From positions 186,001-250,000 of the forward strand of contig NZ_AVGG01000001.1 of assembly GCF_000498535.1 (NCBI RefSeq): a DNA stretch of 64,000 nt, given 5' to 3'. This DNA is from Flavobacterium limnosediminis JC2902 (GTDB taxonomy: Bacteria > Bacteroidota > Bacteroidia > Flavobacteriales > Flavobacteriaceae). How positions within the stretch are numbered: position 1 is the first letter of the stretch; each line of letters begins with the position of its first letter. The notes under the pieces were generated by a model, which worked only from the letters and a program-made list of their open reading frames with translations, was not told the origin of the DNA and did not search any database. Both the position numbers and the translations under genes were made by a program. This document shows, piece by piece, positions 1 through 64,000 of this stretch.

Positions 1-503
1 TCCTCTTCCACAAACCAGTTGAATGCACGTGGGGAAGAAAAAAACCAATACAACATCGGAAAACCGGTTGCCGTATAAATCACAAAAGCATCAAACCATC
101 TGTTCACCTTTGTTTTTTCTTCCTTCCTTGCATAAAGTCTCATAAAGCCATATTGTTGACGGATAAAATGAAACACTGCCACATAAGCCAGCACAGACCA
201 GAAAACCTTACTTCCGAAAGAAAAAAGCAATAATCCGATACTAAAACAGAGTATGGGCAATGCAATCAACATCTTTTTTCTTTTCCGGTATTCCGAAGGC
301 ACAAAATATGTTTTGAATAAGGTTGCATAAACGTGTGCCACGTCAATAAAAACAATCAGGAACAGCCAAGTATAAAACGAGTGATTCTCTTCAACCGACT
401 GTAGCCAATTTTGACATAAAAACACGATCGCCACCACAACAAAAGAAGGTGCGAGAATAAAAACACTGTCGGTTTTCGCTTTATGAATCCAAGGTTGTTC
501 CAT
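1..503 (-). CDS. Partial polytopic membrane protein, last gene of polyamine-like cluster
   Basis: This reading frame starts with ATG at 503 and runs off the left edge without a stop, so at least 167 residues are present and the C-terminus is missing. It overlaps the end of the preceding flavoprotein gene by 23 bases, which implies co-transcription. The visible part contains about four to five hydrophobic segments separated by short basic loops (YRKRKK; YARKEEKTK). A motif VFHFIRQQYGFMR sits between two membrane spans, where the His and Arg could be functional. I do not recognise the family. The position suggests a membrane partner of the SpeD/DUF4178/DUF350/aminopropyltransferase genes upstream. 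The frame is certain; the function is unknown. Confidence 0.75.
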   Translation of the reverse strand, partial: MEQPWIHKAKTDSVFILAPSFVVVAIVFLCQNWLQSVEENHSFYTWLFLIVFIDVAHVYATLFKTYFVPSEYRKRKKMLIALPILCFSIGLLLFSFGSKVFWSVLAYVAVFHFIRQQYGFMRLYARKEEKTKVNRWFDAFVIYTATGFPMLYWFFSSPRAFNWFVEE

Positions 504-2106
504 CCAAGATTGTATTTACGACATTTATTCCCTGATGAAAGGCTTCCTCGAAAATGGAAATCCCTGCCAAATCCGAATGGGCGAAGAAAATCTTATTTTC
601 AATACTTTTTGCGGCCTCTTTCTTAGCGGCACCAAACAGAAATCCCGGAACAGGACTTATCATTCCATGTCCCAATAAGTGAATGGAAATTTCTTCTGTT
701 TTACCCTCAATATCCGGATGTGCCATTTTTAAATCGTCAAAAACCATTTGCTTCCAATGTTCCTTTTTCTGCTTATACAGCGTCCTTCGGCTCTTTCTGA
801 TATCAGAAGAAGAAAAACTGTAATAATAGGTTATCACTTTTTTAGATTGCACTTGTCGTACCGACTGATGCTGGTCGTAAATATACCCCAAACCTTTCGA
901 TCCGTGAATCACATTATCCCAACACAAAGGGTAACTGTAATTATCGGTTAAATCGGAAACGGTTAATGTCGCCAAAAGCCACGGTGCATAATGGAATTCA
1001 CGGGCGATATGTTTTCTGTTTTCCAACAAATGCTGATTGATGAACTGTGGAGTGGCCAAAACGACCTTATCCGCAATTATTTCCACCGATTCTTTCTTCA
1101 TATCATCAAAAGCATGAACAACAGTTTTATCCCCTTCAATCTTTACTTCATAAGCCAAATGACTTTTCAGTGTTTTCCCATTGGAATATTTTTTCAGATG
1201 CGTGGCTAATCTTGCATTGCCTTCCGGCCAGGTAAGAACATTTTCTTTTCCGTCGGAAGTTACATTATGTTTTCTTCCTGCGAAATAATGAATTCCCGCC
1301 CAGGCAGAAACGTAATCAACGCCCAAACCAAAATCGTCACGGCAACAATAATCTACATAAGCAATCAACGGCCCCGATGTAAGCTGATTTTCATCAAGCC
1401 ATTGCTTCATTGTGATACTGTCCAACTTTATGGTTTCAACATCTCTTGAGGAATTCGCCAACGGAATATCGAAAAGATACTTACCATCAGCTCCTTTCGT
1501 TTCACGGAAATAATCCATTTTTGAGAAGAAAACCTGAAACTCTCTTTCATCAGTAATTGAATTCCCGTATTTCGGAACCAAGCCTTCCTGCCAGTCATTT
1601 TTGTAAAACAACCTTTCCTGAGGTGTGAATGTAAGTTGGGCTTCATCGAATTCCGGAAAACCTTTAGTATCATAACCAAGTATTACTTTTTCTTCTTCCA
1701 AAAACTGTAGCAATGCTTTATCATGAAAATTAGGCAATGGCAGGTAATGTGCCCCTAAAGGAAATTTGGAAAATTGGTTTTCACCGTTGGAAGAATTCCC
1801 TCCCAAATGGTTTTCCAGTTCCAAAACTAAAAAATCGGAAATTCCTTTTTTTCTAAACTGACGGGCAGCACTTAAACCGGAAATTCCACCACCAATAATC
1901 AGATAGGGAATATGAATCTGACGTGTCGGCTTTGGGAAATTTTTTACCCACAACCGATGTCCGAGAATATGATTGGTTCCCGAAAGACGAATAAGTAAGG
2001 CAATCACTCTCTCTTTACACGACTGCAACATCGGAAGAAGCAATAACGAAGCTGCAATCCCTTTCAGGAACGTTCGTCTCGAATTATAATTTTCCCCATT
2101 CCTCAT
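481..2106 (-). CDS. Tat-exported FAD-dependent amine oxidase-like lipoprotein
   Basis: The 541-residue protein has a twin-arginine signal (SRRTFLK at residues 9-15), a hydrophobic stretch and a lipobox-like LQSC ending at Cys30. It is therefore probably folded with its cofactor inside, exported by Tat and lipid-anchored. A Rossmann dinucleotide-binding motif IIGGGISGLSAARQF lies at about 70-84, followed by an acidic strand end (LVLELENHLGG), as in flavin amine oxidases and protoporphyrinogen oxidases. The C-terminal segment near FFAHSDLAGISIFEEAFHQG resembles the last FAD-contacting helix of that superfamily. Its start overlaps the aminopropyltransferase gene by 23 bases. Oxidation of a polyamine or aminopropylated product in the envelope is inferred from context; the substrate cannot be read from sequence. 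Confidence 0.8.
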   Translation of the reverse strand: MRNGENYNSRRTFLKGIAASLLLLPMLQSCKERVIALLIRLSGTNHILGHRLWVKNFPKPTRQIHIPYLIIGGGISGLSAARQFRKKGISDFLVLELENHLGGNSSNGENQFSKFPLGAHYLPLPNFHDKALLQFLEEEKVILGYDTKGFPEFDEAQLTFTPQERLFYKNDWQEGLVPKYGNSITDEREFQVFFSKMDYFRETKGADGKYLFDIPLANSSRDVETIKLDSITMKQWLDENQLTSGPLIAYVDYCCRDDFGLGVDYVSAWAGIHYFAGRKHNVTSDGKENVLTWPEGNARLATHLKKYSNGKTLKSHLAYEVKIEGDKTVVHAFDDMKKESVEIIADKVVLATPQFINQHLLENRKHIAREFHYAPWLLATLTVSDLTDNYSYPLCWDNVIHGSKGLGYIYDQHQSVRQVQSKKVITYYYSFSSSDIRKSRRTLYKQKKEHWKQMVFDDLKMAHPDIEGKTEEISIHLLGHGMISPVPGFLFGAAKKEAAKSIENKIFFAHSDLAGISIFEEAFHQGINVVNTILDGTTLDS

Positions 2107-3601
2107 CGAAGTAGCGTACTAAAACCTGGTTGTCCAATCGGTTGATTTCGATATCTTTTGAAATCATGTCTTTTGAGAAATAATTCAGCTTTTCAAACTG
2201 ATAATTGTAAAATCGTAATCCTTTAACTTCCCTGTTTACGGTATTAAAATTGGTTGCAAAACTCTTAGCTGCAATGGTAAATCCCCATTCTCCGAAAGAC
2301 GGCACATAAGCATGATACGCATCCACCTGCGGAAAAACTTCCATCATGGTTTTATTGATACACCAGAATGATTTTGGTGCAAAATAAGGCGATGTCGTTT
2401 GCACTACCACAACCGCATCCTTGGAAAGAACCTGATGAAGTGTTTTGTAGAAATTCAGAGAATAGAGTTTCCCCAAGCTGTAATTGGAAGGATCGGGAAA
2501 ATCAACAATCACAACATCGAATTTCTGTATGCAATCCTTTGCCCAGATATAAGCATCCTGATTAAGCACTTTTACCTTCGGATTTACTAATGATTGTTTG
2601 TTTAAATCGGTCAGGATTGTATTGGTTTTGAACAGCTTTGTCATCCCTTCATCCAAATCTACTAACGTAATGGTTTTCACTTCTTTGTATTTCAAAATTT
2701 CGCGAACCGCCAAGCCATCACCGCCTCCCAAAACCAACACATTTTCGGCTTTTGGGGCCATTGCCATTACCGGGTGCACCAAGGCTTCATGATAACGGTA
2801 TTCGTCAGCAGAACTAAACTGTAAATTATTATTGAGGTATAAGCGGTAATCACTTTTATTGTGCGTCAGAACAATGCGCTGGTAAGGTGTTGAACTTGAA
2901 TAAACGATATTTTCGCCGTACAGCTTTCCTTCAGAAAAAGACAATATGGAATCGGAAAAGATAAAAACCACAAGGAGCAATACGAAGGATCCGATGGCTT
3001 TTGCCTTTAGCAGATACACTTTTTTAAGTTCCGATTTCAGCAAAAAGCACAGAACGATGGCGATGCTGACATTAATCATTCCGAAGAACAACGAGGTCCG
3101 CATCACACCCAATTGCGGCACCAAAACCAACGGAAAAAGAATGGATGCTAATAAAGCACCGATGTAATCAAACGTAAAAACATTTGACACCAAATCACGG
3201 AACTTTACCCTGTCTTTCAGAATGTTCATCAAGAGCGGAATCTCTAATCCTACAAGGCATCCGGTGATGAATACCAAAAAATAAAGGATAAACTGAAAAT
3301 AATGAACACTTTCAAACAGCAGGAAAAGAATAACAGAACTCAATCCGCCGATTAATCCCACGAGGATTTCGATTTCAATGAAAGTATTCAGCATATTGCG
3401 TTGGAGAAACTTCGAAAAATAAGAACCCACCCCCATCGAAAAGAGATACACTCCGATAATGAAAGAGAACTGTTTTACAGAATCGCCTAGCAGATAGCTG
3501 GCCAAGGTTCCCGCGACCAGTTCGTACACCAATCCGCAAGTAGCAATGGTAAATACCGCTAAAAGAAGTAAAAACTCAAATTTTAAAAATCGTTTACCCA
3601 T
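2084..3601 (-). CDS. Membrane-embedded spermidine synthase-like aminopropyltransferase
   Basis: I use the ATG at 3601 (MGKRFLKFEF, 505 residues). A GTG at 3613 would add four residues inside the DUF350 gene. Residues 8 to about 220 contain around seven hydrophobic helices; the rest is a spermidine-synthase (SpeE) fold. The acceptor region NNLQFSSADEYRYHEALVHP and the nucleotide-binding LVLGGGDGLAVREIL (GGGDG about 292-296) are intact, as is DFPDP at about 367-371, where the catalytic Asp residues of the family lie, so it should be active. The family moves the aminopropyl group of decarboxylated AdoMet onto an amine. The membrane domain separates it from soluble SpeE. It overlaps the DUF350 stop by 8 bases, and SpeD is encoded upstream. 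Confidence 0.85.
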   Translation of the reverse strand: MGKRFLKFEFLLLLAVFTIATCGLVYELVAGTLASYLLGDSVKQFSFIIGVYLFSMGVGSYFSKFLQRNMLNTFIEIEILVGLIGGLSSVILFLLFESVHYFQFILYFLVFITGCLVGLEIPLLMNILKDRVKFRDLVSNVFTFDYIGALLASILFPLVLVPQLGVMRTSLFFGMINVSIAIVLCFLLKSELKKVYLLKAKAIGSFVLLLVVFIFSDSILSFSEGKLYGENIVYSSSTPYQRIVLTHNKSDYRLYLNNNLQFSSADEYRYHEALVHPVMAMAPKAENVLVLGGGDGLAVREILKYKEVKTITLVDLDEGMTKLFKTNTILTDLNKQSLVNPKVKVLNQDAYIWAKDCIQKFDVVIVDFPDPSNYSLGKLYSLNFYKTLHQVLSKDAVVVVQTTSPYFAPKSFWCINKTMMEVFPQVDAYHAYVPSFGEWGFTIAAKSFATNFNTVNREVKGLRFYNYQFEKLNYFSKDMISKDIEINRLDNQVLVRYFDEEWGKL

Positions 3602-3809
3602 GGATAGCGGCACTGATAATCATTGAAATTCCAATGATGAATGCCCCAAAAACGATGGCAATGGCAACATTATTTTTCTGTACAATTTCTTTCCAGGTAT
3701 TCTCCGGTGTCAGTTTCTCAATAATAAAGTAGGTAACCAGCAAAATGGCGATACCTAAAAGTGAAAAAATAACGGAATTTAAAATTGGTTTGGCTGCTAA
3801 AATATCCAT
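3594..3809 (-). CDS. DUF350 (YjfL-like) small membrane protein
   Basis: This 71-residue protein has two hydrophobic helices (about 9-28 and 47-67) joined by a charged loop EKLTPENTWKEIVQKNN. The loop and the following NVAIAIVFGAFIIGISMIISAAI match my recollection of the DUF350/YjfL family, normally built from such two-helix units; this copy is a single unit. From family knowledge, DUF350 genes recur next to DUF4178-type and polyamine or glutathionylspermidine genes in envelope-stress loci. It lies between a small membrane ORF and the membrane aminopropyltransferase and overlaps the latter by 8 bases. A role as membrane scaffold or channel of the cluster is inference. Confidence 0.8.
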   Translation of the reverse strand: MDILAAKPILNSVIFSLLGIAILLVTYFIIEKLTPENTWKEIVQKNNVAIAIVFGAFIIGISMIISAAIHG

Positions 3810-3827
3810 AGTGATGTTTTTTAAATA

Positions 3828-4013
3828 TTATTTATGATAAAAACGATTTACTGCCACGTGGCTTCCCGTTCGATTCGGGCTGTAATTTTCGGTTGATTCG
3901 CAATCACATATTCTGTTTCCGGAATACGTAAAATGCAAAAACATCAGATAGAAAAACAATCCGATGACGATGGCGATTAAATTACTCTTTATTAGTTTAT
4001 AAATAGTGTCCAT
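3828..4013 (-). CDS. Small single-span membrane protein of the cluster
   Basis: A 61-residue ORF starts 2 bases after the DUF4178 stop and ends 18 bases before the DUF350 start, so it is placed as a true operon member. Residues about 10-30 form one strongly hydrophobic helix; the N-terminus carries two Lys and the remaining 30 residues are polar with a CDC pair (RICDCESTENYS). I do not recognise a family. The spacing and the absence of a competing frame in the gap support coding. It could be a regulatory or assembly peptide for the neighbouring membrane proteins; that is inference. Confidence 0.6.
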   Translation of the reverse strand: MDTIYKLIKSNLIAIVIGLFFYLMFLHFTYSGNRICDCESTENYSPNRTGSHVAVNRFYHK

Positions 4014-4015
4014 GA

Positions 4016-5242
4016 TTAGTTGTCATAGGGTGAATAACTGCTTTCCGCCCACCTTTTTTGTTCGAAATAAATTGAAAGATAATACAATCCGACCGTTAAA
4101 ATGCCCATAAACAAAATAGGCATCCAAACATTCCACATGGAAGGCTGATTCCAAACTGCATTCACCTTAATAAAATTATTTGTTATGTCTTCCGGAGCTT
4201 TCATCGGAGTAACCACGATATGGTATTTCCCTTCATTGACACCGCAAATATTGAATTCCTCTGAAGTATCGCCTTCTGTCCAATTTTCGCCATCCGTATA
4301 ACCGTGATAGTATTCAATGTCTTTGTTGGCATAAACCTCTTCATTTGTTTTTTCATTCACCAAAGCCACCTGAAGATTCGCCCAGGAATTATCAACGTCC
4401 GAGCGGGTAGAAATAGTTAATGGCGCCGAACCGCCTTTCAAAACAAAGGAAGGACTTACAAATGACTTGTCTTTATGCTGATCAAAAGTTAAGGATTCGC
4501 TCAAAACCACCTGTTCTGTTTTGTCACTATAAATAAACAGGTGAGAGGATAAAATCAGTACCGCTGCCGAACACATGATTATGGCTAAATTCCGAACATT
4601 AATTAAAAACGGCTGTACCATTCCTACTCCCGTCTTTATTGGCGTTTTAGGCATCGAGAATCCTTTTTTTATTTCCTTAACCGAAATATGTTCCCCGAAA
4701 AAAGTAGCTTCCTGATCTCCCAACGTTTCAATTGAAATGATATAAGGTGGCTGAATATACTCAACCATGTGCACCTTTTTGACCGGAATAACAAAATCGA
4801 AATAGCCTTGCGCTGCTACAATTTCGGTATCGGTATAATCGTAGAGATTCATACGGATTTCATTATGGGTCAGAAATCTGGGATGATTTTTTACATCATA
4901 GCTGTCTTCAACTTCCTTGAGTAAAATCCAATGACCACTGGCTTCTGAAAGGTAGATAAAATCACCTTTTTTGCTTTCCAGAATATATTCATCCCAATAA
5001 TAACTACCGTAAGCTTTTTTGGTCAGAATTCCGGTTACGGTGCAATCTTCCCCACGCAGCCTTCCCTTCTGCCCCACATTCAACCCTGCCAAAGGCCTTC
5101 TGTGACTGAATCCTTTTTGGGAACGAAGTCCGTCGTCAGCCATAAGATAAAGATTTTGACAATTGGGACAGACGAACGTTTTCACATCAAAATTAACCTC
5201 TACATCAGTAGTGACATCACAATGATAACAAGGAACCTTCAT
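4016..5242 (-). CDS. DUF4178 membrane protein with N-terminal zinc ribbon
   Basis: The 408-residue protein begins with a zinc-ribbon-like pair of CxxC knuckles (C5xxC8 and C25xxC28). A DUF4178-type beta domain follows at about 53-190, recognisable by GQKGRLRGEDCTVTGIL, then WDEYIL and GHWILL. Two membrane helices (about 219-238 and 374-392) bracket a beta-rich domain of some 130 residues that should face the periplasm, because the short tail after the second helix is basic. It starts 3 bases after the speD stop. DUF4178 proteins are known companions of DUF350 and polyamine genes; the molecular function is not established. A sensor or docking role linking cytosolic polyamine synthesis to the envelope is inference. 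Confidence 0.8.
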   Translation of the reverse strand: MKVPCYHCDVTTDVEVNFDVKTFVCPNCQNLYLMADDGLRSQKGFSHRRPLAGLNVGQKGRLRGEDCTVTGILTKKAYGSYYWDEYILESKKGDFIYLSEASGHWILLKEVEDSYDVKNHPRFLTHNEIRMNLYDYTDTEIVAAQGYFDFVIPVKKVHMVEYIQPPYIISIETLGDQEATFFGEHISVKEIKKGFSMPKTPIKTGVGMVQPFLINVRNLAIIMCSAAVLILSSHLFIYSDKTEQVVLSESLTFDQHKDKSFVSPSFVLKGGSAPLTISTRSDVDNSWANLQVALVNEKTNEEVYANKDIEYYHGYTDGENWTEGDTSEEFNICGVNEGKYHIVVTPMKAPEDITNNFIKVNAVWNQPSMWNVWMPILFMGILTVGLYYLSIYFEQKRWAESSYSPYDN

Positions 5243-5245
5243 ATT

Positions 5246-5608
5246 TTATCTGTTAATTTCGAAATCTTTAATAATCGTCGCGCCAAAATAATCTATATAT
5301 TCCTGAGTTACCGCTTTTACTTTTGCAGAATTATCCTGCAAATAATTGCACAAATAAACATCCAAAGTCAGTTGATTATATTCCGGCCAGGTGTGTATAC
5401 AAATATGAGATTCTTTCAGACATACTGCAATTGTAAAACTGTCATTTTCGAAATCATGAACCACAAGGCCCACTTTTTCCAGAGCGAATTTTTCAAGAAT
5501 TAATTCGGTGACAGCTACAAACTGCTGACTGTCTGTAAGCTTTTTCATTTCGTCAACCTGAAGCGTTACCAGTTTGTGTAAACCTGGCGAATAGGAAGTT
5601 AAATTCAT
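5246..5608 (-). CDS. speD: S-adenosylmethionine decarboxylase proenzyme
   Basis: The 120-residue protein is a short prokaryotic AdoMet decarboxylase, which self-cleaves to create a pyruvoyl group and makes decarboxylated AdoMet, the aminopropyl donor. The motif KESHICIHTWPE places the cleavage serine at S67 and the processing histidine at H72, with the catalytic cysteine at C87 in VYLCNY. The S-x4-H and H-x14-C spacing equals that of the Thermotoga enzyme (S63, H68, C83 from memory), so the proenzyme should be functional. It is the first gene of the minus-strand cluster and sits behind the terminator of the ferredoxin operon, so the cluster has its own promoter between 5609 and 5680. I see no ornithine, arginine or lysine decarboxylase gene in the window to supply a classic acceptor. 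Confidence 0.93.
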   Translation of the reverse strand: MNLTSYSPGLHKLVTLQVDEMKKLTDSQQFVAVTELILEKFALEKVGLVVHDFENDSFTIAVCLKESHICIHTWPEYNQLTLDVYLCNYLQDNSAKVKAVTQEYIDYFGATIIKDFEINR

Positions 5609-5680
5609 CTGGATAATACCTAATTCCTTTTTTCTGCGGAATATTGTGATTATACGCAGCTGTTAAAATTTTGTTACAAA

Positions 5681-5704
5681 AAAAGCGAAGAAAAATCTTC
5701 GCTT
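5681..5704 (-). terminator. Rho-independent terminator of ferredoxin operon
   Basis: On the minus strand an 8-bp stem AAGCGAAG/CTTCGCTT (5683-5690 with 5697-5704) is followed by a run of seven T. It lies just after the ferredoxin stop codon and separates that operon from speD. Confidence 0.8.
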
Positions 5705-5711
5705 GTGTTTA

Positions 5712-6044
5712 TTAGGATTCCGGTGCCAATTCAACTTCCAGTCCGTCAATGGCTTCCGTTATGTGAATCTGACAACCCAGTCGGCTGTTGTCTTTTACAT
5801 TGAAGGCTTCCCAGAGCATGGCATCCTCATCGGGTGATTTCTCCGGAAGTTCCACATCATTTAAAACGTAGCACTGACAGGAAGCACACATGGCCATTCC
5901 GCCACAGATCCCTATGGTTCCTTCCGGAGCCAATTCGTAAGCACGAACCAGTTCCATGATGTTCATGTTCATGTCTGTTGGCGCTTGCACTTCGTGAGCG
6001 ACTCCTTCTCTGTCAATAATTTTTATAGTTACATCTTGTGACAT
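5712..6044 (-). CDS. Adrenodoxin-type 2Fe-2S ferredoxin
   Basis: The 110-residue protein has the plant/vertebrate-type ferredoxin cluster pattern CX5CX2C...C with cysteines 47, 53, 56 and 91 (CGGMAMCASC, then LGC). The length, the acidic surface and the CGGxxxCxxC form fit adrenodoxin-like ferredoxins rather than chloroplast types. It follows the reductase gene by only 2 bases, so the pair probably forms an NADPH-reductase-ferredoxin electron chain. The immediate acceptor (a biosynthetic oxygenase, Fe-S assembly or another) cannot be told from the window; nearby nifU-like and mrp genes make Fe-S biology plausible. Confidence 0.9.
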   Translation of the reverse strand: MSQDVTIKIIDREGVAHEVQAPTDMNMNIMELVRAYELAPEGTIGICGGMAMCASCQCYVLNDVELPEKSPDEDAMLWEAFNVKDNSRLGCQIHITEAIDGLEVELAPES

Positions 6045-6046
6045 AC

Positions 6047-7105
6047 TTAATCAATGGATTTAACGACAGCTTTTTCCGCTTCTTTTCTTGTTCCGTCAAA
6101 ACCGTCCACTCCGGAAACCGTGGTGTATTTCAATACGTATTTTTTCCCCGGATTGATTCGGTTGTACACGCTTTGGCACATTAAAGTCGCTTCGTGGAAA
6201 CCGCACAAAATCAGTTTCAGTTTTCCCGGATAGGTATTCACATCACCGATGGCGTAAATCCCTTCGATATTGGTCTGATAATCCAAAGCGTTATTTACTT
6301 TGATGGCATTTTTTTCAATTTCCAGTCCCCAGTGCGCAATCGGACCCAATTTTGGCGTTAAACCGAAAAGCGGAATAAAGTAATCCGTTTCTACATTCAT
6401 ACGGGCTCCGTTAACCTCAATATCCACCGATTCAATACGTTCCGATCCTTTAAAACCAACCACTTCGCCCGGTGTAATCAGTTTGATTTTTCCGGCATGT
6501 TTCAGTTCCTGCACTTTTTCAACCGAATCCAAAGCCCCGCGGAATTCGTTTCTTCTGTGCACCAAAGTCACTTCCGAAGCCACATTGGAAAGAAAAATAC
6601 TCCAATCTAATGCCGAGTCACCTCCACCGGAAATCACTACTTTTTTATTTCTGAATTTCTCCGGATCTTTTATGAAATACTTGACACCTCTGCCTTTCTG
6701 CTCATAAAACTCCAAATCTTTCAAAATAGGTTTTCTTGGCTCAAAACTTCCCAAACCTCCTGCAATAGCCACTGCTTTCCCTTTATGTTTTGTTCCTTTA
6801 TTGGTCGTAACGATAAAGGTTCCGTCTTCTAGTTTATCCACTGTCTCCGCAACTTCACCCAAGGTAAATCCGGGTTGGAACTGTTTGATCTGTTCCATCA
6901 GGTTGTCGATAAGTTCTCCGGCCCCAACGGTTGGGTATCCGGGAATGTCGAAAATGGGTTTTTTGGGATACAACTCCGTCAACTGTCCGCCCGGTTGCGG
7001 CAAGCCGTCTATGAGGTGACATTTCAATTTTAAAAGACCGGCTTCAAAAACGGCAAAAAGACCCGTTGGGCCGGCTCCGATAATTATTATATCTGTTTCA
7101 ATCAT
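6047..7105 (-). CDS. Ferredoxin-NADP(+) reductase, thioredoxin-reductase-like type
   Basis: This 352-residue flavoprotein has an N-terminal FAD motif IIIIGAGPTGLFAVFEAG (about 5-22) and a central NADP motif VVISGGGDSALDWSI (about 151-165). The final FAD segment is IYAIGDVNTYPGK. It lacks the redox CxxC of thioredoxin reductases, which marks it as the YumC-type ferredoxin-NADP reductase. The ferredoxin gene follows 2 bases downstream and is its likely partner. Upstream lie a run of CAAAGTTG-type tandem repeats and a candidate -7 element. Confidence 0.9.
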   Translation of the reverse strand: MIETDIIIIGAGPTGLFAVFEAGLLKLKCHLIDGLPQPGGQLTELYPKKPIFDIPGYPTVGAGELIDNLMEQIKQFQPGFTLGEVAETVDKLEDGTFIVTTNKGTKHKGKAVAIAGGLGSFEPRKPILKDLEFYEQKGRGVKYFIKDPEKFRNKKVVISGGGDSALDWSIFLSNVASEVTLVHRRNEFRGALDSVEKVQELKHAGKIKLITPGEVVGFKGSERIESVDIEVNGARMNVETDYFIPLFGLTPKLGPIAHWGLEIEKNAIKVNNALDYQTNIEGIYAIGDVNTYPGKLKLILCGFHEATLMCQSVYNRINPGKKYVLKYTTVSGVDGFDGTRKEAEKAVVKSID

Positions 7106-7150
7106 TTCTTTAAGTTTATTGCATCTGCCCGCCCTATGGTTCGAGTCAGC

Positions 7151-7180
7151 GTAGCAAAGTTACAAAGTTGCAAAGTCACC
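7151..7180 (-). promoter_or_regulatory. Candidate promoter of FNR-ferredoxin operon within tandem repeat
   Basis: On the minus strand TAACTTTG (7155-7162) matches the Bacteroidota -7 consensus TAnnTTTG, 50 bases before the FNR ATG. It lies inside three degenerate copies of a 9-base unit reading AACTTTGTA/CAACTTTGT, so the match could partly reflect the repeat. Confidence 0.4.
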
Positions 7181-7203
7181 AAACATGATTTATGTCAGGT
7201 TTG

Positions 7204-7283
7204 CGTGAGGGATGGGAGCGGCATCCTTTTATGGCGCGCAGCAGAATAAAAGATATAGCGTACAGCCCGACCCTTGGGGCACG
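7204..7283. repeat. Structured intergenic element, copy A
   Basis: Left flank GATGGGAGCGGCATCC and right flank AGATATAGCGTACAGCC enclose an inner stem CTTTTAT/ATAAAAG (7226-7232, 7246-7252). A conserved C is bulged before the stem, between AT/AT pairs. Outer pairing is AGGG/CCCT plus CGTG/CACG. This is the most divergent of five copies in the window (others at 33683, 37756, 49795 and 62514). Confidence 0.7.
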
Positions 7284-7292
7284 CCCAAATAA

Positions 7293-7532
7293 TCAGGCAA
7301 TATTTACAACCGTTTCGATTTGTGGCGCGTATTTTTTTATGGTAGTTTCCACACCCGCTTTCAATGTCATCTGGTTGATTTTACAGGACGTACAGGCACC
7401 TTCCAAGCGTACTTTTACGTGTTTCCCGTCTTCAATTTCGACCAGCGTAATGTCGCCACCATCGGAATTTAAAAACGGACGGATTTCATCCAGTGCTTTT
7501 TGTATGGTTGACGTAAGTTCTTCTGTATTCAT
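7293..7532 (-). CDS. NifU C-terminal-domain Fe-S scaffold/carrier
   Basis: I start at ATG 7532 (MNTEELTSTI, 79 residues), because upstream in-frame codons run through tandem repeat sequence. The protein is a stand-alone NifU C-terminal domain: LNSDGGDITLVEI followed by the cluster-binding CxxC (C47, C50) in GACTSCKINQMTL. Such proteins carry or transfer [4Fe-4S] clusters. The mrp gene lies directly upstream on the same strand, 92 bases away, so the two may be co-transcribed and act together in cluster delivery. Lys replaces the usual Pro after the second Cys; this does not touch the ligands. Confidence 0.9.
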   Translation of the reverse strand: MNTEELTSTIQKALDEIRPFLNSDGGDITLVEIEDGKHVKVRLEGACTSCKINQMTLKAGVETTIKKYAPQIETVVNIA

Positions 7533-7540
7533 TTTTTCTA

Positions 7541-7581
7541 ATTTGAAAATGAGATAATTTGAAAATGAGATAATTTGAAAA
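7541..7581. repeat. 16-bp tandem repeat before nifU-like gene
   Basis: The unit ATTTGAAAATGAGATA occurs twice perfectly (7541-7556, 7557-7572) plus a 9-base partial unit. It lies directly before the nifU-like start codon, between it and mrp. Confidence 0.9.
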
Positions 7582-7624
7582 GCAAACAAAGTCGGTTCCC
7601 AAGTTATCCCATTTCCCCATCAAT

Positions 7625-8752
7625 TTATTTTTTAACAGCAGAACATCCTGCCATCGTTGTTATTTTAATTGCTTCGGTTGGCGGAAGATTATCATTTCTT
7701 TTTACCGTTTCCGACACCACGCTTCGTGCCAGTTCTTCGAAAGCTGCCTGTACCGCCGTAGCCGTTTGCAACGCCGCCGGACGACCGTAATCTCCCGCTT
7801 CACGGATGCTTTGAACAATAGGCACCTCGCCAAGGAAAGGAACATTTAAATCTTCTGCAAGATTTTTAGCACCTTCTTTTCCGAAGATGTAATATTTATT
7901 GTTTGGTAATTCTTCCGGTGTGAAATAGGCCATATTCTCTATGATTCCCAAAACCGGCACGTTGATGCTTTCGTTTTGGAACATCGCCACTCCTTTTTTA
8001 GCATCGGCCAAAGCCACTGCCTGAGGGGTACTCACGACAACCGCTCCGGTAATAGGCAACGACTGCATGATCGACAAGTGAATGTCTCCGGTTCCCGGTG
8101 GCAAATCGACTAACATGAAATCCAATTCGCCCCAATCGGCATCGAAAATCATTTGGTTTAAGGCTTTAGACGCCATAGGACCTCTCCATATTACTGCCTG
8201 ATCCGGACTGGTGAAGAATCCGATGGAAAGTAATTCCACACCATAGCTGGTGATTGGTTTCATTTTCGATTTACCGTCCACCTCAACCGAAATTGGTTTT
8301 GATTTTTCAACATCAAACATGATAGGCATCGAAGGCCCGTAAATATCGGCATCCAAAACACCTACTTTAAAGCCCATATTGGCTAACGTTACGGCTAAAT
8401 TGGCAGTAATGGTAGATTTCCCGACACCTCCTTTTCCGGAAGAAACGGCAATAATGTTGCTGATTCCAGGAATGGATTTTCCTTTGATTTCCGGTTTTTC
8501 CGGTGCTTCTACCTTGATATTAACTTTAACTTTCGCCTTGTCGTATATTTTTTCGTGGATTACTTTGATGATGTCCACCTCAGCACGTTTTTTAATGTGC
8601 ATGGCCGGTGTTGTCAATAACAAATCCACCACTACTTCATCTCCGAAAGTGATTACGTTTTGAACCGCACCGCTTTCCACCATATTCTTTCCTTCTCCGG
8701 CAATAGAAATGGTTTCCAAAGCACTAAGAATTTCTTTTCTGTCTAATTTCAT
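7625..8752 (-). CDS. Mrp/NBP35-family Fe-S carrier ATPase
   Basis: The 375-residue protein has an N-terminal MIP18/DUF59 domain (about 1-85) and a deviant-Walker P-loop domain starting with SSGKGGVGKST, with DADIYGPS and LVDLPPGTGD. This is the Mrp/ApbC architecture used to load or transfer Fe-S clusters. The inter-subunit CxxC of E. coli-type Mrp is missing: after GIIENMAYFT there is a loop with no cysteine, and the only Cys I see is near the C-terminus (MAGCSAVKK). I believe this is usual in Bacteroidota, but it means the cluster site must differ. The downstream neighbour is the NifU-domain gene. Confidence 0.92.
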   Translation of the reverse strand: MKLDRKEILSALETISIAGEGKNMVESGAVQNVITFGDEVVVDLLLTTPAMHIKKRAEVDIIKVIHEKIYDKAKVKVNIKVEAPEKPEIKGKSIPGISNIIAVSSGKGGVGKSTITANLAVTLANMGFKVGVLDADIYGPSMPIMFDVEKSKPISVEVDGKSKMKPITSYGVELLSIGFFTSPDQAVIWRGPMASKALNQMIFDADWGELDFMLVDLPPGTGDIHLSIMQSLPITGAVVVSTPQAVALADAKKGVAMFQNESINVPVLGIIENMAYFTPEELPNNKYYIFGKEGAKNLAEDLNVPFLGEVPIVQSIREAGDYGRPAALQTATAVQAAFEELARSVVSETVKRNDNLPPTEAIKITTMAGCSAVKK

Positions 8753-8758
8753 ATTAAA

Positions 8759-8804
8759 TGAGAATCCTTTAAATCTTTATTTGAGAATACTTTAAATCTT
8801 TCTT
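8759..8804. repeat. 23-bp direct repeat in mrp leader
   Basis: Two adjacent copies (8759-8781 and 8782-8804) of TGAGAATnCTTTAAATCTTT differ at two positions. They lie between the mrp start codon and its candidate promoter. Confidence 0.8.
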
Positions 8805-8807
8805 TTT

Positions 8808-8845
8808 CAGTCTTTTATTAAGACTGATTTTAGATTGCAAAGATA
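8808..8845 (-). promoter_or_regulatory. mrp promoter -7 element and leader hairpin
   Basis: TATCTTTG on the minus strand (8838-8845) is a perfect -7 element. A 7-bp hairpin CAGTCTT/AAGACTG with a 5-base loop (8808-8826) would lie at the very 5' end of the transcript. No T-run follows it on the minus strand, so it is not a terminator for the upstream gene. Confidence 0.5.
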
Positions 8846-8901
8846 GTCTGAAAAGTTTAATAGAGAAAAGCTAAACGCAAAAGTTTTGTGAATTTTTAAG
8901 A

Positions 8902-9234
8902 TTATTGTTGGACTTCCGGTTGCCAGAAATGCTTTTCAAAATCAACAATCTGACTATCCTTCACTTTAATCCCTTCACTTTCCAATAATTGCTGCATCAG
9001 GTTGGTTCCGTCAAAATGGTGTTTCCCAGTAAGCATGCCTTTACGGTTAACTACCCTGTGCGCGGGAATATCTTCTTTTAAATGAGAAGCATTCATTGCC
9101 CAACCCACCATTCTTGCGGAACGGGCAGCGCCTAACGCTTTGGCTATGGCGCCATAAGAGGTAACCTTTCCGTAAGGAATTTGACGCGCCACCGCATAGA
9201 CTCTTTCGAAAAAATTATCGGTATCAACGGCCAT
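8902..9234 (-). CDS. Alkyltransferase-like (ATL) protein, MGMT DNA-binding domain
   Basis: The 110-residue protein is the C-terminal DNA-binding domain of O6-methylguanine-DNA methyltransferase, with IPYGKVTSYGAIA and the Arg-finger region RSARMVGWAMN. The alkyl-accepting cysteine of the PCHRV motif is replaced by Ala (IPAHRVV, A58). That makes it an alkyltransferase-like protein: these bind O6-alkylguanine, flip it and hand the lesion to nucleotide excision repair instead of removing the alkyl group. The gene overlaps the LysE stop by one base (TAATG) and is the last of a three-gene operon trmB-lysE-atl. Confidence 0.9.
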   Translation of the reverse strand: MAVDTDNFFERVYAVARQIPYGKVTSYGAIAKALGAARSARMVGWAMNASHLKEDIPAHRVVNRKGMLTGKHHFDGTNLMQQLLESEGIKVKDSQIVDFEKHFWQPEVQQ

Positions 9235-9863
9235 TAACTGGTTATGATTTTAAAAAGGGTAAACAGGGAAATGATTCCGGTTACGGTTCCGATGATGTAA
9301 TTTCCGTTGGTCATCAGAAAAGAAGGTTTGTCGACATCTTTCTTCTTAAAAAACAGAATATAGAGGTAGAACATTAAAAAAGAACCTGTTACCGATCCCA
9401 AAACAAAAAGGGAGATATGCGACTGATTGAAGAAAAACCACCCTTTACGCGAACACCATATGCTTATCACAACATGGTACGGAATAGGCAGCAAATTGAG
9501 AAACGCAAGCAGCATTCCTAAAAAGAAACGACTGGTTTTGCTTCGCATTCTAATCTCTTCCTCTTTCCTTTTTTTCTTTTTACCTGCCCAAAAGAAGTAG
9601 ACGGTCAATGCTGAAAAAATAAAAACCCCGATTTCCTGCAAAAGAACAACTATATCGGGATTTCTATCTATGAATTTGGCGAATAAAACAGCAATATAGG
9701 TTTGAAAAAAGACTGTGACACTGGCGCCCAGCGCAAAAATTATGGCACGGTTCCTTCCGTCGACAGCACTGACTTTTGCCGCCGTCATGTTGAGCAGTCC
9801 CGGTGGGGCAACCCCTATCGAAGCAGCCGTAAAACCTAATATGAGCGGCAAAAAATAATTCAT
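9234..9863 (-). CDS. LysE-family amino-acid exporter
   Basis: The 209-residue polytopic protein has about six hydrophobic helices. The LysE-type N-terminus contains GFTAASIGVAPPGLLNMTAAKVS, matching the PGP motif region of the LysE/RhtB family. A basic cytoplasmic loop (GKKKKRKEEEIRMRSK) lies between helices three and four. The family exports amino acids or related metabolites across the inner membrane. Both ends overlap neighbours by one base in TAATG junctions, so translational coupling is likely. The substrate is unknown. Confidence 0.85.
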   Translation of the reverse strand: MNYFLPLILGFTAASIGVAPPGLLNMTAAKVSAVDGRNRAIIFALGASVTVFFQTYIAVLFAKFIDRNPDIVVLLQEIGVFIFSALTVYFFWAGKKKKRKEEEIRMRSKTSRFFLGMLLAFLNLLPIPYHVVISIWCSRKGWFFFNQSHISLFVLGSVTGSFLMFYLYILFFKKKDVDKPSFLMTNGNYIIGTVTGIISLFTLFKIITS

Positions 9864-10537
9864 TACTTTATCCTGAATTGTATGTAGGTAATGGCTTTAT
9901 CCTGCTCTAAATACTGACTTTCGTAAAACGTCTGAATTGCGGTTACCACTTCCGGAGCGCCTTCGTTTTTATATACATTGTGATTCGCATAAATCACTTC
10001 GTGTCCTTCTCCGTGAAGCAGGCCAAGCGTATATCCGTGCATGAATTCACTATCCGTTTTCAGATTCATCACCCCGTCAGCCTTTAATATTTTTTTGTAA
10101 CGCTGTAAAAACTCGGAATTGGTCATTCTGTGTTTCGTGCGTTTGTATTTTATCTGCGGATCCGGGAACGTAATCCAGATTTCGTCTACTTCCCCTTCGG
10201 CAAAACAATGCTCGATTAACTCGATTTGGGTACGCAAAAAGGCTACGTTGTGCATTCCGTTTTCGACAGCCGTTTTGGCTCCTCTCCAGAATCGCGCTCC
10301 TTTTATATCGATACCGATAAAATTCTTCTCGGGATAGCGATTTGCCAAACCAACCGAATATTCTCCTTTTCCACAACCCAATTCCAGAACCAGCGGATGG
10401 TCATTCTTAAAAAACTCCTTGTTCCACTTGCCTTTCAACGGAAATGTATCATTCACCACTTCTTCTCTTGTTGGCTGGAAAACATTATCAAATGTAGCGT
10501 TTTCCTTAAATCTTTTTAACTTATTTTTACTTCCCAC
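9863..10537 (-). CDS. trmB: tRNA (guanine-N7-)-methyltransferase
   Basis: The 224-residue protein makes m7G at position 46 of tRNAs. It shows the AdoMet-binding motif VLELGCGKGEYSVGLA, then NFIGIDIKGARFWRGAKTA, and the diagnostic IWITFPDPQIKYKRTKHRM. The length is normal for the family. It is the first gene of the minus-strand operon with the LysE exporter and the ATL protein. A perfect -7 element lies about 80 bases upstream. Confidence 0.95.
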   Translation of the reverse strand: MGSKNKLKRFKENATFDNVFQPTREEVVNDTFPLKGKWNKEFFKNDHPLVLELGCGKGEYSVGLANRYPEKNFIGIDIKGARFWRGAKTAVENGMHNVAFLRTQIELIEHCFAEGEVDEIWITFPDPQIKYKRTKHRMTNSEFLQRYKKILKADGVMNLKTDSEFMHGYTLGLLHGEGHEVIYANHNVYKNEGAPEVVTAIQTFYESQYLEQDKAITYIQFRIK

Positions 10538-10616
10538 GACTTAATTTAAAATTTTGGTAAAATTAAGGAAATATACCGCAATAAAAATAGTTTTACTTTG
10601 CAGTATTATTTTTCGC

Positions 10617-10624
10617 CAAAGATA
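10617..10624 (-). promoter_or_regulatory. -7 element for trmB operon
   Basis: The minus strand reads TATCTTTG, a perfect match to TAnnTTTG, in the divergent gap between trmB and the glycosyltransferase gene. No clear -33 element is seen. Confidence 0.5.
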
Positions 10625-10689
10625 AACAATCTTTTAAAAGAATTGGTTACTAAACAGTTAAGCGGTTTTATTGTGAACCCTCAGATAAA

Positions 10690-11745
10690 ATGAACAAAAA
10701 AAGAATTTTAGTAGCGCCTTTAAACTGGGGTTTGGGCCACGCCACGCGATGCATTCCCATCATTGAAGCATTGCAAAAAAATGGCTTTGAACCCGTACTC
10801 GCATCGGACGGAATTGCCTTAGCGTTACTGAAAAAAGAATTCCCACAACTGACGGCACTGGAACTTCCTTCGTATAAAATTCAGTATGCCCAGAACGGCG
10901 CCAATTTCAAATGGAAACTGTTCCGACAAATTCCGAATATGTTTCACGCAGTCCGTAATGAGCGAAAAACAGCCGAAAACTGGATCGAACAGTACAATAT
11001 TGACGGTATTATTTCCGATAACCGTCTGGGGGTGCATTCCAAAAAGGTTCCGACTGTCTTTATCACCCACCAACTGAATGTCCTAACGGGAAACACCTCT
11101 TGGCTGACTACAAAAATCCATCATCATTTCATCAGAAAGTTCGACATCTGCTGGATTCCCGATGTGGCAGGAAAACCGAATTTATCAGGTAAACTGGGCC
11201 ATTTGAACAATTCAAACCTCAACCTGAAATACATTGGTCCGCTTAGCCGGTTCAACAAAAAAGAGACGGAAGAAATCTACGATCTTATGGTGATCTTATC
11301 GGGTCCGGAACCGCAACGCACCCTATTGGAGGAAAAACTGAATCTTGAATTAAAAAACTATGACGGGACGATTCTTTTTGTCCGCGGTGTGGTTGAAGAG
11401 GAACAAAAGATCAGTAAACGTTTCAACTGTACCTATTATAATTTCATGAATACCGCTGAACTGGAGATAGCTTTCAATCAGAGTAAAATGATTTTGTGCC
11501 GATCGGGTTATACTACAATTATGGATTTGGCGAAATTGGACAAAAAAGCATTTTTCATTCCGACGCCCGGGCAATACGAACAGGAATACCTGGCCAAAAA
11601 GCTTACAAAGAAAGGAGTGGTACCCTCATCAAAGCAAGACAGTTTCAAAGCCGAACATTTGCTTCAGGTTAGCATATACAAAGGGCTGAAAGACGTTGGA
11701 AAAAATGAGGTAAGTTTGAATGAACTCCTCTCTATTTTCAGTTGA
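10690..11745 (+). CDS. MurG-like (GT28/GT1 fold) glycosyltransferase
   Basis: The 351-residue protein begins with the nucleotide-sugar transferase motif RILVAPLNWGLGHATRCIPII, the glycine-rich loop of the GT-B fold also seen in MurG-like enzymes. Its C-terminal half has LILCRSGYTTIMDLAKLDKKAFFIPTPGQYEQEY in abbreviated form (about 265-300), where MurG-type enzymes bind UDP-sugar. It probably transfers a sugar in the cytosol or at the inner membrane face. The acceptor is unknown, and no lipid or cell-wall cluster surrounds it. It is divergent from trmB and convergent with a lipoprotein gene. Confidence 0.85.
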   Translation: MNKKRILVAPLNWGLGHATRCIPIIEALQKNGFEPVLASDGIALALLKKEFPQLTALELPSYKIQYAQNGANFKWKLFRQIPNMFHAVRNERKTAENWIEQYNIDGIISDNRLGVHSKKVPTVFITHQLNVLTGNTSWLTTKIHHHFIRKFDICWIPDVAGKPNLSGKLGHLNNSNLNLKYIGPLSRFNKKETEEIYDLMVILSGPEPQRTLLEEKLNLELKNYDGTILFVRGVVEEEQKISKRFNCTYYNFMNTAELEIAFNQSKMILCRSGYTTIMDLAKLDKKAFFIPTPGQYEQEYLAKKLTKKGVVPSSKQDSFKAEHLLQVSIYKGLKDVGKNEVSLNELLSIFS

Positions 11746-11758
11746 AAGCCTGAAACAT

Positions 11759-12517
11759 CTAATTGCCAATCGTATTTTTCCTCGACAACAAATCCCGTAT
11801 TTTACTGTTTTCCGAAATCGACAAATTGAATTCTTCCTGATTTTTATAGTTTTCAGGCGAATCATTTATCTGGCAATACACAAAGGACTTGTCTTTTTGA
11901 GGCACTATAACAATGGTCTGGCCGAATCGCAGGTCAAATAACTTCATATTGAATAAAAGCGTACTGAAACCATCGGGACTCTTCGAGAAAACCCAGTCGA
12001 ATTTATTGTCGGCCGTTTTAAAAAATCCCTGAGCGGTCAAATAAGGAAAATTTCTCGATTCTACGAGTGTGGATTCTTCCGCGTTTGCATCATTGGTTAA
12101 GACCAGCAAAGTGAGGGCATCTTTCACAACTTCCGATTCAGGGTTCTCATATTCCCCGATTCTGACACCTTTAAAAAGATAATTTTTCACTTTAACCGTA
12201 ATCGGAGTGCTGGCTACGGCATAATCGTATTCGGCTACCGGAAAAGGTGTTTTGTTCAGCGGGTAAATCGAAAGAGCTTCGGCGTATTTTTCAAAAGTAG
12301 CAATGTCCTGTTTATACAATTTCAAATCCCATTTTGCAGTATCCGAATGGGATTCCGATTTAAGTTTCAGTTGTTCAACATCCCATCTATCGCTTCCAAC
12401 CATCGCTTTTTTAGGTTTACAACAAAGAAACAAACCGCAAAAGAAAAACAGGAATACGATTCGCTGCAATCCTAAAACGCTTTGGAACCCAACTTTATTT
12501 CTTCCGAATCCCTTCAT
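11759..12517 (-). CDS. Putative lipoprotein downstream of the two-component genes
   Basis: The 252-residue protein starts with basic residues and a hydrophobic stretch ending in a lipobox-like LFLCCKPKK, so a lipid anchor at one of the two adjacent cysteines (about 32-33) is likely. The rest is mixed alpha/beta without a motif I recognise. It follows the histidine kinase gene after 3 bases and so belongs to the same minus-strand operon. The conserved order response regulator-kinase-lipoprotein suggests an envelope accessory to that signalling system; that is inference. Confidence 0.6.
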   Translation of the reverse strand: MKGFGRNKVGFQSVLGLQRIVFLFFFCGLFLCCKPKKAMVGSDRWDVEQLKLKSESHSDTAKWDLKLYKQDIATFEKYAEALSIYPLNKTPFPVAEYDYAVASTPITVKVKNYLFKGVRIGEYENPESEVVKDALTLLVLTNDANAEESTLVESRNFPYLTAQGFFKTADNKFDWVFSKSPDGFSTLLFNMKLFDLRFGQTIVIVPQKDKSFVYCQINDSPENYKNQEEFNLSISENSKIRDLLSRKNTIGN

Positions 12518-12520
12518 CAG

Positions 12521-13564
12521 TTATTTTGCTTTTTCTAAGGTAAACGAAAATTCGGAACCGAAGCCGTATTTGCTTTCCACGTAAATTTTCTCATTATGTG
12601 CTTCGATGATGTGTTTCACGATGGATAGTCCCAGTCCGGAACCGCCTTCCGCGCGCGAACCGCTTTTGTCCACCCTGAAAAAACGCTCAAACAGTCGCGG
12701 CACATGCTGACTTTTGATCCCTTCTCCGTTATCGGTAATCCGGACAATCACCTTCTGATTGGTTAAATTCTCGATACTGACTTCGGTTGTACCTTTCTCT
12801 CTTCCGTATTTAATCGAATTCATAATCAGATTGGTCAGCACCTGCTCTATTTTTTCCTGATCGGCATAGACATAAATCGGCTTGGTGTATTTCATGTCGA
12901 ACATCAGCATGATGTTTTTCTGATCGGCTTTCATTTCCAACAGATCAAAAACATTCTGGATCACATCGACTATATTGAATCGGGTAAAATTCAGGTTCAG
13001 GTCACCGGTTTCCAGTTTGGAAATCATATCCAGATCCTTCACGATACTGATCAATCGCTCCACCCCTTTCTCTGCACGCTCCAGGTACTTTTTACGGATG
13101 CTTTTATCGTTCATGGCGCCATCCAACAAGGTGGACAAGTAGCCTTGCACGGTAAACAAAGGCGTTTTCAGCTCATGGGAAACATTCCCGAGAAATTCCC
13201 TGCGGTATTCCTCACGGACTTTCAGCATTTCAATTTCGATTTTTTTCTCTTTGGCAAATTTCTGAACGTCATGGGTTAACGTCGCCATATCGGTTGTGAT
13301 GGGCTTATTGCGCAGTGTTGTGGCATCCAGAAGCGATACATCGTCATAGATTTTCTTAACGCGTTTGTAGATGAATTTCTCGACGCGGAATTGCAAAACA
13401 AAAAAAGAAAACAGAAATATAGCTATGGTAAACGCCGTCAAAAAGGCGTAATTGATTTCAAAAAAAAAATGCAGTAAAATCGCGACCAACCCCGCTGCAA
13501 ACAAGGCAATATAGAACGCAGATTTTACGGCAAATTTATAGGATTTCTTAAAATTGATACTCAT
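12521..13564 (-). CDS. PhoR-like sensor histidine kinase
   Basis: The 347-residue kinase has two N-terminal membrane helices (about 12-34 and 37-58) with almost no periplasmic loop between them. A linker follows, then the dimerisation H-box REFLGNVSHELKTPL with the phosphorylated His at 130. N, G1 and G2 ATP boxes follow (NLIMNSIKYG; RITDNGEGI; GGSGLGLSIVKHI). The absence of a sensor domain resembles PhoR of phosphate regulons, where sensing goes through partner proteins. It starts exactly where the response regulator stops, so the two are translationally coupled. Confidence 0.88.
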   Translation of the reverse strand: MSINFKKSYKFAVKSAFYIALFAAGLVAILLHFFFEINYAFLTAFTIAIFLFSFFVLQFRVEKFIYKRVKKIYDDVSLLDATTLRNKPITTDMATLTHDVQKFAKEKKIEIEMLKVREEYRREFLGNVSHELKTPLFTVQGYLSTLLDGAMNDKSIRKKYLERAEKGVERLISIVKDLDMISKLETGDLNLNFTRFNIVDVIQNVFDLLEMKADQKNIMLMFDMKYTKPIYVYADQEKIEQVLTNLIMNSIKYGREKGTTEVSIENLTNQKVIVRITDNGEGIKSQHVPRLFERFFRVDKSGSRAEGGSGLGLSIVKHIIEAHNEKIYVESKYGFGSEFSFTLEKAK

Positions 13565-14248
13565 TTACAGCTCCAGTTTGTAGCCTACTCCTTTTATGGT
13601 TTTAAACAAATCGTCTCCGATTTTTTCTCTCAGTTTTCGGATGTGAACATCGATGGTTCTTCCGCCCACGACCACTTCGTTACCCCAGACTTTGTCCAGA
13701 ATTTCTTCCCGTTTGAATACTTTTCCGGGTTTGGATGCCAAAAGGTAAAACAATTCGAATTCTTTTCGCGGCAGAACAATTTCTTTTCCGCTGTTGATAA
13801 TCTTGTATTCTTCGCGATTGATTTCAATCTCTCCTACCCGAAGCACATCACTTTTAGCCTCCTCTTCCTTAAGTCTTCGAAGTAAGGCTTTCACTTTACT
13901 TACCAGTAATTTCGGCTTAATAGGCTTGGCGATGTAATCATCGGCACCGGCGTCAAAACCGGCCACTTGCGAATAATCTTCACTTCGCGCCGTAAGAAAC
14001 GTTATGATAACATTGGCCAATTCGGGAATTTTACGAATGTTTTCACAAGCTTCCATGCCATCCATTTCAGGCATCATCACATCCATAATAATGAGTTGAG
14101 GCATTTCTTTTTTTGCTTTGGAAATGGCTTCCCTGCCATTGTTTGCCGTTACAACCTGATAACCTTCCTGAGTCAGATTATAACCTACTATTTCTAGAAT
14201 ATCCGGTTCGTCATCTACCAGTAAAATCTTAATGTCTTTCTTTTTCAT
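13565..14248 (-). CDS. OmpR/PhoB-family response regulator
   Basis: The 227-residue protein has a receiver domain with acidic pocket residues D12/D13, phospho-acceptor D56 in MDVMMPEMDG and the conserved Lys in DYIAKPIKP. A winged-helix DNA-binding domain follows (about 130-225; RTIDVHIRKLREKIG and TIKGVGYKLEL). It is the classic PhoB layout. The gene is divergent from the TonB-dependent receptor at 14443. The 194-base gap carries a phased series of TTAAC-like sites, a plausible binding array for this protein. Confidence 0.9.
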   Translation of the reverse strand: MKKKDIKILLVDDEPDILEIVGYNLTQEGYQVVTANNGREAISKAKKEMPQLIIMDVMMPEMDGMEACENIRKIPELANVIITFLTARSEDYSQVAGFDAGADDYIAKPIKPKLLVSKVKALLRRLKEEEAKSDVLRVGEIEINREEYKIINSGKEIVLPRKEFELFYLLASKPGKVFKREEILDKVWGNEVVVGGRTIDVHIRKLREKIGDDLFKTIKGVGYKLEL

Positions 14249-14303
14249 AAATGGACACTGTTATGTGTTTTCGGGATGTAAAGGTAAAGATAATACAAAA
14301 CCA

Positions 14304-14380
14304 TTAACATTGCATTCCTTGTGTTAACGATTATTTAATATGGTAACAATTTGATAATAAAATTTAAACAAAAGCATAAC
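14304..14380. promoter_or_regulatory. Candidate phased operator array for PhoB-like regulator
   Basis: TTAAC/TTTAA/TAACA/GATAAT/TTTAAAC/CATAAC-type motifs begin near 14304, 14324, 14334, 14343, 14353, 14363 and 14375. That is about one per helical turn, as expected for direct-repeat sites of OmpR-family regulators. The site lies between the divergent regulator and receptor genes. The motif was read by eye and is AT-rich, so chance is not excluded. Confidence 0.4.
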
Positions 14381-14442
14381 AGGCGAATAACCTCGAATTA
14401 ACGTGTTGGAAGTTCCTTTGCGGAAAATTAAACAACACGAAA

Positions 14443-17193
14443 ATGAAACTTAACTTTTTAGTAACTACTCTTTTATTTACACTTATTTCTTTTGCACAAA
14501 AGGGAACGGTTACAGGTACCATTACGGACAAGGACATGAACAATGAAGCGCTTCCTTTTGCCACCGTAATGATCAAAGGAACCACTAATGGCATTAACAC
14601 AGACGAACAAGGCAACTATACGCTTTCCGTTTCCGAGGGAAATCACGTTTTACTAATTTCCTTTTTAGGATACGAAAGTGCGGAAATCCCTTTTACCATT
14701 AAAAGCGGAGAAACAAAAACAATAAACCAGGCTTTGGGCTCTAAAGGAGTGGAACTTCAGGATGTGGTTATTAAGGTGGAACAAAACCGCGAAAAAGAAA
14801 CCGCCCTTTTGGTGGAACAGAAAAAAGCGGTAGAAATCAAACAGACCATCGGAGCACAGGAACTTTCCCGAAAAGGGGTTACCGATGTAGCTACAGCTGT
14901 TACCAAAACAACAGGAATCACAAAACAAGAAGGCTCAGGAAATATTTATGTACGTGGTTTGGGAGACCGCTACAATTCAACAACCATGAACGGTTTGCCT
15001 ATTCCCTCCAACGATCCGGAGAAGAAAAACATTAAACTTGAAATCTTTCCTACCGACATTGTTGAATCGGTTTCCATCGACAAAGTTTACAACGGGAAAA
15101 TATTCGGTGACTTTGCCGGCGGGAATGTGGACATCACTTCTAAAAACATCAAAGGAAAAGACCTTTTAAAATTAGACATCGGTGCCGGTGCCAATTCAAA
15201 TGCCGTTAAGGAAGACAACTTTTTGCTTTTGAAAGGATACCGCGCTTCCGGATTCAGTAATCCTGCAAATCCGTCAACCATCAACACGTATGATTTTAAC
15301 ACGTTACAACTTGAAGGAAATGCCCCTTTTTCGGGTTCGTTAGGACTTTCGGGAGGAAAAGCTTTCAATATCGGATCGGAAGGAAAACTGAGCTTGTTCG
15401 GAACAGGATCTTTCGGAAACGAATACACCTCAAAAAGAGACGGATATGCCAAAGGCGGTGTGAACGGTGATGCTAGTTTAATCAATAAAGATTTTGAGAC
15501 GTATTCTTCGATCGGATACAACACGAACACTACCGGATTGGCAAACATCGGATACAAAATAAACAGAAACAACAAAATCAGTTTCAACTCGGTTTTCATT
15601 AACTCATCCAAACAAACCAAAGACGAGTATTACGGTTATGTAGCCGATTTGGCCAATGACGGTAACGGACTGATACGTCGTTTACAATATGAAAAAAACA
15701 CGCTTTTCGTAAACCAATTATTGGGTGAACATACTTTCAGCGAACGAATCAAAGCCACTTGGGGTATTGCCCGAAATTCAATTGACGGAGACATGCCGGA
15801 CAGGGCTACCAACAGTTTCAGAAGCACCGACGCCGGTTATCAGATCATTTCACAATCCGCTCCAGACAACAACCGTTATTTCCAAAGACTGGAGGAAACC
15901 GAAAATGTAGCCAATGCCGCCATCGACTATAAATTCAAAAAAGACGAAAACAACGATTTCAAAGGAAGAATAACCTTGGGATACAATGGCCGTTCAAAAA
16001 ACAGAACTTTTGAAGCCACTCAGTTTAACTTTAAAACAGCCAGTTCTTATTTAACCACCATTGTAGATATCAACAATCTGGATACGTTCTACAATCAGGA
16101 AAATTATGCTGCCGGTGTTTTCGAAATTTCCACCTATTCCGGTGGGCCTGACGATGCAAATGCTTTGGATCCGCAAAAATATACCGGTGACCAATCTATT
16201 CATGGAGGATATTTAAACACCGAATACAAATTCAGCAATAAATTCACGGCTTCATTAGGATTGAGAGGAGAAAACATCTATCAGAAAGTAAAATGGAAAA
16301 CGCAGCTGGATCCTATTGGTGATGAGGACGACTTTAACAAAACCACATTCTTACCGAGTCTGATCGTAAAATATGAGGTAAACGACAAACAAAATTTACG
16401 CTTTGGCGCAAGTAAGACATATACATTACCGCAATTTAAGGAAAGAGCCATGTTCGTATATGAAGATATCACGGAAGTTAAAATCGGTAACAAGGATTTA
16501 TACCCTTCCGATAATTACAATGTGGATGTGAAATGGGAATATTTCCCTAAGGCTGAAGAAGTGATTTCGGTGGGCGCTTTCGGTAAATACATTCTGAATC
16601 CGATAAATGAAATCACCATCGCGTCATCAACCAATGATATCTCTTTCGTAAACACCGGAAATAACGGATATGTAGCGGGAATTGAGGCCGAAATAAGAAA
16701 AACAATATTGGGCTTCGGCGAGAACGACACCCAAAAATTAACCGCTGGCCTAAACGCTTCCTATATGTATACCACTCAGGAACTGGACAGCAAAAAGGTG
16801 GAAGACGAAACAATTTACCAGGCCATTTTTACCAACAGTAAAGCGGCATTCACGGGAGCATCACCATTACTGCTCAATACCGACGTTTCTTTCTTAAAGG
16901 AATGGAACAATAAAGACAGTAACATTTCGGCAACACTTGCTTATTCCTATTTCTCGGATCGACTGTATGCTATCGGAACAAACATGAAAGGAGATCAGGT
17001 GGATAAGGCTGTCGGAGCACTGGATTTTATTTTCAAATCTAAAATCAACAAAAATCTTGGATTGGGATTATCCGCCAAAAACCTTCTGAATCCTAAAATA
17101 GAAAGAGTTCAGGAAAATGCGAACGGCGATGTAACCCTGTTATCATATACTAAAGGAATTAATTTTGGTATCGGACTTAATTATCAGTTTTAA
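14443..17193 (+). CDS. TonB-dependent outer membrane receptor with carboxypeptidase-like domain
   Basis: The 916-residue protein has a signal peptide (cleavage near SFAQ|KG), a carboxypeptidase-regulatory-like beta domain (about 20-105) and a TonB plug (about 120-235, with LSRKGVTDVATAV and YVRGLGDRYNSTTMNG). A long beta-barrel ends in an aromatic residue (GIGLNYQF), as outer membrane proteins do. It imports a substrate using TonB energy. The next gene is a beta-helix lipoprotein without SusD similarity. The divergent PhoB/PhoR-like system suggests regulation by phosphate or another envelope-sensed nutrient. A rho-independent terminator follows, so the receptor and the lipoprotein may be separate units under common control. 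Confidence 0.9.
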   Translation: MKLNFLVTTLLFTLISFAQKGTVTGTITDKDMNNEALPFATVMIKGTTNGINTDEQGNYTLSVSEGNHVLLISFLGYESAEIPFTIKSGETKTINQALGSKGVELQDVVIKVEQNREKETALLVEQKKAVEIKQTIGAQELSRKGVTDVATAVTKTTGITKQEGSGNIYVRGLGDRYNSTTMNGLPIPSNDPEKKNIKLEIFPTDIVESVSIDKVYNGKIFGDFAGGNVDITSKNIKGKDLLKLDIGAGANSNAVKEDNFLLLKGYRASGFSNPANPSTINTYDFNTLQLEGNAPFSGSLGLSGGKAFNIGSEGKLSLFGTGSFGNEYTSKRDGYAKGGVNGDASLINKDFETYSSIGYNTNTTGLANIGYKINRNNKISFNSVFINSSKQTKDEYYGYVADLANDGNGLIRRLQYEKNTLFVNQLLGEHTFSERIKATWGIARNSIDGDMPDRATNSFRSTDAGYQIISQSAPDNNRYFQRLEETENVANAAIDYKFKKDENNDFKGRITLGYNGRSKNRTFEATQFNFKTASSYLTTIVDINNLDTFYNQENYAAGVFEISTYSGGPDDANALDPQKYTGDQSIHGGYLNTEYKFSNKFTASLGLRGENIYQKVKWKTQLDPIGDEDDFNKTTFLPSLIVKYEVNDKQNLRFGASKTYTLPQFKERAMFVYEDITEVKIGNKDLYPSDNYNVDVKWEYFPKAEEVISVGAFGKYILNPINEITIASSTNDISFVNTGNNGYVAGIEAEIRKTILGFGENDTQKLTAGLNASYMYTTQELDSKKVEDETIYQAIFTNSKAAFTGASPLLLNTDVSFLKEWNNKDSNISATLAYSYFSDRLYAIGTNMKGDQVDKAVGALDFIFKSKINKNLGLGLSAKNLLNPKIERVQENANGDVTLLSYTKGINFGIGLNYQF

Positions 17194-17201
17194 AAACAAC
17201 C

Positions 17202-17227
17202 AAAGAGCGGCAATTGTCGCTCTTTTT
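17202..17227 (+). terminator. Terminator after TonB-dependent receptor
   Basis: Stem AAAGAGCG/CGCTCTTT (17202-17209 with 17218-17225) followed by a T-run, directly after the stop codon. Confidence 0.8.
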
Positions 17228-17309
17228 ATTTACCGAAAACTTTTGTTTACATGCGTAACATTCACTTAATACAAAACAGGGCAGAAGTTAAAACAAAGTT
17301 CATAATCGC

Positions 17310-17335
17310 TTAACGCTCATTAAACAAACATAAAG
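17310..17335. promoter_or_regulatory. Candidate operator repeat before beta-helix lipoprotein
   Basis: TTAAC (17310), TTAAAC (17320) and ATAAAG (17330) recur every 10 bases upstream of the lipoprotein start, resembling the array before the TonB receptor. The pattern is short and AT-rich. Confidence 0.35.
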
Positions 17336-17378
17336 CAATTTTGCCTCAGAAACATAACTATTAAAATCAAACAAGAAA

Positions 17379-18557
17379 ATGAAAAAATCATTCTTAAAAT
17401 TATTCGGACTTTTGGCCATGTCGGCTGCCGTATTAACAAGTTGTTCAAAAGAAGATGACGAACCAACACCACCGTCTTCCTCTTTCGTTGCCGATGCCAC
17501 TAACTTCCAAGGAACAATTAACGACGGAACAGTTACTTTAAACTCAACTTTAGTTTACAAATTAACTGGTAAAATCCAAGTAAATTCCGGAGCCACTTTA
17601 ATCATTCCTGCCGGAACAAAAATTGAAGGCATGAACGGAACAAGCTCTTATATTGCAGTAGCTCAAGGCGGAAAAATAAATGTGTTGGGAACAGCTTCCA
17701 GTCCGGTTGTCTTTACCAGCGGAAAAACAAACAAAGCGCCTGGTGACTGGGGCGGATTGGTAATCTGTGGAAAAGCGCCAATCAATATCGGTTCCACAAC
17801 CGCACAATCAGAAGTTGCCGATTTAACTTACGGAGGCACAATTTCAAACGACAATTCAGGAGTACTTCAATATTTAAGAATTGAATATGCCGGTGCTGCT
17901 TTTAACGCAACAAAAGAATTTAACGGTATTTCGTTCTTTGGAGTAGGTTCCGGAACAGTTGTAGAAAACGTAGAAGCATATCATGGTGCTGATGATGGTT
18001 TCGAATTCTTCGGTGGAACGGTAAACACAACAAAACTGGTTTCTATCGGTAACGAAGACGATCAGTTTGACTGGACAGAAGGATGGAACGGTACGAATTC
18101 TAACTGGTACGGGAAATTAGATTTCGGAAAAGGAAACAGAGGAATCGAAGCAGACAACTATGAGTTTAACTTTGACGCTTCTCCTACCTCGAACCCTACC
18201 ATTTCAAACATTACCCTAATAGGCCCTGGAAGTACTGCAGATGCTAATATTTACACAGAAAATCAGGCATTCAAATTAAGAAGAGGAACTAAAGGAATCT
18301 TTAGCAACATCTTTATTAAAGATTTTAAAGTTGGATTCGATGTGGAACACGACCAGACAATTGCCTATGTTGCTAACCAGACATTAAAAGCAACAGCCGC
18401 TAAATTTGACGGTATCGCAACAAACACTAAAGGAAAGAAAACCGATGCGTCATCATCAGACGTTAGTGGTATTGCTACCCTTTCAGACACAGCTACAGGT
18501 GCAGGAAACGGTGCAGCTGCTCCTTCATGGACAGCACAATGGACAGTAGGTTTCTAA
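17379..18557 (+). CDS. Outer-surface lipoprotein with right-handed beta-helix
   Basis: The 392-residue protein has a lipoprotein signal ending LTSCSKEDDE; acidic residues after the Cys favour surface export in Bacteroidota. The body contains repeating short beta strands such as LIIPAGTKIEG, IAVAQGGKINVLG and VVFTSGK, then a parallel-beta-helix region rich in G, N and aromatic residues (YHGADDGFEFFGG; FDWTEGWNG). Acidic clusters (EDDQFDWTE) could bind metal. In position it replaces the SusD partner normally found after a TonB receptor, so it may be the surface capture protein for the same substrate. The substrate is not known; phosphate or a phosphorylated compound is suggested only by the neighbouring PhoB/PhoR-like genes. 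Confidence 0.75.
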   Translation: MKKSFLKLFGLLAMSAAVLTSCSKEDDEPTPPSSSFVADATNFQGTINDGTVTLNSTLVYKLTGKIQVNSGATLIIPAGTKIEGMNGTSSYIAVAQGGKINVLGTASSPVVFTSGKTNKAPGDWGGLVICGKAPINIGSTTAQSEVADLTYGGTISNDNSGVLQYLRIEYAGAAFNATKEFNGISFFGVGSGTVVENVEAYHGADDGFEFFGGTVNTTKLVSIGNEDDQFDWTEGWNGTNSNWYGKLDFGKGNRGIEADNYEFNFDASPTSNPTISNITLIGPGSTADANIYTENQAFKLRRGTKGIFSNIFIKDFKVGFDVEHDQTIAYVANQTLKATAAKFDGIATNTKGKKTDASSSDVSGIATLSDTATGAGNGAAAPSWTAQWTVGF

Positions 18558-18583
18558 TCTGAAAATACTCTAAAAAAACAAGA

Positions 18584-18613
18584 AAAGCGTCCTTAATTTG
18601 AGGACGCTTTTTT
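18584..18613 (+). terminator. Terminator after beta-helix lipoprotein
   Basis: Stem AAGCGTCCT/AGGACGCTT with loop TAATTTG, followed by seven T. Confidence 0.85.
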
Positions 18614-18675
18614 TACAACTATTTTTGGCACATATTTTGAAAATATTTTTATATCTTTACGCAATATTAGTTCAC

Positions 18676-19020
18676 ATGAAGAAAAATTACTTTAATATTA
18701 TTCTTATCGCCGTTTTCCTGTTCTCCATGAGCGTTGCTGCTCAGGAAGGCAAGACGGCATCGTCTGTGAACAAAACCCAAGAAAACACCATTGAAGGTTT
18801 AAGCATCTACCCCAACCCAACCAGCGGGGATAAGATTTACATTGTTTCCAAATTATCTCTCGATAAGGAAGTTGAAATTTTTGATGTACTTGGTAAACGA
18901 ATCCTTCAGACTACAATCAGTTCTAAAGAACTTAATATCGGCAACCTCAACGCCGGTGTTTACATCATCAAAATAAAAGAGGGTGATGCTTCAGCAACAA
19001 GAAAGCTGATTGTTAAATAA
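18676..19020 (+). CDS. Miniature secreted protein made almost only of a T9SS sorting domain
   Basis: I start at ATG 18676 (MKKNYFN, 114 residues); the longer frame from 18598 runs through the terminator of the previous gene. A signal peptide ends near VAAQ|EG. After some 20 polar residues, the rest is a type A T9SS C-terminal domain: LSIYPNPTSG, VEIFDVLGKRI, LNIGNLNAGVYIIKI and ending RKLIVK. No functional domain precedes the sorting signal, so after normal CTD removal only a peptide of about 20 residues would remain. It may be a relic, a decoy or a small secreted factor. The next gene is a full-length T9SS cargo, separated by tandem repeats and its own promoter. Confidence 0.8.
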   Translation: MKKNYFNIILIAVFLFSMSVAAQEGKTASSVNKTQENTIEGLSIYPNPTSGDKIYIVSKLSLDKEVEIFDVLGKRILQTTISSKELNIGNLNAGVYIIKIKEGDASATRKLIVK

Positions 19021-19033
19021 TTGCAACGCAATT

Positions 19034-19069
19034 AATCTTTATTTTAATCTTTATTTTAATCTTTATTTC
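19034..19069. repeat. 12-bp tandem repeat, three units
   Basis: The unit AATCTTTATTTT is repeated at 19034, 19046 and 19058 (last base changed), between the two T9SS genes and immediately before the promoter of the second. Confidence 0.9.
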
Positions 19070-19080
19070 ATATAGAAAAG

Positions 19081-19111
19081 TTTTACAATCTGTAAATACT
19101 TGTTATATTTG
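19081..19111 (+). promoter_or_regulatory. Promoter of T9SS cargo gene
   Basis: TTTT (19081) and a perfect -7 element TATATTTG (19104-19111) are separated by 19 bases, matching the Bacteroidota sigma-ABfr consensus. The start codon follows 27 bases later. Confidence 0.65.
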
Positions 19112-19138
19112 TCGTCCAATTTTTAATTTCAATCAAAA

Positions 19139-20881
19139 ATGAAACAAATTTACACTTTATTGTTAACTTTAGTAGTTAGCACGCTTTCCTTTGGACAAAC
19201 GTTCTATTCTGAGAATATGGGAGTACCGACTGGAACTACAGCTATAGCAGCCTATGCAGCTCAAACAGCGCCTGCTACTTTCCAAAATTCCACACCAATT
19301 GTATATTCCGGAACAGGAACTGCAAGAGCTACATCATCTTCATCATATACCGGTGCTTCGGGTGGTGGAAACATATTCTTAACCGTAACCTCTTCTGTAG
19401 GTAATTTTTTTCAAATCGACGGATTAAACACTTCCAGCCACAATGCAGCAGACATTCAGTTGTCTTTCGGATACCTGACGAACGCTACATCCACACACCT
19501 TGTAGTGGAACAAAGTACGAATGGCGGAACAAACTGGACCCCGATTACATACACCCAGAACACTACTACTTCATGGAATTTAGTTACGGTAACCGGAGGA
19601 CAAATCCCTTCATCAGCAACATTATCATTACGATTTACAAATCCTTCAACCACTTCTGCTCAAATGCGTCTTGATGATGTGAAATTAACAAACGTTTCCT
19701 CATCATGTAGTTTAGCCCCAGGAACACCTACAGCGGTTTGCGATGCCAACACCCTGACTTTAGACACTTATACCGCCACAATCCCATACGTAGGAGCAGG
19801 AAATGCAACTTATACCATAAACACATCAACAGGAACCGTTGGAGGAGACAACCCAACCTCTGTTGCAGCCGGAAATATAATTATTAACGGGATTCCGGAA
19901 GACACCGACATTACCGTTACTATTACAGGCGGGACTTGTAACATAGTAGTACCGATAACATCACCACACTGTATAACGGCCAATTCTTTACCTTACAACG
20001 AGTCTTTCAACTATACTCCTGCTACGGTTTTAAGTTCTACACAAATGTGGAGTCCGTTTTCTACAGGTGACGATATCGTAGTGACTTCAGGTAACCTATC
20101 ATATCCCGGCATCACTTCATCCGGAAATTCTGTAACTTTTATTGGCACAGGCAGAGACGCAAGAACACCTTTAACAACTGTGTCTACTGGAACCATTTAT
20201 GCTTCATTTATAGTAAACATAACAGACGTTTCAACTGTTGTAAACGACTTAACAGACGTTACTTATTTTGCATTATTTGACCAAAGCACCTCCAATTTCA
20301 CCGACGCAAGATTATGGCATAGAAGAAACGGGACACAATCTCAATTTGGTGTATCCACAAGTAACACCACTGCATCAGTAATATGGTCTCCAAACTTGCA
20401 CACTCCCGGAACTCCAGTATACCTATCATTTGGATATGATTTCGCAACACAGATCGTAACTTTAACTGAAAACCCAACCATTGGAGGCTCAGCAGTTCCT
20501 TCTGTTTATGCAACTTTAGCCGCTCCAATTTCATCTATCGGTGGTTTTGCTCTTCGTCAGGATTCAACGAACGCTACGCCAAACCTTATCATAGACGAGT
20601 TGAGAATTGCCACTACTCCTAACTTTACGTTATCGACAACAAGCTTTGACAACATTTTAGGACTAAACATCTACCCTAACCCTACTAACGACATCTTACA
20701 CATCGCTACAACAGCAAACAGCGTTAAAACTATTGCTATTTATGATGTTGTTGGAAAACAGGTTTTAAACACTACCACTTCAAACGAAGTAATCAACGTT
20801 TCAAGTTTAAACAAAGGTGTTTACATGGTTAAAATCACTGAAGAAGGAAAAACTGCTACAAGAAAATTAGTAGTAAAATAA
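19139..20881 (+). CDS. T9SS-secreted protein with type A sorting domain
   Basis: The 580-residue protein has a signal peptide ending LSFGQ|TF. Two beta-rich regions follow (about 20-185, ending in RLDDVKLTN as in jelly-roll 'choice-of-anchor' modules, and about 290-500), separated by a Thr/Gly-rich linker. The final 80 residues are a T9SS type A C-terminal domain: LNIYPNPTNDIL, TIAIYDVVGKQV, SSLNKGVYMVKI and ending RKLVVK. It is expected to cross the outer membrane by T9SS and be released or attached to the cell surface. No catalytic motif was recognised; adhesion or carbohydrate contact is a guess. Confidence 0.85.
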   Translation: MKQIYTLLLTLVVSTLSFGQTFYSENMGVPTGTTAIAAYAAQTAPATFQNSTPIVYSGTGTARATSSSSYTGASGGGNIFLTVTSSVGNFFQIDGLNTSSHNAADIQLSFGYLTNATSTHLVVEQSTNGGTNWTPITYTQNTTTSWNLVTVTGGQIPSSATLSLRFTNPSTTSAQMRLDDVKLTNVSSSCSLAPGTPTAVCDANTLTLDTYTATIPYVGAGNATYTINTSTGTVGGDNPTSVAAGNIIINGIPEDTDITVTITGGTCNIVVPITSPHCITANSLPYNESFNYTPATVLSSTQMWSPFSTGDDIVVTSGNLSYPGITSSGNSVTFIGTGRDARTPLTTVSTGTIYASFIVNITDVSTVVNDLTDVTYFALFDQSTSNFTDARLWHRRNGTQSQFGVSTSNTTASVIWSPNLHTPGTPVYLSFGYDFATQIVTLTENPTIGGSAVPSVYATLAAPISSIGGFALRQDSTNATPNLIIDELRIATTPNFTLSTTSFDNILGLNIYPNPTNDILHIATTANSVKTIAIYDVVGKQVLNTTTSNEVINVSSLNKGVYMVKITEEGKTATRKLVVK

Positions 20882-20901
20882 TTCTTTTTACCCGCATAAA
20901 G

Positions 20902-20932
20902 AAAGCATCAGCGAAAGTTGGTGCTTTTTTAT
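20902..20932 (+). terminator. Terminator after T9SS cargo gene
   Basis: Stem AAAGCATCA/TTGGTGCTTT with one wobble pair and loop GCGAAAG, followed by a T-run that runs into the next promoter. Confidence 0.7.
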
Positions 20933-20937
20933 TTTTG

Positions 20938-20945
20938 TACATTTG
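20938..20945 (+). promoter_or_regulatory. -7 element directly at the LuxE-like start codon
   Basis: TACATTTG lies only 4 bases before the ATG at 20950, so the transcript would start at or next to the start codon (leaderless). A TTG 17 bases upstream is a weak -33 candidate. Confidence 0.5.
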
Positions 20946-20949
20946 CCTC

Positions 20950-21930
20950 ATGTTATCAACGTCCGACATCTTTCATATCGCCTCCAAAAAAGAGTTTGAA
21001 AAAATCACTCTTAAGGTATTTCGTTACCAATACGACAACAATTTGGTGTATCAAAAATTTTGCGACTTACTGAAGAAAAACAAAACGAACGTAAAATCCA
21101 TTGCTGAAATTCCGTTTTTACCGATACAGTTTTTCAAAACACACGATGTTGTAAGTTCCACCGAACCCATACAAATCACTTTTACCAGTAGTGGAACCAC
21201 CGGCATGACCACCAGCCGTCATTTGGTAACCGATTTGAATTTCTACGAGGAAAGTTTCCGACTGGGATTTTCGCAATTCTACGGAAACATAGAAGATTAT
21301 GTGGTTTTGGCCCTGCTCCCTTCTTATCTGGAACGCGAAGGTTCGTCTTTAATCTATATGGCAAAAGACCTGATTGAATGCTCCAACCAACCGGACAGCG
21401 GTTTTTACCTGCACAATTACAGCGAACTTACAGAAAAACTCATCGCTCTCGATGAATCAGGTCAAAATGTGATTCTGATTGGTGTAACTTACGCTTTACT
21501 GGATTTGATTGAGAAACAAAACTTCCAACTAAAGAACACCATCATCATGGAAACCGGCGGCATGAAAGGCAAACGCAAGGAAATTATCCGCGAAGAACTG
21601 CATGACATTCTCTGCAATGGTTTCGGTGTTTCCAAAATCCATTCCGAATACGGGATGACCGAACTGCTATCGCAGGCCTATTCCCTAGGTGACGGGGTTT
21701 TCGAATGTCCGCCCTGGATGGAAATCCTCATTCGCGATACCGAAGACGCTTTAAGTTACGTCGCTGAAGGAAAAACCGGAGGCATCAACGTAATTGACCT
21801 GGCCAATCTGAATTCGTGTTCATTCATCGCTACACAAGATTTGGGTAAAAAATATCCCAACCATTCTTTTGAAGTATTGGGACGTTTTGATAATTCCGAT
21901 ATTCGGGGTTGCAATCTGATGGTATTATAA
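20950..21930 (+). CDS. LuxE-family acyl-protein synthetase-like enzyme
   Basis: I start at ATG 20950 (MLSTSDIFHIA, 326 residues), because an upstream ATG at 20935 lies within the promoter. The protein resembles LuxE/acyl-protein synthetases, members of the adenylate-forming superfamily: TFTSSGTTGMTTSRH (about 77-91) is the nucleotide-binding P-loop and HSEYGMTELLSQAYS is the second core motif. It probably activates a carboxylic acid as an acyl-adenylate and passes it to a thiol or carrier. No luxCD-type reductase or acyl-carrier gene is adjacent, so the product is unknown. Confidence 0.8.
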   Translation: MLSTSDIFHIASKKEFEKITLKVFRYQYDNNLVYQKFCDLLKKNKTNVKSIAEIPFLPIQFFKTHDVVSSTEPIQITFTSSGTTGMTTSRHLVTDLNFYEESFRLGFSQFYGNIEDYVVLALLPSYLEREGSSLIYMAKDLIECSNQPDSGFYLHNYSELTEKLIALDESGQNVILIGVTYALLDLIEKQNFQLKNTIIMETGGMKGKRKEIIREELHDILCNGFGVSKIHSEYGMTELLSQAYSLGDGVFECPPWMEILIRDTEDALSYVAEGKTGGINVIDLANLNSCSFIATQDLGKKYPNHSFEVLGRFDNSDIRGCNLMVL

Positions 21931-21988
21931 AGTTTATTCGGCGATTTGATTTTTCGCAAAACAACGCACCGATTTCATAAAAAGAAAA

Positions 21989-22037
21989 ATTCGTGAATTC
22001 GTGGCGTTAAAATTTTATGTACCACGAATTCACGAAT
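21989..22037. repeat. 16-bp-arm inverted repeat between convergent genes
   Basis: ATTCGTGAATTCGTGG (21989-22004) and its exact reverse complement (22022-22037) are separated by 17 bases. Placed between the convergent LuxE-like and tyrS genes, it may act as a bidirectional terminator. It shares the CCACGAATT word with the repeat at 55063. Confidence 0.85.
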
Positions 22038-22061
22038 AAAAAAATAATATTATTCTACTAT

Positions 22062-23351
22062 TTATTTCACTTTAATTACATAATAATTCTTCTTCCCTTT
22101 TTGCAAAAGCAGGAACTGATTATTGATCAGATCTTTCGAGGAAATCATGTAGTCTTCCGCCACTTTTTCCTTATTCAGAGAAATGGCGTTTTGTTTCAGC
22201 TCTCTGCGGGCATCACTATTGGAAGCCAGAAAATTGGTTTTGGCAGCAAGGGCGGCAATCATATCCAAACCGGTTTCAATATCCGTCATCGACAATTCCG
22301 CTTGCGGCACTCCTTCAAAAACTTCCAAGAATGTTTTTTCATCCAATTTCTTTAGCTCATCCATTGACGGACTGAAGAAAGCTTGGGAAGCCGCAATGGC
22401 ATTATTCAAATCTTCCTGAGAATGAACCATCACAGTGATTTCTTCCGCCAAACGTTTCTGCAACACTCTTAAATGTGGCGCCTCATTGTGTTCCGCTATT
22501 AATTTTTCAATGGTTTCCTTATCTAAAAACGTGAAAATTTTGATGTATTTTTCCGCATCAACATCCGAAGTATTTAACCAATATTGGTAAAATTTGTACG
22601 GAGAAGTTCTTTCGGCATCCAACCAGATATTTCCGCCTTCCGACTTTCCGAATTTCGTACCATCCGCTTTTGTAATTAACGGACAAGTTAATGCATACGC
22701 TTTTCCGCTTTCAATACGACGCACCAATTCCGTTCCCGTGGTGATATTTCCCCACTGATCGCTTCCCCCCATTTGCAACGTACATTTTTTTGCTCTGTAC
22801 AAATGTAAAAAGTCATATCCCTGAACCAACTGATACGTAAATTCCGTAAAGGACATTCCTTCAGCCGTTTCACCGGTTAATCGTTTCTTCACCGAATCTT
22901 TTGCCATCATGTAATTCACGGTGATGTGTTTCCCGACATCGCGAATGAAGTCCAAAAACGAGAACTCTTTCATCCAGTCGTAATTATTCACCAATTCGGC
23001 CGCATTTGACGCATCGGATGTAAAATCCAAAAATCGCGACAATTGCCCCTTAATGGCGTCCTGATTGTGACGCAAGGTAGCCTCATCCAATAAATTTCTT
23101 TCATTGGACTTCCCAGACGGATCCCCAATCATACCAGTTGCTCCGCCAACAAGCGCCAATGGTTTGTGTCCGCTTAACTGAAAATGCTTCAGCAGCATCA
23201 CGCCTACCAGGTGTCCTATATGCAATGAATCGGCAGTTGGATCAATGCCCACATACGCCACACGCATCTGCTCCAACAAATGTTCTTCCGTGCCTGGCAT
23301 TACGTCGTGGAGCATTCCTCTCCAAGTCACTTCTTCAATAAAATTCTTCAT
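22062..23351 (-). CDS. tyrS: Tyrosyl-tRNA synthetase
   Basis: I start at ATG 23351 ([14 protein letters not shown], 429 residues); the 18 extra codons upstream show no family similarity. The class I signature appears as [13 protein letters not shown] (HIGH), and the KMSKS loop is KFGKSEGGN. An S4-like RNA-binding tail ends the protein ([16 protein letters not shown]). It attaches tyrosine to tRNA-Tyr. A perfect -7 element lies about 52 bases upstream of this start, which supports it. Confidence 0.95.
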
Positions 23352-23402
23352 GTCTGTATTCAATTTACTTTCGTCAGTTCCGCCATTTAGGCTCCGTGTT
23401 CG

Positions 23403-23410
23403 CAAAGATA
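23403..23410 (-). promoter_or_regulatory. -7 element for tyrS
   Basis: The minus strand reads TATCTTTG, a perfect match to the consensus, 52 bases upstream of the chosen tyrS start. The longer ORF would begin 2 bases from it. Confidence 0.5.
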
Positions 23411-23513
23411 AAATTTATTGTTGATTTGGATATTCGTTTGTACGGATATTTGGGCGTTTGGTTATCCGAAAAAAAATTACGTTTCATGAATTCATTATTC
23501 GTAATTTCGCCAT

Positions 23514-24509
23514 ATGATATTAGTCACAGGCGGAACAGGATTGGTAGGTGCACATCTCCTACTGCATTTGCTTCAGGAAAATGAAGCGGTTCGTGCCATA
23601 TATCGAAGTACCGCTTCCACAGAAAAAACAAAACGTCTTTTTCAAACCGAAAACAAGGCGTATCTGTTTGATAAAATCGAATGGGTTCCGGCCGACATCA
23701 CCGATATTCCTGCCTTGGAAAAGGCTTTTGAAAACATCAGTCAGGTCTATCATTGTGCCGCCCTGATTTCTTTTGATTCCCGTGACGAAGACCAACTCCG
23801 CAAAATCAACATCGAAGGAACCGCCAATGTGGTGAATTGCTGCATCGACTTCAAGGTGAAAAAACTTTGCCATGTCAGCTCCATTGCCGCTTTGGGTGAC
23901 GCAAAAGAAGGCGAAAAAATAATAACCGAAGAAACCGAATGGAATCCGGAAAAAAATCACGGCGATTATGCCCTGACAAAATTCGGAGCCGAAACTGAGG
24001 TTTGGAGAGGTGCTCAGGAAGGTCTTGACGTTGTGGTTGTTAATCCGGGGGTGATTTTCGGAAAAGGATTTGGCGCTGCCGGAAGTGGTGAGTTACTCCA
24101 AAAGATTCATAACGGTTTCCCTTTTTACACCAAAGGTTCCACCGGAATTACCGCCGTAGAAGATGTGGTAAATGTAATGATGCAGTTAATGAAAAGCGAC
24201 ATTAGCGGTGAACGTTTTACGATTGTATCCGAAAATGTCATTCTGCAAAATCTCTTAAACGACATAGCCGACAGCATGCAGAAAAAAAGGCCTTACATTT
24301 ATGCAAGACCTTATATGACTTCTCTTTATTGGCGGGCGGATTGGTTGTTTTCGAAACTATTCTGCAGAAAAAGACGTTTTACACGAGCTACAGCAAAAGC
24401 CTCACATTCTACTGAAATCTACAACAACTCCAAGGTAATCAATCATCTGAATTACACATTTCAACCGATGAAAACCTATGTTTCTACTGTATCGCTGGCG
24501 TATAAGTAG
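23514..24509 (+). CDS. Extended SDR, NAD-dependent epimerase/dehydratase family
   Basis: The 331-residue protein starts with the Rossmann motif MILVTGGTGLVGAHLL. It carries the extended-SDR catalytic residues: a Ser in HVSSIAALGD and the YxxxK pair in DYALTKFGAE. The C-terminal region is typical of NAD-dependent epimerases and reductases acting on sugar nucleotides or 3-beta-hydroxy substrates; the substrate cannot be assigned. A TAATTTCG element 4 to 5 bases before the ATG suggests a nearly leaderless transcript. The 3' end overlaps the convergent DUF4296 gene by 26 bases. Confidence 0.85.
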   Translation: MILVTGGTGLVGAHLLLHLLQENEAVRAIYRSTASTEKTKRLFQTENKAYLFDKIEWVPADITDIPALEKAFENISQVYHCAALISFDSRDEDQLRKINIEGTANVVNCCIDFKVKKLCHVSSIAALGDAKEGEKIITEETEWNPEKNHGDYALTKFGAETEVWRGAQEGLDVVVVNPGVIFGKGFGAAGSGELLQKIHNGFPFYTKGSTGITAVEDVVNVMMQLMKSDISGERFTIVSENVILQNLLNDIADSMQKKRPYIYARPYMTSLYWRADWLFSKLFCRKRRFTRATAKASHSTEIYNNSKVINHLNYTFQPMKTYVSTVSLAYK

Positions 24510-24873
24510 GCGCTAATTCTTTACCGGTTTCTTTTACCGTCTGTTCGTCAAGTCCCTTCTTATTTGCTTCTATTTTTTCTACCACTTTCTTAAACATTTT
24601 CTGATAATGGTGAGGATCAGCTGCATAATAACGGTTACTTTGCGCAAACGATATACTGTCGATATTATATTTCTTATAAATCATTTCGTTCACTTTGACA
24701 TTATTCTGAGAGAACTCCACCGGATTTAAATTTTCTGCCGACTGTAACACGGTCAGATCATACAAAATATCAACCATCATTTCTTCACTCAAAAGATTTT
24801 CCGGTTTTTCAATCGCGCCGTTACCGCAACTCAGAGCAGCAAACAAAACAAAAAACAATGCTATTTTCTTCAT
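24484..24873 (-). CDS. DUF4296 lipoprotein
   Basis: The 129-residue protein has a short lipoprotein signal (ALFFVLFAALSC, Cys16) and a helical body with LSEEMMVDILYDLTVLQSAEN and KYNIDSISFAQSNRYYAADP, matching the DUF4296 family of Bacteroidota. The function is unknown. It follows the dihydroorotase gene by 9 bases on the same strand and is probably co-transcribed. The two C-terminal helices are highly charged. Its end overlaps the SDR gene in convergent orientation. Confidence 0.85.
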   Translation of the reverse strand: MKKIALFFVLFAALSCGNGAIEKPENLLSEEMMVDILYDLTVLQSAENLNPVEFSQNNVKVNEMIYKKYNIDSISFAQSNRYYAADPHHYQKMFKKVVEKIEANKKGLDEQTVKETGKELAPTYTPAIQ

Positions 24874-24882
24874 ATTATCTGT

Positions 24883-26223
24883 TTATCTGTCGAATAATAA
24901 ACGTTGTCCGAAACAAGCTTCTTTAACTTTTGCGTTGGCATAAACCAATTGCCCGTTAACAAACGTATGCGAAATTCTTGATTTAAAGTTAACCCCTTCA
25001 AAAGGAGACCAACCGCATTTATACAGAACATTATCCTTATTTACGTTCCAAGGCAATGCGGTGTTAACAATAGCCAAATCCGCATAATATCCTTCACGGA
25101 TAAAGCCTCTTTTTTCGATTTTGAAAATTTTAGCCGGGTTGTGGGCCATTTTTTCAACGATTTTCTCTACCGAAATTTTCCCTTGCAAATGAGCTTCAAA
25201 CATAGCCACCACCGAATGCTGTACCAATGGACCACCCGAAGGCGCGCTGGTGTACGGTTGCTGTTTTTCTTCCCAGGTATGAGGAGCATGATCGGTTGCG
25301 ATTACGTCGATCCGGTCGTCTAGTAACGCTTTCCATAATCCGTCCTTATCGGCTTGTGTTTTTACGGCAGGATTCCATTTGATCAGGGTTCCTTTGGTAT
25401 CGTAGTCGGCATCGGTAAACCAAAGATGGTGCACACAAACTTCTGCCGTTATCTTTTTATCTTCCAGTGGAATTTTATTGGTAAACAAGTCCGTTTCTTT
25501 TGCCGTCGAAACATGGAAAATATGCAAACGAGCCCCTGTTTTCTGCGCTAATGCAACCGCTTTGGAAGACGACAGGTAACAAGCCTCCTCACTTCGGATC
25601 AAGTGATGGAACTTCATTGGAATATTATCGCCGTATTCTGCTTTATAACGCTCCAAATTGGCTTTTATGGTAGCTTCATCTTCGCAATGTACCGCGATTA
25701 ACATGGGCGTACTTGAAAAAATCTTCTCCAGCACTTCTTCGTTATCCACCAACATGTTTCCGGTGGAAGAACCTAAGAAAAGTTTAATTCCGGCCACATT
25801 ACGCGGATTGGTTTTTAAAACTTCTTCCAGATTATCATTGGTTCCACCCATCATGAACGAGTAATTGGCATAGGAACTTTGTGAAGCGATTTGGTATTTC
25901 TGCTCCAGTAATTCCTGCGTCACAGCGTTTGGAACCGTATTTGGCTGTTCAATAAACGATGTCACCCCTCCGGCAACCGCAGCACGGGATTCGGAAGCAA
26001 TGGTACCTTTGTGTGTCAGTCCGGGTTCACGAAAATGCACCTGATCATCGATAGCGCCCGGAATCAAATAATTTCCTTCCGCGTCAATAACCTGGGAAAA
26101 AGAAGACTTGTGACTGATGTCGGTTCCGATTTCTTTAATGAATTCGCCTTCAATAAGCACATCGCCTTCAAAAATTACTCCTTCATTTACAATCTTCGCG
26201 TTTTTAATTAATGTAGAATTCAT
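24883..26223 (-). CDS. pyrC: Dihydroorotase
   Basis: The 446-residue amidohydrolase matches class I dihydroorotases (GLTHKGTIASESRAAVAGGVT; DHAPHTWEEK with the catalytic Asp; HIFHVSTAKE). It closes carbamoyl-aspartate to dihydroorotate in pyrimidine synthesis. The metal motif normally reading DxHxHxR is here DDQVHFR, with Gln61 in place of the first His. I recall the same form in other Bacteroidota enzymes, so activity is likely retained with altered metal coordination. The glycosyltransferase gene lies 4 bases upstream and a DUF4296 lipoprotein follows. Confidence 0.88.
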   Translation of the reverse strand: MNSTLIKNAKIVNEGVIFEGDVLIEGEFIKEIGTDISHKSSFSQVIDAEGNYLIPGAIDDQVHFREPGLTHKGTIASESRAAVAGGVTSFIEQPNTVPNAVTQELLEQKYQIASQSSYANYSFMMGGTNDNLEEVLKTNPRNVAGIKLFLGSSTGNMLVDNEEVLEKIFSSTPMLIAVHCEDEATIKANLERYKAEYGDNIPMKFHHLIRSEEACYLSSSKAVALAQKTGARLHIFHVSTAKETDLFTNKIPLEDKKITAEVCVHHLWFTDADYDTKGTLIKWNPAVKTQADKDGLWKALLDDRIDVIATDHAPHTWEEKQQPYTSAPSGGPLVQHSVVAMFEAHLQGKISVEKIVEKMAHNPAKIFKIEKRGFIREGYYADLAIVNTALPWNVNKDNVLYKCGWSPFEGVNFKSRISHTFVNGQLVYANAKVKEACFGQRLLFDR

Positions 26224-26227
26224 GCTT

Positions 26228-26950
26228 TTATAATCTGTTGAATATTTTTCTGATTCGTAAGGAAATAACTCCGAATATGGCTTCCTTAATAATGGCGTTA
26301 CTCATTTTGGAGTGGCCTTTGGTCCGGTCCGTAAAAATGATGGGGACTTCGACAATTTTGAATTTATTGATGAACGTTCGGTACTTCATCTCTATCTGAA
26401 ACGCATACCCAATAAACTTTATTTTATCTAGATTAATAGTTTCAAGCACCTTTCTTTTATAACAAACGAAACCTGCCGTTGCATCGTGAATCCGCATCCC
26501 CATGATAAAATCAACATATACCGATGCGAAATACGACATCAAAACACGGTTAAGCGGCCAGTTCACTACATTCACTCCGGTCACATAACGCGATCCGATG
26601 GACATATCCGCTCCGTTGACACAAGCTTCATGTAATCGTTCCAAATCTTTGGGGTTATGTGAGAAATCGGCATCCATCTCGAAAATATAGTCAAAACCAT
26701 TTTCCAACGCCCATTTGAATCCGTGAACGTATGCCGTACCCAAACCTGCTTTTTTGGCGCGTTTTTCAATATGAAGACGCTCCGGAAATTCCTCCTGAAG
26801 TTCCTCCACTTTGGCAGCGGTGCCGTCGGGCGAGTTGTCATCCACAATTAAAACGTGAAAAGGTGTAGTAAGAGAAAACACCGCGCGAACGATGGGTTCA
26901 ATGTTTTCAATTTCGTTATAAGTAGGAATAATGACTACGCCGGTGCTCAT
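26228..26950 (-). CDS. Polyprenol-phosphate mannosyltransferase-like GT2
   Basis: The 240-residue family 2 glycosyltransferase has VIIPTYNEIENI, LIVDDNSPDGTA and the DXD-type EMDADFSHNP, the pattern of dolichol/polyprenol-phosphate mannose synthases. C-terminal KFKIVEVPIIFTDRTKGHSKM is also typical. It lacks C-terminal membrane helices, so it is the soluble short type that works at the membrane surface and charges a lipid carrier with a sugar. It is the first gene of an operon with pyrC and the DUF4296 gene. Confidence 0.9.
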   Translation of the reverse strand: MSTGVVIIPTYNEIENIEPIVRAVFSLTTPFHVLIVDDNSPDGTAAKVEELQEEFPERLHIEKRAKKAGLGTAYVHGFKWALENGFDYIFEMDADFSHNPKDLERLHEACVNGADMSIGSRYVTGVNVVNWPLNRVLMSYFASVYVDFIMGMRIHDATAGFVCYKRKVLETINLDKIKFIGYAFQIEMKYRTFINKFKIVEVPIIFTDRTKGHSKMSNAIIKEAIFGVISLRIRKIFNRL

Positions 26951-26968
26951 TTAATCTAAATTTACCTG

Positions 26969-26976
26969 CAAAAATA
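26969..26976 (-). promoter_or_regulatory. -7 element for glycosyltransferase-pyrC operon
   Basis: The minus strand reads TATTTTTG, a perfect consensus match, 18 bases before the start codon. Confidence 0.5.
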
Positions 26977-27143
26977 CATTATTTCTATCGCTGTATTCAT
27001 AATAAAATTATAATAAATTACCTTTTTGTTATGATTCCATTACGCACCTAGGTTAATAAGCAAGCAGCATGCACTTTTTATTTCCGAAACCGAAATTGCA
27101 ACCTGTGTATTTCATAGCAAAATTTAGTATTTTTACATCCGCT

Positions 27144-27809
27144 ATGATGGATTTACTATTTACCGAACGGGTTGTTGAAAGCAAAGACTGGGCTACTGTG
27201 CTGTTTGTCCTATGTTTTGCCGTGCTTGCCATTAACCGCTCTGTTTTTGAAGTTCGATTTTCCGAATTTGTTAAAATTGCCATTTCGGACAAATATTTAA
27301 AAATATACAAAGACAGCGGAAATATGAACAGTTGGTTTACCATCTCCATGTTTCTGATACAGTTGATTTCGTTTGCCTTTTTAATTCAAATCACACTGAG
27401 TTACTTCGAAATGACCACTAAAACCAACTGGATAAGCTATATTCAGATAGTTACCTTATTGGGCGTTTTCATACTTTCCAAGTACCTTATCGAAAAAATT
27501 ATTGCCACAACCTTCAATATTGAAGAGTTTAACGAACAGTTTAATTTACAGAAAGTTAACTATCGAACCTACATCGGTCTTTTAATTTTACCAGTTAACA
27601 TTCTGCTTTTCTACAACGATTTTTTGTCAAAAACACTGCTTCTTGTCATAATTTCAATCATTTTGATAATTAACATGATAACATACTTCTTTTCATTAAA
27701 GAATTATCAAAACTTAATCCTTAGCAAGTTCTTTTATTTTATTTTGTATCTTTGCGCACTTGAAATAGCGCCCTATTATTTCATGTACTATTGGTTTACA
27801 AAAAGTTAG
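27144..27809 (+). CDS. DUF4271 membrane protein
   Basis: I start at ATG 27144 (MMDLLFTERVV, 221 residues); the frame is open from 27069, but those 25 codons contain the likely promoter (TATTTTTAC). The protein has about six hydrophobic helices and matches the DUF4271 family, which in Flavobacteriia regularly precedes hemD. The order DUF4271-hemD holds here with a 22-base gap. The function is unknown; the pairing suggests a role near heme synthesis or the membrane. A hemD promoter lies inside its 3' end. Confidence 0.8.
   Translation: MMDLLFTERVVESKDWATVLFVLCFAVLAINRSVFEVRFSEFVKIAISDKYLKIYKDSGNMNSWFTISMFLIQLISFAFLIQITLSYFEMTTKTNWISYIQIVTLLGVFILSKYLIEKIIATTFNIEEFNEQFNLQKVNYRTYIGLLILPVNILLFYNDFLSKTLLLVIISIILIINMITYFFSLKNYQNLILSKFFYFILYLCALEIAPYYFMYYWFTKS
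27747..27754 (+). promoter_or_regulatory. Internal -7 element for hemD
   Basis: TATCTTTG lies within the 3' end of the DUF4271 gene, 77 bases before the hemD start codon. Confidence 0.5.
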
Positions 27810-27831
27810 AATAATTGATTTTATTTAAAAT

Positions 27832-28590
27832 ATGAAAGTGAAAACTATCTTGGTTTCTCAACCAGAGCCTAAAGTGGAGAATTCACCGTACTTTGAACTA
27901 CAGCAAAAACTGAAGATCAAAGTTGACTTCAGACCTTTTATTCACGTAGAGGGCGTTCCGGCCAAAGAAGTTCGAGCACAAAAAATCGACTTAAACAACT
28001 TTACAGCGATTATCTTAACCAGCAAAAACTCGGTGGATCATTTCTTCAGAGTTGCCGAAGAGATGCGCTACAAAGTACCGGAAGACCTGAAATATTTCTG
28101 CCAATCGGAAGCCATAGCTTTCTATTTACAGAAGTACGTGGTGTATCGCAAACGTAAAATTTATGTGGGTCAGAAAGACTTTGTCGATTTGTCACCGCTT
28201 ATCAAAAAATACAAAGACGAAAAATTCCTTTTACCGTCATCCGATCAATTGAATGCGGACGTACCGCAAACACTGAACGGTTTAAAAGTAAACTGGGTAC
28301 CGGGAACATTCTACAGAACCGTAATGAGCGATCTTTCAGACTTAAAAGACGTTTATTATGATGTATTGGCTTTCTTTAGCCCGACAGGAATTAAATCGTT
28401 ATTCAAAAACTTCCCTGATTTCGTGCAGAACAATACGCGAATTGCCGTATTCGGTAGCACTACCCAGAAAGAAGCTTTAGATCACGGTTTAAGAGTGGAT
28501 ATTATGGCGCCAACGCCGGAAACTCCTTCCATGACGATGGCTCTGGAAAAATACATTGTTAAAGCCAATAAGGAATCTAAGGAAAAATAA
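27832..28590 (+). CDS. hemD: Uroporphyrinogen-III synthase
   Basis: The 252-residue protein has the weakly conserved HemD pattern: TILVSQPEPKVENSPY at the start, AIILTSKNSVDHFF, VNWVPGTFYRTV, and VLAFFSPTGIKSLF near the second domain. It closes hydroxymethylbilane to uroporphyrinogen III in heme synthesis. The length is normal. A strong terminator follows. No other heme gene is in the window. Confidence 0.88.
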   Translation: MKVKTILVSQPEPKVENSPYFELQQKLKIKVDFRPFIHVEGVPAKEVRAQKIDLNNFTAIILTSKNSVDHFFRVAEEMRYKVPEDLKYFCQSEAIAFYLQKYVVYRKRKIYVGQKDFVDLSPLIKKYKDEKFLLPSSDQLNADVPQTLNGLKVNWVPGTFYRTVMSDLSDLKDVYYDVLAFFSPTGIKSLFKNFPDFVQNNTRIAVFGSTTQKEALDHGLRVDIMAPTPETPSMTMALEKYIVKANKESKEK

Positions 28591-28612
28591 CATTACCTAT
28601 ACAATATACTAA

Positions 28613-28637
28613 AGCAGCCGATTGGCTGCTTTTTTTT
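28613..28637 (+). terminator. Terminator after hemD
   Basis: Stem AGCAGCC/GGCTGCT with a short loop, followed by eight T. Confidence 0.9.
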
Positions 28638-28655
28638 ATTCCCATTTTAAAAACA

Positions 28656-28690
28656 TAAAGCTTCCAACCTTTAAAAAACCGGAAGCTTTA
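28656..28690. repeat. Inverted repeat between hemD and pckA
   Basis: TAAAGCTTCC (28656-28665) and GGAAGCTTTA (28681-28690) form a perfect 10-bp stem with a 15-base loop, between the two terminators of convergent genes. Confidence 0.7.
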
Positions 28691-28704
28691 AATTAACGAA
28701 AAAC

Positions 28705-28737
28705 AAAAAAAAACCACTTCTTACGAAGTGGTTTTTT
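28705..28737 (-). terminator. Terminator after pckA
   Basis: Stem CCACTTC/GAAGTGG with loop TTAC and A/T runs on both sides, so it can work in both directions. Confidence 0.9.
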
Positions 28738-28758
28738 CTATATAAAACTCTTATCAGA

Positions 28759-30372
28759 TTACAATTGAGGCCCAGCCTTAACAAGGTTTTTACCTTCTTC
28801 GTTATCCGTATACTGTACGAAGTTTTTAACAAATCTTCCCGCCAAATCTGTAGCTTTTTCAGCCCAATCAGAAGCATCGGCATACGTATTTCTCGGATCA
28901 AGAATTTCGGCATTCACACCTTCTAAAGCCGTTGGCACTTCCAAATTGAAGATCGGAACGATTTGCGTATCCGCTTTTTCCAACGAACCATCAAGGATTC
29001 TATCGATAATAGCACGCGTATCTTTAATGGAAATACGTTTTCCTGTTCCATTCCAGCCTGTATTTACCATATAAGCTGTTGCGTTGTGCTCTTCCATTTT
29101 CTTAACCAGTTCTTCTCCGTATTTTGTTGGATGTAAACATAAGAATGCTTTTCCGAAACACGCTGAGAACGTTGGCTCCGGCTGCGTAACACCTCTTTCC
29201 GTACCTGCTAATTTAGCCGTAAATCCGGAAAGGAAATAGTATTTTGTTTGCTCCGGAGTTAATTTAGAAACCGGCGGCATTACACCGAAAGCATCTGCTG
29301 TTAAGAAGATTACTTTTGAAGCGTGTCCTGCTTTAGAAACCGGCTTAACGATATTTTCAATATGATCGATCGGATACGAAACACGTGTATTTTGTGTTAC
29401 CGAACCGTCTTTAAAATCAATTACTCCATTCGCATCAAGCGTAACGTTTTCCAACAAGGCATCACGACGAATAGCACCATAAATATCCGGTTCGTTTTCT
29501 TTACTTAAATCGATTGTCTTTGCGTAACAACCCCCTTCGAAGTTGAAAACACCGTCATTGTCCCATCCGTGCTCATCGTCACCGATTAATTCACGTTTCG
29601 GATCTGTTGATAACGTTGTTTTTCCTGTACCTGACAATCCGAAGAAAACAGCAACATCACCGCCTTTTCCTTTATTGGCAGAACAGTGCATTGACGCAAT
29701 CCCTCTTAACGGAAGATAATAGTTCATCATAGAGAACAACCCTTTTTTCATCTCACCACCATACCAGGTTCCTCCGATCAACTGAATTTTCTCGGTAAGA
29801 TTGAAGGCAACATATACTTCAGAATTTAATCCGTGAGCAGCATAATCTTTAAAACTTGTTTTCGATCCGTTCATTACAACGAAATCCGGCTCACCGAAGT
29901 TTTCCAATTCCGCTTCCGTAGGACGGATGAACATGTTTTTCACAAAATGCGCCTGCCATGCCACTTCCATAATGAAACGCACTTTCAGACGTGTATCTTC
30001 GTTGGCACCGCAAAAAGCATCCACCACAAACAATCTTTTTGAAGAAAGCTGGTTAACCGTAGTTTCCTTTAAGGCATTCCAGGTATCTTGAGTGATTGGC
30101 TTATTATCGTTTACCGCTTTGTCTGATGTCCACCAGATTGTATCTTTAGTCACATCATCATTTACAATATATTTATCTTTTGGAGATCTTCCCGTGAATA
30201 CACCTGTCATTACATTAACCGCACCAAGTTCTGACAATTGCCCTTTTTCAAAACCTTCCAATGCAGGATTCAGTTCTTCATTATATAAGAAATCATAAGA
30301 CGGATTATAGACAACCTCAACAGTGTTTTTAATTCCGTATTTCTCTAATGAAATTGTTTTGGTAACATTCAT
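28759..30372 (-). CDS. pckA: Phosphoenolpyruvate carboxykinase (ATP)
   Basis: I start at ATG 30372 ([13 protein letters not shown], 537 residues); the upstream 26 codons hold the promoter. Motifs of the ATP-type enzyme are present: [12 protein letters not shown]-like [11 protein letters not shown], the P-loop [13 protein letters not shown], and the metal site IGDDEHGW. It converts oxaloacetate to PEP in gluconeogenesis. Length and motif order are normal. DUF423 lies immediately upstream on the same strand but a promoter separates them. Confidence 0.96.
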
Positions 30373-30407
30373 AATTAAAATGTGTTGTTTGTTTGTTTTT
30401 AAGATTG

Positions 30408-30415
30408 CAAAAATA
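30408..30415 (-). promoter_or_regulatory. -7 element for pckA
   Basis: The minus strand reads TATTTTTG, a perfect consensus match, 35 bases before the chosen start codon. Confidence 0.5.
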
Positions 30416-30450
30416 AAAAAATTTAATTTCAGATAGGTTTTTTTAACCAA

Positions 30451-30840
30451 TTATTCTGCCTTTCCTCCCCGAATTTTAGCAAAAAGCACAATCCAGCCGG
30501 AAATCATTAACAATCCGCCCAACGGGGTTATCGGACCAATGATTTTTGTATTCATCAAAGTTATCGAAGCCGTTGACAACAAATAGATTGAGCCGGAAAA
30601 GAAAACAACACCAGCGGAAACCAGCCATAAGATATTTTTTTTCGTTTTCACGGAAATAAGATTGGTTGTTCCGACAAAAAGAAGAAATAAAGCGTGGTAC
30701 ATCTGATAACGCACCCCGGTCTCAAAGGTTGCCAACTCGGTTTCGCCCAAATGTGCCTTAAGACTGTGCGCACCGAAGGCCCCTAAAACAATAGCCACAG
30801 CACCCATAAAAGCTGCAACAGCAATAACTTTCTTATCCAT
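30451..30840 (-). CDS. DUF423 membrane protein
   Basis: I start at ATG 30840 (MDKKVIAVAAFMG, 129 residues), because a -7 element lies 18 bases upstream. Four hydrophobic helices and the family signature LGAFGAHSLK, then FETGVRYQMYHALFLL, and TPLGGLLMISGWIVL near the end, identify DUF423. The family is widespread and has no assigned function; it sits in the inner membrane. It is the upstream neighbour of pckA. Confidence 0.88.
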   Translation of the reverse strand: MDKKVIAVAAFMGAVAIVLGAFGAHSLKAHLGETELATFETGVRYQMYHALFLLFVGTTNLISVKTKKNILWLVSAGVVFFSGSIYLLSTASITLMNTKIIGPITPLGGLLMISGWIVLFAKIRGGKAE

Positions 30841-30857
30841 AAAATTAAAATTGTGCC

Positions 30858-30865
30858 CAAAGTTA
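30858..30865 (-). promoter_or_regulatory. -7 element for DUF423 gene
   Basis: The minus strand reads TAACTTTG, a perfect consensus match, 17 bases before the start codon at 30840. It supports the shorter start. Confidence 0.5.
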
Positions 30866-30962
30866 GCACAATTAAAAGTTAAATAATGAAACTTATCCCG
30901 TTTCTGTATGAAAGAATATAACAAATTCTTATTTTCGTGGACTTTTTAAAACAAAACTCCTT

Positions 30963-32315
30963 ATGAGAAACATTCTGATTATAGGAGCGGGTCGTTCGGC
31001 GTCGTCGCTTATCAAATATCTTTTGGAAAAATCGGAAAGCGAAAAGCTGCATATCACCATTGGCGATTTGTCTTTGGAATTGGCTCAGAAAAAAACACAA
31101 AACCATAAAAATGCCTCGGCAATTGCACTGGACATCTTCAACGAAAACCAACGCAGGGAAGAAATCCAAAAGGCAGACATTGTAATATCAATGCTTCCGG
31201 CCCATCTGCACATTGAAGTAGCCAAAGACTGTATCACCTACAAAAAACACATGGTTACCGCCTCCTATATTTCCGATGCGATGCAAAGCCTTGATGCAGC
31301 TGCAAAAGAAAACAACCTGATTTTCATGAACGAAATCGGCCTGGATCCGGGAATTGACCATTTGAGTGCCATGAAAGTTCTGGATGAAATCCGCGAAAAA
31401 GGAGGAAAAACCATCCTGTTCGAATCCTTCTGTGGCGGCTTGGTCGCTCCGGAATCCGACAACAATCTTTGGAATTACAAGTTTACCTGGGCGCCGAGAA
31501 ACGTTGTTCTGGCAGGTCAGGGCGGTGCCGCAAAATTCATTCAGGAAGGCACTTACAAATACATTCCATATCACAAATTATTCCGCAGGACCGAATTTCT
31601 GGAAGTGGAAGGTTACGGAAAATTTGAAGGTTATGCCAACCGGGATTCTTTAAAATACCGAAGCGTGTACGGATTAAATGATGCCCTTACCGTTTTCAGG
31701 GGCACCATCCGTCGTGTGGGATATTCAAAAGCCTGGGACATGTTTGTACAATTAGGCATGACAGACGATTCGTATGCCATTGACAACTCCGAAACAATGA
31801 GCTACCGTGAATTCGTTAATTTATTCTTACCTTATCATACAACCGATTCTATAGAAATTAAATTGCGTCACCAATTAAAAATTGATCAGGATGATGTGAT
31901 GTGGGATAAGTTACTGGAATTGGACTTATTCAACCCGAATAAAATTGTTGGCATCAAAAATGCGACTCCGGCACAAATTCTGGAAAAAATTCTAACAGAC
32001 AGCTGGACACTGCAGCCCGACGACAAAGACATGATTGTCATGTATCACAAATTTGGTTATGAATTAAACGGCCAAAGAAAACAAATTGATGCTACCATGG
32101 TATGCCTTGGCGACGACCAAACCTATACCGCAATGGCAAAAACGGTTGGTTTACCTGTAGCCATGGCAACATTACAAATTCTGAACGGCAATATTAAAAC
32201 ACCTGGTGTTCAATTACCCTTAAACAAAGAAGTATACCTGCCGATTTTAAAAGAACTTGAAGAATACGGTGTTATTTTTAAAGAAAAAGAAGTAGCATAC
32301 AACGGATACAAATAG
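30963..32315 (+). CDS. Saccharopine dehydrogenase-like reductase
   Basis: The 450-residue protein has an N-terminal Rossmann motif ILIIGAGRSASSLIKYL and the saccharopine-dehydrogenase signature EIGLDPGIDHLSAMK, with GGLVAPESDNN in the substrate domain. It fits the glutamate-forming (LYS9-like) enzyme, which splits saccharopine to glutamate and 2-aminoadipate semialdehyde in lysine breakdown. Related carboxynorspermidine enzymes share the fold, so the substrate is not certain. An Lrp-family regulator lies one gene away, a typical arrangement for amino-acid catabolism. Confidence 0.85.
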   Translation: MRNILIIGAGRSASSLIKYLLEKSESEKLHITIGDLSLELAQKKTQNHKNASAIALDIFNENQRREEIQKADIVISMLPAHLHIEVAKDCITYKKHMVTASYISDAMQSLDAAAKENNLIFMNEIGLDPGIDHLSAMKVLDEIREKGGKTILFESFCGGLVAPESDNNLWNYKFTWAPRNVVLAGQGGAAKFIQEGTYKYIPYHKLFRRTEFLEVEGYGKFEGYANRDSLKYRSVYGLNDALTVFRGTIRRVGYSKAWDMFVQLGMTDDSYAIDNSETMSYREFVNLFLPYHTTDSIEIKLRHQLKIDQDDVMWDKLLELDLFNPNKIVGIKNATPAQILEKILTDSWTLQPDDKDMIVMYHKFGYELNGQRKQIDATMVCLGDDQTYTAMAKTVGLPVAMATLQILNGNIKTPGVQLPLNKEVYLPILKELEEYGVIFKEKEVAYNGYK

Positions 32316-32318
32316 CAA

Positions 32319-32348
32319 AAAGCCCCGCTATGGAGGGGCTTTTTTTTT
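32319..32348. terminator. Bidirectional terminator
   Basis: Stem AGCCCC/GGGGCT with eight T after it and A-runs before it, between convergent genes. The T-run includes the stop codon of the minus-strand gene. Confidence 0.85.
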
Positions 32349-32976
32349 ATGAAACATCAACAAGCATTTTTTTCTGCCTGTTAATTTCGTCCTGCAACTG
32401 GCGTCGCAGTTTTTGTTCTCTTTCTATAGCATTGCGTTTAAACAACTCAAATTCGTCTTCCACTTCGGTTAGTTTTTCTTTGGACTGGCGTGTAATACCA
32501 TTCGCGCTCTTAAATCTTGTAACCAAAAAAACAACGAATATCGACAAGGTCAGGACCAACGTCCACATAATGGCATGATAAAGACTCTTACTTAGCTGCA
32601 TTCCAAAAAACACAAAGGTTTCATTGCCTGTATCTGAAGTCGACATCCGGGTATTGGCTTTAGCCACTTCATTCTGCAGTTTTTTGATTTCTGAATTCTT
32701 GCTTTCAATAATTGCTTTTGAATTCGCCAGATCGCTTTCGTTTCTGGAAAGCAGGGTCATCATATCGGCGTTTAATTCTTCCAACGCGGATTTCGTAACC
32801 ATTTTTACACCATGTTGTTCAGACGAATTCACCATAATCTGATTCATCTGACTTTCCACCACCTTTTTGGTGATTGGTTTTTCGGGAACGGCTTCTATTT
32901 CCTGAGCCGTTGACACAAAGACGGTTAACAGCGATGCCATCACTGTAAAACCTGATTTAAAAGTTAGTTTTTTCAT
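32347..32976 (-). CDS. Secreted or anchored coiled-coil membrane protein
   Basis: The 209-residue protein has a signal peptide (cleavage near VSTAQ|EI), a long predicted coiled coil (about 62-110, including NSKAIIESKNSEIKKLQNEV), one membrane helix (about 133-155) and a second charged coiled coil at the C-terminus (LTEVEDEFELFKRN, IEREQKLRRQL). I do not recognise a domain with known function. The layout suggests a coiled coil outside the membrane and another inside. It is convergent with the saccharopine dehydrogenase gene. Confidence 0.65.
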   Translation of the reverse strand: MKKLTFKSGFTVMASLLTVFVSTAQEIEAVPEKPITKKVVESQMNQIMVNSSEQHGVKMVTKSALEELNADMMTLLSRNESDLANSKAIIESKNSEIKKLQNEVAKANTRMSTSDTGNETFVFFGMQLSKSLYHAIMWTLVLTLSIFVVFLVTRFKSANGITRQSKEKLTEVEDEFELFKRNAIEREQKLRRQLQDEINRQKKMLVDVS

Positions 32977-33158
32977 TTTACTAGATTTGGGGGTTAGTAG
33001 TAAATTGACAATTTTGGGGAAATTGTTTCACTTATAACGAAACATACTTCCTTATTTAGATGCGTAAATTTTTACAATTTTATAAAAAATAAATCAAAAC
33101 TCATATTTTTTATTATTTTTGAAACAAAAAACTTAAAATAACTTACATATTTTTAATC

Positions 33159-33629
33159 ATGAAGCCAAATCACCTTCAGACAGAAATCGACGGTATCGAC
33201 AAACAAATCCTGCGTGATCTGATGGAAGATGCCCGAAAACCCATTTTACAGATTGCCAACAAAATAGGGATTTCCGGTGCCGCGATCCACCAACGCTTAC
33301 GGAAACTGGAGCAGGCAGGCGTTATTTCGGGATCGAAATTTGTGGTTAACACTAAGGTTTTAGGGTACAGCACCATGGCCTTTGTGGGGATTTATCTGGA
33401 CAAGGCCGCCCGAAATCCGGAAGCGGTAAAAGAACTGAAAAAAATTCCGGAAGTATTGGAATGCCATTATACCACCGGAAATTGGAGCATCCTGATTAAA
33501 ATTCTCTGTCGCGATAACGAACATCTGATGCAGTTGCTCAACAAAAAAATTCAGGCGATTGACGGCGTTTCCAGAACAGAAACCTTTATTTCGCTGGATC
33601 AGCAGATTGACCGACAGATACAGTTGTAG
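33159..33629 (+). CDS. Lrp/AsnC-family transcription regulator
   Basis: The 156-residue protein has an N-terminal winged HTH (about 12-60; IDKQILRDLMEDARKPI, GISGAAIHQRLRKLEQAGVI) and the Lrp/AsnC ligand-binding alpha-beta domain (about 70-145; AFVGIYLDKAA, VLECHYTTGNWSILI). Such proteins sense amino acids and form octamers. The nearby saccharopine dehydrogenase-like gene is a possible target. A TATTTTTG element at 33114 may be its promoter. Confidence 0.92.
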   Translation: MKPNHLQTEIDGIDKQILRDLMEDARKPILQIANKIGISGAAIHQRLRKLEQAGVISGSKFVVNTKVLGYSTMAFVGIYLDKAARNPEAVKELKKIPEVLECHYTTGNWSILIKILCRDNEHLMQLLNKKIQAIDGVSRTETFISLDQQIDRQIQL

Positions 33630-33682
33630 TTTGCAGTCTCAGTTTGCGGTTAGATCACAGATGGACCATCAGTTCCCTTCCC

Positions 33683-33753
33683 AGCCCTGACAGAAGTGGA
33701 AATCCTGTTATTGCGATTCTTTTCGCAATAACAGATTGTAACGGATGACAGGA
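33683..33753. repeat. Structured intergenic element, copy B
   Basis: Outer stem CCTG/CAGG (33686-33689, 33749-33752) and flanks GACAGAAGTGGAAATCC and AGATTGTAACGGATGACAGG enclose a perfect 12-bp hairpin CTGTTATTGCGA/TCGCAATAACAG (33705-33716, 33723-33734). The stem is extended by AAT/ATT across one bulged C. It sits in the 228-base gap between the lrp and metalloprotease genes. Confidence 0.8.
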
Positions 33754-33858
33754 ATAAGGTATCCCGATAAATCCCGAACCATTCGCTCCCAATTCTCCCG
33801 AATGGAAATAAAAAATCCGCTACACTTGTAACGGATCTTGCTTTTATAAACTATTTTC

Positions 33859-34554
33859 TTAATCCCTTCTGCCAAAAACCTGAAAGGCCCAGTACAAGAG
33901 CGATGCCAAGGCTCCTATGGCTGCCACCACGTAGGTTCTTGCGGCCCATTTTAAGGCATCTTCGGCACCGGCATATTCCTGCTGACTTAACATGTTTTTG
34001 TTTTTTAGCCAAGCCAATGCGCGGTTACTGGCATCGTATTCCACCGGTAAGGTTATAAAACTGAATGCCGTGGCAATCGCCATCAATACCAAACCGGCAA
34101 TGGCAATATAAAATCCGAAGCCCATTTTAGCACCGGCACCAAGAATCAGTCCGCCGAAAATCAGCCATTGTGACAATTGAGACGAAACGTTTACCATGGG
34201 AACCAATTTGGAACGCAACGTTAACATATCGTAGGCCGCGGCGTGTTGTACGGCGTGACCACATTCGTGTGCTGCCACTGCTGCCGAAGCCGCATTTCGC
34301 TCGTTATAAACTGCTTCACTCAGGTTTACCGTTTTGTCAACCGGATTGTAATGATCGGTTAGTCTTCCGGGTGTGGAAATTACTTTTACGTCGTAAATTC
34401 CGTTGTCGGCCAGCATTTTCTCGGCGATTTCGGCACCGCTCATACCGTTACGCAGGTGCACCCTCGAATATTCTTCAAACTTACTTTTCAATTTTGAGCT
34501 TACCAGAAAACTCACTAAAGCGATACCGCCCAATAAAATATAATATCCTATCAT
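33859..34554 (-). CDS. YugP-like zinc metallopeptidase, membrane-anchored
   Basis: The 231-residue protein has an N-terminal membrane helix and the zinc site HECGHAVQH (HExxH form, about 99-107). LSEAVYNERNAASAAVAAHE precedes it, as in the YugP (neutral zinc metallopeptidase) family. Two further hydrophobic segments follow (about 135-170 and 207-225). The active site probably faces the membrane surface. Substrates are unknown; the family is compared with stress-related membrane proteases. It is transcribed alone. Confidence 0.88.
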   Translation of the reverse strand: MIGYYILLGGIALVSFLVSSKLKSKFEEYSRVHLRNGMSGAEIAEKMLADNGIYDVKVISTPGRLTDHYNPVDKTVNLSEAVYNERNAASAAVAAHECGHAVQHAAAYDMLTLRSKLVPMVNVSSQLSQWLIFGGLILGAGAKMGFGFYIAIAGLVLMAIATAFSFITLPVEYDASNRALAWLKNKNMLSQQEYAGAEDALKWAARTYVVAAIGALASLLYWAFQVFGRRD

Positions 34555-34673
34555 TTTGATTTGTTTTTAATCTGTTAAAGTTACGGAAAGTTCAGCAAAT
34601 TGTAGACCAAAATAGGTTCAGACAGTCGTTAAATGCAATTTTGACAGGTTAAAGTTTTATTAATTTTAATTCA

Positions 34674-34747
34674 ACACAGATTTCACAAATTTTCACAGAT
34701 TTACTACACTCAATTTAAAATCTGTGCTAATCTGCGGAATCTGTGTC
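34674..34747. repeat. Nested inverted repeat of CACAGATT words
   Basis: ACACAGATT at the left pairs with AATCTGTGT at the right, and an inner TTCACAGATTT pairs with AAATCTGTG. It lies between the metalloprotease start and the leuS terminator. The words resemble those at 55063 but use another sequence. Confidence 0.6.
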
Positions 34748-34783
34748 AACTGTTACAATGGGCGATGATTTCTGACAACCCTA

Positions 34784-34816
34784 TAAAAAAGCCCTGAATA
34801 TGATTACTCAGGGCTT
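34784..34816 (-). terminator. Terminator after leuS
   Basis: Stem GCCCTGA/TCAGGGC with a 10-base loop, followed on the minus strand by six T. Confidence 0.85.
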
Positions 34817-34837
34817 AAATTTATTTATCCAATTTAT

Positions 34838-37672
34838 TTATCCTACCAGGTTGATAATTTTCCCCGGAACGATAATCACTTTATTTGGCGTTCTGCCTTG
34901 CAATTGCGTTTGTGTTCTTTCATCGGCCATTACGATCTCCTCGATTTGGGCTGCGGATAAATCCAACGGTAGCTTAATCGTGAAACGCATTTTTCCGTTA
35001 AAGGAAACCGGATATTCTTTTTCAGATTCCACTAAATATTTTGCCTCGAAAATCGGGAAGGCTACGGTTGCGATGGAACCTTCGTGACCTAAAGCACTCC
35101 ATAATTCTTCGGCGATGTGTGGTGCGTATGGTGAAACTAAAAGCGCTAACGGTTCTAAAATCGCACGGTGGTTGCATTTCTGCTGTGCCAACTCGTTCAC
35201 GCAAATCATAAATTGGGAAACCGAGGTGTTGAACGAGAAATTCTCGATATCTTCGGTTACTTTTTTGATGGTTTTGTGTAGCGATTTGTACATGTCGGCC
35301 GTTGGTTCGTCGTTGGTTACGATCAGACCGTTATCGTCGAAATACAAACGCCACAGTTTTTTAAGGAAACCTGACACTCCGGTAATTCCGGCGGTGTTCC
35401 AAGGTTTTGCCTGTTCCAATGGCCCTAAGAACATTTCGTATAAACGTAAGGTATCGGCCCCATATTGTTCGCAGATGTCATCCGGATTTACTACGTTGTA
35501 TTTGGATTTGGACATTTTTTCTACTTCGCGGCCTACGATGTATTTGCCGTTTTCCAAAACGAATTCGGCGTCTTTATAATCGGAATATAACGGATGGTTT
35601 TTGAAGGCTTCGATATCCAACTCGTTCGTTACATCATTGATTAATGACAAATCAACGTGTATTGCATGCACATTTTTATCGGCAATAAGTCCTTTCGAAA
35701 TTAATGATTTGGAATCTTCCGTTCGGTATACAAACGCACTCATTCCCAAAATCATTCCCTGATTGATCAGTTTTTTGAACGGCTCTTCCGTTGGCGCAAA
35801 ACCTCGGTCTTTCAGGAATTTGTTCCAGAAACGGGAATACAATAAGTGACCAGTCGCGTGCTCGCTTCCGCCGATGTATAAATCCACGTTTTCCCAATAT
35901 TTCAAGGCATCCTGACCGGCAAATTCATTTTCGTTGTGCGCGTCCATGTAACGCATCCAGTACCAAGAACTTCCCGCCCAACCCGGCATGGTGTTTAATT
36001 CCAACGCAAATACAGTTTGGCTGTCTATCTTTTCGTTGGCAACCACTACATTGTTAACAGTATCCCAGGCCCAATGAGTAGCATTCCCTAATGGTGGCTG
36101 ACCGTCTTCGGTGGGAAGGTATTTTTCCACTTCCGGTAAGGCGATTGGCAAATGTTTCGCATCGATCATCTGTGGCATTCCGTTCACGTAATATACCGGG
36201 AACGGCTCACCCCAATAACGCTGACGGGAGAACACCGCATCGCGCAAACGGTAGTTTACTTTTGCTTTTCCGGCACCGATTTTCTCTAATTCTTCGATTA
36301 CTTTTTTCGTTCCGGTTATGTAATCCAATCCGTTTAGGAAATCAGAATTTATCAATTCGAATCCTTCTTTGGCTCCGAAAGCTTCTGCTGAAATATCCTG
36401 ATTGAAAATATTTTTAATGGCCGGCATCCCGTGGGTTCCTTTGAAGAAATTCGCAAACGCGTAATCCCTTTCGTCGCCGCAAGGTACTGCCATAACCGCT
36501 CCTGTTCCGTAACCCGCCAACACATAATCACCTATCCAAACCGGAATTGGTTCTTTGGTGAACGGATGCTCGGCATAGGCTCCGGTGAAAACTCCGGAAA
36601 TATGTTTTACATCAGCCATTCTTTCTCTTTCCGAACGTTTCGCCGTAGCTTCCACATAGGCTTCCACTGCTGCTTTTTGTTCCGGAGTGGTGATTTGCGC
36701 CACCAATTCGTGTTCCGGTGCCAAGGTCATGAACGTCACACCAAAAATGGTATCAGGTCGTGTAGTGAAAACCTCTATACTGCCTTCTGAATTCTGCAAT
36801 CTGAATTCTACGGAAGCTCCCACTGATTTCCCGATCCAGTTTCTTTGCGATTCTTTCAACGATTCCGTCCAGTCGATGGTTTCCAATCCTTGCAACAAAC
36901 GTTCTGCATAAGCCGAAATTCGCATCGACCATTGCATCATTTTTTTACGGATGACCGGATGGCCGCCACGCTCGGAAACACCGTTCACGATTTCGTCGTT
37001 CGCCAAAACGGTTCCCAACGCCGGACACCAGTTTACTTCGGTTTCCGCCAGATAGGTTAATCTGTATTGTAATAGAATTTTTTGTTGTTCATCGGATGAG
37101 AATGCATTCCATTCCGCTGCGGAAAATGGCGCAATGTTGTCATCACAAACCGCTTTCACATTGGCATTCCCTTCTTTTTCGAATAGGGCTGTCAAAGTGG
37201 TAATGTCTTCGGCTTTATCAGAAGTTATATTGTACCAGGAATTGAACAACTGAATGAAAATCCACTGTGTATGTTTGTAATAATCGGCATTGGAAGTACG
37301 CACTTCACGGCTCCAATCGAAAGAGAAACCGATTTTATCCAACTGCTCACGGTAACGGGCAATATTTTCTTTGGTAGTCGTATCGGGATGTTGTCCGGTT
37401 TGAATTGCGTACTGCTCGGCCGGCAATCCGAAGGAATCATAGCCTTGCGGATGTAACACATTGAAACCCTGATGTCTTTTGTAACGCGCCACAATATCAG
37501 AAGCGATATACCCCAGCGGATGCCCTACGTGTAATCCTGCTCCCGAAGGATAAGGAAACATGTCCAAAACATAATATTTTGGTTTATCGGAATTGTTTTG
37601 TGCGGCAAAGGTTTGATTTTTTGCCCAATACTGTTGCCATTTGGCTTCGATTTCGTTGTGAAAGTATTTCAT
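34838..37672 (-). CDS. leuS: Leucyl-tRNA synthetase
   Basis: The 944-residue class I synthetase has the HIGH motif in GLHVGHPLGYIASD (near residue 50) and the KMSKS loop in EKMSKSKYNVVNPDDI. The large inserted editing domain is recognisable by TTRPDTIFGVTFM and HPFTKEPIPVWIGDYVL. It charges tRNA-Leu. The length is on the long side, as usual in Bacteroidota. The start ATG is followed upstream by tandem repeats and by structured element copy C. Confidence 0.97.
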   Translation of the reverse strand: MKYFHNEIEAKWQQYWAKNQTFAAQNNSDKPKYYVLDMFPYPSGAGLHVGHPLGYIASDIVARYKRHQGFNVLHPQGYDSFGLPAEQYAIQTGQHPDTTTKENIARYREQLDKIGFSFDWSREVRTSNADYYKHTQWIFIQLFNSWYNITSDKAEDITTLTALFEKEGNANVKAVCDDNIAPFSAAEWNAFSSDEQQKILLQYRLTYLAETEVNWCPALGTVLANDEIVNGVSERGGHPVIRKKMMQWSMRISAYAERLLQGLETIDWTESLKESQRNWIGKSVGASVEFRLQNSEGSIEVFTTRPDTIFGVTFMTLAPEHELVAQITTPEQKAAVEAYVEATAKRSERERMADVKHISGVFTGAYAEHPFTKEPIPVWIGDYVLAGYGTGAVMAVPCGDERDYAFANFFKGTHGMPAIKNIFNQDISAEAFGAKEGFELINSDFLNGLDYITGTKKVIEELEKIGAGKAKVNYRLRDAVFSRQRYWGEPFPVYYVNGMPQMIDAKHLPIALPEVEKYLPTEDGQPPLGNATHWAWDTVNNVVVANEKIDSQTVFALELNTMPGWAGSSWYWMRYMDAHNENEFAGQDALKYWENVDLYIGGSEHATGHLLYSRFWNKFLKDRGFAPTEEPFKKLINQGMILGMSAFVYRTEDSKSLISKGLIADKNVHAIHVDLSLINDVTNELDIEAFKNHPLYSDYKDAEFVLENGKYIVGREVEKMSKSKYNVVNPDDICEQYGADTLRLYEMFLGPLEQAKPWNTAGITGVSGFLKKLWRLYFDDNGLIVTNDEPTADMYKSLHKTIKKVTEDIENFSFNTSVSQFMICVNELAQQKCNHRAILEPLALLVSPYAPHIAEELWSALGHEGSIATVAFPIFEAKYLVESEKEYPVSFNGKMRFTIKLPLDLSAAQIEEIVMADERTQTQLQGRTPNKVIIVPGKIINLVG

Positions 37673-37677
37673 TTTTT

Positions 37678-37720
37678 AGTTACTAAGGTACTAAGGCACT
37701 AAGGCACTAAGTTACTGAGT
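37678..37720. repeat. TACTAAGGC tandem repeat in leuS leader
   Basis: Four to five degenerate copies of a 8-9 base unit TACTAAGGC directly precede the leuS start codon. A related inverse text (CTTAGTAACTCAG) lies at 39160-39232. Confidence 0.75.
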
Positions 37721-37755
37721 TATATGTTTATAAAAATCCCTATAGTTTTCCCAAT

Positions 37756-37836
37756 AGCCCCGATGGTAGTGGAAATCCTGTTATTGGGAGATTGCTTCGC
37801 AAACTCGCAATGACAGATTGCAACGGACAGCGGGAA
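37756..37836. repeat. Structured intergenic element, copy C
   Basis: Outer stem CCCG/CGGG (37759-37762, 37831-37834) replaces the CCTG/CAGG of other copies, a compensatory change. Flanks are GATGGTAGTGGAAATCC and AGATTGCAACGGACAG. The inner stem CTGTTATTG/CAATGACAG has one wobble and the AAT/ATT extension across the bulged C. Its apical part contains GATTGCTTCG...CGCAATGAC, the word also found at 61188. Confidence 0.8.
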
Positions 37837-37862
37837 TAGGGACAACCGATAAAGCCCGAGCC

Positions 37863-37880
37863 TCCCGATAGCTATCGGGA
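37863..37880. repeat. 18-bp palindrome TCCCGATAGCTATCGGGA
   Basis: Perfect palindrome in the 331-base gap before ftsX. Near-identical palindromes occur at 49856 and 49889. The rest of this gap holds element copy C and, near 37910-37990, AT-rich sequence without a clear promoter match. Confidence 0.85.
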
Positions 37881-38003
37881 CGCTCCTGACCTAAAAATTG
37901 TGTGGCAAATTTACATTATATTATAAGAAAGTTAAAACTTTGGGCGTTATAAAGGTTAAAAACGATTTTCTTTATTATTTTTACGGCTTAATTCAGATTG
38001 CAT

Positions 38004-38879
38004 ATGGCACCATCCTTCGAGAACTTTCAGAGAAGACGACTTATTTCTTCTTATTTTTCTGTGGTTTTAAGTATTTTTTTAGTGTTGTTCCTTTTGGGAG
38101 CATTGGGTTTATTCGTAATCCATTCTGAGAAAATTTCGAACAGTTTTAAGGAAGACATTCCGATGTCGGTGTACTTTAAAGACGAAGCGAATGATACCAT
38201 TTTAAAGGCTTTTGAAACGAAACTGAAAAGTTCAGCTTTCGTAAAGGATTTTGTTTTCGTATCCAAAGAAGATGCGGCTAAAAACAATAAAGACATTGTT
38301 GGTGAGGATTTCCTTGAGTTTTTAGGAATGAACCCACTTCCGAATTCCTTTGATATTCACTTAAAAAGCGAGTATGTGGAATCGGCAAAAATCAAACAGA
38401 TCGAGAGTGACATCAAAACCAACGAAATGGTTTCCGAAGTTATCTACGATAAAAAATTAGTGGAACTGGCGAATGAGAACATCAAGAAAATCAGTTTCTG
38501 GATTTTGGTAATCAGCAGTGTTTTTGCATTGATTTCGATGTTGTTAATCAACAGTTCACTACGCCTTTCGGTATACTCCAACCGATTCATCATCAAAACC
38601 ATGCAGATGGTGGGCGCCACAAAGTCGTTCATCAGAAAACCGTTTATCTGGAGAAGCATTCGTTTGGGATTAATCGGCTCGGGCTTGGCCATCATTGCGC
38701 TTATCGCTTTAACGTTTTACGTTGACGGATTGTTCCCGAATCTGGGCATCGCAAAAGATTACCTGTCCATGTTCATAATTTTGGGAGGTGTTTTGGCTGT
38801 AGGTATCGTAATCACATGGATAAGCACGTTCTTTGCGACGCAACGCTTTTTGAATTTGAGAACCGACGATCTTTATTAG
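38004..38879 (+). CDS. ftsX: Cell division protein FtsX
   Basis: I start at ATG 38004 (MAPSFENFQRRR, 291 residues); the frame also allows a TTG two codons earlier. The layout is that of FtsX: a cytoplasmic N-terminus, a first helix (about 16-38), a large extracytoplasmic domain (about 45-160) and three more helices, the last before a short tail. FtsX with the ATPase FtsE controls peptidoglycan hydrolases at division. No ftsE is in the window. It heads a run with DUF3098, uppP and truB, an order I associate with Flavobacteriia. Confidence 0.9.
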   Translation: MAPSFENFQRRRLISSYFSVVLSIFLVLFLLGALGLFVIHSEKISNSFKEDIPMSVYFKDEANDTILKAFETKLKSSAFVKDFVFVSKEDAAKNNKDIVGEDFLEFLGMNPLPNSFDIHLKSEYVESAKIKQIESDIKTNEMVSEVIYDKKLVELANENIKKISFWILVISSVFALISMLLINSSLRLSVYSNRFIIKTMQMVGATKSFIRKPFIWRSIRLGLIGSGLAIIALIALTFYVDGLFPNLGIAKDYLSMFIILGGVLAVGIVITWISTFFATQRFLNLRTDDLY

Positions 38880-38924
38880 TAAACAGTGGTCAGTGGTTGG
38901 CGACTCGTTTAAAACAACAACAAT

Positions 38925-39158
38925 ATGGAAAACAAACAAAAACCGGACTTTCTTTTTGAAAGCATCAACTATAAAATTCTTTTAATCGGATTGGGTGTAA
39001 TCGCCTTAGGTTTTATCCTGATGTCGGGAGGCGGCAGCGATGACCCAAAAGTTTTCAGCGATGCCATTTTTGATTTCCGCAGAATCCGATTGGCTCCGAC
39101 CGTGGTTCTGATCGGTTTCGGGATCACGATTTATTCGATTTTCAAAAAAAGTAAATAA
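38925..39158 (+). CDS. DUF3098 membrane protein
   Basis: The 77-residue protein has two membrane helices (about 17-35 and 53-70) and the family text LIGLGVIALGFILMSGGGSDDPKVF (shown here in part) and FDFRRIRLAPTVVLIGF, which identify DUF3098. It is a small inner-membrane protein of unknown function found between ftsX and uppP in Bacteroidota. The gene lies 45 bases after ftsX. It may support the cell-wall functions of its neighbours; that is inference. Confidence 0.88.
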   Translation: MENKQKPDFLFESINYKILLIGLGVIALGFILMSGGGSDDPKVFSDAIFDFRRIRLAPTVVLIGFGITIYSIFKKSK

Positions 39159-39159
39159 T

Positions 39160-39232
39160 AGTTACTGAGTAGCTTAGTCACTTAGTCCTCAGAAAAACTT
39201 AGTAACTCAGTAACTCAGCAACTCAGCAGCTC
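39160..39232. repeat. Degenerate CTTAGTAACTCAG tandem repeat before uppP
   Basis: Units of about 10 bases (AGTAACTC, AGCAACTC, AGTCACTT) fill almost the whole gap between the DUF3098 and uppP genes. On the opposite strand the text resembles the leuS leader repeat. Confidence 0.7.
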
Positions 39233-39236
39233 TCCA

Positions 39237-40046
39237 ATGGATTTTTTTCAAGCGTTAATTATCGCCATTATTGAAGGTTTAACCGAATACCTTCCGGTTT
39301 CTTCAACAGGGCACATGGTATTTGCAAGTTCTTATTTCGGCATACAGGAAGACGATTTCGTAAAACTGTTTCAGGTTTCAATCCAATTTGGTGCCATCTT
39401 GGCCGTAGTGGCTTTGTACTGGAAGAAATTTTTCGATTTCTCCAAGCTGAATTTCTTCATAAAATTAGCCTGTGCCGTTATTCCCGCCTTGGTATTGGGA
39501 AAATTATTCGACGATAAAATTGAAGCGGTGTTAGGCAACCCGATTCCCATTGCGATTGTACTGATAGTGGGCGGAATCATCCTCCTTTTCATTGACAGCC
39601 GTTTTCAGACACCAACCGTCGCCAGCGAGGAAGACATCACCATAAAGAAAGCCGTGGCCATTGGCTTTTGGCAGTGCCTGGCGATGATGCCGGGGACTAG
39701 TCGTTCGGCGGCTTCGATTATTGGCGGAATGCAACAGGGATTGACCCGGCACGCCGCTGCGGAGTTTTCGTTTTTCTTAGCGGTTCCCACCATGTTGGCG
39801 GTAACATGTTATTCGGTTTTCCTTAAAACGTATGAGCATTCGCAGATGAAAGGCTACGAACTGATTTTAAAATCCGACGAAAACATAAAACTGTTCCTTA
39901 TTGGAAATGTAGTCGCGTTTATCGTGGCGGTTTTGGCTATCAAATTTTTCATCGGCATCATCAAACAATACGGTTTCAAACCCTGGGGCTGGTACCGCAT
40001 TGTTGCCGGAATCGGACTTTTGGTTTACTTCACCTATTTAAAATAA
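39237..40046 (+). CDS. uppP: Undecaprenyl-diphosphatase
   Basis: The 269-residue polytopic protein has both signature motifs of BacA/UppP: EGLTEYLPVSSTGHM (about 14-28) and MPGTSRSAASIIGGM (about 154-168). It removes a phosphate from undecaprenyl diphosphate, recycling the lipid carrier for peptidoglycan and other polymers, and gives bacitracin tolerance. The gene starts directly after a tandem repeat. truB begins 6 bases downstream. Confidence 0.96.
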   Translation: MDFFQALIIAIIEGLTEYLPVSSTGHMVFASSYFGIQEDDFVKLFQVSIQFGAILAVVALYWKKFFDFSKLNFFIKLACAVIPALVLGKLFDDKIEAVLGNPIPIAIVLIVGGIILLFIDSRFQTPTVASEEDITIKKAVAIGFWQCLAMMPGTSRSAASIIGGMQQGLTRHAAAEFSFFLAVPTMLAVTCYSVFLKTYEHSQMKGYELILKSDENIKLFLIGNVVAFIVAVLAIKFFIGIIKQYGFKPWGWYRIVAGIGLLVYFTYLK

Positions 40047-40052
40047 TTTACC

Positions 40053-40757
40053 TTGCTGACTCCCGAAGATTACATAAACGGACAAATCCTGCTGATTGAC
40101 AAACCCTTGAAATGGAGCTCCTTTCAGGCGGTTAACAAGCTGAAATACACGTTAATCAACAAATTGGGACTTCCGAAGAAATTCAAAATTGGACACGCGG
40201 GGACTTTAGATCCGTTGGCTTCCGGCCTGCTGATTGTCTGTACCGGAAAATTCACTAAAAGAATTACGGAACTGATGGGAATGCCGAAGGAATACACCGG
40301 AACATTCCATATCGGAGCCACAACGCCTTCGTATGATCTGGAAACCGAAATCGATGCCACTTTCCCTACGGAACACATTACCGCAGAATTGATTGAACAG
40401 GCACGTTTAAGTTTCATTGGTGAAATCGACCAGAAACCACCGGTATTTTCGGCCATTAAAAAAGACGGAAAACGGTTGTATGAACACGCCAGAGCGGGAG
40501 AAGAAGTGGAAATCGCACACCGAAAAACCACGATCCACGAATTTGAACTAACCCGGATTGCTTTGCCAGAAATTGATTTCAGAGTCGTATGCAGTAAGGG
40601 AACTTATATCCGTTCTTTGGCTTTTGATTTTGGCCAGGCATTAGGTTCAGGCTCCCATTTAACCGCTTTACGCCGTACAAAAATTGGTGAATTCGATGTG
40701 AAAAACGCCATTTTGGTTACCGATTTCGAAGATACGGCTATTCCAAAGCAAGCATAA
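40053..40757 (+). CDS. truB: tRNA pseudouridine(55) synthase, TTG start
   Basis: The 234-residue enzyme makes pseudouridine 55 in tRNA. The catalytic Asp53 is in GHAGTLDPLASGLL, and the later motif KGTYIRSLAFDFG is typical of TruB. The only start codon that keeps the conserved N-terminus (LTPEDYINGQILLIDKP) is TTG at 40053; no ATG or GTG is near it and the uppP stop is 6 bases upstream. Translation is probably coupled to uppP. The 3' end overlaps the convergent thioredoxin-like gene by 20 bases. Confidence 0.94.
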   Translation: MLTPEDYINGQILLIDKPLKWSSFQAVNKLKYTLINKLGLPKKFKIGHAGTLDPLASGLLIVCTGKFTKRITELMGMPKEYTGTFHIGATTPSYDLETEIDATFPTEHITAELIEQARLSFIGEIDQKPPVFSAIKKDGKRLYEHARAGEEVEIAHRKTTIHEFELTRIALPEIDFRVVCSKGTYIRSLAFDFGQALGSGSHLTALRRTKIGEFDVKNAILVTDFEDTAIPKQA

Positions 40758-41340
40758 TTTTCGTAATTTCATCCATCGTCGACAACCCTTTATCGTGCAG
40801 GTACCATTTCTGTAATTCGGTTTTAGCCACCTCGTTTACGACACCAAATTTCGCTTTGAACTCCTTGATTAGTCGCGTGGCTCCTTCCGGTCTTGGTCCC
40901 CAGGCTGCAAGTACTTCGTGATTATCCGCATTGAGGATGATTAATTTCGGAACCGCCCGTGCTCCGTTGGTTAAAAATTCCTGCATTAAAGACTCGTTTT
41001 CATCACGGAAAACTATGCGCAAATCGATATTGGCCGCAACTTCGTCCATTTTATGCATGATCGGCAGTAACTGTGCCGCATCGCCACACCAGCCTTCGGC
41101 CAAAACCAGCCAAATGTATTTTGTTTTCAGCTGACCGAACAGTATTTTCACCTCTTCCGGAACCACAAGAGTTTTGTCCAAACGGTTCATGCGAACTTCA
41201 TTGAGCTGGCTGTAATGCAGTAAATCTTCGGATTGTTCGTTTCCGGACGACTTCCCTTCCGCCAGCAATTCAGTAACTTTCGTTCTGTATTCAGCATAAT
41301 TATAACTGTTTTTGAGGCTGTTTGCTATGATTGTTTTCAT
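40738..41340 (-). CDS. Thioredoxin-fold protein with single active-site Cys
   Basis: The 200-residue protein has a thioredoxin fold with the active-site segment VLAEGWCGDAAQLLPIM. Only the first Cys of a CxxC is present (Cys-Gly-Asp-Ala), while the cis-Pro region appears as ARAVPKLIIL. It therefore cannot work as a classical dithiol oxidoreductase; a monothiol or peroxide-linked role is possible. The N-terminal 70 residues are helical. It is cytosolic by sequence and transcribed alone, with its end overlapping truB. Confidence 0.8.
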   Translation of the reverse strand: MKTIIANSLKNSYNYAEYRTKVTELLAEGKSSGNEQSEDLLHYSQLNEVRMNRLDKTLVVPEEVKILFGQLKTKYIWLVLAEGWCGDAAQLLPIMHKMDEVAANIDLRIVFRDENESLMQEFLTNGARAVPKLIILNADNHEVLAAWGPRPEGATRLIKEFKAKFGVVNEVAKTELQKWYLHDKGLSTMDEITKIMLALE

Positions 41341-41445
41341 TTTTCTTATTTATAACTACAAAATTAATTCAAAAATCGCACTTGAGATGTGATAAAAGTC
41401 ACCTTTTGAAGATCAAAAAGCGTAAATTTATAGCAAAGATTTAAA

Positions 41446-42225
41446 ATGGATTTAAAAACAAAATCATTAGGACTAATACTTTCCGGCGGTGGCAGCAAAG
41501 GACTTGCGCATGCCGGTGCGCTTAAATTTCTTGCGGAAAAAAACATATTGCCCACGCACATCGCGGGAACAAGTGCGGGATCCATTGTGGGCGCTTTGTA
41601 TGCCAACGGAAAATCACCTGATGAGATTCTGGAATTCTTCAAATCGATTTATTTCTTTAACTGGAAACATTTCACTTTTAAGAAAGCGGGCATCATCGAT
41701 TCCGATGCTTTCAAACTGTATTTCCATGCTATTTTCGGAGATACACGAATTGGAGATTTAAAAATTCACACCCACATTACAGCCACTGATCTGGTAAAAG
41801 GCAAACTGAAAATTTTCGGACCGGAAACTAAAGTAATCGATGCGGTACTGGCATCCTCCTCTTTTCCCGGCGTACTTTCCCCTTATCATATCAACGGAAG
41901 CATGTACAGTGACGGGGGGATTTTAAATCACTTCCCTTCCGATATTTTGCAGGGAAGATGCGAAACACTGATAGGTGTGTATGTAAGCCCGATCCAGAAA
42001 ATTGAGGCAAAGGATTTGTCTTCGATAAAAGCGGTCACCACAAGGGCTTTCAACCTACTTTCGGCGAATTCCAATACACATAAATTCAACATTTGCGACT
42101 GGGTTATCGAACCCGAAGAACTGGCCGTTTTCAGTACGTTTGAAACCAGTAAAACCAAAATGGATGCGATTTTCAACATTGGTTATGAAGCCGCTAAAAA
42201 ATCCTATGAAGAACTTGTCGTATAA
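41446..42225 (+). CDS. Patatin-like phospholipase
   Basis: The 259-residue protein has the patatin oxyanion hole GGGSKG (14-19), the nucleophile elbow GTSAGS with Ser43, and the catalytic Asp in YSDGGILNH. It should be a lipid acyl hydrolase with a Ser-Asp dyad. No signal peptide is present, so it is cytosolic or membrane-peripheral. It is followed by pyrH after 67 bases, which contain the pyrH promoter. Confidence 0.92.
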
Positions 42226-42262
42226 ATTTCCGTTAACCTATTTCAAAAAAACAGATTATAAC

Positions 42263-42270
42263 TATATTTG
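42263..42270 (+). promoter_or_regulatory. -7 element for pyrH
   Basis: TATATTTG is a perfect consensus match, with TTTC 18 bases upstream as a weak -33 element. It lies 22 bases before the pyrH ATG. Confidence 0.6.
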
Positions 42271-42292
42271 CATCACTAAACGAAACATCGCA

Positions 42293-43000
42293 ATGAAATA
42301 CAACAGAATTCTTCTGAAACTGAGTGGCGAAGCGCTTATGGGTGACCGTCAGTACGGAATCGACCCAAAACGCCTGGCGGAATATGCAGCTGAAATTAAA
42401 CAAATCCACGACAAAGGTGTACAAATCGCCATTGTGATCGGTGGAGGAAATATTTTCAGAGGAGTTGCCGGAGCAAGTAACGGAATGGATCGTGTACAAG
42501 GCGATTACATGGGAATGATGGCAACGGTTATCAACGGAATGGCCTTACAGGGTGCTTTGGAAGATGCCGGAATGCAGACGCGTTTACAGACCGCTTTAAA
42601 AATCGAAGCCATTGCCGAGCCGTATATTAAAAGAAGAGCCGTACGTCATCTGGAGAAAAACCGAATTGTAATTTTTGGTGCCGGAACCGGAAATCCATAT
42701 TTTACGACAGATACCGCGGCCGTTTTGAGAGGAATCGAAGTAGATTGCGACGTAATTTTAAAAGGAACCCGTGTGGACGGCGTTTATGATTCGGATCCGG
42801 AAAAAAATGCCGATGCCGTTAAATACGAAAACATCACTTTTGATGACGTATTGAGCAAAGGATTAAACATTATGGACACGACTGCTTTCACGTTAAGTCA
42901 GGAAAATAAATTACCGATTATCGTTTTCGATATGAACAAACAAGGCAATTTATTGAAAGTTTGTGAAGGCGCATCCGTTGGAACAACAGTAAATATATAA
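42293..43000 (+). CDS. pyrH: Uridylate kinase
   Basis: I start at ATG 42293 ([15 protein letters not shown], 235 residues); the longer frame from 42140 runs inside the patatin gene. The amino-acid-kinase fold is shown by [24 protein letters not shown], and [12 protein letters not shown]. It makes UDP from UMP and is essential for pyrimidine supply. The ribosome recycling factor gene follows, an order found in many bacteria. Confidence 0.96.
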
Positions 43001-43044
43001 CAAACCACTTAGATTGTCCGACAAGAATTCCTAGTTAACATTAA

Positions 43045-43087
43045 GAATCTGAAAAGTCTGAAAATCTAAAAAGTCTAAAAATCTAAA
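43045..43087. repeat. AAGTCTAAAAATCT tandem repeat before frr
   Basis: Degenerate units TCTGAAAAG, TCTGAAAA, TCTAAAAAG, TCTAAAAA, TCTAAAAA reach to 2 bases before the frr start codon. Confidence 0.85.
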
Positions 43088-43089
43088 AA

Positions 43090-43653
43090 ATGACTGAAGA
43101 AATTATTTTTATTTTAGATAGCACTAAAGAATCGATGACCGGTTCTATCGCGCACCTTGAAAAATCTTTTTTGAACATTCGTGCCGGAAAAGCGTCTCCG
43201 CAGATGTTGGGAAGCGTATTTGTGGATTACTACGGTTCGCAAACACCGCTTTCACAGGTAGCCAACGTTAATACACCCGATGCAAGAACAATTACCGTTA
43301 CACCGTGGGAGAAAGCGATGTTGCACCCTATTGAAAAAGCCATCATGATTGCCAATTTAGGTTTTAATCCGATGAACAACGGGGAAAACATCATCATCAG
43401 TGTGCCGCCGTTAACGGAAGAACGTCGTAAAGACTTGGTAAAACAGGCAAAAGCCGAAGCGGAAGATGCCAAAGTGAGTATCCGAAATGCGCGTAAAGAT
43501 GCCAATACCGATATTAAAAAATTGGAAAAAGAAGGAACTTCCGAAGACATCTGCAAAACCGCAGAAGACGATGTTCAGAAACTAACTGACGCTTATATCA
43601 AAAAAATTGAAGAGCATTTGGCAATTAAAGAAGCCGAAATCATGAAAGTATAA
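43090..43653 (+). CDS. frr: Ribosome recycling factor
   Basis: The 187-residue protein has the family's conserved regions: SIAHLEKSFLNIRAGKASPQ, TPWEKAMLHPIEKAI, and PPLTEERRKDLVKQAK, and ends with two long helices. It frees ribosomes from mRNA after termination together with EF-G. The length is normal. It is probably co-transcribed with pyrH, and a clear terminator follows. Confidence 0.97.
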   Translation: MTEEIIFILDSTKESMTGSIAHLEKSFLNIRAGKASPQMLGSVFVDYYGSQTPLSQVANVNTPDARTITVTPWEKAMLHPIEKAIMIANLGFNPMNNGENIIISVPPLTEERRKDLVKQAKAEAEDAKVSIRNARKDANTDIKKLEKEGTSEDICKTAEDDVQKLTDAYIKKIEEHLAIKEAEIMKV

Positions 43654-43659
43654 TTTGAG

Positions 43660-43686
43660 TCCCGATTTTTAATCGGGATTTTTTAT
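43660..43686 (+). terminator. Terminator after frr
   Basis: Stem TCCCGAT/ATCGGGA with loop TTTTA, followed by a T-run. Confidence 0.9.
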
Positions 43687-43741
43687 TTCATACCTTTACC
43701 CGCTTTTGCAACATTAATTCCGAAAGTTCGTTTACACTTTG

Positions 43742-46240
43742 ATGCGATTTTTTCTCTTTTTGTTTCTCCTTTTCAGCATTTCGGGTAATGCCCAGCACCC
43801 TGTTTCCGGAATTGTCCGCAACAGTAGCAATAAGCCATTGCCCTTTGCCACGATACATTTAAGCAACGGAAAAACCATTATTGTTGATGTTGACGGGAAA
43901 TTCATCATTGAAAACACTTCTGAGGTTGACAGCTTCACCGTTTCCTATACCGGATTTGTACCGGAAACCGTTACCCTGAAATCCCATCAGAAATACTACC
44001 CCGTAAAACTAAAGGAGAAGCCTCAGCAACTCGACGAACTTGTTATCGGTCAGAATCCGGCACTTGAAGTAATTCAAAAAACGATTGCCTCTAAGAGCAG
44101 AAACAATCCGCAAAAGAAGCTTAACAGTTTTCAGTTTAAAGTCTACAACAAACTGATTATCACGGCCAACCCGGATTCCATCAGCGGAAAAATTGATTCG
44201 GTTTTCATTTATGAAAAATTGGGTGCCCGGTTTCAAAAATTGGATTCTTCCGATTTCAAACTCAAAAAAATCATTCAGAAACAGCATTTGTATCAGACTG
44301 AAAAAGTATCTGAAATGCAGTTCAATCAGAAACAAGGCCTCAAAGAAACCGTGATGGCTACACGCATGGCCGGATTCAAGCAACCCATTTATGAGTACAT
44401 TGGTTTGAAATTGCAATCGTTCTCCGTTTACGACGATAAAATCGTACTCTTCGAAACCAAATACGCCAATCCGATTGCGGATGACGCACTGAATCACTAC
44501 AATTACAAAATCCTGGACACCGTTTTTTTAGGCAACAGAAAAGCGTTTATGATTCACTTCAAACATAAAAACCAAAAGAAAAAATCAAAAATAGAAGGCA
44601 TCATATACATTGACAAAGAAAGTTACGCCATCGCCAAAACCATTTACCGTTTTAAAGGAATCATAGACATCAGTGCTACCAATTATTTCGCTTATTACAA
44701 GGAAGAAGACATCTGGTTTCCTGAAAAAAACACCTTTAAAATAGTAAAAGGGAGCAATAAGGACGATGTGAAAATTTTAGGAGAAACCATTAAGTTTGTG
44801 ACGGAAGAAGATGAAGACACCTCACAAAAGAAAAAAAAATCGGGTTCTGATTACGTTTATATCCTTTCCGAATCGAAAAATTTCGAAACCGAATTCAATA
44901 AGCCAATAACCATTAAGCATCCATACATCGCCATTGACATCGACGAAGATGCGATTTCCAAAAATGAAAGCTACTGGACACCGTTTCGTAAGGACAGCCT
45001 GGATGTTCGAAGTATGAAAACCTATTCTGCGTTAGACAGCCTGGTGACCAAGGAAGGTTATGAACAGAAAATCAAGATCGGACGAAAAGTAATTAACGGA
45101 TTCATCCCAATCGGTCCTTTTGATCTGGATCTTCGCCAGTTAATCAAATACAACAATTACGAAGGTTTCCGCTTTGGCCTTGGCGGTGTGACCAACGATA
45201 AATTTTCGAAGATCATCCGTCTGAACGGTTATGGTGCTTATGGACTGAAAGACGATCAGTTTAAATTCAGCATCGGGGAAGCCACCAGAATCGGGCATTT
45301 CTCCAGCACTTGGCTTGGCTTTTCCTATACCGATGATTTGCAGGAAATCGGTAGTACCATTTTTGAAATCGACCGGAAAAAATTCCGCATCTACGACCCG
45401 AGACCGTTAAACTTAACCACCTTCTACAGCCATAAAACCTGGAAGGCATACATTGAAACCAGAATTTTCCCTAAAACGGAGAGCATCTGGCAATTTTCGA
45501 GAACCGAAATCGATCCCAAATTCGATTATGTTTTTTATGCCAACGGCACTTCCTATACCAATTACACCATTTCGATGGCTTCCGTTTCGGTACAATGGAA
45601 TCCCTTTAGTGATTATATGCATACGCCGTCGGGAAGAATCGAATCGGAAAAAAAATTCCCAAAATTCACGTTTCAGATCTCCAAAACACTGCCGGGAGTA
45701 CTTGAAAACGATTTGGATTTTGCCAAATTCGACTTTAAAACCGAAGTGGAAAAACGCTACCTCGACGGACAAAAAACGACATTTTTGTTTCAGGCCGGAA
45801 TTGCCGTGGGTGATATCCCCATCACGCATCTTTACAGTATTTCACCAAATACCCTGGACCGTGATGCCATCTTACAGCGTATCAACATTACCGGTAAAAA
45901 CAGTTTTGAAACCATGCGCTTCAACGAATTTTTCTCAAGCGAGTACGTGGCGGTTCACTTCAAGCACGCACTTCGAAAAGTAACCTTGTTTAAAAAAGTG
46001 AATCCCACCTTCGTAATGGTTACCCGAATGGCCTTGGGAAGTTCCAGAAAGCAATCCAATCACGAAGGATTTGACTATAAAACACTGGAAGACGGCTACC
46101 TTGAATCGGGAATGGAAATCAACAACATTTTCAAAGGAGCAGGTTTGGCCGGATTCTATCGTTATGGCGCCAACGGGTTCACCCGTATAGAAGACAATAT
46201 CGCTGTCAAACTAAGTTATGTACTGGATTTGGGATTCTAA
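43742..46240 (+). CDS. DUF5686 outer membrane protein with carboxypeptidase-like domain
   Basis: I use ATG 43742 (832 residues); TTG at 43739 lies directly before it. A signal peptide ends at GNAQ|HP. A carboxypeptidase-regulatory-like beta domain follows (about 20-100; VSGIVRNSSNKPLPFATIHL). The long remainder, with alternating aromatic strands and a terminal VLDLGF, fits the outer membrane DUF5686 family. Unlike TonB receptors it has no plug domain. The function is unknown; such proteins are common in Bacteroidota outer membranes. Its end overlaps the SMR gene by 4 bases. Confidence 0.85.
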   Translation: MRFFLFLFLLFSISGNAQHPVSGIVRNSSNKPLPFATIHLSNGKTIIVDVDGKFIIENTSEVDSFTVSYTGFVPETVTLKSHQKYYPVKLKEKPQQLDELVIGQNPALEVIQKTIASKSRNNPQKKLNSFQFKVYNKLIITANPDSISGKIDSVFIYEKLGARFQKLDSSDFKLKKIIQKQHLYQTEKVSEMQFNQKQGLKETVMATRMAGFKQPIYEYIGLKLQSFSVYDDKIVLFETKYANPIADDALNHYNYKILDTVFLGNRKAFMIHFKHKNQKKKSKIEGIIYIDKESYAIAKTIYRFKGIIDISATNYFAYYKEEDIWFPEKNTFKIVKGSNKDDVKILGETIKFVTEEDEDTSQKKKKSGSDYVYILSESKNFETEFNKPITIKHPYIAIDIDEDAISKNESYWTPFRKDSLDVRSMKTYSALDSLVTKEGYEQKIKIGRKVINGFIPIGPFDLDLRQLIKYNNYEGFRFGLGGVTNDKFSKIIRLNGYGAYGLKDDQFKFSIGEATRIGHFSSTWLGFSYTDDLQEIGSTIFEIDRKKFRIYDPRPLNLTTFYSHKTWKAYIETRIFPKTESIWQFSRTEIDPKFDYVFYANGTSYTNYTISMASVSVQWNPFSDYMHTPSGRIESEKKFPKFTFQISKTLPGVLENDLDFAKFDFKTEVEKRYLDGQKTTFLFQAGIAVGDIPITHLYSISPNTLDRDAILQRINITGKNSFETMRFNEFFSSEYVAVHFKHALRKVTLFKKVNPTFVMVTRMALGSSRKQSNHEGFDYKTLEDGYLESGMEINNIFKGAGLAGFYRYGANGFTRIEDNIAVKLSYVLDLGF

Positions 46241-46566
46241 TGGGAAGATACGAACTTCAGACCGATTATGGAAGCAATCAGTGTTGTTAAAAAGAAAACG
46301 CGCCAGAAATCAGCCGGTTCTTTAAACACGAAAATCCCCACCAATACCGTCCCCACGGCTCCTATTCCCGTCCAAACGGCATAAGCAGTCCCGATAGGCA
46401 ATGTTTGTGTTGCTTTGTACAACAATACCATACTGATAGTAAGGCACACAAAAAAACCAGCCATCCATAAGGTCGAAGCGGTTCCCGTTGTTTCTTTCGC
46501 TTTACCCAAACACGAAGCGAAACCCACTTCAAAAAAACCTGCGATAACCAATAAAATCCAATTCAT
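46237..46566 (-). CDS. Small multidrug resistance (SMR) family transporter
   Basis: The 109-residue protein has four membrane helices and the essential membrane glutamate E13 in VIAGFFEVGFAS. The helix-3 motif GTAYAVWTGIGAVGTVLVG marks the SMR family. SMR dimers exchange protons for cations; the subfamily could be Gdx (guanidinium export) or a drug exporter, and the sequence alone does not decide. It is transcribed alone and convergent with the DUF5686 gene. Confidence 0.9.
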   Translation of the reverse strand: MNWILLVIAGFFEVGFASCLGKAKETTGTASTLWMAGFFVCLTISMVLLYKATQTLPIGTAYAVWTGIGAVGTVLVGIFVFKEPADFWRVFFLTTLIASIIGLKFVSSH

Positions 46567-46663
46567 TTTCGTTGAAATTAATTTGACTGTAAAGATAGTA
46601 TTTGAAACCTTAATCTTTTATAAAAACTGAACTTCAAAAGGTTAAATTCATCGGGCTTTTTAC

Positions 46664-46671
46664 TACATTTG
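46664..46671 (+). promoter_or_regulatory. -7 element for asnS
   Basis: TACATTTG is a perfect consensus match, 71 bases before the asnS start codon. Confidence 0.5.
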
Positions 46672-46742
46672 CAGGCATTTAATTTTTTATTTATTGAAAA
46701 TTCAGTTTTATTGGAAAATTGAATAAAAAAACCAATCTAAAA

Positions 46743-48176
46743 ATGAAACACACCAAAGTTAAAGACCTGCTAAACAGTGCGCCGGGACTACATGAAGTAA
46801 AAGCAAAAGGATGGGTTAGAACATTTAGAAATAATCAGTTTATCGCGTTGAACGACGGTTCAACCATCAATAATATTCAGTGTGTGGTTGATTTTGAAAA
46901 TACCGCTGAAGAAACTTTAAAAAGAATCACAACCGGAGCTGCCGTAAGTGTTAAAGGACATTTGGTAGAAAGCCAGGGTGCCGGACAAAAAGTGGAGATT
47001 CAGGTATCGGAAATCAAAATTTTAGGAGATTCCGATCCGGAAAAATTCCCTATGCAGCCTAAAAAACACTCTTTGGAATTCCTTAGAGAAAATGCACATT
47101 TGAGAATCCGTACCAATGCTTTTGGCGCGATCATGCGTGTGCGTTCCACATTAGCTTTTGCGGTACACCAATATTTCCAGGAAAAAGGGTTTTTCTATGT
47201 AAACACACCTATTATCACCGGTTCGGATGCTGAAGGAGCGGGCGAAATGTTCAAAGTTACAGCATTGCCATTCGACGGAACTCCAAGAACGGAAGAGGGC
47301 AAAGTAAACTACAAGGAAGATTTCTTCGGAAAAGAAACTAACCTTACCGTTTCTGGGCAATTGGAAGGCGAAACGTATGCGATGGCGTTGGGTCAGATTT
47401 ATACCTTCGGACCAACTTTCCGTGCCGAAAACTCCAACACATCACGTCACTTGGCGGAATTCTGGATGATTGAGCCGGAAGTAGCTTTCAACAATTTGGC
47501 AGACAACATGGATTTGGCGGAAGATTTCATCAAATACGTAATCAAATATACAGTTGATAAATGTGGCGATGATTTGAAATTCTTAGAACAACGTTTGTTG
47601 GATGAAGAAAAATCGAAACCACAGGCAGACCGAAGCGAAATGGCTTTATTAGAAAAACTGAGTTTCGTAATGGACAACAATTTCAAACGTGTTTCCTATA
47701 CGGAAGCGGTTGACATTCTTAAAAATTCGAAACCAAATAAAAACAAAAAATTCCAATATCCGATAGATGATTGGGGTGTTGATTTACAAAGTGAGCACGA
47801 ACGTTTCTTAGTGGAAAAACATTTCAAATGCCCGGTAATTTTATTCGATTATCCTGCCAACATTAAAGCGTTCTACATGCGTTTGAATGAAGACGGAAAA
47901 ACGGTTCGCGCCATGGACATCCTATTCCCGGGTATCGGAGAAATCGTGGGAGGTTCCCAAAGAGAGGAGCGTTACGACGTACTTTTGGAAAAAATGAAAG
48001 CCTTGGGCATCGACGAAAAAGAATTATACTGGTACCTTGACACAAGACGTTTCGGAAGTGCGGTACACTCCGGATTCGGATTAGGTTTCGAGCGTTTGGT
48101 ATTGTTCGTAACCGGCATGACGAACATCCGTGACGTAATTCCGTTCCCTAGAACACCACAAAACGCAGAATTTTAA
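46743..48176 (+). CDS. asnS: Asparaginyl-tRNA synthetase
   Basis: I start at ATG 46743 ([10 protein letters not shown], 477 residues); a TTG-initiated extension of eight codons has no support. The N-terminal OB-fold (about 15-115; [15 protein letters not shown]) binds the anticodon. Class IIb motifs follow: [21 protein letters not shown] (shown within 47418-47482) and the C-terminal [10 protein letters not shown]. An ESAC-like stretch ENAHLRIRT also fits. It attaches asparagine to tRNA-Asn. Confidence 0.95.
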
Positions 48177-48192
48177 TAAAAGTTAATCCGTG

Positions 48193-48275
48193 GATTTGGT
48201 TATTCGTAAATTTGAAAATAGAAATTTCGTAAATTTGATTGGTTACACTATTCGACACTAACAAATAACCAAATC
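48193..48275. repeat. 12-bp-arm inverted repeat between asnS and rpoN
   Basis: GATTTGGTTATT (48193-48204) and AATAACCAAATC (48264-48275) are exact reverse complements. Inside, TTCGTAAATTTGA is repeated. Both genes point the same way, so a terminator or an mRNA structure is possible. Confidence 0.75.
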
Positions 48276-48300
48276 TGCGAATAACCGAATACACAACAGA

Positions 48301-49767
48301 ATGCTCAAACAGAATCTACAATTTAAGTTATCCCAAAAATTATCACCTCAGCAAATCCAACTGATGAAGCTGATTCAATTGCCTACACAGGCTTTTGAAC
48401 AACGCCTAAAAGAAGAATTGGTTGAAAATCCCGCTTTGGAATCGGGCAAAGAAGAATCGCTTGAAACGGATGAATATGAAGCGGAAGACAATTTTGATGA
48501 CTACGATGATTTTGACAACGAGAAAATCGATGCCGACGAAATCAACATCGACGAATATCTGAGCAACGACGAAACACCTGATTACAAACTTCAGGCCAAC
48601 AACTACAGTGATGACGATGAAGACCGAAGCCTGCCCTTTGCAGCACCGGTGAGTTTTCATCAGGACCTTATCAATCAACTGAACACCTTTATCTTATCGG
48701 AAGACGAGCGTGAAATCGCCGAATTTTTGGTAGGAAGCATTGACGATATGGGCTACATCCGAAGATCTGTTCAGGATATCGTAGACGACATGGCGTTTAC
48801 TCAGGGGATTTATACCGACGAGAAAAACGTGGAGCGCATCCTGCACATCATTCACCAGTTGGAACCTACCGGCGTGGGCGCAAGAGACCTACAGGAATGC
48901 CTTTTACTGCAGCTTCGTCATAAAACCCCAACCGATGCCGTTAGTCTGGCCATTGCCGTTATCGAGCAGCAGTTTGACGCGTTTACCAAAAAGCATTACG
49001 ATAAATTACTGCAAAAATTTGATACTACGCAGGAGCAGTTGCGCAAAGCGATTGACGAAATCGAAAAACTGAATCCCAAGCCCGGAGGCTCATTCGAAAC
49101 CAATGCAAAAGCCATAGAACATGTGGTTCCCGATTTCGCGATACGCATCGTGGACGGCGAACTGGAATTAACCATAAACGGCAGAAACGCACCGGAATTA
49201 CACGTTTCCAAAGATTATCAGGAAATGTTGCAGACCTATAAGGATTCGAGAGAAAAATCGAGTTCCCAAAAAGATGCAGTTCAGTTTATCAAACAAAAAC
49301 TGGATTCGGCCAAATGGTTTATCGATGCCATCAAGCAACGAAACGAGACACTTTTGGTAACGATGAACGCCATCATGCACTACCAGCAGGAGTACTTTAT
49401 CGACGGAGAGGAATCGAAACTGAAACCCATGATCCTGAAGGACATCGCCGATATGGTTGGTCTTGATATTTCAACCATTTCCCGTGTAGCCAACAGTAAG
49501 TATGTGGAAACACCTTACGGAACAAAACTAATCAAGGAATTCTTCTCTGAAGCTATGAAAAACGACCAGGGAGAAGATGTTTCCACCATCGAAATCAAGA
49601 AAATCCTGAAAACGGTTATCGAAGAAGAAGATAAAAGAAAACCGTTACCGGATGATAAATTAGCCGAAATCCTGAAAGAGAAAGGATATCCGATTGCCCG
49701 CAGAACGATTGCTAAATACCGGGAACTGATGGACATTCCAGTGGCACGTATGCGTAAGAAAATATAA
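48301..49767 (+). CDS. rpoN: RNA polymerase sigma-54 factor
   Basis: The 488-residue protein has the three sigma-54 regions: a Gln/Leu-rich activator domain (LSQKLSPQQIQLMKLIQLP), an acidic linker (about 55-105), the core-binding region, and the C-terminal RpoN box ARRTIAKYRE near residue 470. It directs polymerase to -24/-12 promoters opened by AAA+ activators. No such activator gene is in the window. It follows asnS, an order I recall in other Flavobacteriia. Confidence 0.96.
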   Translation: MLKQNLQFKLSQKLSPQQIQLMKLIQLPTQAFEQRLKEELVENPALESGKEESLETDEYEAEDNFDDYDDFDNEKIDADEINIDEYLSNDETPDYKLQANNYSDDDEDRSLPFAAPVSFHQDLINQLNTFILSEDEREIAEFLVGSIDDMGYIRRSVQDIVDDMAFTQGIYTDEKNVERILHIIHQLEPTGVGARDLQECLLLQLRHKTPTDAVSLAIAVIEQQFDAFTKKHYDKLLQKFDTTQEQLRKAIDEIEKLNPKPGGSFETNAKAIEHVVPDFAIRIVDGELELTINGRNAPELHVSKDYQEMLQTYKDSREKSSSQKDAVQFIKQKLDSAKWFIDAIKQRNETLLVTMNAIMHYQQEYFIDGEESKLKPMILKDIADMVGLDISTISRVANSKYVETPYGTKLIKEFFSEAMKNDQGEDVSTIEIKKILKTVIEEEDKRKPLPDDKLAEILKEKGYPIARRTIAKYRELMDIPVARMRKKI

Positions 49768-49794
49768 AACACCCGACAAAAAAGACGATAACCG

Positions 49795-49849
49795 CCTAGC
49801 CCTGATGAAGCGATATCCTCACGCAGTGAGATAAAGCGTACAGCAGGAA
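49795..49849. repeat. Structured intergenic element, copy D
   Basis: Outer stem CCTG/CAGG (49801-49804, 49844-49847), flanks GATGAAGCGATATCC and AGATAAAGCGTACAGCAGGA, and inner stem CTCAC/GTGAG with TAT/ATA across the bulged C. The preceding CGCCTAGCCCTGATG text is identical with copy E. Confidence 0.75.
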
Positions 49850-49855
49850 TTGCGA

Positions 49856-49906
49856 TCCCGATCGCTATCGGGACAAAAAACACAGGCCTTCCGATAGCTA
49901 TCGGAA
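49856..49906. repeat. Two CCGATAGCTATCGG-type palindromes
   Basis: TCCCGATCGCTATCGGGA (49856-49873, one mismatch pair) and TTCCGATAGCTATCGGAA (49889-49906, perfect) follow directly after element copy D and precede the PAP2-like gene. Confidence 0.85.
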
Positions 49907-49926
49907 CGCTTCAAAAAATAACAAAA

Positions 49927-50541
49927 ATGGATTTAAAAAAGATACTTCCTTTCTTTTCTTATCTCTTTCATCCGTTATTCATTTCGGTGTATGCCGCCTT
50001 GTTTTATTTTTTCGTAACCAAAGCCTTTTTCTATCCTTACGAAATCTTTCTGATTTTGTTCCAGATTGCGATTTTGACGGTCTTTTTACCGATATCCATG
50101 TACTTTCTTCTGAAATCATTGGGATTGGCCAGGTCGACTATCATGCTGCATGAAAAAAAAGAAAGAAGATTACCGTTGGCTTTTCAGGCGATGTTTTACC
50201 TGGTACTGATTCAGCACAGTTTTTCTACGGCAGTGGTTCCGGAATTGTACTACTTTTTCCTGGGCGCCTTAATAAGCACACTTATCACGTTACTACTGAT
50301 TGTTTTTCACTTCAAAGCCAGCATCCACATGATCGGGATTACCGGAATGACGCTTTTCATCGTTGGCATTTCCCTACATTACGGCATTCCGTTTGTGAGT
50401 CTGATCGCTTTTTTCATAATTTCCATCGGATTGGTTGCCTCCTCCCGTCTTTACATGCAGGCGCATTCGATGCGGGAATTACTGGTTGGCATCATCGTAG
50501 GGGCCATTCCTCAGATAGGTCTTTGGTATTTTTGGCTATAA
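49927..50541 (+). CDS. PAP2-like membrane protein with degenerate active site
   Basis: The 204-residue polytopic protein has about six helices. The order KERRLP (about 78-83), ASIHMIG (131-137) and SRLYMQAHSMREL (173-185) follows the three motifs of the PAP2 phosphatase family (KxxxxxxRP, PSGH and SRxxxxxHxxxD). The first motif has Leu between Arg and Pro, the second lacks PSGH, and the final Asp is Glu184. It may dephosphorylate a lipid such as a prenyl or phosphatidate phosphate, or be inactive. It overlaps the convergent barrel gene by 6 bases. Confidence 0.6.
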   Translation: MDLKKILPFFSYLFHPLFISVYAALFYFFVTKAFFYPYEIFLILFQIAILTVFLPISMYFLLKSLGLARSTIMLHEKKERRLPLAFQAMFYLVLIQHSFSTAVVPELYYFFLGALISTLITLLLIVFHFKASIHMIGITGMTLFIVGISLHYGIPFVSLIAFFIISIGLVASSRLYMQAHSMRELLVGIIVGAIPQIGLWYFWL

Positions 50542-51219
50542 AATGTAAAACATAAACCCGAAATTCAGGTCGGCCACTTTGGAACCGTCCTTAAAAATAG
50601 GGTTTAAACCGTAATACACATGAAAATTCCAGGTATTATACCCCGAAGACATATACATACCGTACTGCCATCTGTTAATATTGTCATCAACATTTGCCTT
50701 TGTGTCCCCGTAACTATCGGAATCCAACTTGATATTCGAATTTAAAACATAACGTGCCTTAAATCCGGTATAAATTCTCCAAAACCGGTGACTGTCAAAA
50801 GACACATTTCTCCAGCGGACTTCCAGCGGCATTTCAATACTGTGCGATATGATACGGGTTCTTATGTCTTCGGACGGATTTGGCGGATCGTTTGAAAAAA
50901 GATCATCTGTATTGATGAACTGCTTAATATTGGTATAACAATAGCCAACTCCGGGTGCAATGGCCCATTTTCGGTCTTTGGTTATCGGAAAATCCCGCAA
51001 AAAACCTGTTGTTATACTGGGAGAAAATGAAAATTGTTTGAACACTTCCGGGCTGTGCTGAAGTAAATTGTAACTTATCGAAACATAAAACTGATCTTCC
51101 CTGAAAAGCGAATCCTTCACCTTCAACGTTCCGGGTTTAGCCTTCTCCCCTGCATTTCCCTGTGAAAGTACGCGAAACGGGGCAACTGCAAATAAAGCCA
51201 ATAATAAAAATCTAATCAT
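50536..51219 (-). CDS. Outer membrane beta-barrel protein, PorT-like
   Basis: The 227-residue protein has a signal peptide (cleavage near VLSQ|GN) and alternating hydrophobic and polar strands rich in Tyr, Phe and Trp. It ends in FGFMFYIL, typical of outer membrane barrels. The two central strands around IEMPLEVRWRNVSF resemble the porin/PorT-like outer membrane family of Bacteroidota, in which IP(L)xxRW-type strands recur. I do not claim it is the T9SS component PorT itself. Its transcript would end in the convergent overlap with the PAP2-like gene. Confidence 0.7.
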   Translation of the reverse strand: MIRFLLLALFAVAPFRVLSQGNAGEKAKPGTLKVKDSLFREDQFYVSISYNLLQHSPEVFKQFSFSPSITTGFLRDFPITKDRKWAIAPGVGYCYTNIKQFINTDDLFSNDPPNPSEDIRTRIISHSIEMPLEVRWRNVSFDSHRFWRIYTGFKARYVLNSNIKLDSDSYGDTKANVDDNINRWQYGMYMSSGYNTWNFHVYYGLNPIFKDGSKVADLNFGFMFYIL

Positions 51220-51246
51220 ACTGTTTTATTTTCCGCACTAAGGTAA

Positions 51247-51275
51247 TAAAAAAAGGCAATCCGCAGATTGCCTTT
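51247..51275 (-). terminator. Terminator after tRNA-Ser
   Basis: Stem AAGGCAATC/GATTGCCTT with loop CGCA, followed by T-runs in both directions. On the minus strand it lies just downstream of the tRNA gene. Confidence 0.85.
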
Positions 51276-51284
51276 TTGTTTTAG

Positions 51285-51371
51285 CAGAGAGGAAGGGATT
51301 CGAACCCTCGATACAGTTACCCATATACTAGCTTTCCAGGCTAGCTCCTTCAACCACTCGGACACCTCTCT
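51285..51371 (-). tRNA. tRNA-Ser (anticodon GGA)
   Basis: The minus strand folds as an 87-base class II tRNA. The acceptor stem is AGAGAGG/CCTCTCT, the anticodon stem CTAGC/GCTAG with loop CTGGAAA (anticodon GGA at 51335-51337), followed by a long variable arm and a T-arm with GGTTCGAATCC. It reads UCC and UCU. The CCA end is not encoded. ansA lies 61 bases upstream of it. Confidence 0.95.
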
Positions 51372-51432
51372 AAATTCCGATTGCGAAATAACGATTTTAT
51401 TTTGTCATTTCGAAGCTTTATCTGAAAAATTT

Positions 51433-52461
51433 TTATGTTAATTCTCCACGGATGGCTGTTTCGAAAATCGTTTTGAAAACCGACGGCGCCACATTCTGCC
51501 CTAAAAGATACATCAGCTTAGTAACAGCAGCTTCTGTCGTGATGTCATGACCCGAGATTACTCCGATTTTCTTCAGCTGCATACCGGTTTCATATTTACC
51601 CATATTCACGCTTCCGCCAGAGCACTGCGTCACATTAACAACGTGGAGCCCTTTCTTTATCGCCTTTTTCAGAATACCGATGAACCAGTCTTCCGTTGGC
51701 GCATTACCGGAACCATAGGTTTCCAGCACCACTCCTTTTAAATTGCGTATGTCTAAAATGGCCTGAAAAACGTTTTCGTTAATTCCGGGAAACATTTTTA
51801 CCACCGCCACATTATCGTCAAAAGCTTTGTTTACTTTTAATTTTTTACCGGGTGCTTTTTTCAGCAGCAAGTCGCTATTTACTTTTAGATCCACTCCCGA
51901 TTCGGCAAGTTCCGGATAATTGGGTGAAGCAAAAGCACTGAAATGTTCGGCGCTTATTTTTGTGGTACGGTTTCCTCTGTACAATTTGTATTCGAAGTAC
52001 AGACCGACTTCGGTAACCACCGGTTTGTTTTTATTTTGCAAGGACGCTATCTGAATGGCCGTAATGAGATTTTCTTTGGCATCGGTACGTAAATCCCCGA
52101 TAGGAAGCTGCGATCCGGTAAAGATGACCGGTTTTGCCAAATTTTCTAGCATAAAACTCAAAGCTGATGCCGAATACGACATCGTGTCCGATCCGTGCAA
52201 CACCACAAATCCATCAAATTTCTCGTAATTCTCCTGGATCGCTTCCGCAATGGCTACCCATTTTTCGGGACTCATATTGGACGAATCAATCGGTTCGTTA
52301 AAGGAAAATGTTTCGATATGGCAATCCAACAATCGTAACTCGGGAATATTGTGCAGTAATTCGTCGAAGTTGAATGCTTTGAGTACACCGGTTTCGGAAT
52401 CTTTGACCATCCCTATGGTTCCTCCGGTATAAACCAACAGTATTTTCGGTTTATTCGACAT
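51433..52461 (-). CDS. ansA: Type I (cytosolic) L-asparaginase
   Basis: The 342-residue protein has both asparaginase signatures: VYTGGTIGMVKD (with the catalytic Thr, about 10-21) and VVLHGSDTMSYSASAL. The type I enzyme makes aspartate and ammonia from asparagine. No signal peptide is present, so it is cytosolic. It overlaps the upstream acyltransferase gene by 11 bases and so is part of an operon with it and possibly with tatD. Confidence 0.94.
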   Translation of the reverse strand: MSNKPKILLVYTGGTIGMVKDSETGVLKAFNFDELLHNIPELRLLDCHIETFSFNEPIDSSNMSPEKWVAIAEAIQENYEKFDGFVVLHGSDTMSYSASALSFMLENLAKPVIFTGSQLPIGDLRTDAKENLITAIQIASLQNKNKPVVTEVGLYFEYKLYRGNRTTKISAEHFSAFASPNYPELAESGVDLKVNSDLLLKKAPGKKLKVNKAFDDNVAVVKMFPGINENVFQAILDIRNLKGVVLETYGSGNAPTEDWFIGILKKAIKKGLHVVNVTQCSGGSVNMGKYETGMQLKKIGVISGHDITTEAAVTKLMYLLGQNVAPSVFKTIFETAIRGELT

Positions 52462-53587
52462 TTTGATATTTCAATTTATTAACCACCGGATTAGCGTACA
52501 TGGCAAGGAAACTTTCACGAAGTGCTTCTTTTTCGTTTCCTAATCGCATTTCCAGGCGTCTTTCGAAAAGTTGTTTTTCCTTTTCGGTATACTGATTCGA
52601 AAACTGATCGGTATTGTTAATCAAATCGTAAGCAATGAAATTCGTTGGCCATAACTTGTACGTCGATAAGATCGAATCGTCTATTACTTGCGCCAAGGCT
52701 TGAATCTGCTTATTGTTATTATCGTTCTCGGCAGTTATCTTATCAAACTCTTTATCTAAAACATCTCCCACGTGGATATGAATTCGTTTTTTCTGACCGA
52801 TGATACCGCTGATTAACGTAATGAAATCCTCATTTTTTTCTTTGATGTAAATTTCATCGTTGGCTTCTGCCATGATTTGCGGCATTTTCAAAGCATCGGT
52901 TGGGTCGTATTCGTAGGAAATCGAAACCGGAACAATTTTAATCTTCTTAAAATAATCCATCAGGTTTTTTTCATCCGAAGCCATGGCTAACATTTTCAGC
53001 ACACCCTGATGCGTTGCGTCGTTTCCGTCTTTGGTTCTTCCTTCCCGTTGCGCAATCCACACCGAACGGTTTTCCTTAGATAGTAAATGATAAATAAACT
53101 CCGACATCAGTTTCGAACTTTGCAGCAACTCTCTTGGCGACAATCCTCTTCGCACCAGAAAATTCCGGTTCAATTTTGAGAGTGTCAGCAAAAACGATTT
53201 CTGAACAAGGTTGTCACCGATGGCTGAAGCCGTCATCACCAGACCGTGGTCAAAGAGACTGACATTCAACAACGAAGTATCTAAAATGATATCACGGTGA
53301 TTGGATATGAAAAGGTAAGACGTGTTCGGTTCCAGTTTTTCGAAACCGGAAGTCGATAATCCATCCGAACTGCGTTCCAGAACACGTTGAATGGACTGAT
53401 AAATAAAGTTGACCTGAAAATCACGGATCGAATGGGTTCTTTTCAGCTGTTCCATCCAAACCGATTCTTCCACTTCAGGAAAAGTAAAGCTCATCAGTGC
53501 CTTCATCATAGGGTGATTGGCTACATTTTGGATGGCTGAATTTACCTCGCTGTCATAAAACTGGCGTATCGAGTCGAACTTTGGCAT
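52451..53587 (-). CDS. PlsC-like 1-acyl-glycerol-phosphate acyltransferase
   Basis: The 378-residue protein has the acyltransferase motif SNHRDIILD (a HxxxxD form, about 99-107) and the second motif IAQREGRTKDG, as in PlsC/PlsB-type glycerol-phosphate acyltransferases. The N-terminus has no signal. It probably acylates lysophosphatidate or a related lipid at the membrane. It overlaps ansA by 11 bases and follows tatD by 61 bases on the same strand. The length exceeds simple PlsC enzymes by over 100 residues. Confidence 0.85.
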   Translation of the reverse strand: MPKFDSIRQFYDSEVNSAIQNVANHPMMKALMSFTFPEVEESVWMEQLKRTHSIRDFQVNFIYQSIQRVLERSSDGLSTSGFEKLEPNTSYLFISNHRDIILDTSLLNVSLFDHGLVMTASAIGDNLVQKSFLLTLSKLNRNFLVRRGLSPRELLQSSKLMSEFIYHLLSKENRSVWIAQREGRTKDGNDATHQGVLKMLAMASDEKNLMDYFKKIKIVPVSISYEYDPTDALKMPQIMAEANDEIYIKEKNEDFITLISGIIGQKKRIHIHVGDVLDKEFDKITAENDNNNKQIQALAQVIDDSILSTYKLWPTNFIAYDLINNTDQFSNQYTEKEKQLFERRLEMRLGNEKEALRESFLAMYANPVVNKLKYQNVE

Positions 53588-53648
53588 TAGTTATTTTTTA
53601 CAATCCACAAATGAACGAAATTTTTATCAATGAAATGAAATTTCTTTA

Positions 53649-54428
53649 TTAAATCCCGAAAATTTCACGTGAATTTTCCGTTGTAATCCGCGCAATTTCC
53701 GAAACAGGTAACTTATAGATTTCCGAAAGTTTTTCAGCTACCAGTCTCACATAACTGCTTTCGTTACGTTTGCCTCGGTAAGGCACGGGTGCCAGATAAG
53801 GCGCATCGGTTTCCAAAACAATATGTTTGATATCAATCTGCTGCAAAAACTGATCGATTTTACCGTTTTTAAAAGTCACCACACCACCGATTCCCAGTTT
53901 CATGTTATATGAAATTGCCTGTAAAGCCTGCTCGTACGTTCCGGAAAAACAATGAAATATTCCAAACAGCTCTGGTGATTTCTCCAGTTCCAGTACTTCG
54001 AAAATTTCATCAAAAGCGTCACGGCAATGAATATTGATGGGCAACTTGTATTTTTTCGCCCATTGAATCTGTTTCTGAAAAGCGATTTTCTGAATATCCA
54101 AAGTCGTTTTGTCCCAATACAGATCGATTCCAATTTCGCCGATAGCTGCAAATTTTCGTCGGTCCAGTTCCGCTTCCACATGCGCCAGTTCTGCTTCGTA
54201 ATTCTCTTTCACATAACACGGATGCAATCCCATCATAAGAAAAATATTCTCCGGATACTGTTTTTCCAGATCATACATTTTCTGCGTATAGGAAGCGTCG
54301 ATGGCCGGAATAAAAAAACGGCTTACACCTTTTCGTATCGCACGGTCAATCATTTCTGTGCGATCTTCGGCAAATTCTTCGGAATATAAATGGGTATGTG
54401 TATCGGTAAAAATTAAATCTGTTTCCAA
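53649..54428 (-). CDS. tatD: TatD-family metal-dependent DNase
   Basis: The 259-residue protein has the family's metal ligands: FTDTHTHLYSEEF (HxH) at the start, GEIGIDLYWD with the Glu ligand, PINIHCRDAFDE, and VLETDAPYLAPVPYRG at the end. TatD proteins are 3'-5' exonucleases or related hydrolases with a TIM-barrel fold. It is the first gene of the minus-strand group with the acyltransferase and ansA, and a perfect -7 element lies upstream. Confidence 0.93.
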   Translation of the reverse strand: METDLIFTDTHTHLYSEEFAEDRTEMIDRAIRKGVSRFFIPAIDASYTQKMYDLEKQYPENIFLMMGLHPCYVKENYEAELAHVEAELDRRKFAAIGEIGIDLYWDKTTLDIQKIAFQKQIQWAKKYKLPINIHCRDAFDEIFEVLELEKSPELFGIFHCFSGTYEQALQAISYNMKLGIGGVVTFKNGKIDQFLQQIDIKHIVLETDAPYLAPVPYRGKRNESSYVRLVAEKLSEIYKLPVSEIARITTENSREIFGI

Positions 54429-54454
54429 AATTCGGATTTGAATGTTTCAGGCTG

Positions 54455-54462
54455 CAAAATTA
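54455..54462 (-). promoter_or_regulatory. -7 element for tatD
   Basis: The minus strand reads TAATTTTG, a perfect consensus match, 26 bases before the tatD start codon. Confidence 0.5.
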
Positions 54463-54529
54463 CGAAGATTGTTTCATAGAATATAAAGAATAACTCTAAA
54501 GATAAAAGTCTTTTAAAAATGAACATCTT

Positions 54530-54562
54530 TTTGAAAAAGCGGAAATTATTTAGTTAATTTTG
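54530..54562 (+). promoter_or_regulatory. Promoter of a leaderless retropepsin-like gene
   Basis: TTTG (54530-54533) and TAATTTTG (54555-54562) are separated by 21 bases, matching the Bacteroidota consensus. The ATG follows after only 4 bases, so the mRNA should be leaderless. Confidence 0.7.
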
Positions 54563-54566
54563 AGTT

Positions 54567-55004
54567 ATGGAAAATCTGCACGAACTACTTAAGAAGCAAG
54601 GCTATAAAAAGGTGAAATTTAAAGTTTCCAAAACCCAGCATCTTTTAATCAAGGCAAAAATAAACGGGGTTGTAGGTGATTTCATTCTGGACACAGGAGC
54701 TTCCAACAGCTGTATCGGGTTTGAAAGTGTGGAACATTTCAACATTACTGCAAAAGATTCTCCCACCAAAGCCGCCGGAGCCGGGGCAACCGGGATGTAC
54801 ACGCAAATGGCAACCGATAACCTGCTACAGCTTTCCCACTGGAAAACCAATGACTTTTCGTTGGTGATTTTCGATATGAGTCACGTAAATCAGGCGCTCC
54901 AACAATACAAAGCTAAACCGGTACACGGTATTATCGGTGCTGATATTCTTTTGAAAGGAAAAGCGATTATTGATTATTATAACCATTACGTTTACCTGAA
55001 ATAA
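54567..55004 (+). CDS. Single-domain retropepsin-like aspartic protease
   Basis: The 145-residue protein has the clan AA active-site motif ILDTGASNS with Asp42 and the later strand GIIGADILL, which forms the hydrophobic-hydrophobic-Gly motif of retropepsins. The domain is single, so a dimer would be needed for activity. No signal peptide or membrane helix is present, so it is cytosolic. Related bacterial proteins are of unknown substrate. It is transcribed alone and convergent with the MFS gene. Confidence 0.85.
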   Translation: MENLHELLKKQGYKKVKFKVSKTQHLLIKAKINGVVGDFILDTGASNSCIGFESVEHFNITAKDSPTKAAGAGATGMYTQMATDNLLQLSHWKTNDFSLVIFDMSHVNQALQQYKAKPVHGIIGADILLKGKAIIDYYNHYVYLK

Positions 55005-55062
55005 AGCACTGTAACCTTTCGATTCATAAATTCAAAAAAACGCTGAACCCAACTGATTATTA

Positions 55063-55120
55063 GCCACGAATTACACAAATTCACACGAATCGATTTGTGT
55101 AAATTTGTGTAATTCGTGGC
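55063..55120. repeat. 24-bp-arm inverted repeat between convergent genes
   Basis: GCCACGAATTACACAAATT plus five more bases (55063-55086) pairs with 55097-55120 with one mismatch, around a 10-base loop. It is a likely bidirectional terminator and shares the CCACGAATT word with the repeat at 21989. Confidence 0.85.
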
Positions 55121-55158
55121 AAAAAACCATAATTTTAAACTATGCTTCGTAAAATGAA

Positions 55159-56379
55159 TCAGAAATTTCTTTTCAGTGTCCGATAGGCGATTACACTGCT
55201 GATTATCATCAAAATTCCGCCCAAAATAAAATGCGCACCTGCAAACTTAAATGGCGCTTCGTCGTGGGTGAAAAAGTAAAACGTATTAGCCATTAAAGGA
55301 GGCCCGACAATGGATGTGGCACTCATCAGACTAGCCAACGTCCCTTGTATTCCTCCCTGCTCCGAAACCGGAACGGTGGATGCAATTACCGATTGCAAAG
55401 CCGGGCCTGCAATCCCTCCCAAACAGTACGGAATCAGGAATACCATCATCATCCATCCCTGGGAAGCAAAAGCAAAAAGGAACATTCCCGCGGCATAGAG
55501 CGTCAAACCCCAATATATACTTTTGTTATTGCCGATTTTCGGATTAATCCAACGAATCAGTCCGCCCTGGACGATCCCCACCAGCAAACCGATTACCCCT
55601 AAAGAAATCCCTACCATTCTTTCGTTCCAGTTAAAACGGTACATCGTAAAATAACTCCAGTTACTTTGTACGGCATGTGAACCGATATAAACCAACACCA
55701 AAGCCACAATTAATCCGATTAAAGAAGGATATTTTTTCAGGTTGAGCAATGCGCTGATCGGATTGGCCTTTTTCCAGCTGAAAGCCCTCCTGTTTTCTTT
55801 CGACAAAGATTCCGGAAGTATGAAATAACCGTATAAGAAATTAACCAAACAAAGGAGCGCTGCGGCGTAAAAAGGAATGCGGGAACCATATTGACCAAGC
55901 ACACCGCCAATCACCGGTCCGATTATGAATCCCAAACCGAAAGCGGCACCGATCATTCCGAAGTTTTTGGCACGATTACTTTCATCGCTCACATCGGCAA
56001 TGTAAGCGGTAGCGGTTGTAATGCTTGCACCTGTCAATCCCGCAAGAATTCGTCCAACAAACAACCAGGCAATGGTTGGTGCAAAAGCCAATAGAAGGTA
56101 ATCCATGGCGAAAAAGAAAAGGGAACTCAGGATGATTGGCCGGCGTCCGAATTTATCGCTCAGGTTCCCGATTAGCGGCGCGAATAAAAATTGGGTCATT
56201 GCATAAGCAAAAGTAAGCCATCCTCCGTATTGGGAGGCTACACTGATGTCACCATGAATGAGTTCGGCTATCAGTTTCGGAATTACCGGAATGATGATTC
56301 CCCATCCGATAATATCAATCAGCATCGTGATAAATATAAAGCCAACCGCGGCCGATTTCTTGTTTTCCTTCATGTTCAT
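55159..56379 (-). CDS. MFS exporter of the TetA type
   Basis: The 406-residue protein has 12 predicted helices, the motif [15 protein letters not shown] in loop 2-3, and the motif C region [15 protein letters not shown], which match drug:H+ antiporters of the TetA (DHA1) group. It should export a drug or small molecule from the inner membrane. No TetR-like regulator is adjacent, so induced tetracycline resistance is not supported; the true substrate is unknown. Confidence 0.88.
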
Positions 56380-56572
56380 TTAAAAAAGTAAACCTACAAA
56401 AATCTTATTTGAAAAACCAATGACTGCTAAATTGCTTTTGCTTCCCGAATTCACAACTTAAAAACAATGTTTTTTAATTTTTTTCCTACTGTTTTAACAG
56501 ATTATATTTTTATGTAAAAAAAATTTCAGTACTTTTATAATCCTAAAAATTAGCTATTTAAATCCAATTCAT

Positions 56573-58804
56573 ATGACAAAAAAATACTTTCTAACGTTAA
56601 TTGTTTTCATCGGTGCGTTGTACAGCACTTTTGGACAGTGTCTTACCCCTACGAATCTTCTGGCGACAGGGATCACGCAAACATCTGCAACAATTGGATG
56701 GACGTCATCCGGAACAACTACCCAATGGGAAGTTTTGTTACTTCCTGCAAACGCAGCGGAGCCTACACCAAACAACCATGGAATAATTGCCAACACTTCT
56801 CCATATACTGTAACAGGATTAACACCCTGCACCGCTTACAAATACTATGTACGATCCATCTGCAGTCCGGGAATTTCAAGCGCTTGGACGCAGCCTCTCT
56901 ATTTTACAACAACATCTGCCGGGTCGTGTTCTTATTCCGCAAACATTTACGCTACTCAGACTATCCCAACAAGTGATTTATTTGCGGAAGTAATCGGAGG
57001 AACTGCTCCTTTCACGTTTCAGTGGACCCTTAATGGAGTAATCATTCAAGGGGCAACCAGCCAAAATCTTGCGATTAACGGACAAGGCGGAACCTATCAG
57101 GTTACCGTAACCGATTCCGCTAATCTGACAACGACAGCCACCATCACGATTCAAGGAATCAGCATTGTGGCAAATAACGATTCAATGACCGTTTATCCGA
57201 CCAGCAATACAACCGTCAACACGCAAACCGTATTATCAAACGACCTTTTAAACAGTTATCCTATTTATAATTACAGCAGTGTGATTTTAACCCCATTGAC
57301 CGTGCCTTCCGGATTTACCATCAACCCTAACGGAACAATCAGCGTTTTACCAGGAACAGCACCGGGAACTTACACCTTAACATATAGGATTTGTGCCGTA
57401 CAAAGCCCCACGACCTGCTCGACTGCGACAGCTACTGTAACAGTAGCCAACGAAGGTTTTGTATTGAAAGCTTTTATCGACACCAACAATAACAGCACAC
57501 AGGATCCAGGGGAAGCGAATTTCAATCATGGACAATTCACGTACCAGATAAATAATACCGGGGCTGTGACTTTGGTTGCCTCATCAAACGGAATGTATTA
57601 CATACAGGAATCCAATACCGCAAACACCTATGATTTGGGTTTCACGATTGACAGTAATTACAGCAGTTACTATACCGTTACCCCTAGCTCCTACAATGAC
57701 ATCAGTTTTGTTGCAGGTTCCGGTGTTATGGTGTACAATTTCCCGGTAACCCAAGTGCCTTATTCCGATGCTGTGGTAAACGTTCTTCCTCATGGTGCAC
57801 CACCGAGACCCGGCTTTACCTATCAAAACCGGATTGTATATATAAACGCCGGCAACCAGCCGATTGCTTCCGGAACCGTCACTTTCAACAAAAGTAACAC
57901 GGTTACCATCACGAATATTTCACAGGCGGGCACTACCCCAACAGCAACGGGATTCACCTACGATTTTTCGAATCTATTACCGAATGAAGCGCGTTCCTTT
58001 ATAGTAACGATGCAGGTACCAACGATTCCGACGGTTGCTCTTGGAAATCTGATTACAAATTCAGCCTCAATAGCAATTCCGGTTAGTGACGCAACCGCAT
58101 CCAATAACACCAGCAGTCTGACACAAACAATAGTAGGCTCCTACGATCCGAACGACAAAACCGAAAGCCACGGTGGCAAAATTGTGCATTCCTCTTTCAC
58201 ATCGAACGACTACCTAACATATACAATCCAGTTCGAGAATACCGGAACGTATAGCGCGGAAAATGTCCGAATCAACGACATACTGAATGCGAAACTTGAT
58301 GAAACTTCGTTGAAAATGATCAATGCGAGCCACGCCTACACTTTGAACAGAGTTGGCAACACATTGAACTGGCATTTTAACGGCCTTGACTTACTTCCTT
58401 CCGGAAAAGGACATGTGACTTTCCAGATTAAACCAAAACCGGGTTATGTAATCGGCGACATTATCCCGAATACGGCATCCATTTATTTCGATTTCAATCC
58501 TGCCATTATAACCAACACTTTCACAACGGAATTTGTTGCTACAATGGGCGTTTCTGAATTCGGAAATGCAATATTTACGGTGTATCCCAACCCCACTAAC
58601 GGCTCTGTAAACATCGTATCGAAAGACAATTCATCTTTAATAAACACAGTGACTGTTACTGATATTTTAGGCAAAACGGTACAAACAAAAACGGTTAACA
58701 CTACCAACACCAACATTGATTTATCGGATTTGTCAAGCGGAATTTATTTTGCCAAAGTAAAATCAGACAATAGTGAAAGCATCATAAAGATCGTTAAGCA
58801 ATAA
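56573..58804 (+). CDS. Large T9SS-secreted protein with Fn3 domain
   Basis: The 743-residue protein has a signal peptide ending STFGQ|CL, a fibronectin type III domain (about 25-115; TNLLATGITQTSATIGWTSS, LTPCTAYKYYVRSIC), beta-sandwich regions (about 120-300), and a domain with SYDPNDKTESHGG and LTYTIQFENTGT (about 520-650). This last domain is found before the sorting signal in many Bacteroidota proteins. The end is a type A T9SS domain: FTVYPNPTNGSV, VTDILGKTV, SSGIYFAKV. It is probably an adhesin or surface protein; no enzyme motif is seen. A strong terminator follows. Confidence 0.88.
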   Translation: MTKKYFLTLIVFIGALYSTFGQCLTPTNLLATGITQTSATIGWTSSGTTTQWEVLLLPANAAEPTPNNHGIIANTSPYTVTGLTPCTAYKYYVRSICSPGISSAWTQPLYFTTTSAGSCSYSANIYATQTIPTSDLFAEVIGGTAPFTFQWTLNGVIIQGATSQNLAINGQGGTYQVTVTDSANLTTTATITIQGISIVANNDSMTVYPTSNTTVNTQTVLSNDLLNSYPIYNYSSVILTPLTVPSGFTINPNGTISVLPGTAPGTYTLTYRICAVQSPTTCSTATATVTVANEGFVLKAFIDTNNNSTQDPGEANFNHGQFTYQINNTGAVTLVASSNGMYYIQESNTANTYDLGFTIDSNYSSYYTVTPSSYNDISFVAGSGVMVYNFPVTQVPYSDAVVNVLPHGAPPRPGFTYQNRIVYINAGNQPIASGTVTFNKSNTVTITNISQAGTTPTATGFTYDFSNLLPNEARSFIVTMQVPTIPTVALGNLITNSASIAIPVSDATASNNTSSLTQTIVGSYDPNDKTESHGGKIVHSSFTSNDYLTYTIQFENTGTYSAENVRINDILNAKLDETSLKMINASHAYTLNRVGNTLNWHFNGLDLLPSGKGHVTFQIKPKPGYVIGDIIPNTASIYFDFNPAIITNTFTTEFVATMGVSEFGNAIFTVYPNPTNGSVNIVSKDNSSLINTVTVTDILGKTVQTKTVNTTNTNIDLSDLSSGIYFAKVKSDNSESIIKIVKQ

Positions 58805-58823
58805 TCTGACAACATAGCAACCA

Positions 58824-58865
58824 AAAATCCCGTCTCGCTCTTAAGAACAAGACGGGATTTTTTTT
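58824..58865 (+). terminator. Terminator after large T9SS gene
   Basis: Stem AATCCCGTCT/AGACGGGATT with a 13-base loop, followed by a T-run. Confidence 0.9.
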
Positions 58866-58874
58866 ACGGTGTGA

Positions 58875-59393
58875 TTACTTTTTCATTTTTTGTTCCAGAC
58901 TGATTTTTAAGGCCTCAAGGTTTTCCTTTTTCAGCTGCAGTGCTTCTAAAGCATACAGATTATGTTTCTTCAGGGTGTTGGTGGCTCTTACCCGAATACT
59001 TCTGATCAGCGAATTCCTATTGTCGTACTCTTTTTGCTGTTCTAAAAACGAAGCCACTTCTAAGGCCGCGAAACAATCGTTACGTATAGTTTCAATAGTG
59101 CTGATTTGTTTGGCAACCTTATACAACTTGATTTGCGCATCGCGATAGTCGTACTGCAATTTTTCGTAAACCAGTTGTTTTTCGGCTTTGGTGATGTCCT
59201 GGCTTTCCTTGCAAACGCTTTTCTTTTCTTTCAAATGCGTCAGCACAACCCCTAATTGCTGCATGGCCTCCAAAGGTAAACCGCGTTTTCCGGAGGCAAA
59301 CATCGACCATCGTGCCCGCTCTATGCCAAACAAATACCCTGCTTCTTCTTGCGTTAAGCCCAATATATTCTTTAAGGTAGTGCCTTTTTTCAT
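58875..59393 (-). CDS. XRE-type HTH regulator, probably self-regulated
   Basis: I start at ATG 59393 (MKKGTTLKNIL, 172 residues); the longer frame to 59480 would translate through palindromic operator sequence. The HTH is LGLTQEEAGYLFGIERARWSMFASG in part (about 10-34), a XRE-like domain. The remaining 110 residues form long charged helices (KAEKQLVYEKLQYDYRDAQ; LKKENLEALKISLEQ), a probable coiled coil for dimerisation. Two palindromes of TGAAACA lie directly upstream and are the obvious binding sites. The partner gene may be the divergent TlpA-like gene. Confidence 0.75.
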   Translation of the reverse strand: MKKGTTLKNILGLTQEEAGYLFGIERARWSMFASGKRGLPLEAMQQLGVVLTHLKEKKSVCKESQDITKAEKQLVYEKLQYDYRDAQIKLYKVAKQISTIETIRNDCFAALEVASFLEQQKEYDNRNSLIRSIRVRATNTLKKHNLYALEALQLKKENLEALKISLEQKMKK

Positions 59394-59421
59394 TGTTGTA
59401 TTTTTACAGAAAAAAATAATT

Positions 59422-59440
59422 TGAAACAAAATCTGTTTCA
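59422..59440. promoter_or_regulatory. Operator palindrome O1 (TGAAACA-N5-TGTTTCA)
   Basis: TGAAACA (59422-59428) and TGTTTCA (59434-59440) are exact reverse complements with a 5-base spacer. The site lies 28 bases upstream of the HTH gene start. Confidence 0.7.
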
Positions 59441-59457
59441 TTTTTTCAAATATAAAA

Positions 59458-59506
59458 TTTTGAAACAACAATTGTTTCAAAATAATAAAAAATGTTTTTT
59501 TGAAAC
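59458..59506. promoter_or_regulatory. Operator palindrome O2 and half-site
   Basis: TTTTGAAACAA and TTGTTTCAAAA (59458-59468, 59472-59482) form a perfect 11-bp-arm palindrome with a 3-base centre, 39 bases from the centre of O1. A further half-site TGAAAC lies at 59501. Weaker TTGAAAT text follows near 59533. Confidence 0.7.
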
Positions 59507-59539
59507 GTATTTAGATTGTTCCCTAAAACTTTTTGAAAT

Positions 59540-59557
59540 ATCACCGAATTTGGTGAT
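59540..59557. promoter_or_regulatory. ATCACC/GGTGAT palindrome in divergent gap
   Basis: ATCACC and GGTGAT flank GAATTT, between the HTH gene and the TlpA-like gene. This 303-base gap otherwise holds O1, O2, AT-rich sequence and the hairpin at 59657. Confidence 0.5.
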
Positions 59558-59656
59558 TGTGTAGGTGTTTTTTTATGATTATGTTTGTGGGACTCGTTTG
59601 TTACATATAATTATGAGTTAATTACAACTTTAACACAACGGTTAAATTATTAATAC

Positions 59657-59677
59657 CAAGGAGTTTTAAACTCCTTG
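59657..59677. repeat. 10-bp-arm palindrome before TlpA-like gene
   Basis: CAAGGAGTTT (59657-59666) and AAACTCCTTG (59668-59677) are exact reverse complements around one T. The hairpin ends 19 bases before the start codon and contains an AGGAG word that the structure would hide. Confidence 0.65.
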
Positions 59678-59696
59678 AATATCAACTTTTACAATT

Positions 59697-60854
59697 ATGA
59701 AACTAAACGCTAAAACCATTATATTTTTTTTGTTTTGTCATTTATTGACTGCTCAAAATAAATTTTCAATTTCAGGATCTATTTCTTCAAAATATAAAGA
59801 TGCAGATATTGTACTTTATTCAAAAAGGTCTGGATTTATCCGTATAAAAACAAAAGAGAAAAAGGGGCAATTTTATTTTACAGGTGAAATGAAGTATGAT
59901 TATGATCAAGCTTTTTTATCTGTAGATAAAGAAAATATAAACCTTGGAATAACTAGTTTTTTTATTGGGGGAGGGAATTTTAAAATTGATATTCAGGAAA
60001 TTAATAAGGTCGACTCATTAAATAACATACATTTTTCCAATGTGCCTTTTGTTAAAGAGAAAAAGATATATGAAGAAATGACAACCCCATACAAAGATAG
60101 TGTTCAATTAGCTTTTAATATTTACAGCAATTTAAAACATGACAAATTAAAAAGATATGATAAAGATTCTTTATGGTCAATTGTTTCAAATTCGAGAAAA
60201 AAACTTTTAGCACAAAAAGTAAAATTTATGGAATTATTTCCTAATGATTATATTTCATTATATTATCTTAACACAGAGATAATTAATACCATTCATCCAA
60301 TTACTATTAACGAACTTAACGCAATTTATACTAAATTTAGTAATGATTTGAAAGAGACTGAATTAGGAAAATCAATTGGAGCATATATAAAGAAAAAACA
60401 ATCGCTTACTGTTGGAAATACTTTACCTAATTTCTCCTTTAAATCCAATGAAGGACAAAATTTTGATTTGTCATCATTTTATAATAATAAAAAACTAGTA
60501 CTTCTTTGTTTTTGGGGCAGTGGCTGTGCTCCATGCATAAAAAAAATTCCAACGTTAAAAACGCTTAATGAAAAATATGAAACTAAAGGCTTGCAATTAA
60601 TATCTGTTTCATTAGATCCTCAGGTAGATTATTGGTTTAGTTCTTTAAAAAAGTATGAAATGCCTTGGTTGCAAACCTGTGATATTCGTGATTACAATCA
60701 AGGAAGAAGTATAGGGAAGCTCTTAGATGTAACCAACATGCCTCAATATTTTTTAATTGATAACACGGGTAAACTTGTTTATCATAATGAGCAATCAAAT
60801 GATGATGAGAATTTTACAGTTTTATTGAAAATCTTAGACAGTCAATTACAATAA
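59697..60854 (+). CDS. TlpA-like thiol-disulfide oxidoreductase with N-terminal DUF4369-like domain
   Basis: The 385-residue protein has a signal peptide (cleavage near LLTAQ|NK), a beta-rich N-terminal domain of DUF4369 type (about 20-125), a helical linker and a thioredoxin domain (about 240-385). The active site is GSGCAPCIKK (CxxC near 277-280) with the cis-Pro in NMPQYF. It should reduce or isomerise disulfides in the periplasm. Codon use is strongly AT-rich compared with its neighbours, which suggests recent arrival or relaxed selection. The divergent HTH gene and the 48-residue ORF lie beside it. Confidence 0.88.
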   Translation: MKLNAKTIIFFLFCHLLTAQNKFSISGSISSKYKDADIVLYSKRSGFIRIKTKEKKGQFYFTGEMKYDYDQAFLSVDKENINLGITSFFIGGGNFKIDIQEINKVDSLNNIHFSNVPFVKEKKIYEEMTTPYKDSVQLAFNIYSNLKHDKLKRYDKDSLWSIVSNSRKKLLAQKVKFMELFPNDYISLYYLNTEIINTIHPITINELNAIYTKFSNDLKETELGKSIGAYIKKKQSLTVGNTLPNFSFKSNEGQNFDLSSFYNNKKLVLLCFWGSGCAPCIKKIPTLKTLNEKYETKGLQLISVSLDPQVDYWFSSLKKYEMPWLQTCDIRDYNQGRSIGKLLDVTNMPQYFLIDNTGKLVYHNEQSNDDENFTVLLKILDSQLQ

Positions 60855-60908
60855 ACACTCATTTTTAAGATATAATCAGAACTAAATTTTACAATTGAAA
60901 AATTACTT

Positions 60909-61055
60909 ATGACACCTGAAGCAAAAATAGAGCGCAGAAATAAAATCTTAAAAGGACTTGAAAAAGCTTATGAGAAAATGCTTGACTTAAAAAAAGAGCT
61001 TAAAAGCGAACTTGTAATCATACAAGACAATAAAATTGTAAAAATAAAACTGTAA
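60909..61055 (+). CDS. 48-residue lysine/glutamate-rich small protein
   Basis: ATG at 60909 opens 48 codons to TAA at 61053. The product is one long amphipathic helix (KIERRNKILKGLEKAYEKML, LKKELKSEL) followed by a short strand IIQDNKIVKIKL. It starts 54 bases after the TlpA-like stop and shares its AT-rich codon use. The orderly heptad-like pattern and the basic C-terminal beta strand make coding likely. The function is unknown; a toxin-antitoxin or adaptor role is only a guess. Confidence 0.55.
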   Translation: MTPEAKIERRNKILKGLEKAYEKMLDLKKELKSELVIIQDNKIVKIKL

Positions 61056-61147
61056 GAAGTACTTCAGGTAACAAATAACTGGTACCACCATTTCTCTCTC
61101 CAAAATTTGTTTTTCATTCAAACTTTCCGGTAAAACACACCACCAAT

Positions 61148-61177
61148 AAAAAATCCCGCCTAAAAAGCGGGATTTTT
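61148..61177. terminator. Bidirectional terminator before odhB end
   Basis: Stem AAATCCCGC/GCGGGATTT with loop CTAAAAA and A/T runs on both sides, between the convergent small ORF and odhB. Confidence 0.85.
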
Positions 61178-61187
61178 AAATTTATAA

Positions 61188-61212
61188 GATTGCTTCGTTT
61201 CCTCGCAATGAC
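61188..61212. repeat. Imperfect hairpin of the TCATTGCGAGGAA-CGAAGCAATC type
   Basis: The minus strand reads AGTCATTGCGAGGAAACGAAG and continues CAATCT. It ends at the odhB stop codon. The same word appears in the apical part of element copy C at about 37791-37814. I recall similar text as a dispersed repeat in many bacterial phyla. Confidence 0.6.
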
Positions 61213-62426
61213 TATAGTTCCAAAGCTTTCTTAGGATTGTTGTCCATTAAGATTTCAACCGGATTTTCTAACGCTTCTTTCACAGCTACTAAGAATCCAA
61301 CTGACTCACGTCCGTCGATGATTCTGTGATCGTATGATAAAGCTACGTACATTACCGGAGCGATAACGATCTGACCGTTTTTAACGATTGCTCTTTCCAC
61401 CACATTGTGCATTCCTAAGATACCTGATTGCGGAGGATTGATGATTGGTGTAGACAACATACTTCCGAAAACACCACCATTTGAAATCGTGAATGTTCCA
61501 CCTGTCATTTCATCCACAGTAATTTGTCCGTCACGCGCACGGATAGCCAAGCGTTTGATTTCCGCTTCAACACCACGGAACGTTAAGTTTTCAGCATTAC
61601 GAACTACCGGTACCATTAATCCTTTCGGACCTGAAACCGCTACAGAGATATCACAGAAATCGTAAGAGATTTTTTCCTGACCGTCAATCATCGAATTTAC
61701 ATCCGGGTACAATTGTAACGCACGGGTAACTGCTTTAGTAAAGAACGACATAAAGCCTAATCCCATTTGGTGTTTCGCTTTAAACTCTTCTTTGTATTGG
61801 TCACGGATGGCGTAAATTGCACTCATATCTACCTCGTTGAAAGTAGTCAACATCGCTGTTTCGTTTTTAGCAGAAACCAAACGCTCTGCCACTTTACGAC
61901 GCAACATCGATAATTTTGTTCTTTCCGAACCGCGAGAACCACCTGTTGGCGTACCCATTGAAGGAACAGCGTTTACCGCATCTTCTTTGGTTACTCTTCC
62001 ACCTTTTCCGGTACCTGCGATATCAGAAGGCTGAATGTTTTTCTCGTCTAATATTTTTCTTGCTGCCGGTGAAGGCGCATTTGTAGCATATGTTGCTGCT
62101 GCAGGAGCCGGAGCTGCTTTTGGAGCCTCAGCTTTAGGCGCTTCAGCCGCTTTTTCTGCTGCAGGAGCCGCTCCACCTTCCGGTTTTGCCGCAGCCGTAT
62201 CAATTAAACACACTACCTGACCTACCGCTACTGCATCGCCTTCTTCCGCTTTAAGCGTAATGATTCCGCTTGCTTCTGCCGGTAATTCTAAGGTAGCCTT
62301 ATCAGAATCAACCTCAGCAATTGCCTGATCTTTTTCTACATAATCTCCGTCTTTCACTAACCAGGTAGCGATTTCCACTTCTTTGATTGATTCTCCCGGT
62401 GAAGGGACTTTCATTTCTAAAATCAT
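61212..62426 (-). CDS. odhB: 2-oxoglutarate dehydrogenase E2 (dihydrolipoyl succinyltransferase)
   Basis: The 404-residue protein has an N-terminal lipoyl domain (lipoyl Lys in DSDKATLELPAEA), an Ala/Pro-rich linker (about 78-115), a peripheral subunit-binding domain (SPAARKILDEKNIQPSDIAG in part) and the catalytic core with ALSYDHRIIDGRE near the end. It transfers the succinyl group to CoA in the TCA cycle. The upstream odhA gene lies 166 bases away, with a tandem repeat and element copy E between them. Confidence 0.96.
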   Translation of the reverse strand: MILEMKVPSPGESIKEVEIATWLVKDGDYVEKDQAIAEVDSDKATLELPAEASGIITLKAEEGDAVAVGQVVCLIDTAAAKPEGGAAPAAEKAAEAPKAEAPKAAPAPAAATYATNAPSPAARKILDEKNIQPSDIAGTGKGGRVTKEDAVNAVPSMGTPTGGSRGSERTKLSMLRRKVAERLVSAKNETAMLTTFNEVDMSAIYAIRDQYKEEFKAKHQMGLGFMSFFTKAVTRALQLYPDVNSMIDGQEKISYDFCDISVAVSGPKGLMVPVVRNAENLTFRGVEAEIKRLAIRARDGQITVDEMTGGTFTISNGGVFGSMLSTPIINPPQSGILGMHNVVERAIVKNGQIVIAPVMYVALSYDHRIIDGRESVGFLVAVKEALENPVEILMDNNPKKALEL

Positions 62427-62435
62427 ATCTCTTTT

Positions 62436-62470
62436 AGTTTAAAAGTTTAAAGTTTAAAGTTTAAAAGTTG
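62436..62470. repeat. TTTAAAG tandem repeat in odhB leader
   Basis: Four to five copies of TTTAAAAG/TTTAAAG lie directly before the odhB start codon (minus strand reading CTTTAAA). Confidence 0.85.
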
Positions 62471-62513
62471 TGTTTAAAACTAAAACCCAATTCTAAATTA
62501 TTGTTGTTACGCC

Positions 62514-62585
62514 TAGCCCTGATGGTAGCGGCATCCTTTTTTTGCTTTTATAAATGGCAAAAAAAGATACAGCAGACAGCAGGAT
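62514..62585. repeat. Structured intergenic element, copy E
   Basis: Outer stem CCTG/CAGG (62518-62521, 62580-62583), flanks GATGGTAGCGGCATCC and AGATACAGCAGACAGCAGGA, and a perfect 10-bp inner stem CTTTTTTTGC/GCAAAAAAAG (62536-62545, 62557-62566). It sits inside the odhA-odhB unit. Confidence 0.85.
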
Positions 62586-62592
62586 AAAGCTA

Positions 62593-64000
62593 CTAATTAA
62601 ATAAATTCTTGTCAAAAACCATTGCGATAGCTGCTGCATGACGTTTTTTGGAACGCACATAACTTCCGGCTGCCGGCGCGCTGTATGCTTTTGGCGATGC
62701 CACTCTGAACTTCACTTCATGGAAATTCATCAGCATAAAGCCGTAAGCTCCCATGTTTCTCGGTTCTTCCTGTGCCCAAACGTAATCGTCCACATTTGGA
62801 TATTTAGCAATAATCGCTTTCATTTGTTCGACTGGTAACGGGAACAATTGCTCCACACGCACCAAAGCCACATCAGTTCTTCCGTTAGCTTCTCTTTCCG
62901 CTTTTAAGTCGTAATAGAATTTACCGGTACAGAATACCAATGATTTCACATCGGCTGCATTCACGTTTGCATCGTCGATCACTTCCTGGAATTGTCCGTT
63001 TGCAAATTCCTCAACAGAAGAAACTGCTTCCGGATGACGCAATAAACTCTTCGGTGTAAACACTACCAATGGTTTACGGAATTTCGTTACCAACTGTCTA
63101 CGCAACAAGTGGAAGAAGTTAGCCGGCGTGGTACAATCCGCTACGTACATGTTGTGATTCGCACACAATTGTAAGAAACGCTCCATACGTGCCGAAGAGT
63201 GTTCCGCTCCCTGATTTTCGTAACCGTGCGGTAACAACATTACGATTCCGTTTTGGTTGTTCCATTTGTCTTCCGCTGCCGAAATGTATTGGTCAATCAT
63301 AATTTGGGCTCCGTTTCCGAAATCCCCAAACTGTGCTTCCCAAATTGTCAATGCGTTTGGATTCGCTAAAGCATAGCCGTACTCAAATCCTAAAACACCA
63401 TATTCTGAAAGGTGCGAATTATATACAAAGAAGTTTCCTTTTTTATTCGGAATATGATCTAACAAAATCACTTCTTCTTCTGAATCTTCCACTTTAATTA
63501 CCGCATGACGGTGTGAGAACGTTCCGCGCTCTACGTCCTGACCGGAAATACGAACATCGAATCCTTCTGTTAACAACGAACCATACGCTAACATTTCGCC
63601 CATCGCCCAATCCAGTTTATCGGTTTCGAAGAACATGGTTTTTCTGTCGCCGATAAGTTTCGTGATTTTGCTGATGAATTTTTTATCCGATGGTAATTCG
63701 GTTACCGTTTTAGCGATTTCCGTTAACGTTGCTTTGTCTACTTTCGTTTCAAACTTCTTAAGCATTTCTGCCGCTTCTGCCTGTTCGAAACCTTTCCATT
63801 CGTTTTGCATGAACGGAGTAATCACCGTCAAATCTCTTTTACGGGATTCTTCCAGACTTTGCTCCAGATTCGTTTTGTATTCCGCTTCCAATTGCGCAAC
63901 ATGATTCCCGTCGATTGAACCTTCTGCTTTCAATTTTTCAGCATAGATATCTCTCGGGTTTTTCTGTTTTGAAATGGATTTGTATAATTTCGGTTGGGTG
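62593..64000 (-). CDS. odhA: 2-oxoglutarate dehydrogenase E1, 3' part
   Basis: The frame is open across the right edge (TQPKLYKSISKQKNPRDIYAEKL before the TTG at 63933 that could be mistaken for a start), so only the C-terminal half, about 468 residues, is seen. Motifs of the E1 transketolase-like domain are present: GERGTFSHRHAV as DVERGTFSHRHAV, IWEAQFGDFGNGAQ, LPHGYENQGAEHSSARMERF, and the C-terminal VWAQEEPRNMGAY. It decarboxylates 2-oxoglutarate with thiamine diphosphate. odhB follows downstream. Confidence 0.95.
   Translation of the reverse strand, partial: TQPKLYKSISKQKNPRDIYAEKLKAEGSIDGNHVAQLEAEYKTNLEQSLEESRKRDLTVITPFMQNEWKGFEQAEAAEMLKKFETKVDKATLTEIAKTVTELPSDKKFISKITKLIGDRKTMFFETDKLDWAMGEMLAYGSLLTEGFDVRISGQDVERGTFSHRHAVIKVEDSEEEVILLDHIPNKKGNFFVYNSHLSEYGVLGFEYGYALANPNALTIWEAQFGDFGNGAQIMIDQYISAAEDKWNNQNGIVMLLPHGYENQGAEHSSARMERFLQLCANHNMYVADCTTPANFFHLLRRQLVTKFRKPLVVFTPKSLLRHPEAVSSVEEFANGQFQEVIDDANVNAADVKSLVFCTGKFYYDLKAEREANGRTDVALVRVEQLFPLPVEQMKAIIAKYPNVDDYVWAQEEPRNMGAYGFMLMNFHEVKFRVASPKAYSAPAAGSYVRSKKRHAAAIAMVFDKNLFN

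Follow-up and report, generated by a model that had tools for sequence, protein, structure and literature searches.

C-terminal lysines of cluster-encoded membrane proteins as candidate acceptors for membrane-fused aminopropyltransferases

A run of seven genes at the start of a 64,000-nucleotide stretch of the Flavobacterium limnosediminis JC2902 genome (hereafter the window) probably encodes, in our estimation, a dedicated protein-aminopropylation system in which a membrane-fused aminopropyltransferase (APT) aminopropylates a C-terminal lysine. Sequence comparison suggests that the acceptor is the C-terminal Lys of a protein of the cluster itself; this candidate is new here, and the acceptor of membrane-fused aminopropyltransferases thereby has a named candidate residue. 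We consider evenly balanced the wider proposal that several phyla carry out extracytoplasmic aminopropylation of C-terminal lysines by a SpeD-fed seven-helix APT, in parallel to spermidine ligation to Gly-Gly tails and with the mark edited by a Tat-exported flavin oxidase. If true, this would to our knowledge be the first case of protein aminopropylation in bacteria; several DUF families and tiny ORFs would gain a function, and the E. coli yjf and ygi genes would fall under the same notion of envelope proteins with a polyamine-like tail.

All seven ORFs lie on the minus strand at window positions 1-5608, with gaps of 2, 3 and 18 bases and overlaps of 20-23 bases between them. The ORF coordinates and Pfam families confirm the seven genes and tight spacing described in the first-pass annotation; its polytopic protein (PO) is also present and comes to 338 aa once the ORF is followed beyond the window (L002:7488-8504).

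5246..5608, minus strand: speD, class 1b S-adenosylmethionine decarboxylase-like, 120 aa (PF02675 match)
4016..5242, minus strand: DUF4178 membrane protein, 408 aa, with an N-terminal four-Cys zinc-ribbon-like start (PF13785 over cut-off)
3828..4013, minus strand: single-pass membrane peptide, 61 aa, C-terminus ...NRFYHK, proposed aminopropyl acceptor (HMM relatives)
3831..3836, minus strand: His-Lys codons CAT AAA of the 61-aa peptide, with the stop TAA (3828-3830) directly after (sequence)
3594..3809, minus strand: DUF350 two-helix membrane protein, 71 aa (PF03994 over cut-off)
2084..3613, minus strand: membrane-fused APT, 509 aa (NF002956)
2087..2917, minus strand: spermidine-synthase-like catalytic domain of the APT, about residues 233-509, predicted to lie outside the membrane (conserved residues; loop charge bias)
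481..2106, minus strand: FAD-dependent amine-oxidase-fold protein, 541 aa (PF01593 and PF13450 over cut-off)
1..503, minus strand: PO, residues 1-167 of 338, the remainder lying beyond the window (ORF; no Pfam match)

Identical order of all seven genes was found in 43 of 80 named loci (42 from Bacteroidota and one Acidobacteria record), and the oxidase directly follows the APT in 74 of the 80, so the grouping goes beyond chance. The genes are kept together in relatives as one conserved unit, and the scattering that had been named beforehand as grounds for abandoning the idea of such a unit did not occur. Altogether 167 APT loci were compared, namely a first set of 87 (L033-L119; seven plus the 80 named) and a second set (L167-L246), with at least one place counted twice because L119 and L168 come from the same genome. 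The second set was drawn from 28 of the 28 matches of one search, 47 of the 104 genomes matching in another and five of the 15 of a third, these five being chosen for carrying the oxidase. The Actinobacterial variants with DUF4247/DUF2617 (PMC11237479) lie outside these loci.

SpeD matches PF02675 (AdoMet_dc) with 69.4 bits against a cut-off of 25, and TIGR03330 with 61.5 bits, below the equivalog cut-off of 75.65. The complete S67/H72/C87 triad noted earlier is present in the window protein and corresponds to the Ser/His/Cys of Thermotoga maritima SpeD (S63/H68/C83), as described in PMC10407285, where SpeD relatives with substrates other than AdoMet are also described. An alignment of 71 cluster SpeD rows, that of the window among them, shows no variation at S67 or H72, and position 87 varies (Cys in 42, Ser in 28, Tyr in one), the 28 serines counting against the aminopropylation reading. 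SpeD is expected from its family to make decarboxylated AdoMet in the cytoplasm, and the gene is the sole PF02675 match in the genome. Another contig carries a SpeA-like relative of arginine decarboxylase next to a gene resembling homospermidine/deoxyhypusine synthase, both under their NCBIfam equivalog cut-offs, and the genome has a second PF02784 gene. We count both the single SpeD and this separate pair in favour of the aminopropylation reading. The earlier statement that ornithine, arginine and lysine decarboxylases are absent thus holds within the cluster but not for the genome, and because of the SpeA-like gene we dropped it as an argument on the acceptor.

The APT scores 650.2 bits to NF002956 (membrane polyamine aminopropyltransferase; cut-off 472) and matches the Spermine_synth Pfam family over cut-off. 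In its AlphaFold model (mean pLDDT 90.4) the catalytic part has the spermidine-synthase fold (Z 35.2 to 1uir_A, rmsd 1.9 over 269 residues), and residues D371, D374, Q405 and W443 are kept in 88 of 88 aligned rows and D299 in 87; the invariant acids likewise speak for a lysine acceptor. The model and the hydropathy profile give seven transmembrane segments, in agreement with the approximate count made at first pass, the fifth and sixth being modelled as one unbroken helix (residues 138-191). Mean K+R per loop over 57 sequences is 1.74, 2.39, 3.63 and 3.37 on one side of the membrane vs. 0.25, 0.09 and 1.14 on the other, and by this charge bias the catalytic domain is predicted to lie outside, together with the lysine tail and the oxidase. 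If it lay inside instead, modification would have to come before export.

The 61-aa peptide has a net charge of +1.46 before its hydrophobic segment and of -0.72 in the tail of about 31 aa that follows. All 57 relatives found in the 87 loci of the first set, by an HMM trained on its own matches, end in His-Lys, and G32 is the only other alignment column conserved at 95% or more. In 148 loci the APT is accompanied by a DUF350 or DUF4178 gene, and in 146 of these a protein of the cluster ends in Lys: 81 of 81 in the first set, and 65 of 67 in the second, which was fetched after the Lys tail had been noticed on the first. The carrier is not always the same protein, since the tail shifts between a separate tiny membrane peptide (-HK, -GGK), the C-terminus of the DUF4178 protein (-SHK; in L034, L064 and L065 this protein itself bears the tail ending -HK) and a lipoprotein (-FGK, -GGK) whose long, flexible, Ser/Gly/Arg-rich tail again has Lys as its last residue, and this shifting is counted in favour of a lysine acceptor. 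That the 61-aa protein and its counterparts end in Lys points to a protein tail as acceptor rather than to the lipid or wall amine suggested in the first-pass annotation; nothing found here favours such an amine, which we no longer place first, and a protein tail fits more of the data.

Most of the Lys-tail candidates (129 of 134) have another cluster gene no more than 150 bases away. The residue control for them comes from a separate count over the 167 loci of hydrophobic ORFs ending Gly/His-X, under loose hydrophobicity settings and leaving out the DUF350, APT, oxidase, PO and SpeD ORFs, in which X was Lys in 130 loci and none of the 19 remaining residues exceeded 10. A strict hydrophobicity filter gave Lys in 82 of the 167 loci and 'G' as runner-up in 69, the latter owing to the ends of DUF350 proteins. 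In a set of 136 candidates the codon for Lys is AAA in 99 and AAG in 37, and all three stop codons are represented. A few of the 134 may be chance ORFs, such as that of L216, where the proper tail was found otherwise, and perhaps that of L038, where a lipoprotein ends GFGK. A Gly/His-Lys tail is lacking in L188, whose flanks were covered in full, and in L221, which is at a contig edge; the tails of L178 and L181 end Arg-Ile-Lys. Within their stretches, 19 lone-APT loci have no accepted tail, and as a test of prediction the genomes of 10 of these were searched further: in all 10 an ORF ending -GGK, -GHK or -GGGK occurs just before a DUF350 gene elsewhere. No Lys-tailed ORF lies upstream of the four second DUF350 copies (L293-L296). 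These copies, the four exceptional loci and the lone-APT loci with no accepted tail count against a lysine acceptor.

The tail differs where another enzyme takes the place of the APT. When this is a GspS-like ATP-grasp ligase, the DUF1190 partner ends in GG in 17 of 22 cases and in Lys in none; the remaining five end in GS or SS and count against a lysine acceptor for the APT. In E. coli K-12, YjfM and YgiB end in GG and are encoded beside genes annotated as peptide--spermidine ligase, and we infer that the GG tail is the in vivo site of spermidine ligation in these proteins. The E. coli YjfC/YgiC ligases with their DUF1190 proteins YjfM/YgiB (see Pederick et al. 2023, PMID 36745518) are thus a close parallel: yjfL-yjfM-yjfC shares the DUF350 setting, and YjfM/YgiB resemble the Lys-tailed partners in that their flexible tails finish in a distinctive way, here with GG. 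The chemistry differs in that YjfC/YgiC form an amide bond to the C-terminal carboxylate, whereas the APT is proposed to transfer an aminopropyl group to the lysine amine.

These tails bear directly on the other ways of reading the cluster. The best of the alternatives, though improbable, is that the substrate of the APT is a lipid headgroup, in line with the first-pass annotation, or a small molecule such as a soluble amine, and that the part of the Lys-tailed protein is confined to sensing, binding or anchoring what the APT makes; the APT does have the fold of spermidine synthases that act on soluble substrates, but such a substrate gives no account of why the last residue is the conserved one, of why Lys recurs on three unrelated carriers or of why GG appears when a ligase replaces the APT.

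The C-terminal lysine could instead be an attachment point for peptidoglycan, as in Braun's lipoprotein (Lpp), which is joined to the wall through its C-terminal lysine, with the polyamine enzymes acting separately. A membrane anchor and a tail with an invariant terminal Lys, which is predicted to be exported and extracytoplasmic, would suit this role, but there is no transpeptidase family match among the seven genes, the linkage is to SpeD and the APT, and the swap to GG fits polyamine chemistry better; we regard wall attachment as unlikely. More doubtful still is that the APT is an ordinary spermidine synthase, membrane-anchored and converting putrescine to spermidine for the envelope. The name of NF002956 and the retained active-site acids agree with such an activity; the dedicated membrane partners and the separate SpeA-like and homospermidine-synthase-like pair do not, and according to Li et al. 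2019 fusions of this type reportedly fail to complement a spermidine-synthase mutant. An acceptor other than putrescine, as put forward at first pass, is supported and probable. We give very little credence to a purely structural, unmodified Lys, e.g. as a salt bridge or gate in a DUF350/APT complex, which would suit a small peptide always adjoining DUF350 or DUF4178 but hardly the identical last residue on long flexible lipoprotein tails.

In the preferred scheme, aminopropylation of the terminal lysine, SpeD would supply decarboxylated AdoMet in the cytoplasm, and the APT, predicted to cross the membrane with seven helices and to hold its spermidine-synthase domain on the outer side, would move the 3-aminopropyl group onto the epsilon-amine of the C-terminal Lys of a membrane-anchored partner with its tail outside, in the window putatively the 61-aa peptide ending -FYHK. 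We know of no exporter of decarboxylated AdoMet, though an APT domain outside would need the compound there; its passage across the membrane would most readily be ascribed to the seven-helix domain. The product would be N-epsilon-(3-aminopropyl)lysine at the C-terminus, an end that would resemble the C-terminal Gly-spermidine amide which a peptide-spermidine ligase could form on Gly-Gly tails of the YjfM/YgiB type, and by this likeness APT and ligase would each give DUF350 operons a protein tail that resembles a polyamine. The added group may then be oxidised or stripped by the Tat-type FAD oxidase, which is the weakest step of the scheme, and at a guess DUF350, DUF4178 and PO serve to hold the modified tail, to transport it or to read it during an envelope response.

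Polyamine-derived groups on protein lysine amines have a precedent in eIF5A, where deoxyhypusine synthase transfers an aminobutyl group from spermidine to an internal lysine in the cytoplasm to give hypusine. Closer to the present enzymes, Li et al. 2019 are said to have described an MFS-SpdSyn fusion with AdoMetDC and DUF350, for which an acceptor other than putrescine was proposed and none named, and to have given SpeD a polyamine-independent role. The enzyme pair is alike in the window cluster; a protein tail as acceptor is proposed only here. Diatom silaffins (PMC3820600) carry aminopropyl units on protein lysines, with AdoMetDC and an aminopropyltransferase suspected; they differ in that the lysines are internal, the proteins are eukaryotic silica proteins and the enzymes are putative.

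The operon of membrane APT (7TM-spermidine synthase), DUF350, DUF4178 and lipoprotein, like the linkage of the APT to SpeD, has been published with the acceptor left unnamed (Ravi et al. 2024, PMC11237479); the authors refer to Li et al. and already raise 'aminopropylation of other substrates'. The membrane-bound route suggested at first pass stands as regards a membrane-fused APT in a conserved unit, but not as regards novelty. The main text of that paper has 0 occurrences of 'C-terminal lysine', and a proposal of such an acceptor was not found in our literature search, which relied partly on top-ranked matches and whose scope excluded subscription papers and preprints. The CesT/Tir-PspA operon of PMC11237479 shares with the window cluster a membrane APT, DUF350 and DUF4178 in one operon and the envelope setting; the window cluster differs by its two-helix DUF350, a Lys-tailed peptide replacing the lipoprotein and the additional FAD oxidase and PO. 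None of the seven window genes has a Pfam match to PspA or CesT/Tir.

The oxidase and PO are placed outside the core reaction because they are absent from PspA-type clusters. The oxidase matches PF01593 (Amino_oxidase) with 26.8 bits against a cut-off of 19.8 and has weak matches to polyamine and monoamine oxidases. Flavin amine oxidases of the MAO/PAO type have an active-site lysine near FAD N5; in the alignment of 74 oxidase rows there is no Lys among the columns conserved at 85% or more. The window protein has a twin-arginine start (SRRTFLK) and a lipobox-like motif (LQSC), and the twin-arginine-like start recurs in 69 of 109 oxidase ORFs, which makes the earlier suggestion of oxidation outside the membrane plausible. 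For PO there was no Pfam match up to E = 5, and fold searches with the model of the relative in L040 gave no clear match: the best E in Foldseek was 1.2, and the best Z in VIA-align was 6.7, to a helical bundle of the rhodopsin type with an rmsd of 4.4 over 163 residues, possibly reflecting a common arrangement only. Residues D54, H57, H112, Q116, Q117, H242, H327 and D331 of PO are conserved at 95% or more in 57 aligned rows.

Positions 1-5608 of the window are filled by seven minus-strand genes, and profile matches bore out the families that the first-pass annotation had named for them: an AdoMet decarboxylase-like protein (SpeD), a DUF4178 membrane protein, a 61-aa membrane protein, a DUF350 protein, an aminopropyltransferase fused to membrane helices (APT), an FAD oxidase and a polytopic protein (PO). 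Read beyond the window edge, PO has 338 aa, and the gene downstream of it lies on the opposite strand. In the whole genome SpeD is the sole match to PF02675 and APT the sole match above the cut-off of its family model, NF002956. Elsewhere a SpeA-like decarboxylase gene adjoins a homospermidine/deoxyhypusine-synthase-like one, both below their equivalog cut-offs, so the genome may make triamines independently of the cluster; this pair is probably its triamine route.

Features in the window genome
Window 3-503 (minus strand) and L002:7488-8504: PO, no known family found
L278:8524-10920: SpeA-like decarboxylase and homospermidine/deoxyhypusine-synthase-like gene, adjoining, on another contig

The 61-aa protein and its relatives align over a hydrophobic segment, one conserved glycine and a terminal His-Lys, the last present in 57/57 relatives found by HMM among 87 loci. 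The tail also appears on other carriers. An ORF in the same place ends in -GGK in L109, L110, L113, L114, L115 and L117. L034, L064 and L065 yielded no separate small gene, and their DUF4178 protein is longer at its C-terminus and ends in -SHK or -GHK. In loci of the PspA type or related to it, a lipoprotein ends in -FGK (L035, L037, L038, L039); in others the ending is -RGK, -SGK or -GGK (seven labelled, five with a lipobox-like motif). Annotated plasmid records agree with this pattern: proteins labelled 'hypothetical protein' from Novosphingobium (48 aa) and Alteromonas (510 aa) end in -PSHK and -SSGK, respectively.

A DUF350 or DUF4178 gene lies within the same stretch in 148 of the 167 APT loci read, and 146 of these 148 have a Lys-tailed candidate (134 by rule set, 12 by eye), ending in Gly- or His-Lys in 144 cases and Ile-Lys in two. 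The proportion was 81/81 in the set where the tail was noticed and 65/67 in the later set; the two partner-carrying loci with no candidate are L188 and L221, the latter at a contig edge. Nearly all rule-set candidates (129/134) lie at most 150 bases from another cluster gene. As a residue control, hydrophobic ORFs ending in Gly/His-X near APT were counted: X was Lys in 130 of the 167 loci, followed by Ser (10) and Arg, Glu and Ala (9 each). Among the other cluster proteins none has a fixed last residue of this kind except DUF350, mostly Gly. Codons vary for Lys (AAA 99, AAG 37) and His (CAC 46, CAT 37), and in the tail ORFs the four Gly codons and the three stops are each represented, which indicates that the amino acid is conserved, not the DNA.

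The remaining 19 loci have APT with no DUF350 or DUF4178 gene nearby. In ten of these genomes a DUF350 search was run as a prediction that could fail, and an ORF ending in -GGK, -GHK or -GGGK was found just upstream of the distant DUF350 gene in all ten; four additional DUF350 copies, in four of the ten, have no such ORF upstream.

The tail residue differs beside another enzyme. In E. coli K-12 the DUF1190 proteins YjfM (-WGG) and YgiB (-MGG) adjoin YjfC and YgiC, annotated as peptide--spermidine ligase, and each Gly-Gly end is a likely acceptor site for spermidine in vivo.

Features in E. coli K-12
L135:7388-8026: yjfM, DUF1190, beside peptide-spermidine ligase, Gly-Gly end
L136:1-416: end of ygiB, DUF1190, beside peptide-spermidine ligase, Gly-Gly end

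DUF1190 has 28 matches in 249 genomes, 23 with a GspS-like ATP-grasp gene within 1.5 kb; the 22 readable ligase-linked ORFs end in GG (17), GS (3) or SS (2), and none in K. A GspS-like ATP-grasp occurs in just one of the 167 APT loci, L036, and there a membrane protein of 197 aa ends in -YGG. The identity of the final residue thus tracks the enzyme. Given the lysine-tail rule, the movement between carriers, the result in lone-APT genomes and the GG/K swap, which are the new elements within the literature searched, we rather favour the protein tail as the long-sought acceptor.

In a structure model the APT catalytic domain superposes on spermidine synthase and its relatives (Z 35.2), and the domain keeps their acidic residues. 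Aminopropyl transfer onto the epsilon-amine of the C-terminal lysine would give Gly/His-Lys(aminopropyl), which would resemble a Gly-spermidine amide in shape; diatom silaffins carry aminopropyl units on lysines (PMC3820600). The APT model (57 sequences, pLDDT 90.4) and hydropathy give seven transmembrane segments. The positive-inside rule, applied to mean K+R of the loops (1.74, 2.39, 3.63 and 3.37 alternating with 0.25, 0.09 and 1.14), places the N-terminus inside and the catalytic domain, which follows segment 7, outside. Small peptides have a charge of +1.46 before the hydrophobic segment and -0.72 after it. An RRx[F/L] start is found in 69/109 oxidase ORFs (APT 3/88, PO 3/58, DUF4178 2/102, SpeD 0/71), a lipobox-like Cys in 45/109 and both in 30. 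The tail, the catalytic domain and the oxidase are predicted from these models to meet outside; an oxidase step beyond membership of the fold family would be a guess.

The window cluster is a variant of a linkage already in print. Full-length APT is patchy in Bacteroidota (8/148 genomes above cut-off, window genome counted). In the phylum to which L119's genome belongs it occurs in 28/249 genomes (threshold 1e-80), and in that of L117's genome in 104/193 (1e-100). The first-pass annotation had suggested searching for conserved order of the seven genes, and the full order speD-DUF4178-small-DUF350-APT-oxidase-PO was found in 43 of 80 named loci, which are the best 80 among 580 or more confirmed ones and therefore biased toward near relatives; 42 of the 43 bear Bacteroidota names and one (L103) is an Acidobacteria record. 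The oxidase directly follows APT in 74 of the same best 80. In the reverse direction, the oxidase profile matched 15/395 Bacteroidota genomes, and APT adjoins the oxidase in 8/8 inspected (own, G002, G080, G245, G379, G210, G166, G212). Partial clusters come from records that bear the names Proteobacteria, Verrucomicrobia, Acidobacteria and Leptospiraceae. Other clusters are without oxidase and PO and have PspA, a CesT-like protein, a short DUF4178, a longer DUF350 and a lipoprotein, an arrangement already published (PMC11237479). Many clusters (L071, L075, L081, L085, L093-L096 and others) have paired consecutive DUF4178 genes, one soluble-sized (~210 aa) and the other membrane-sized.

S67 and H72 of SpeD are present in 71/71 cluster rows, and the catalytic Cys (C87 in window numbering) is Ser in 28, mostly from Bacteroidota other than Flavobacterium and Chryseobacterium. 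PO has conserved D54, H57, H112, Q116, Q117, H242, H327 and D331, and looks, from its sequence, like a metal-binding membrane enzyme.
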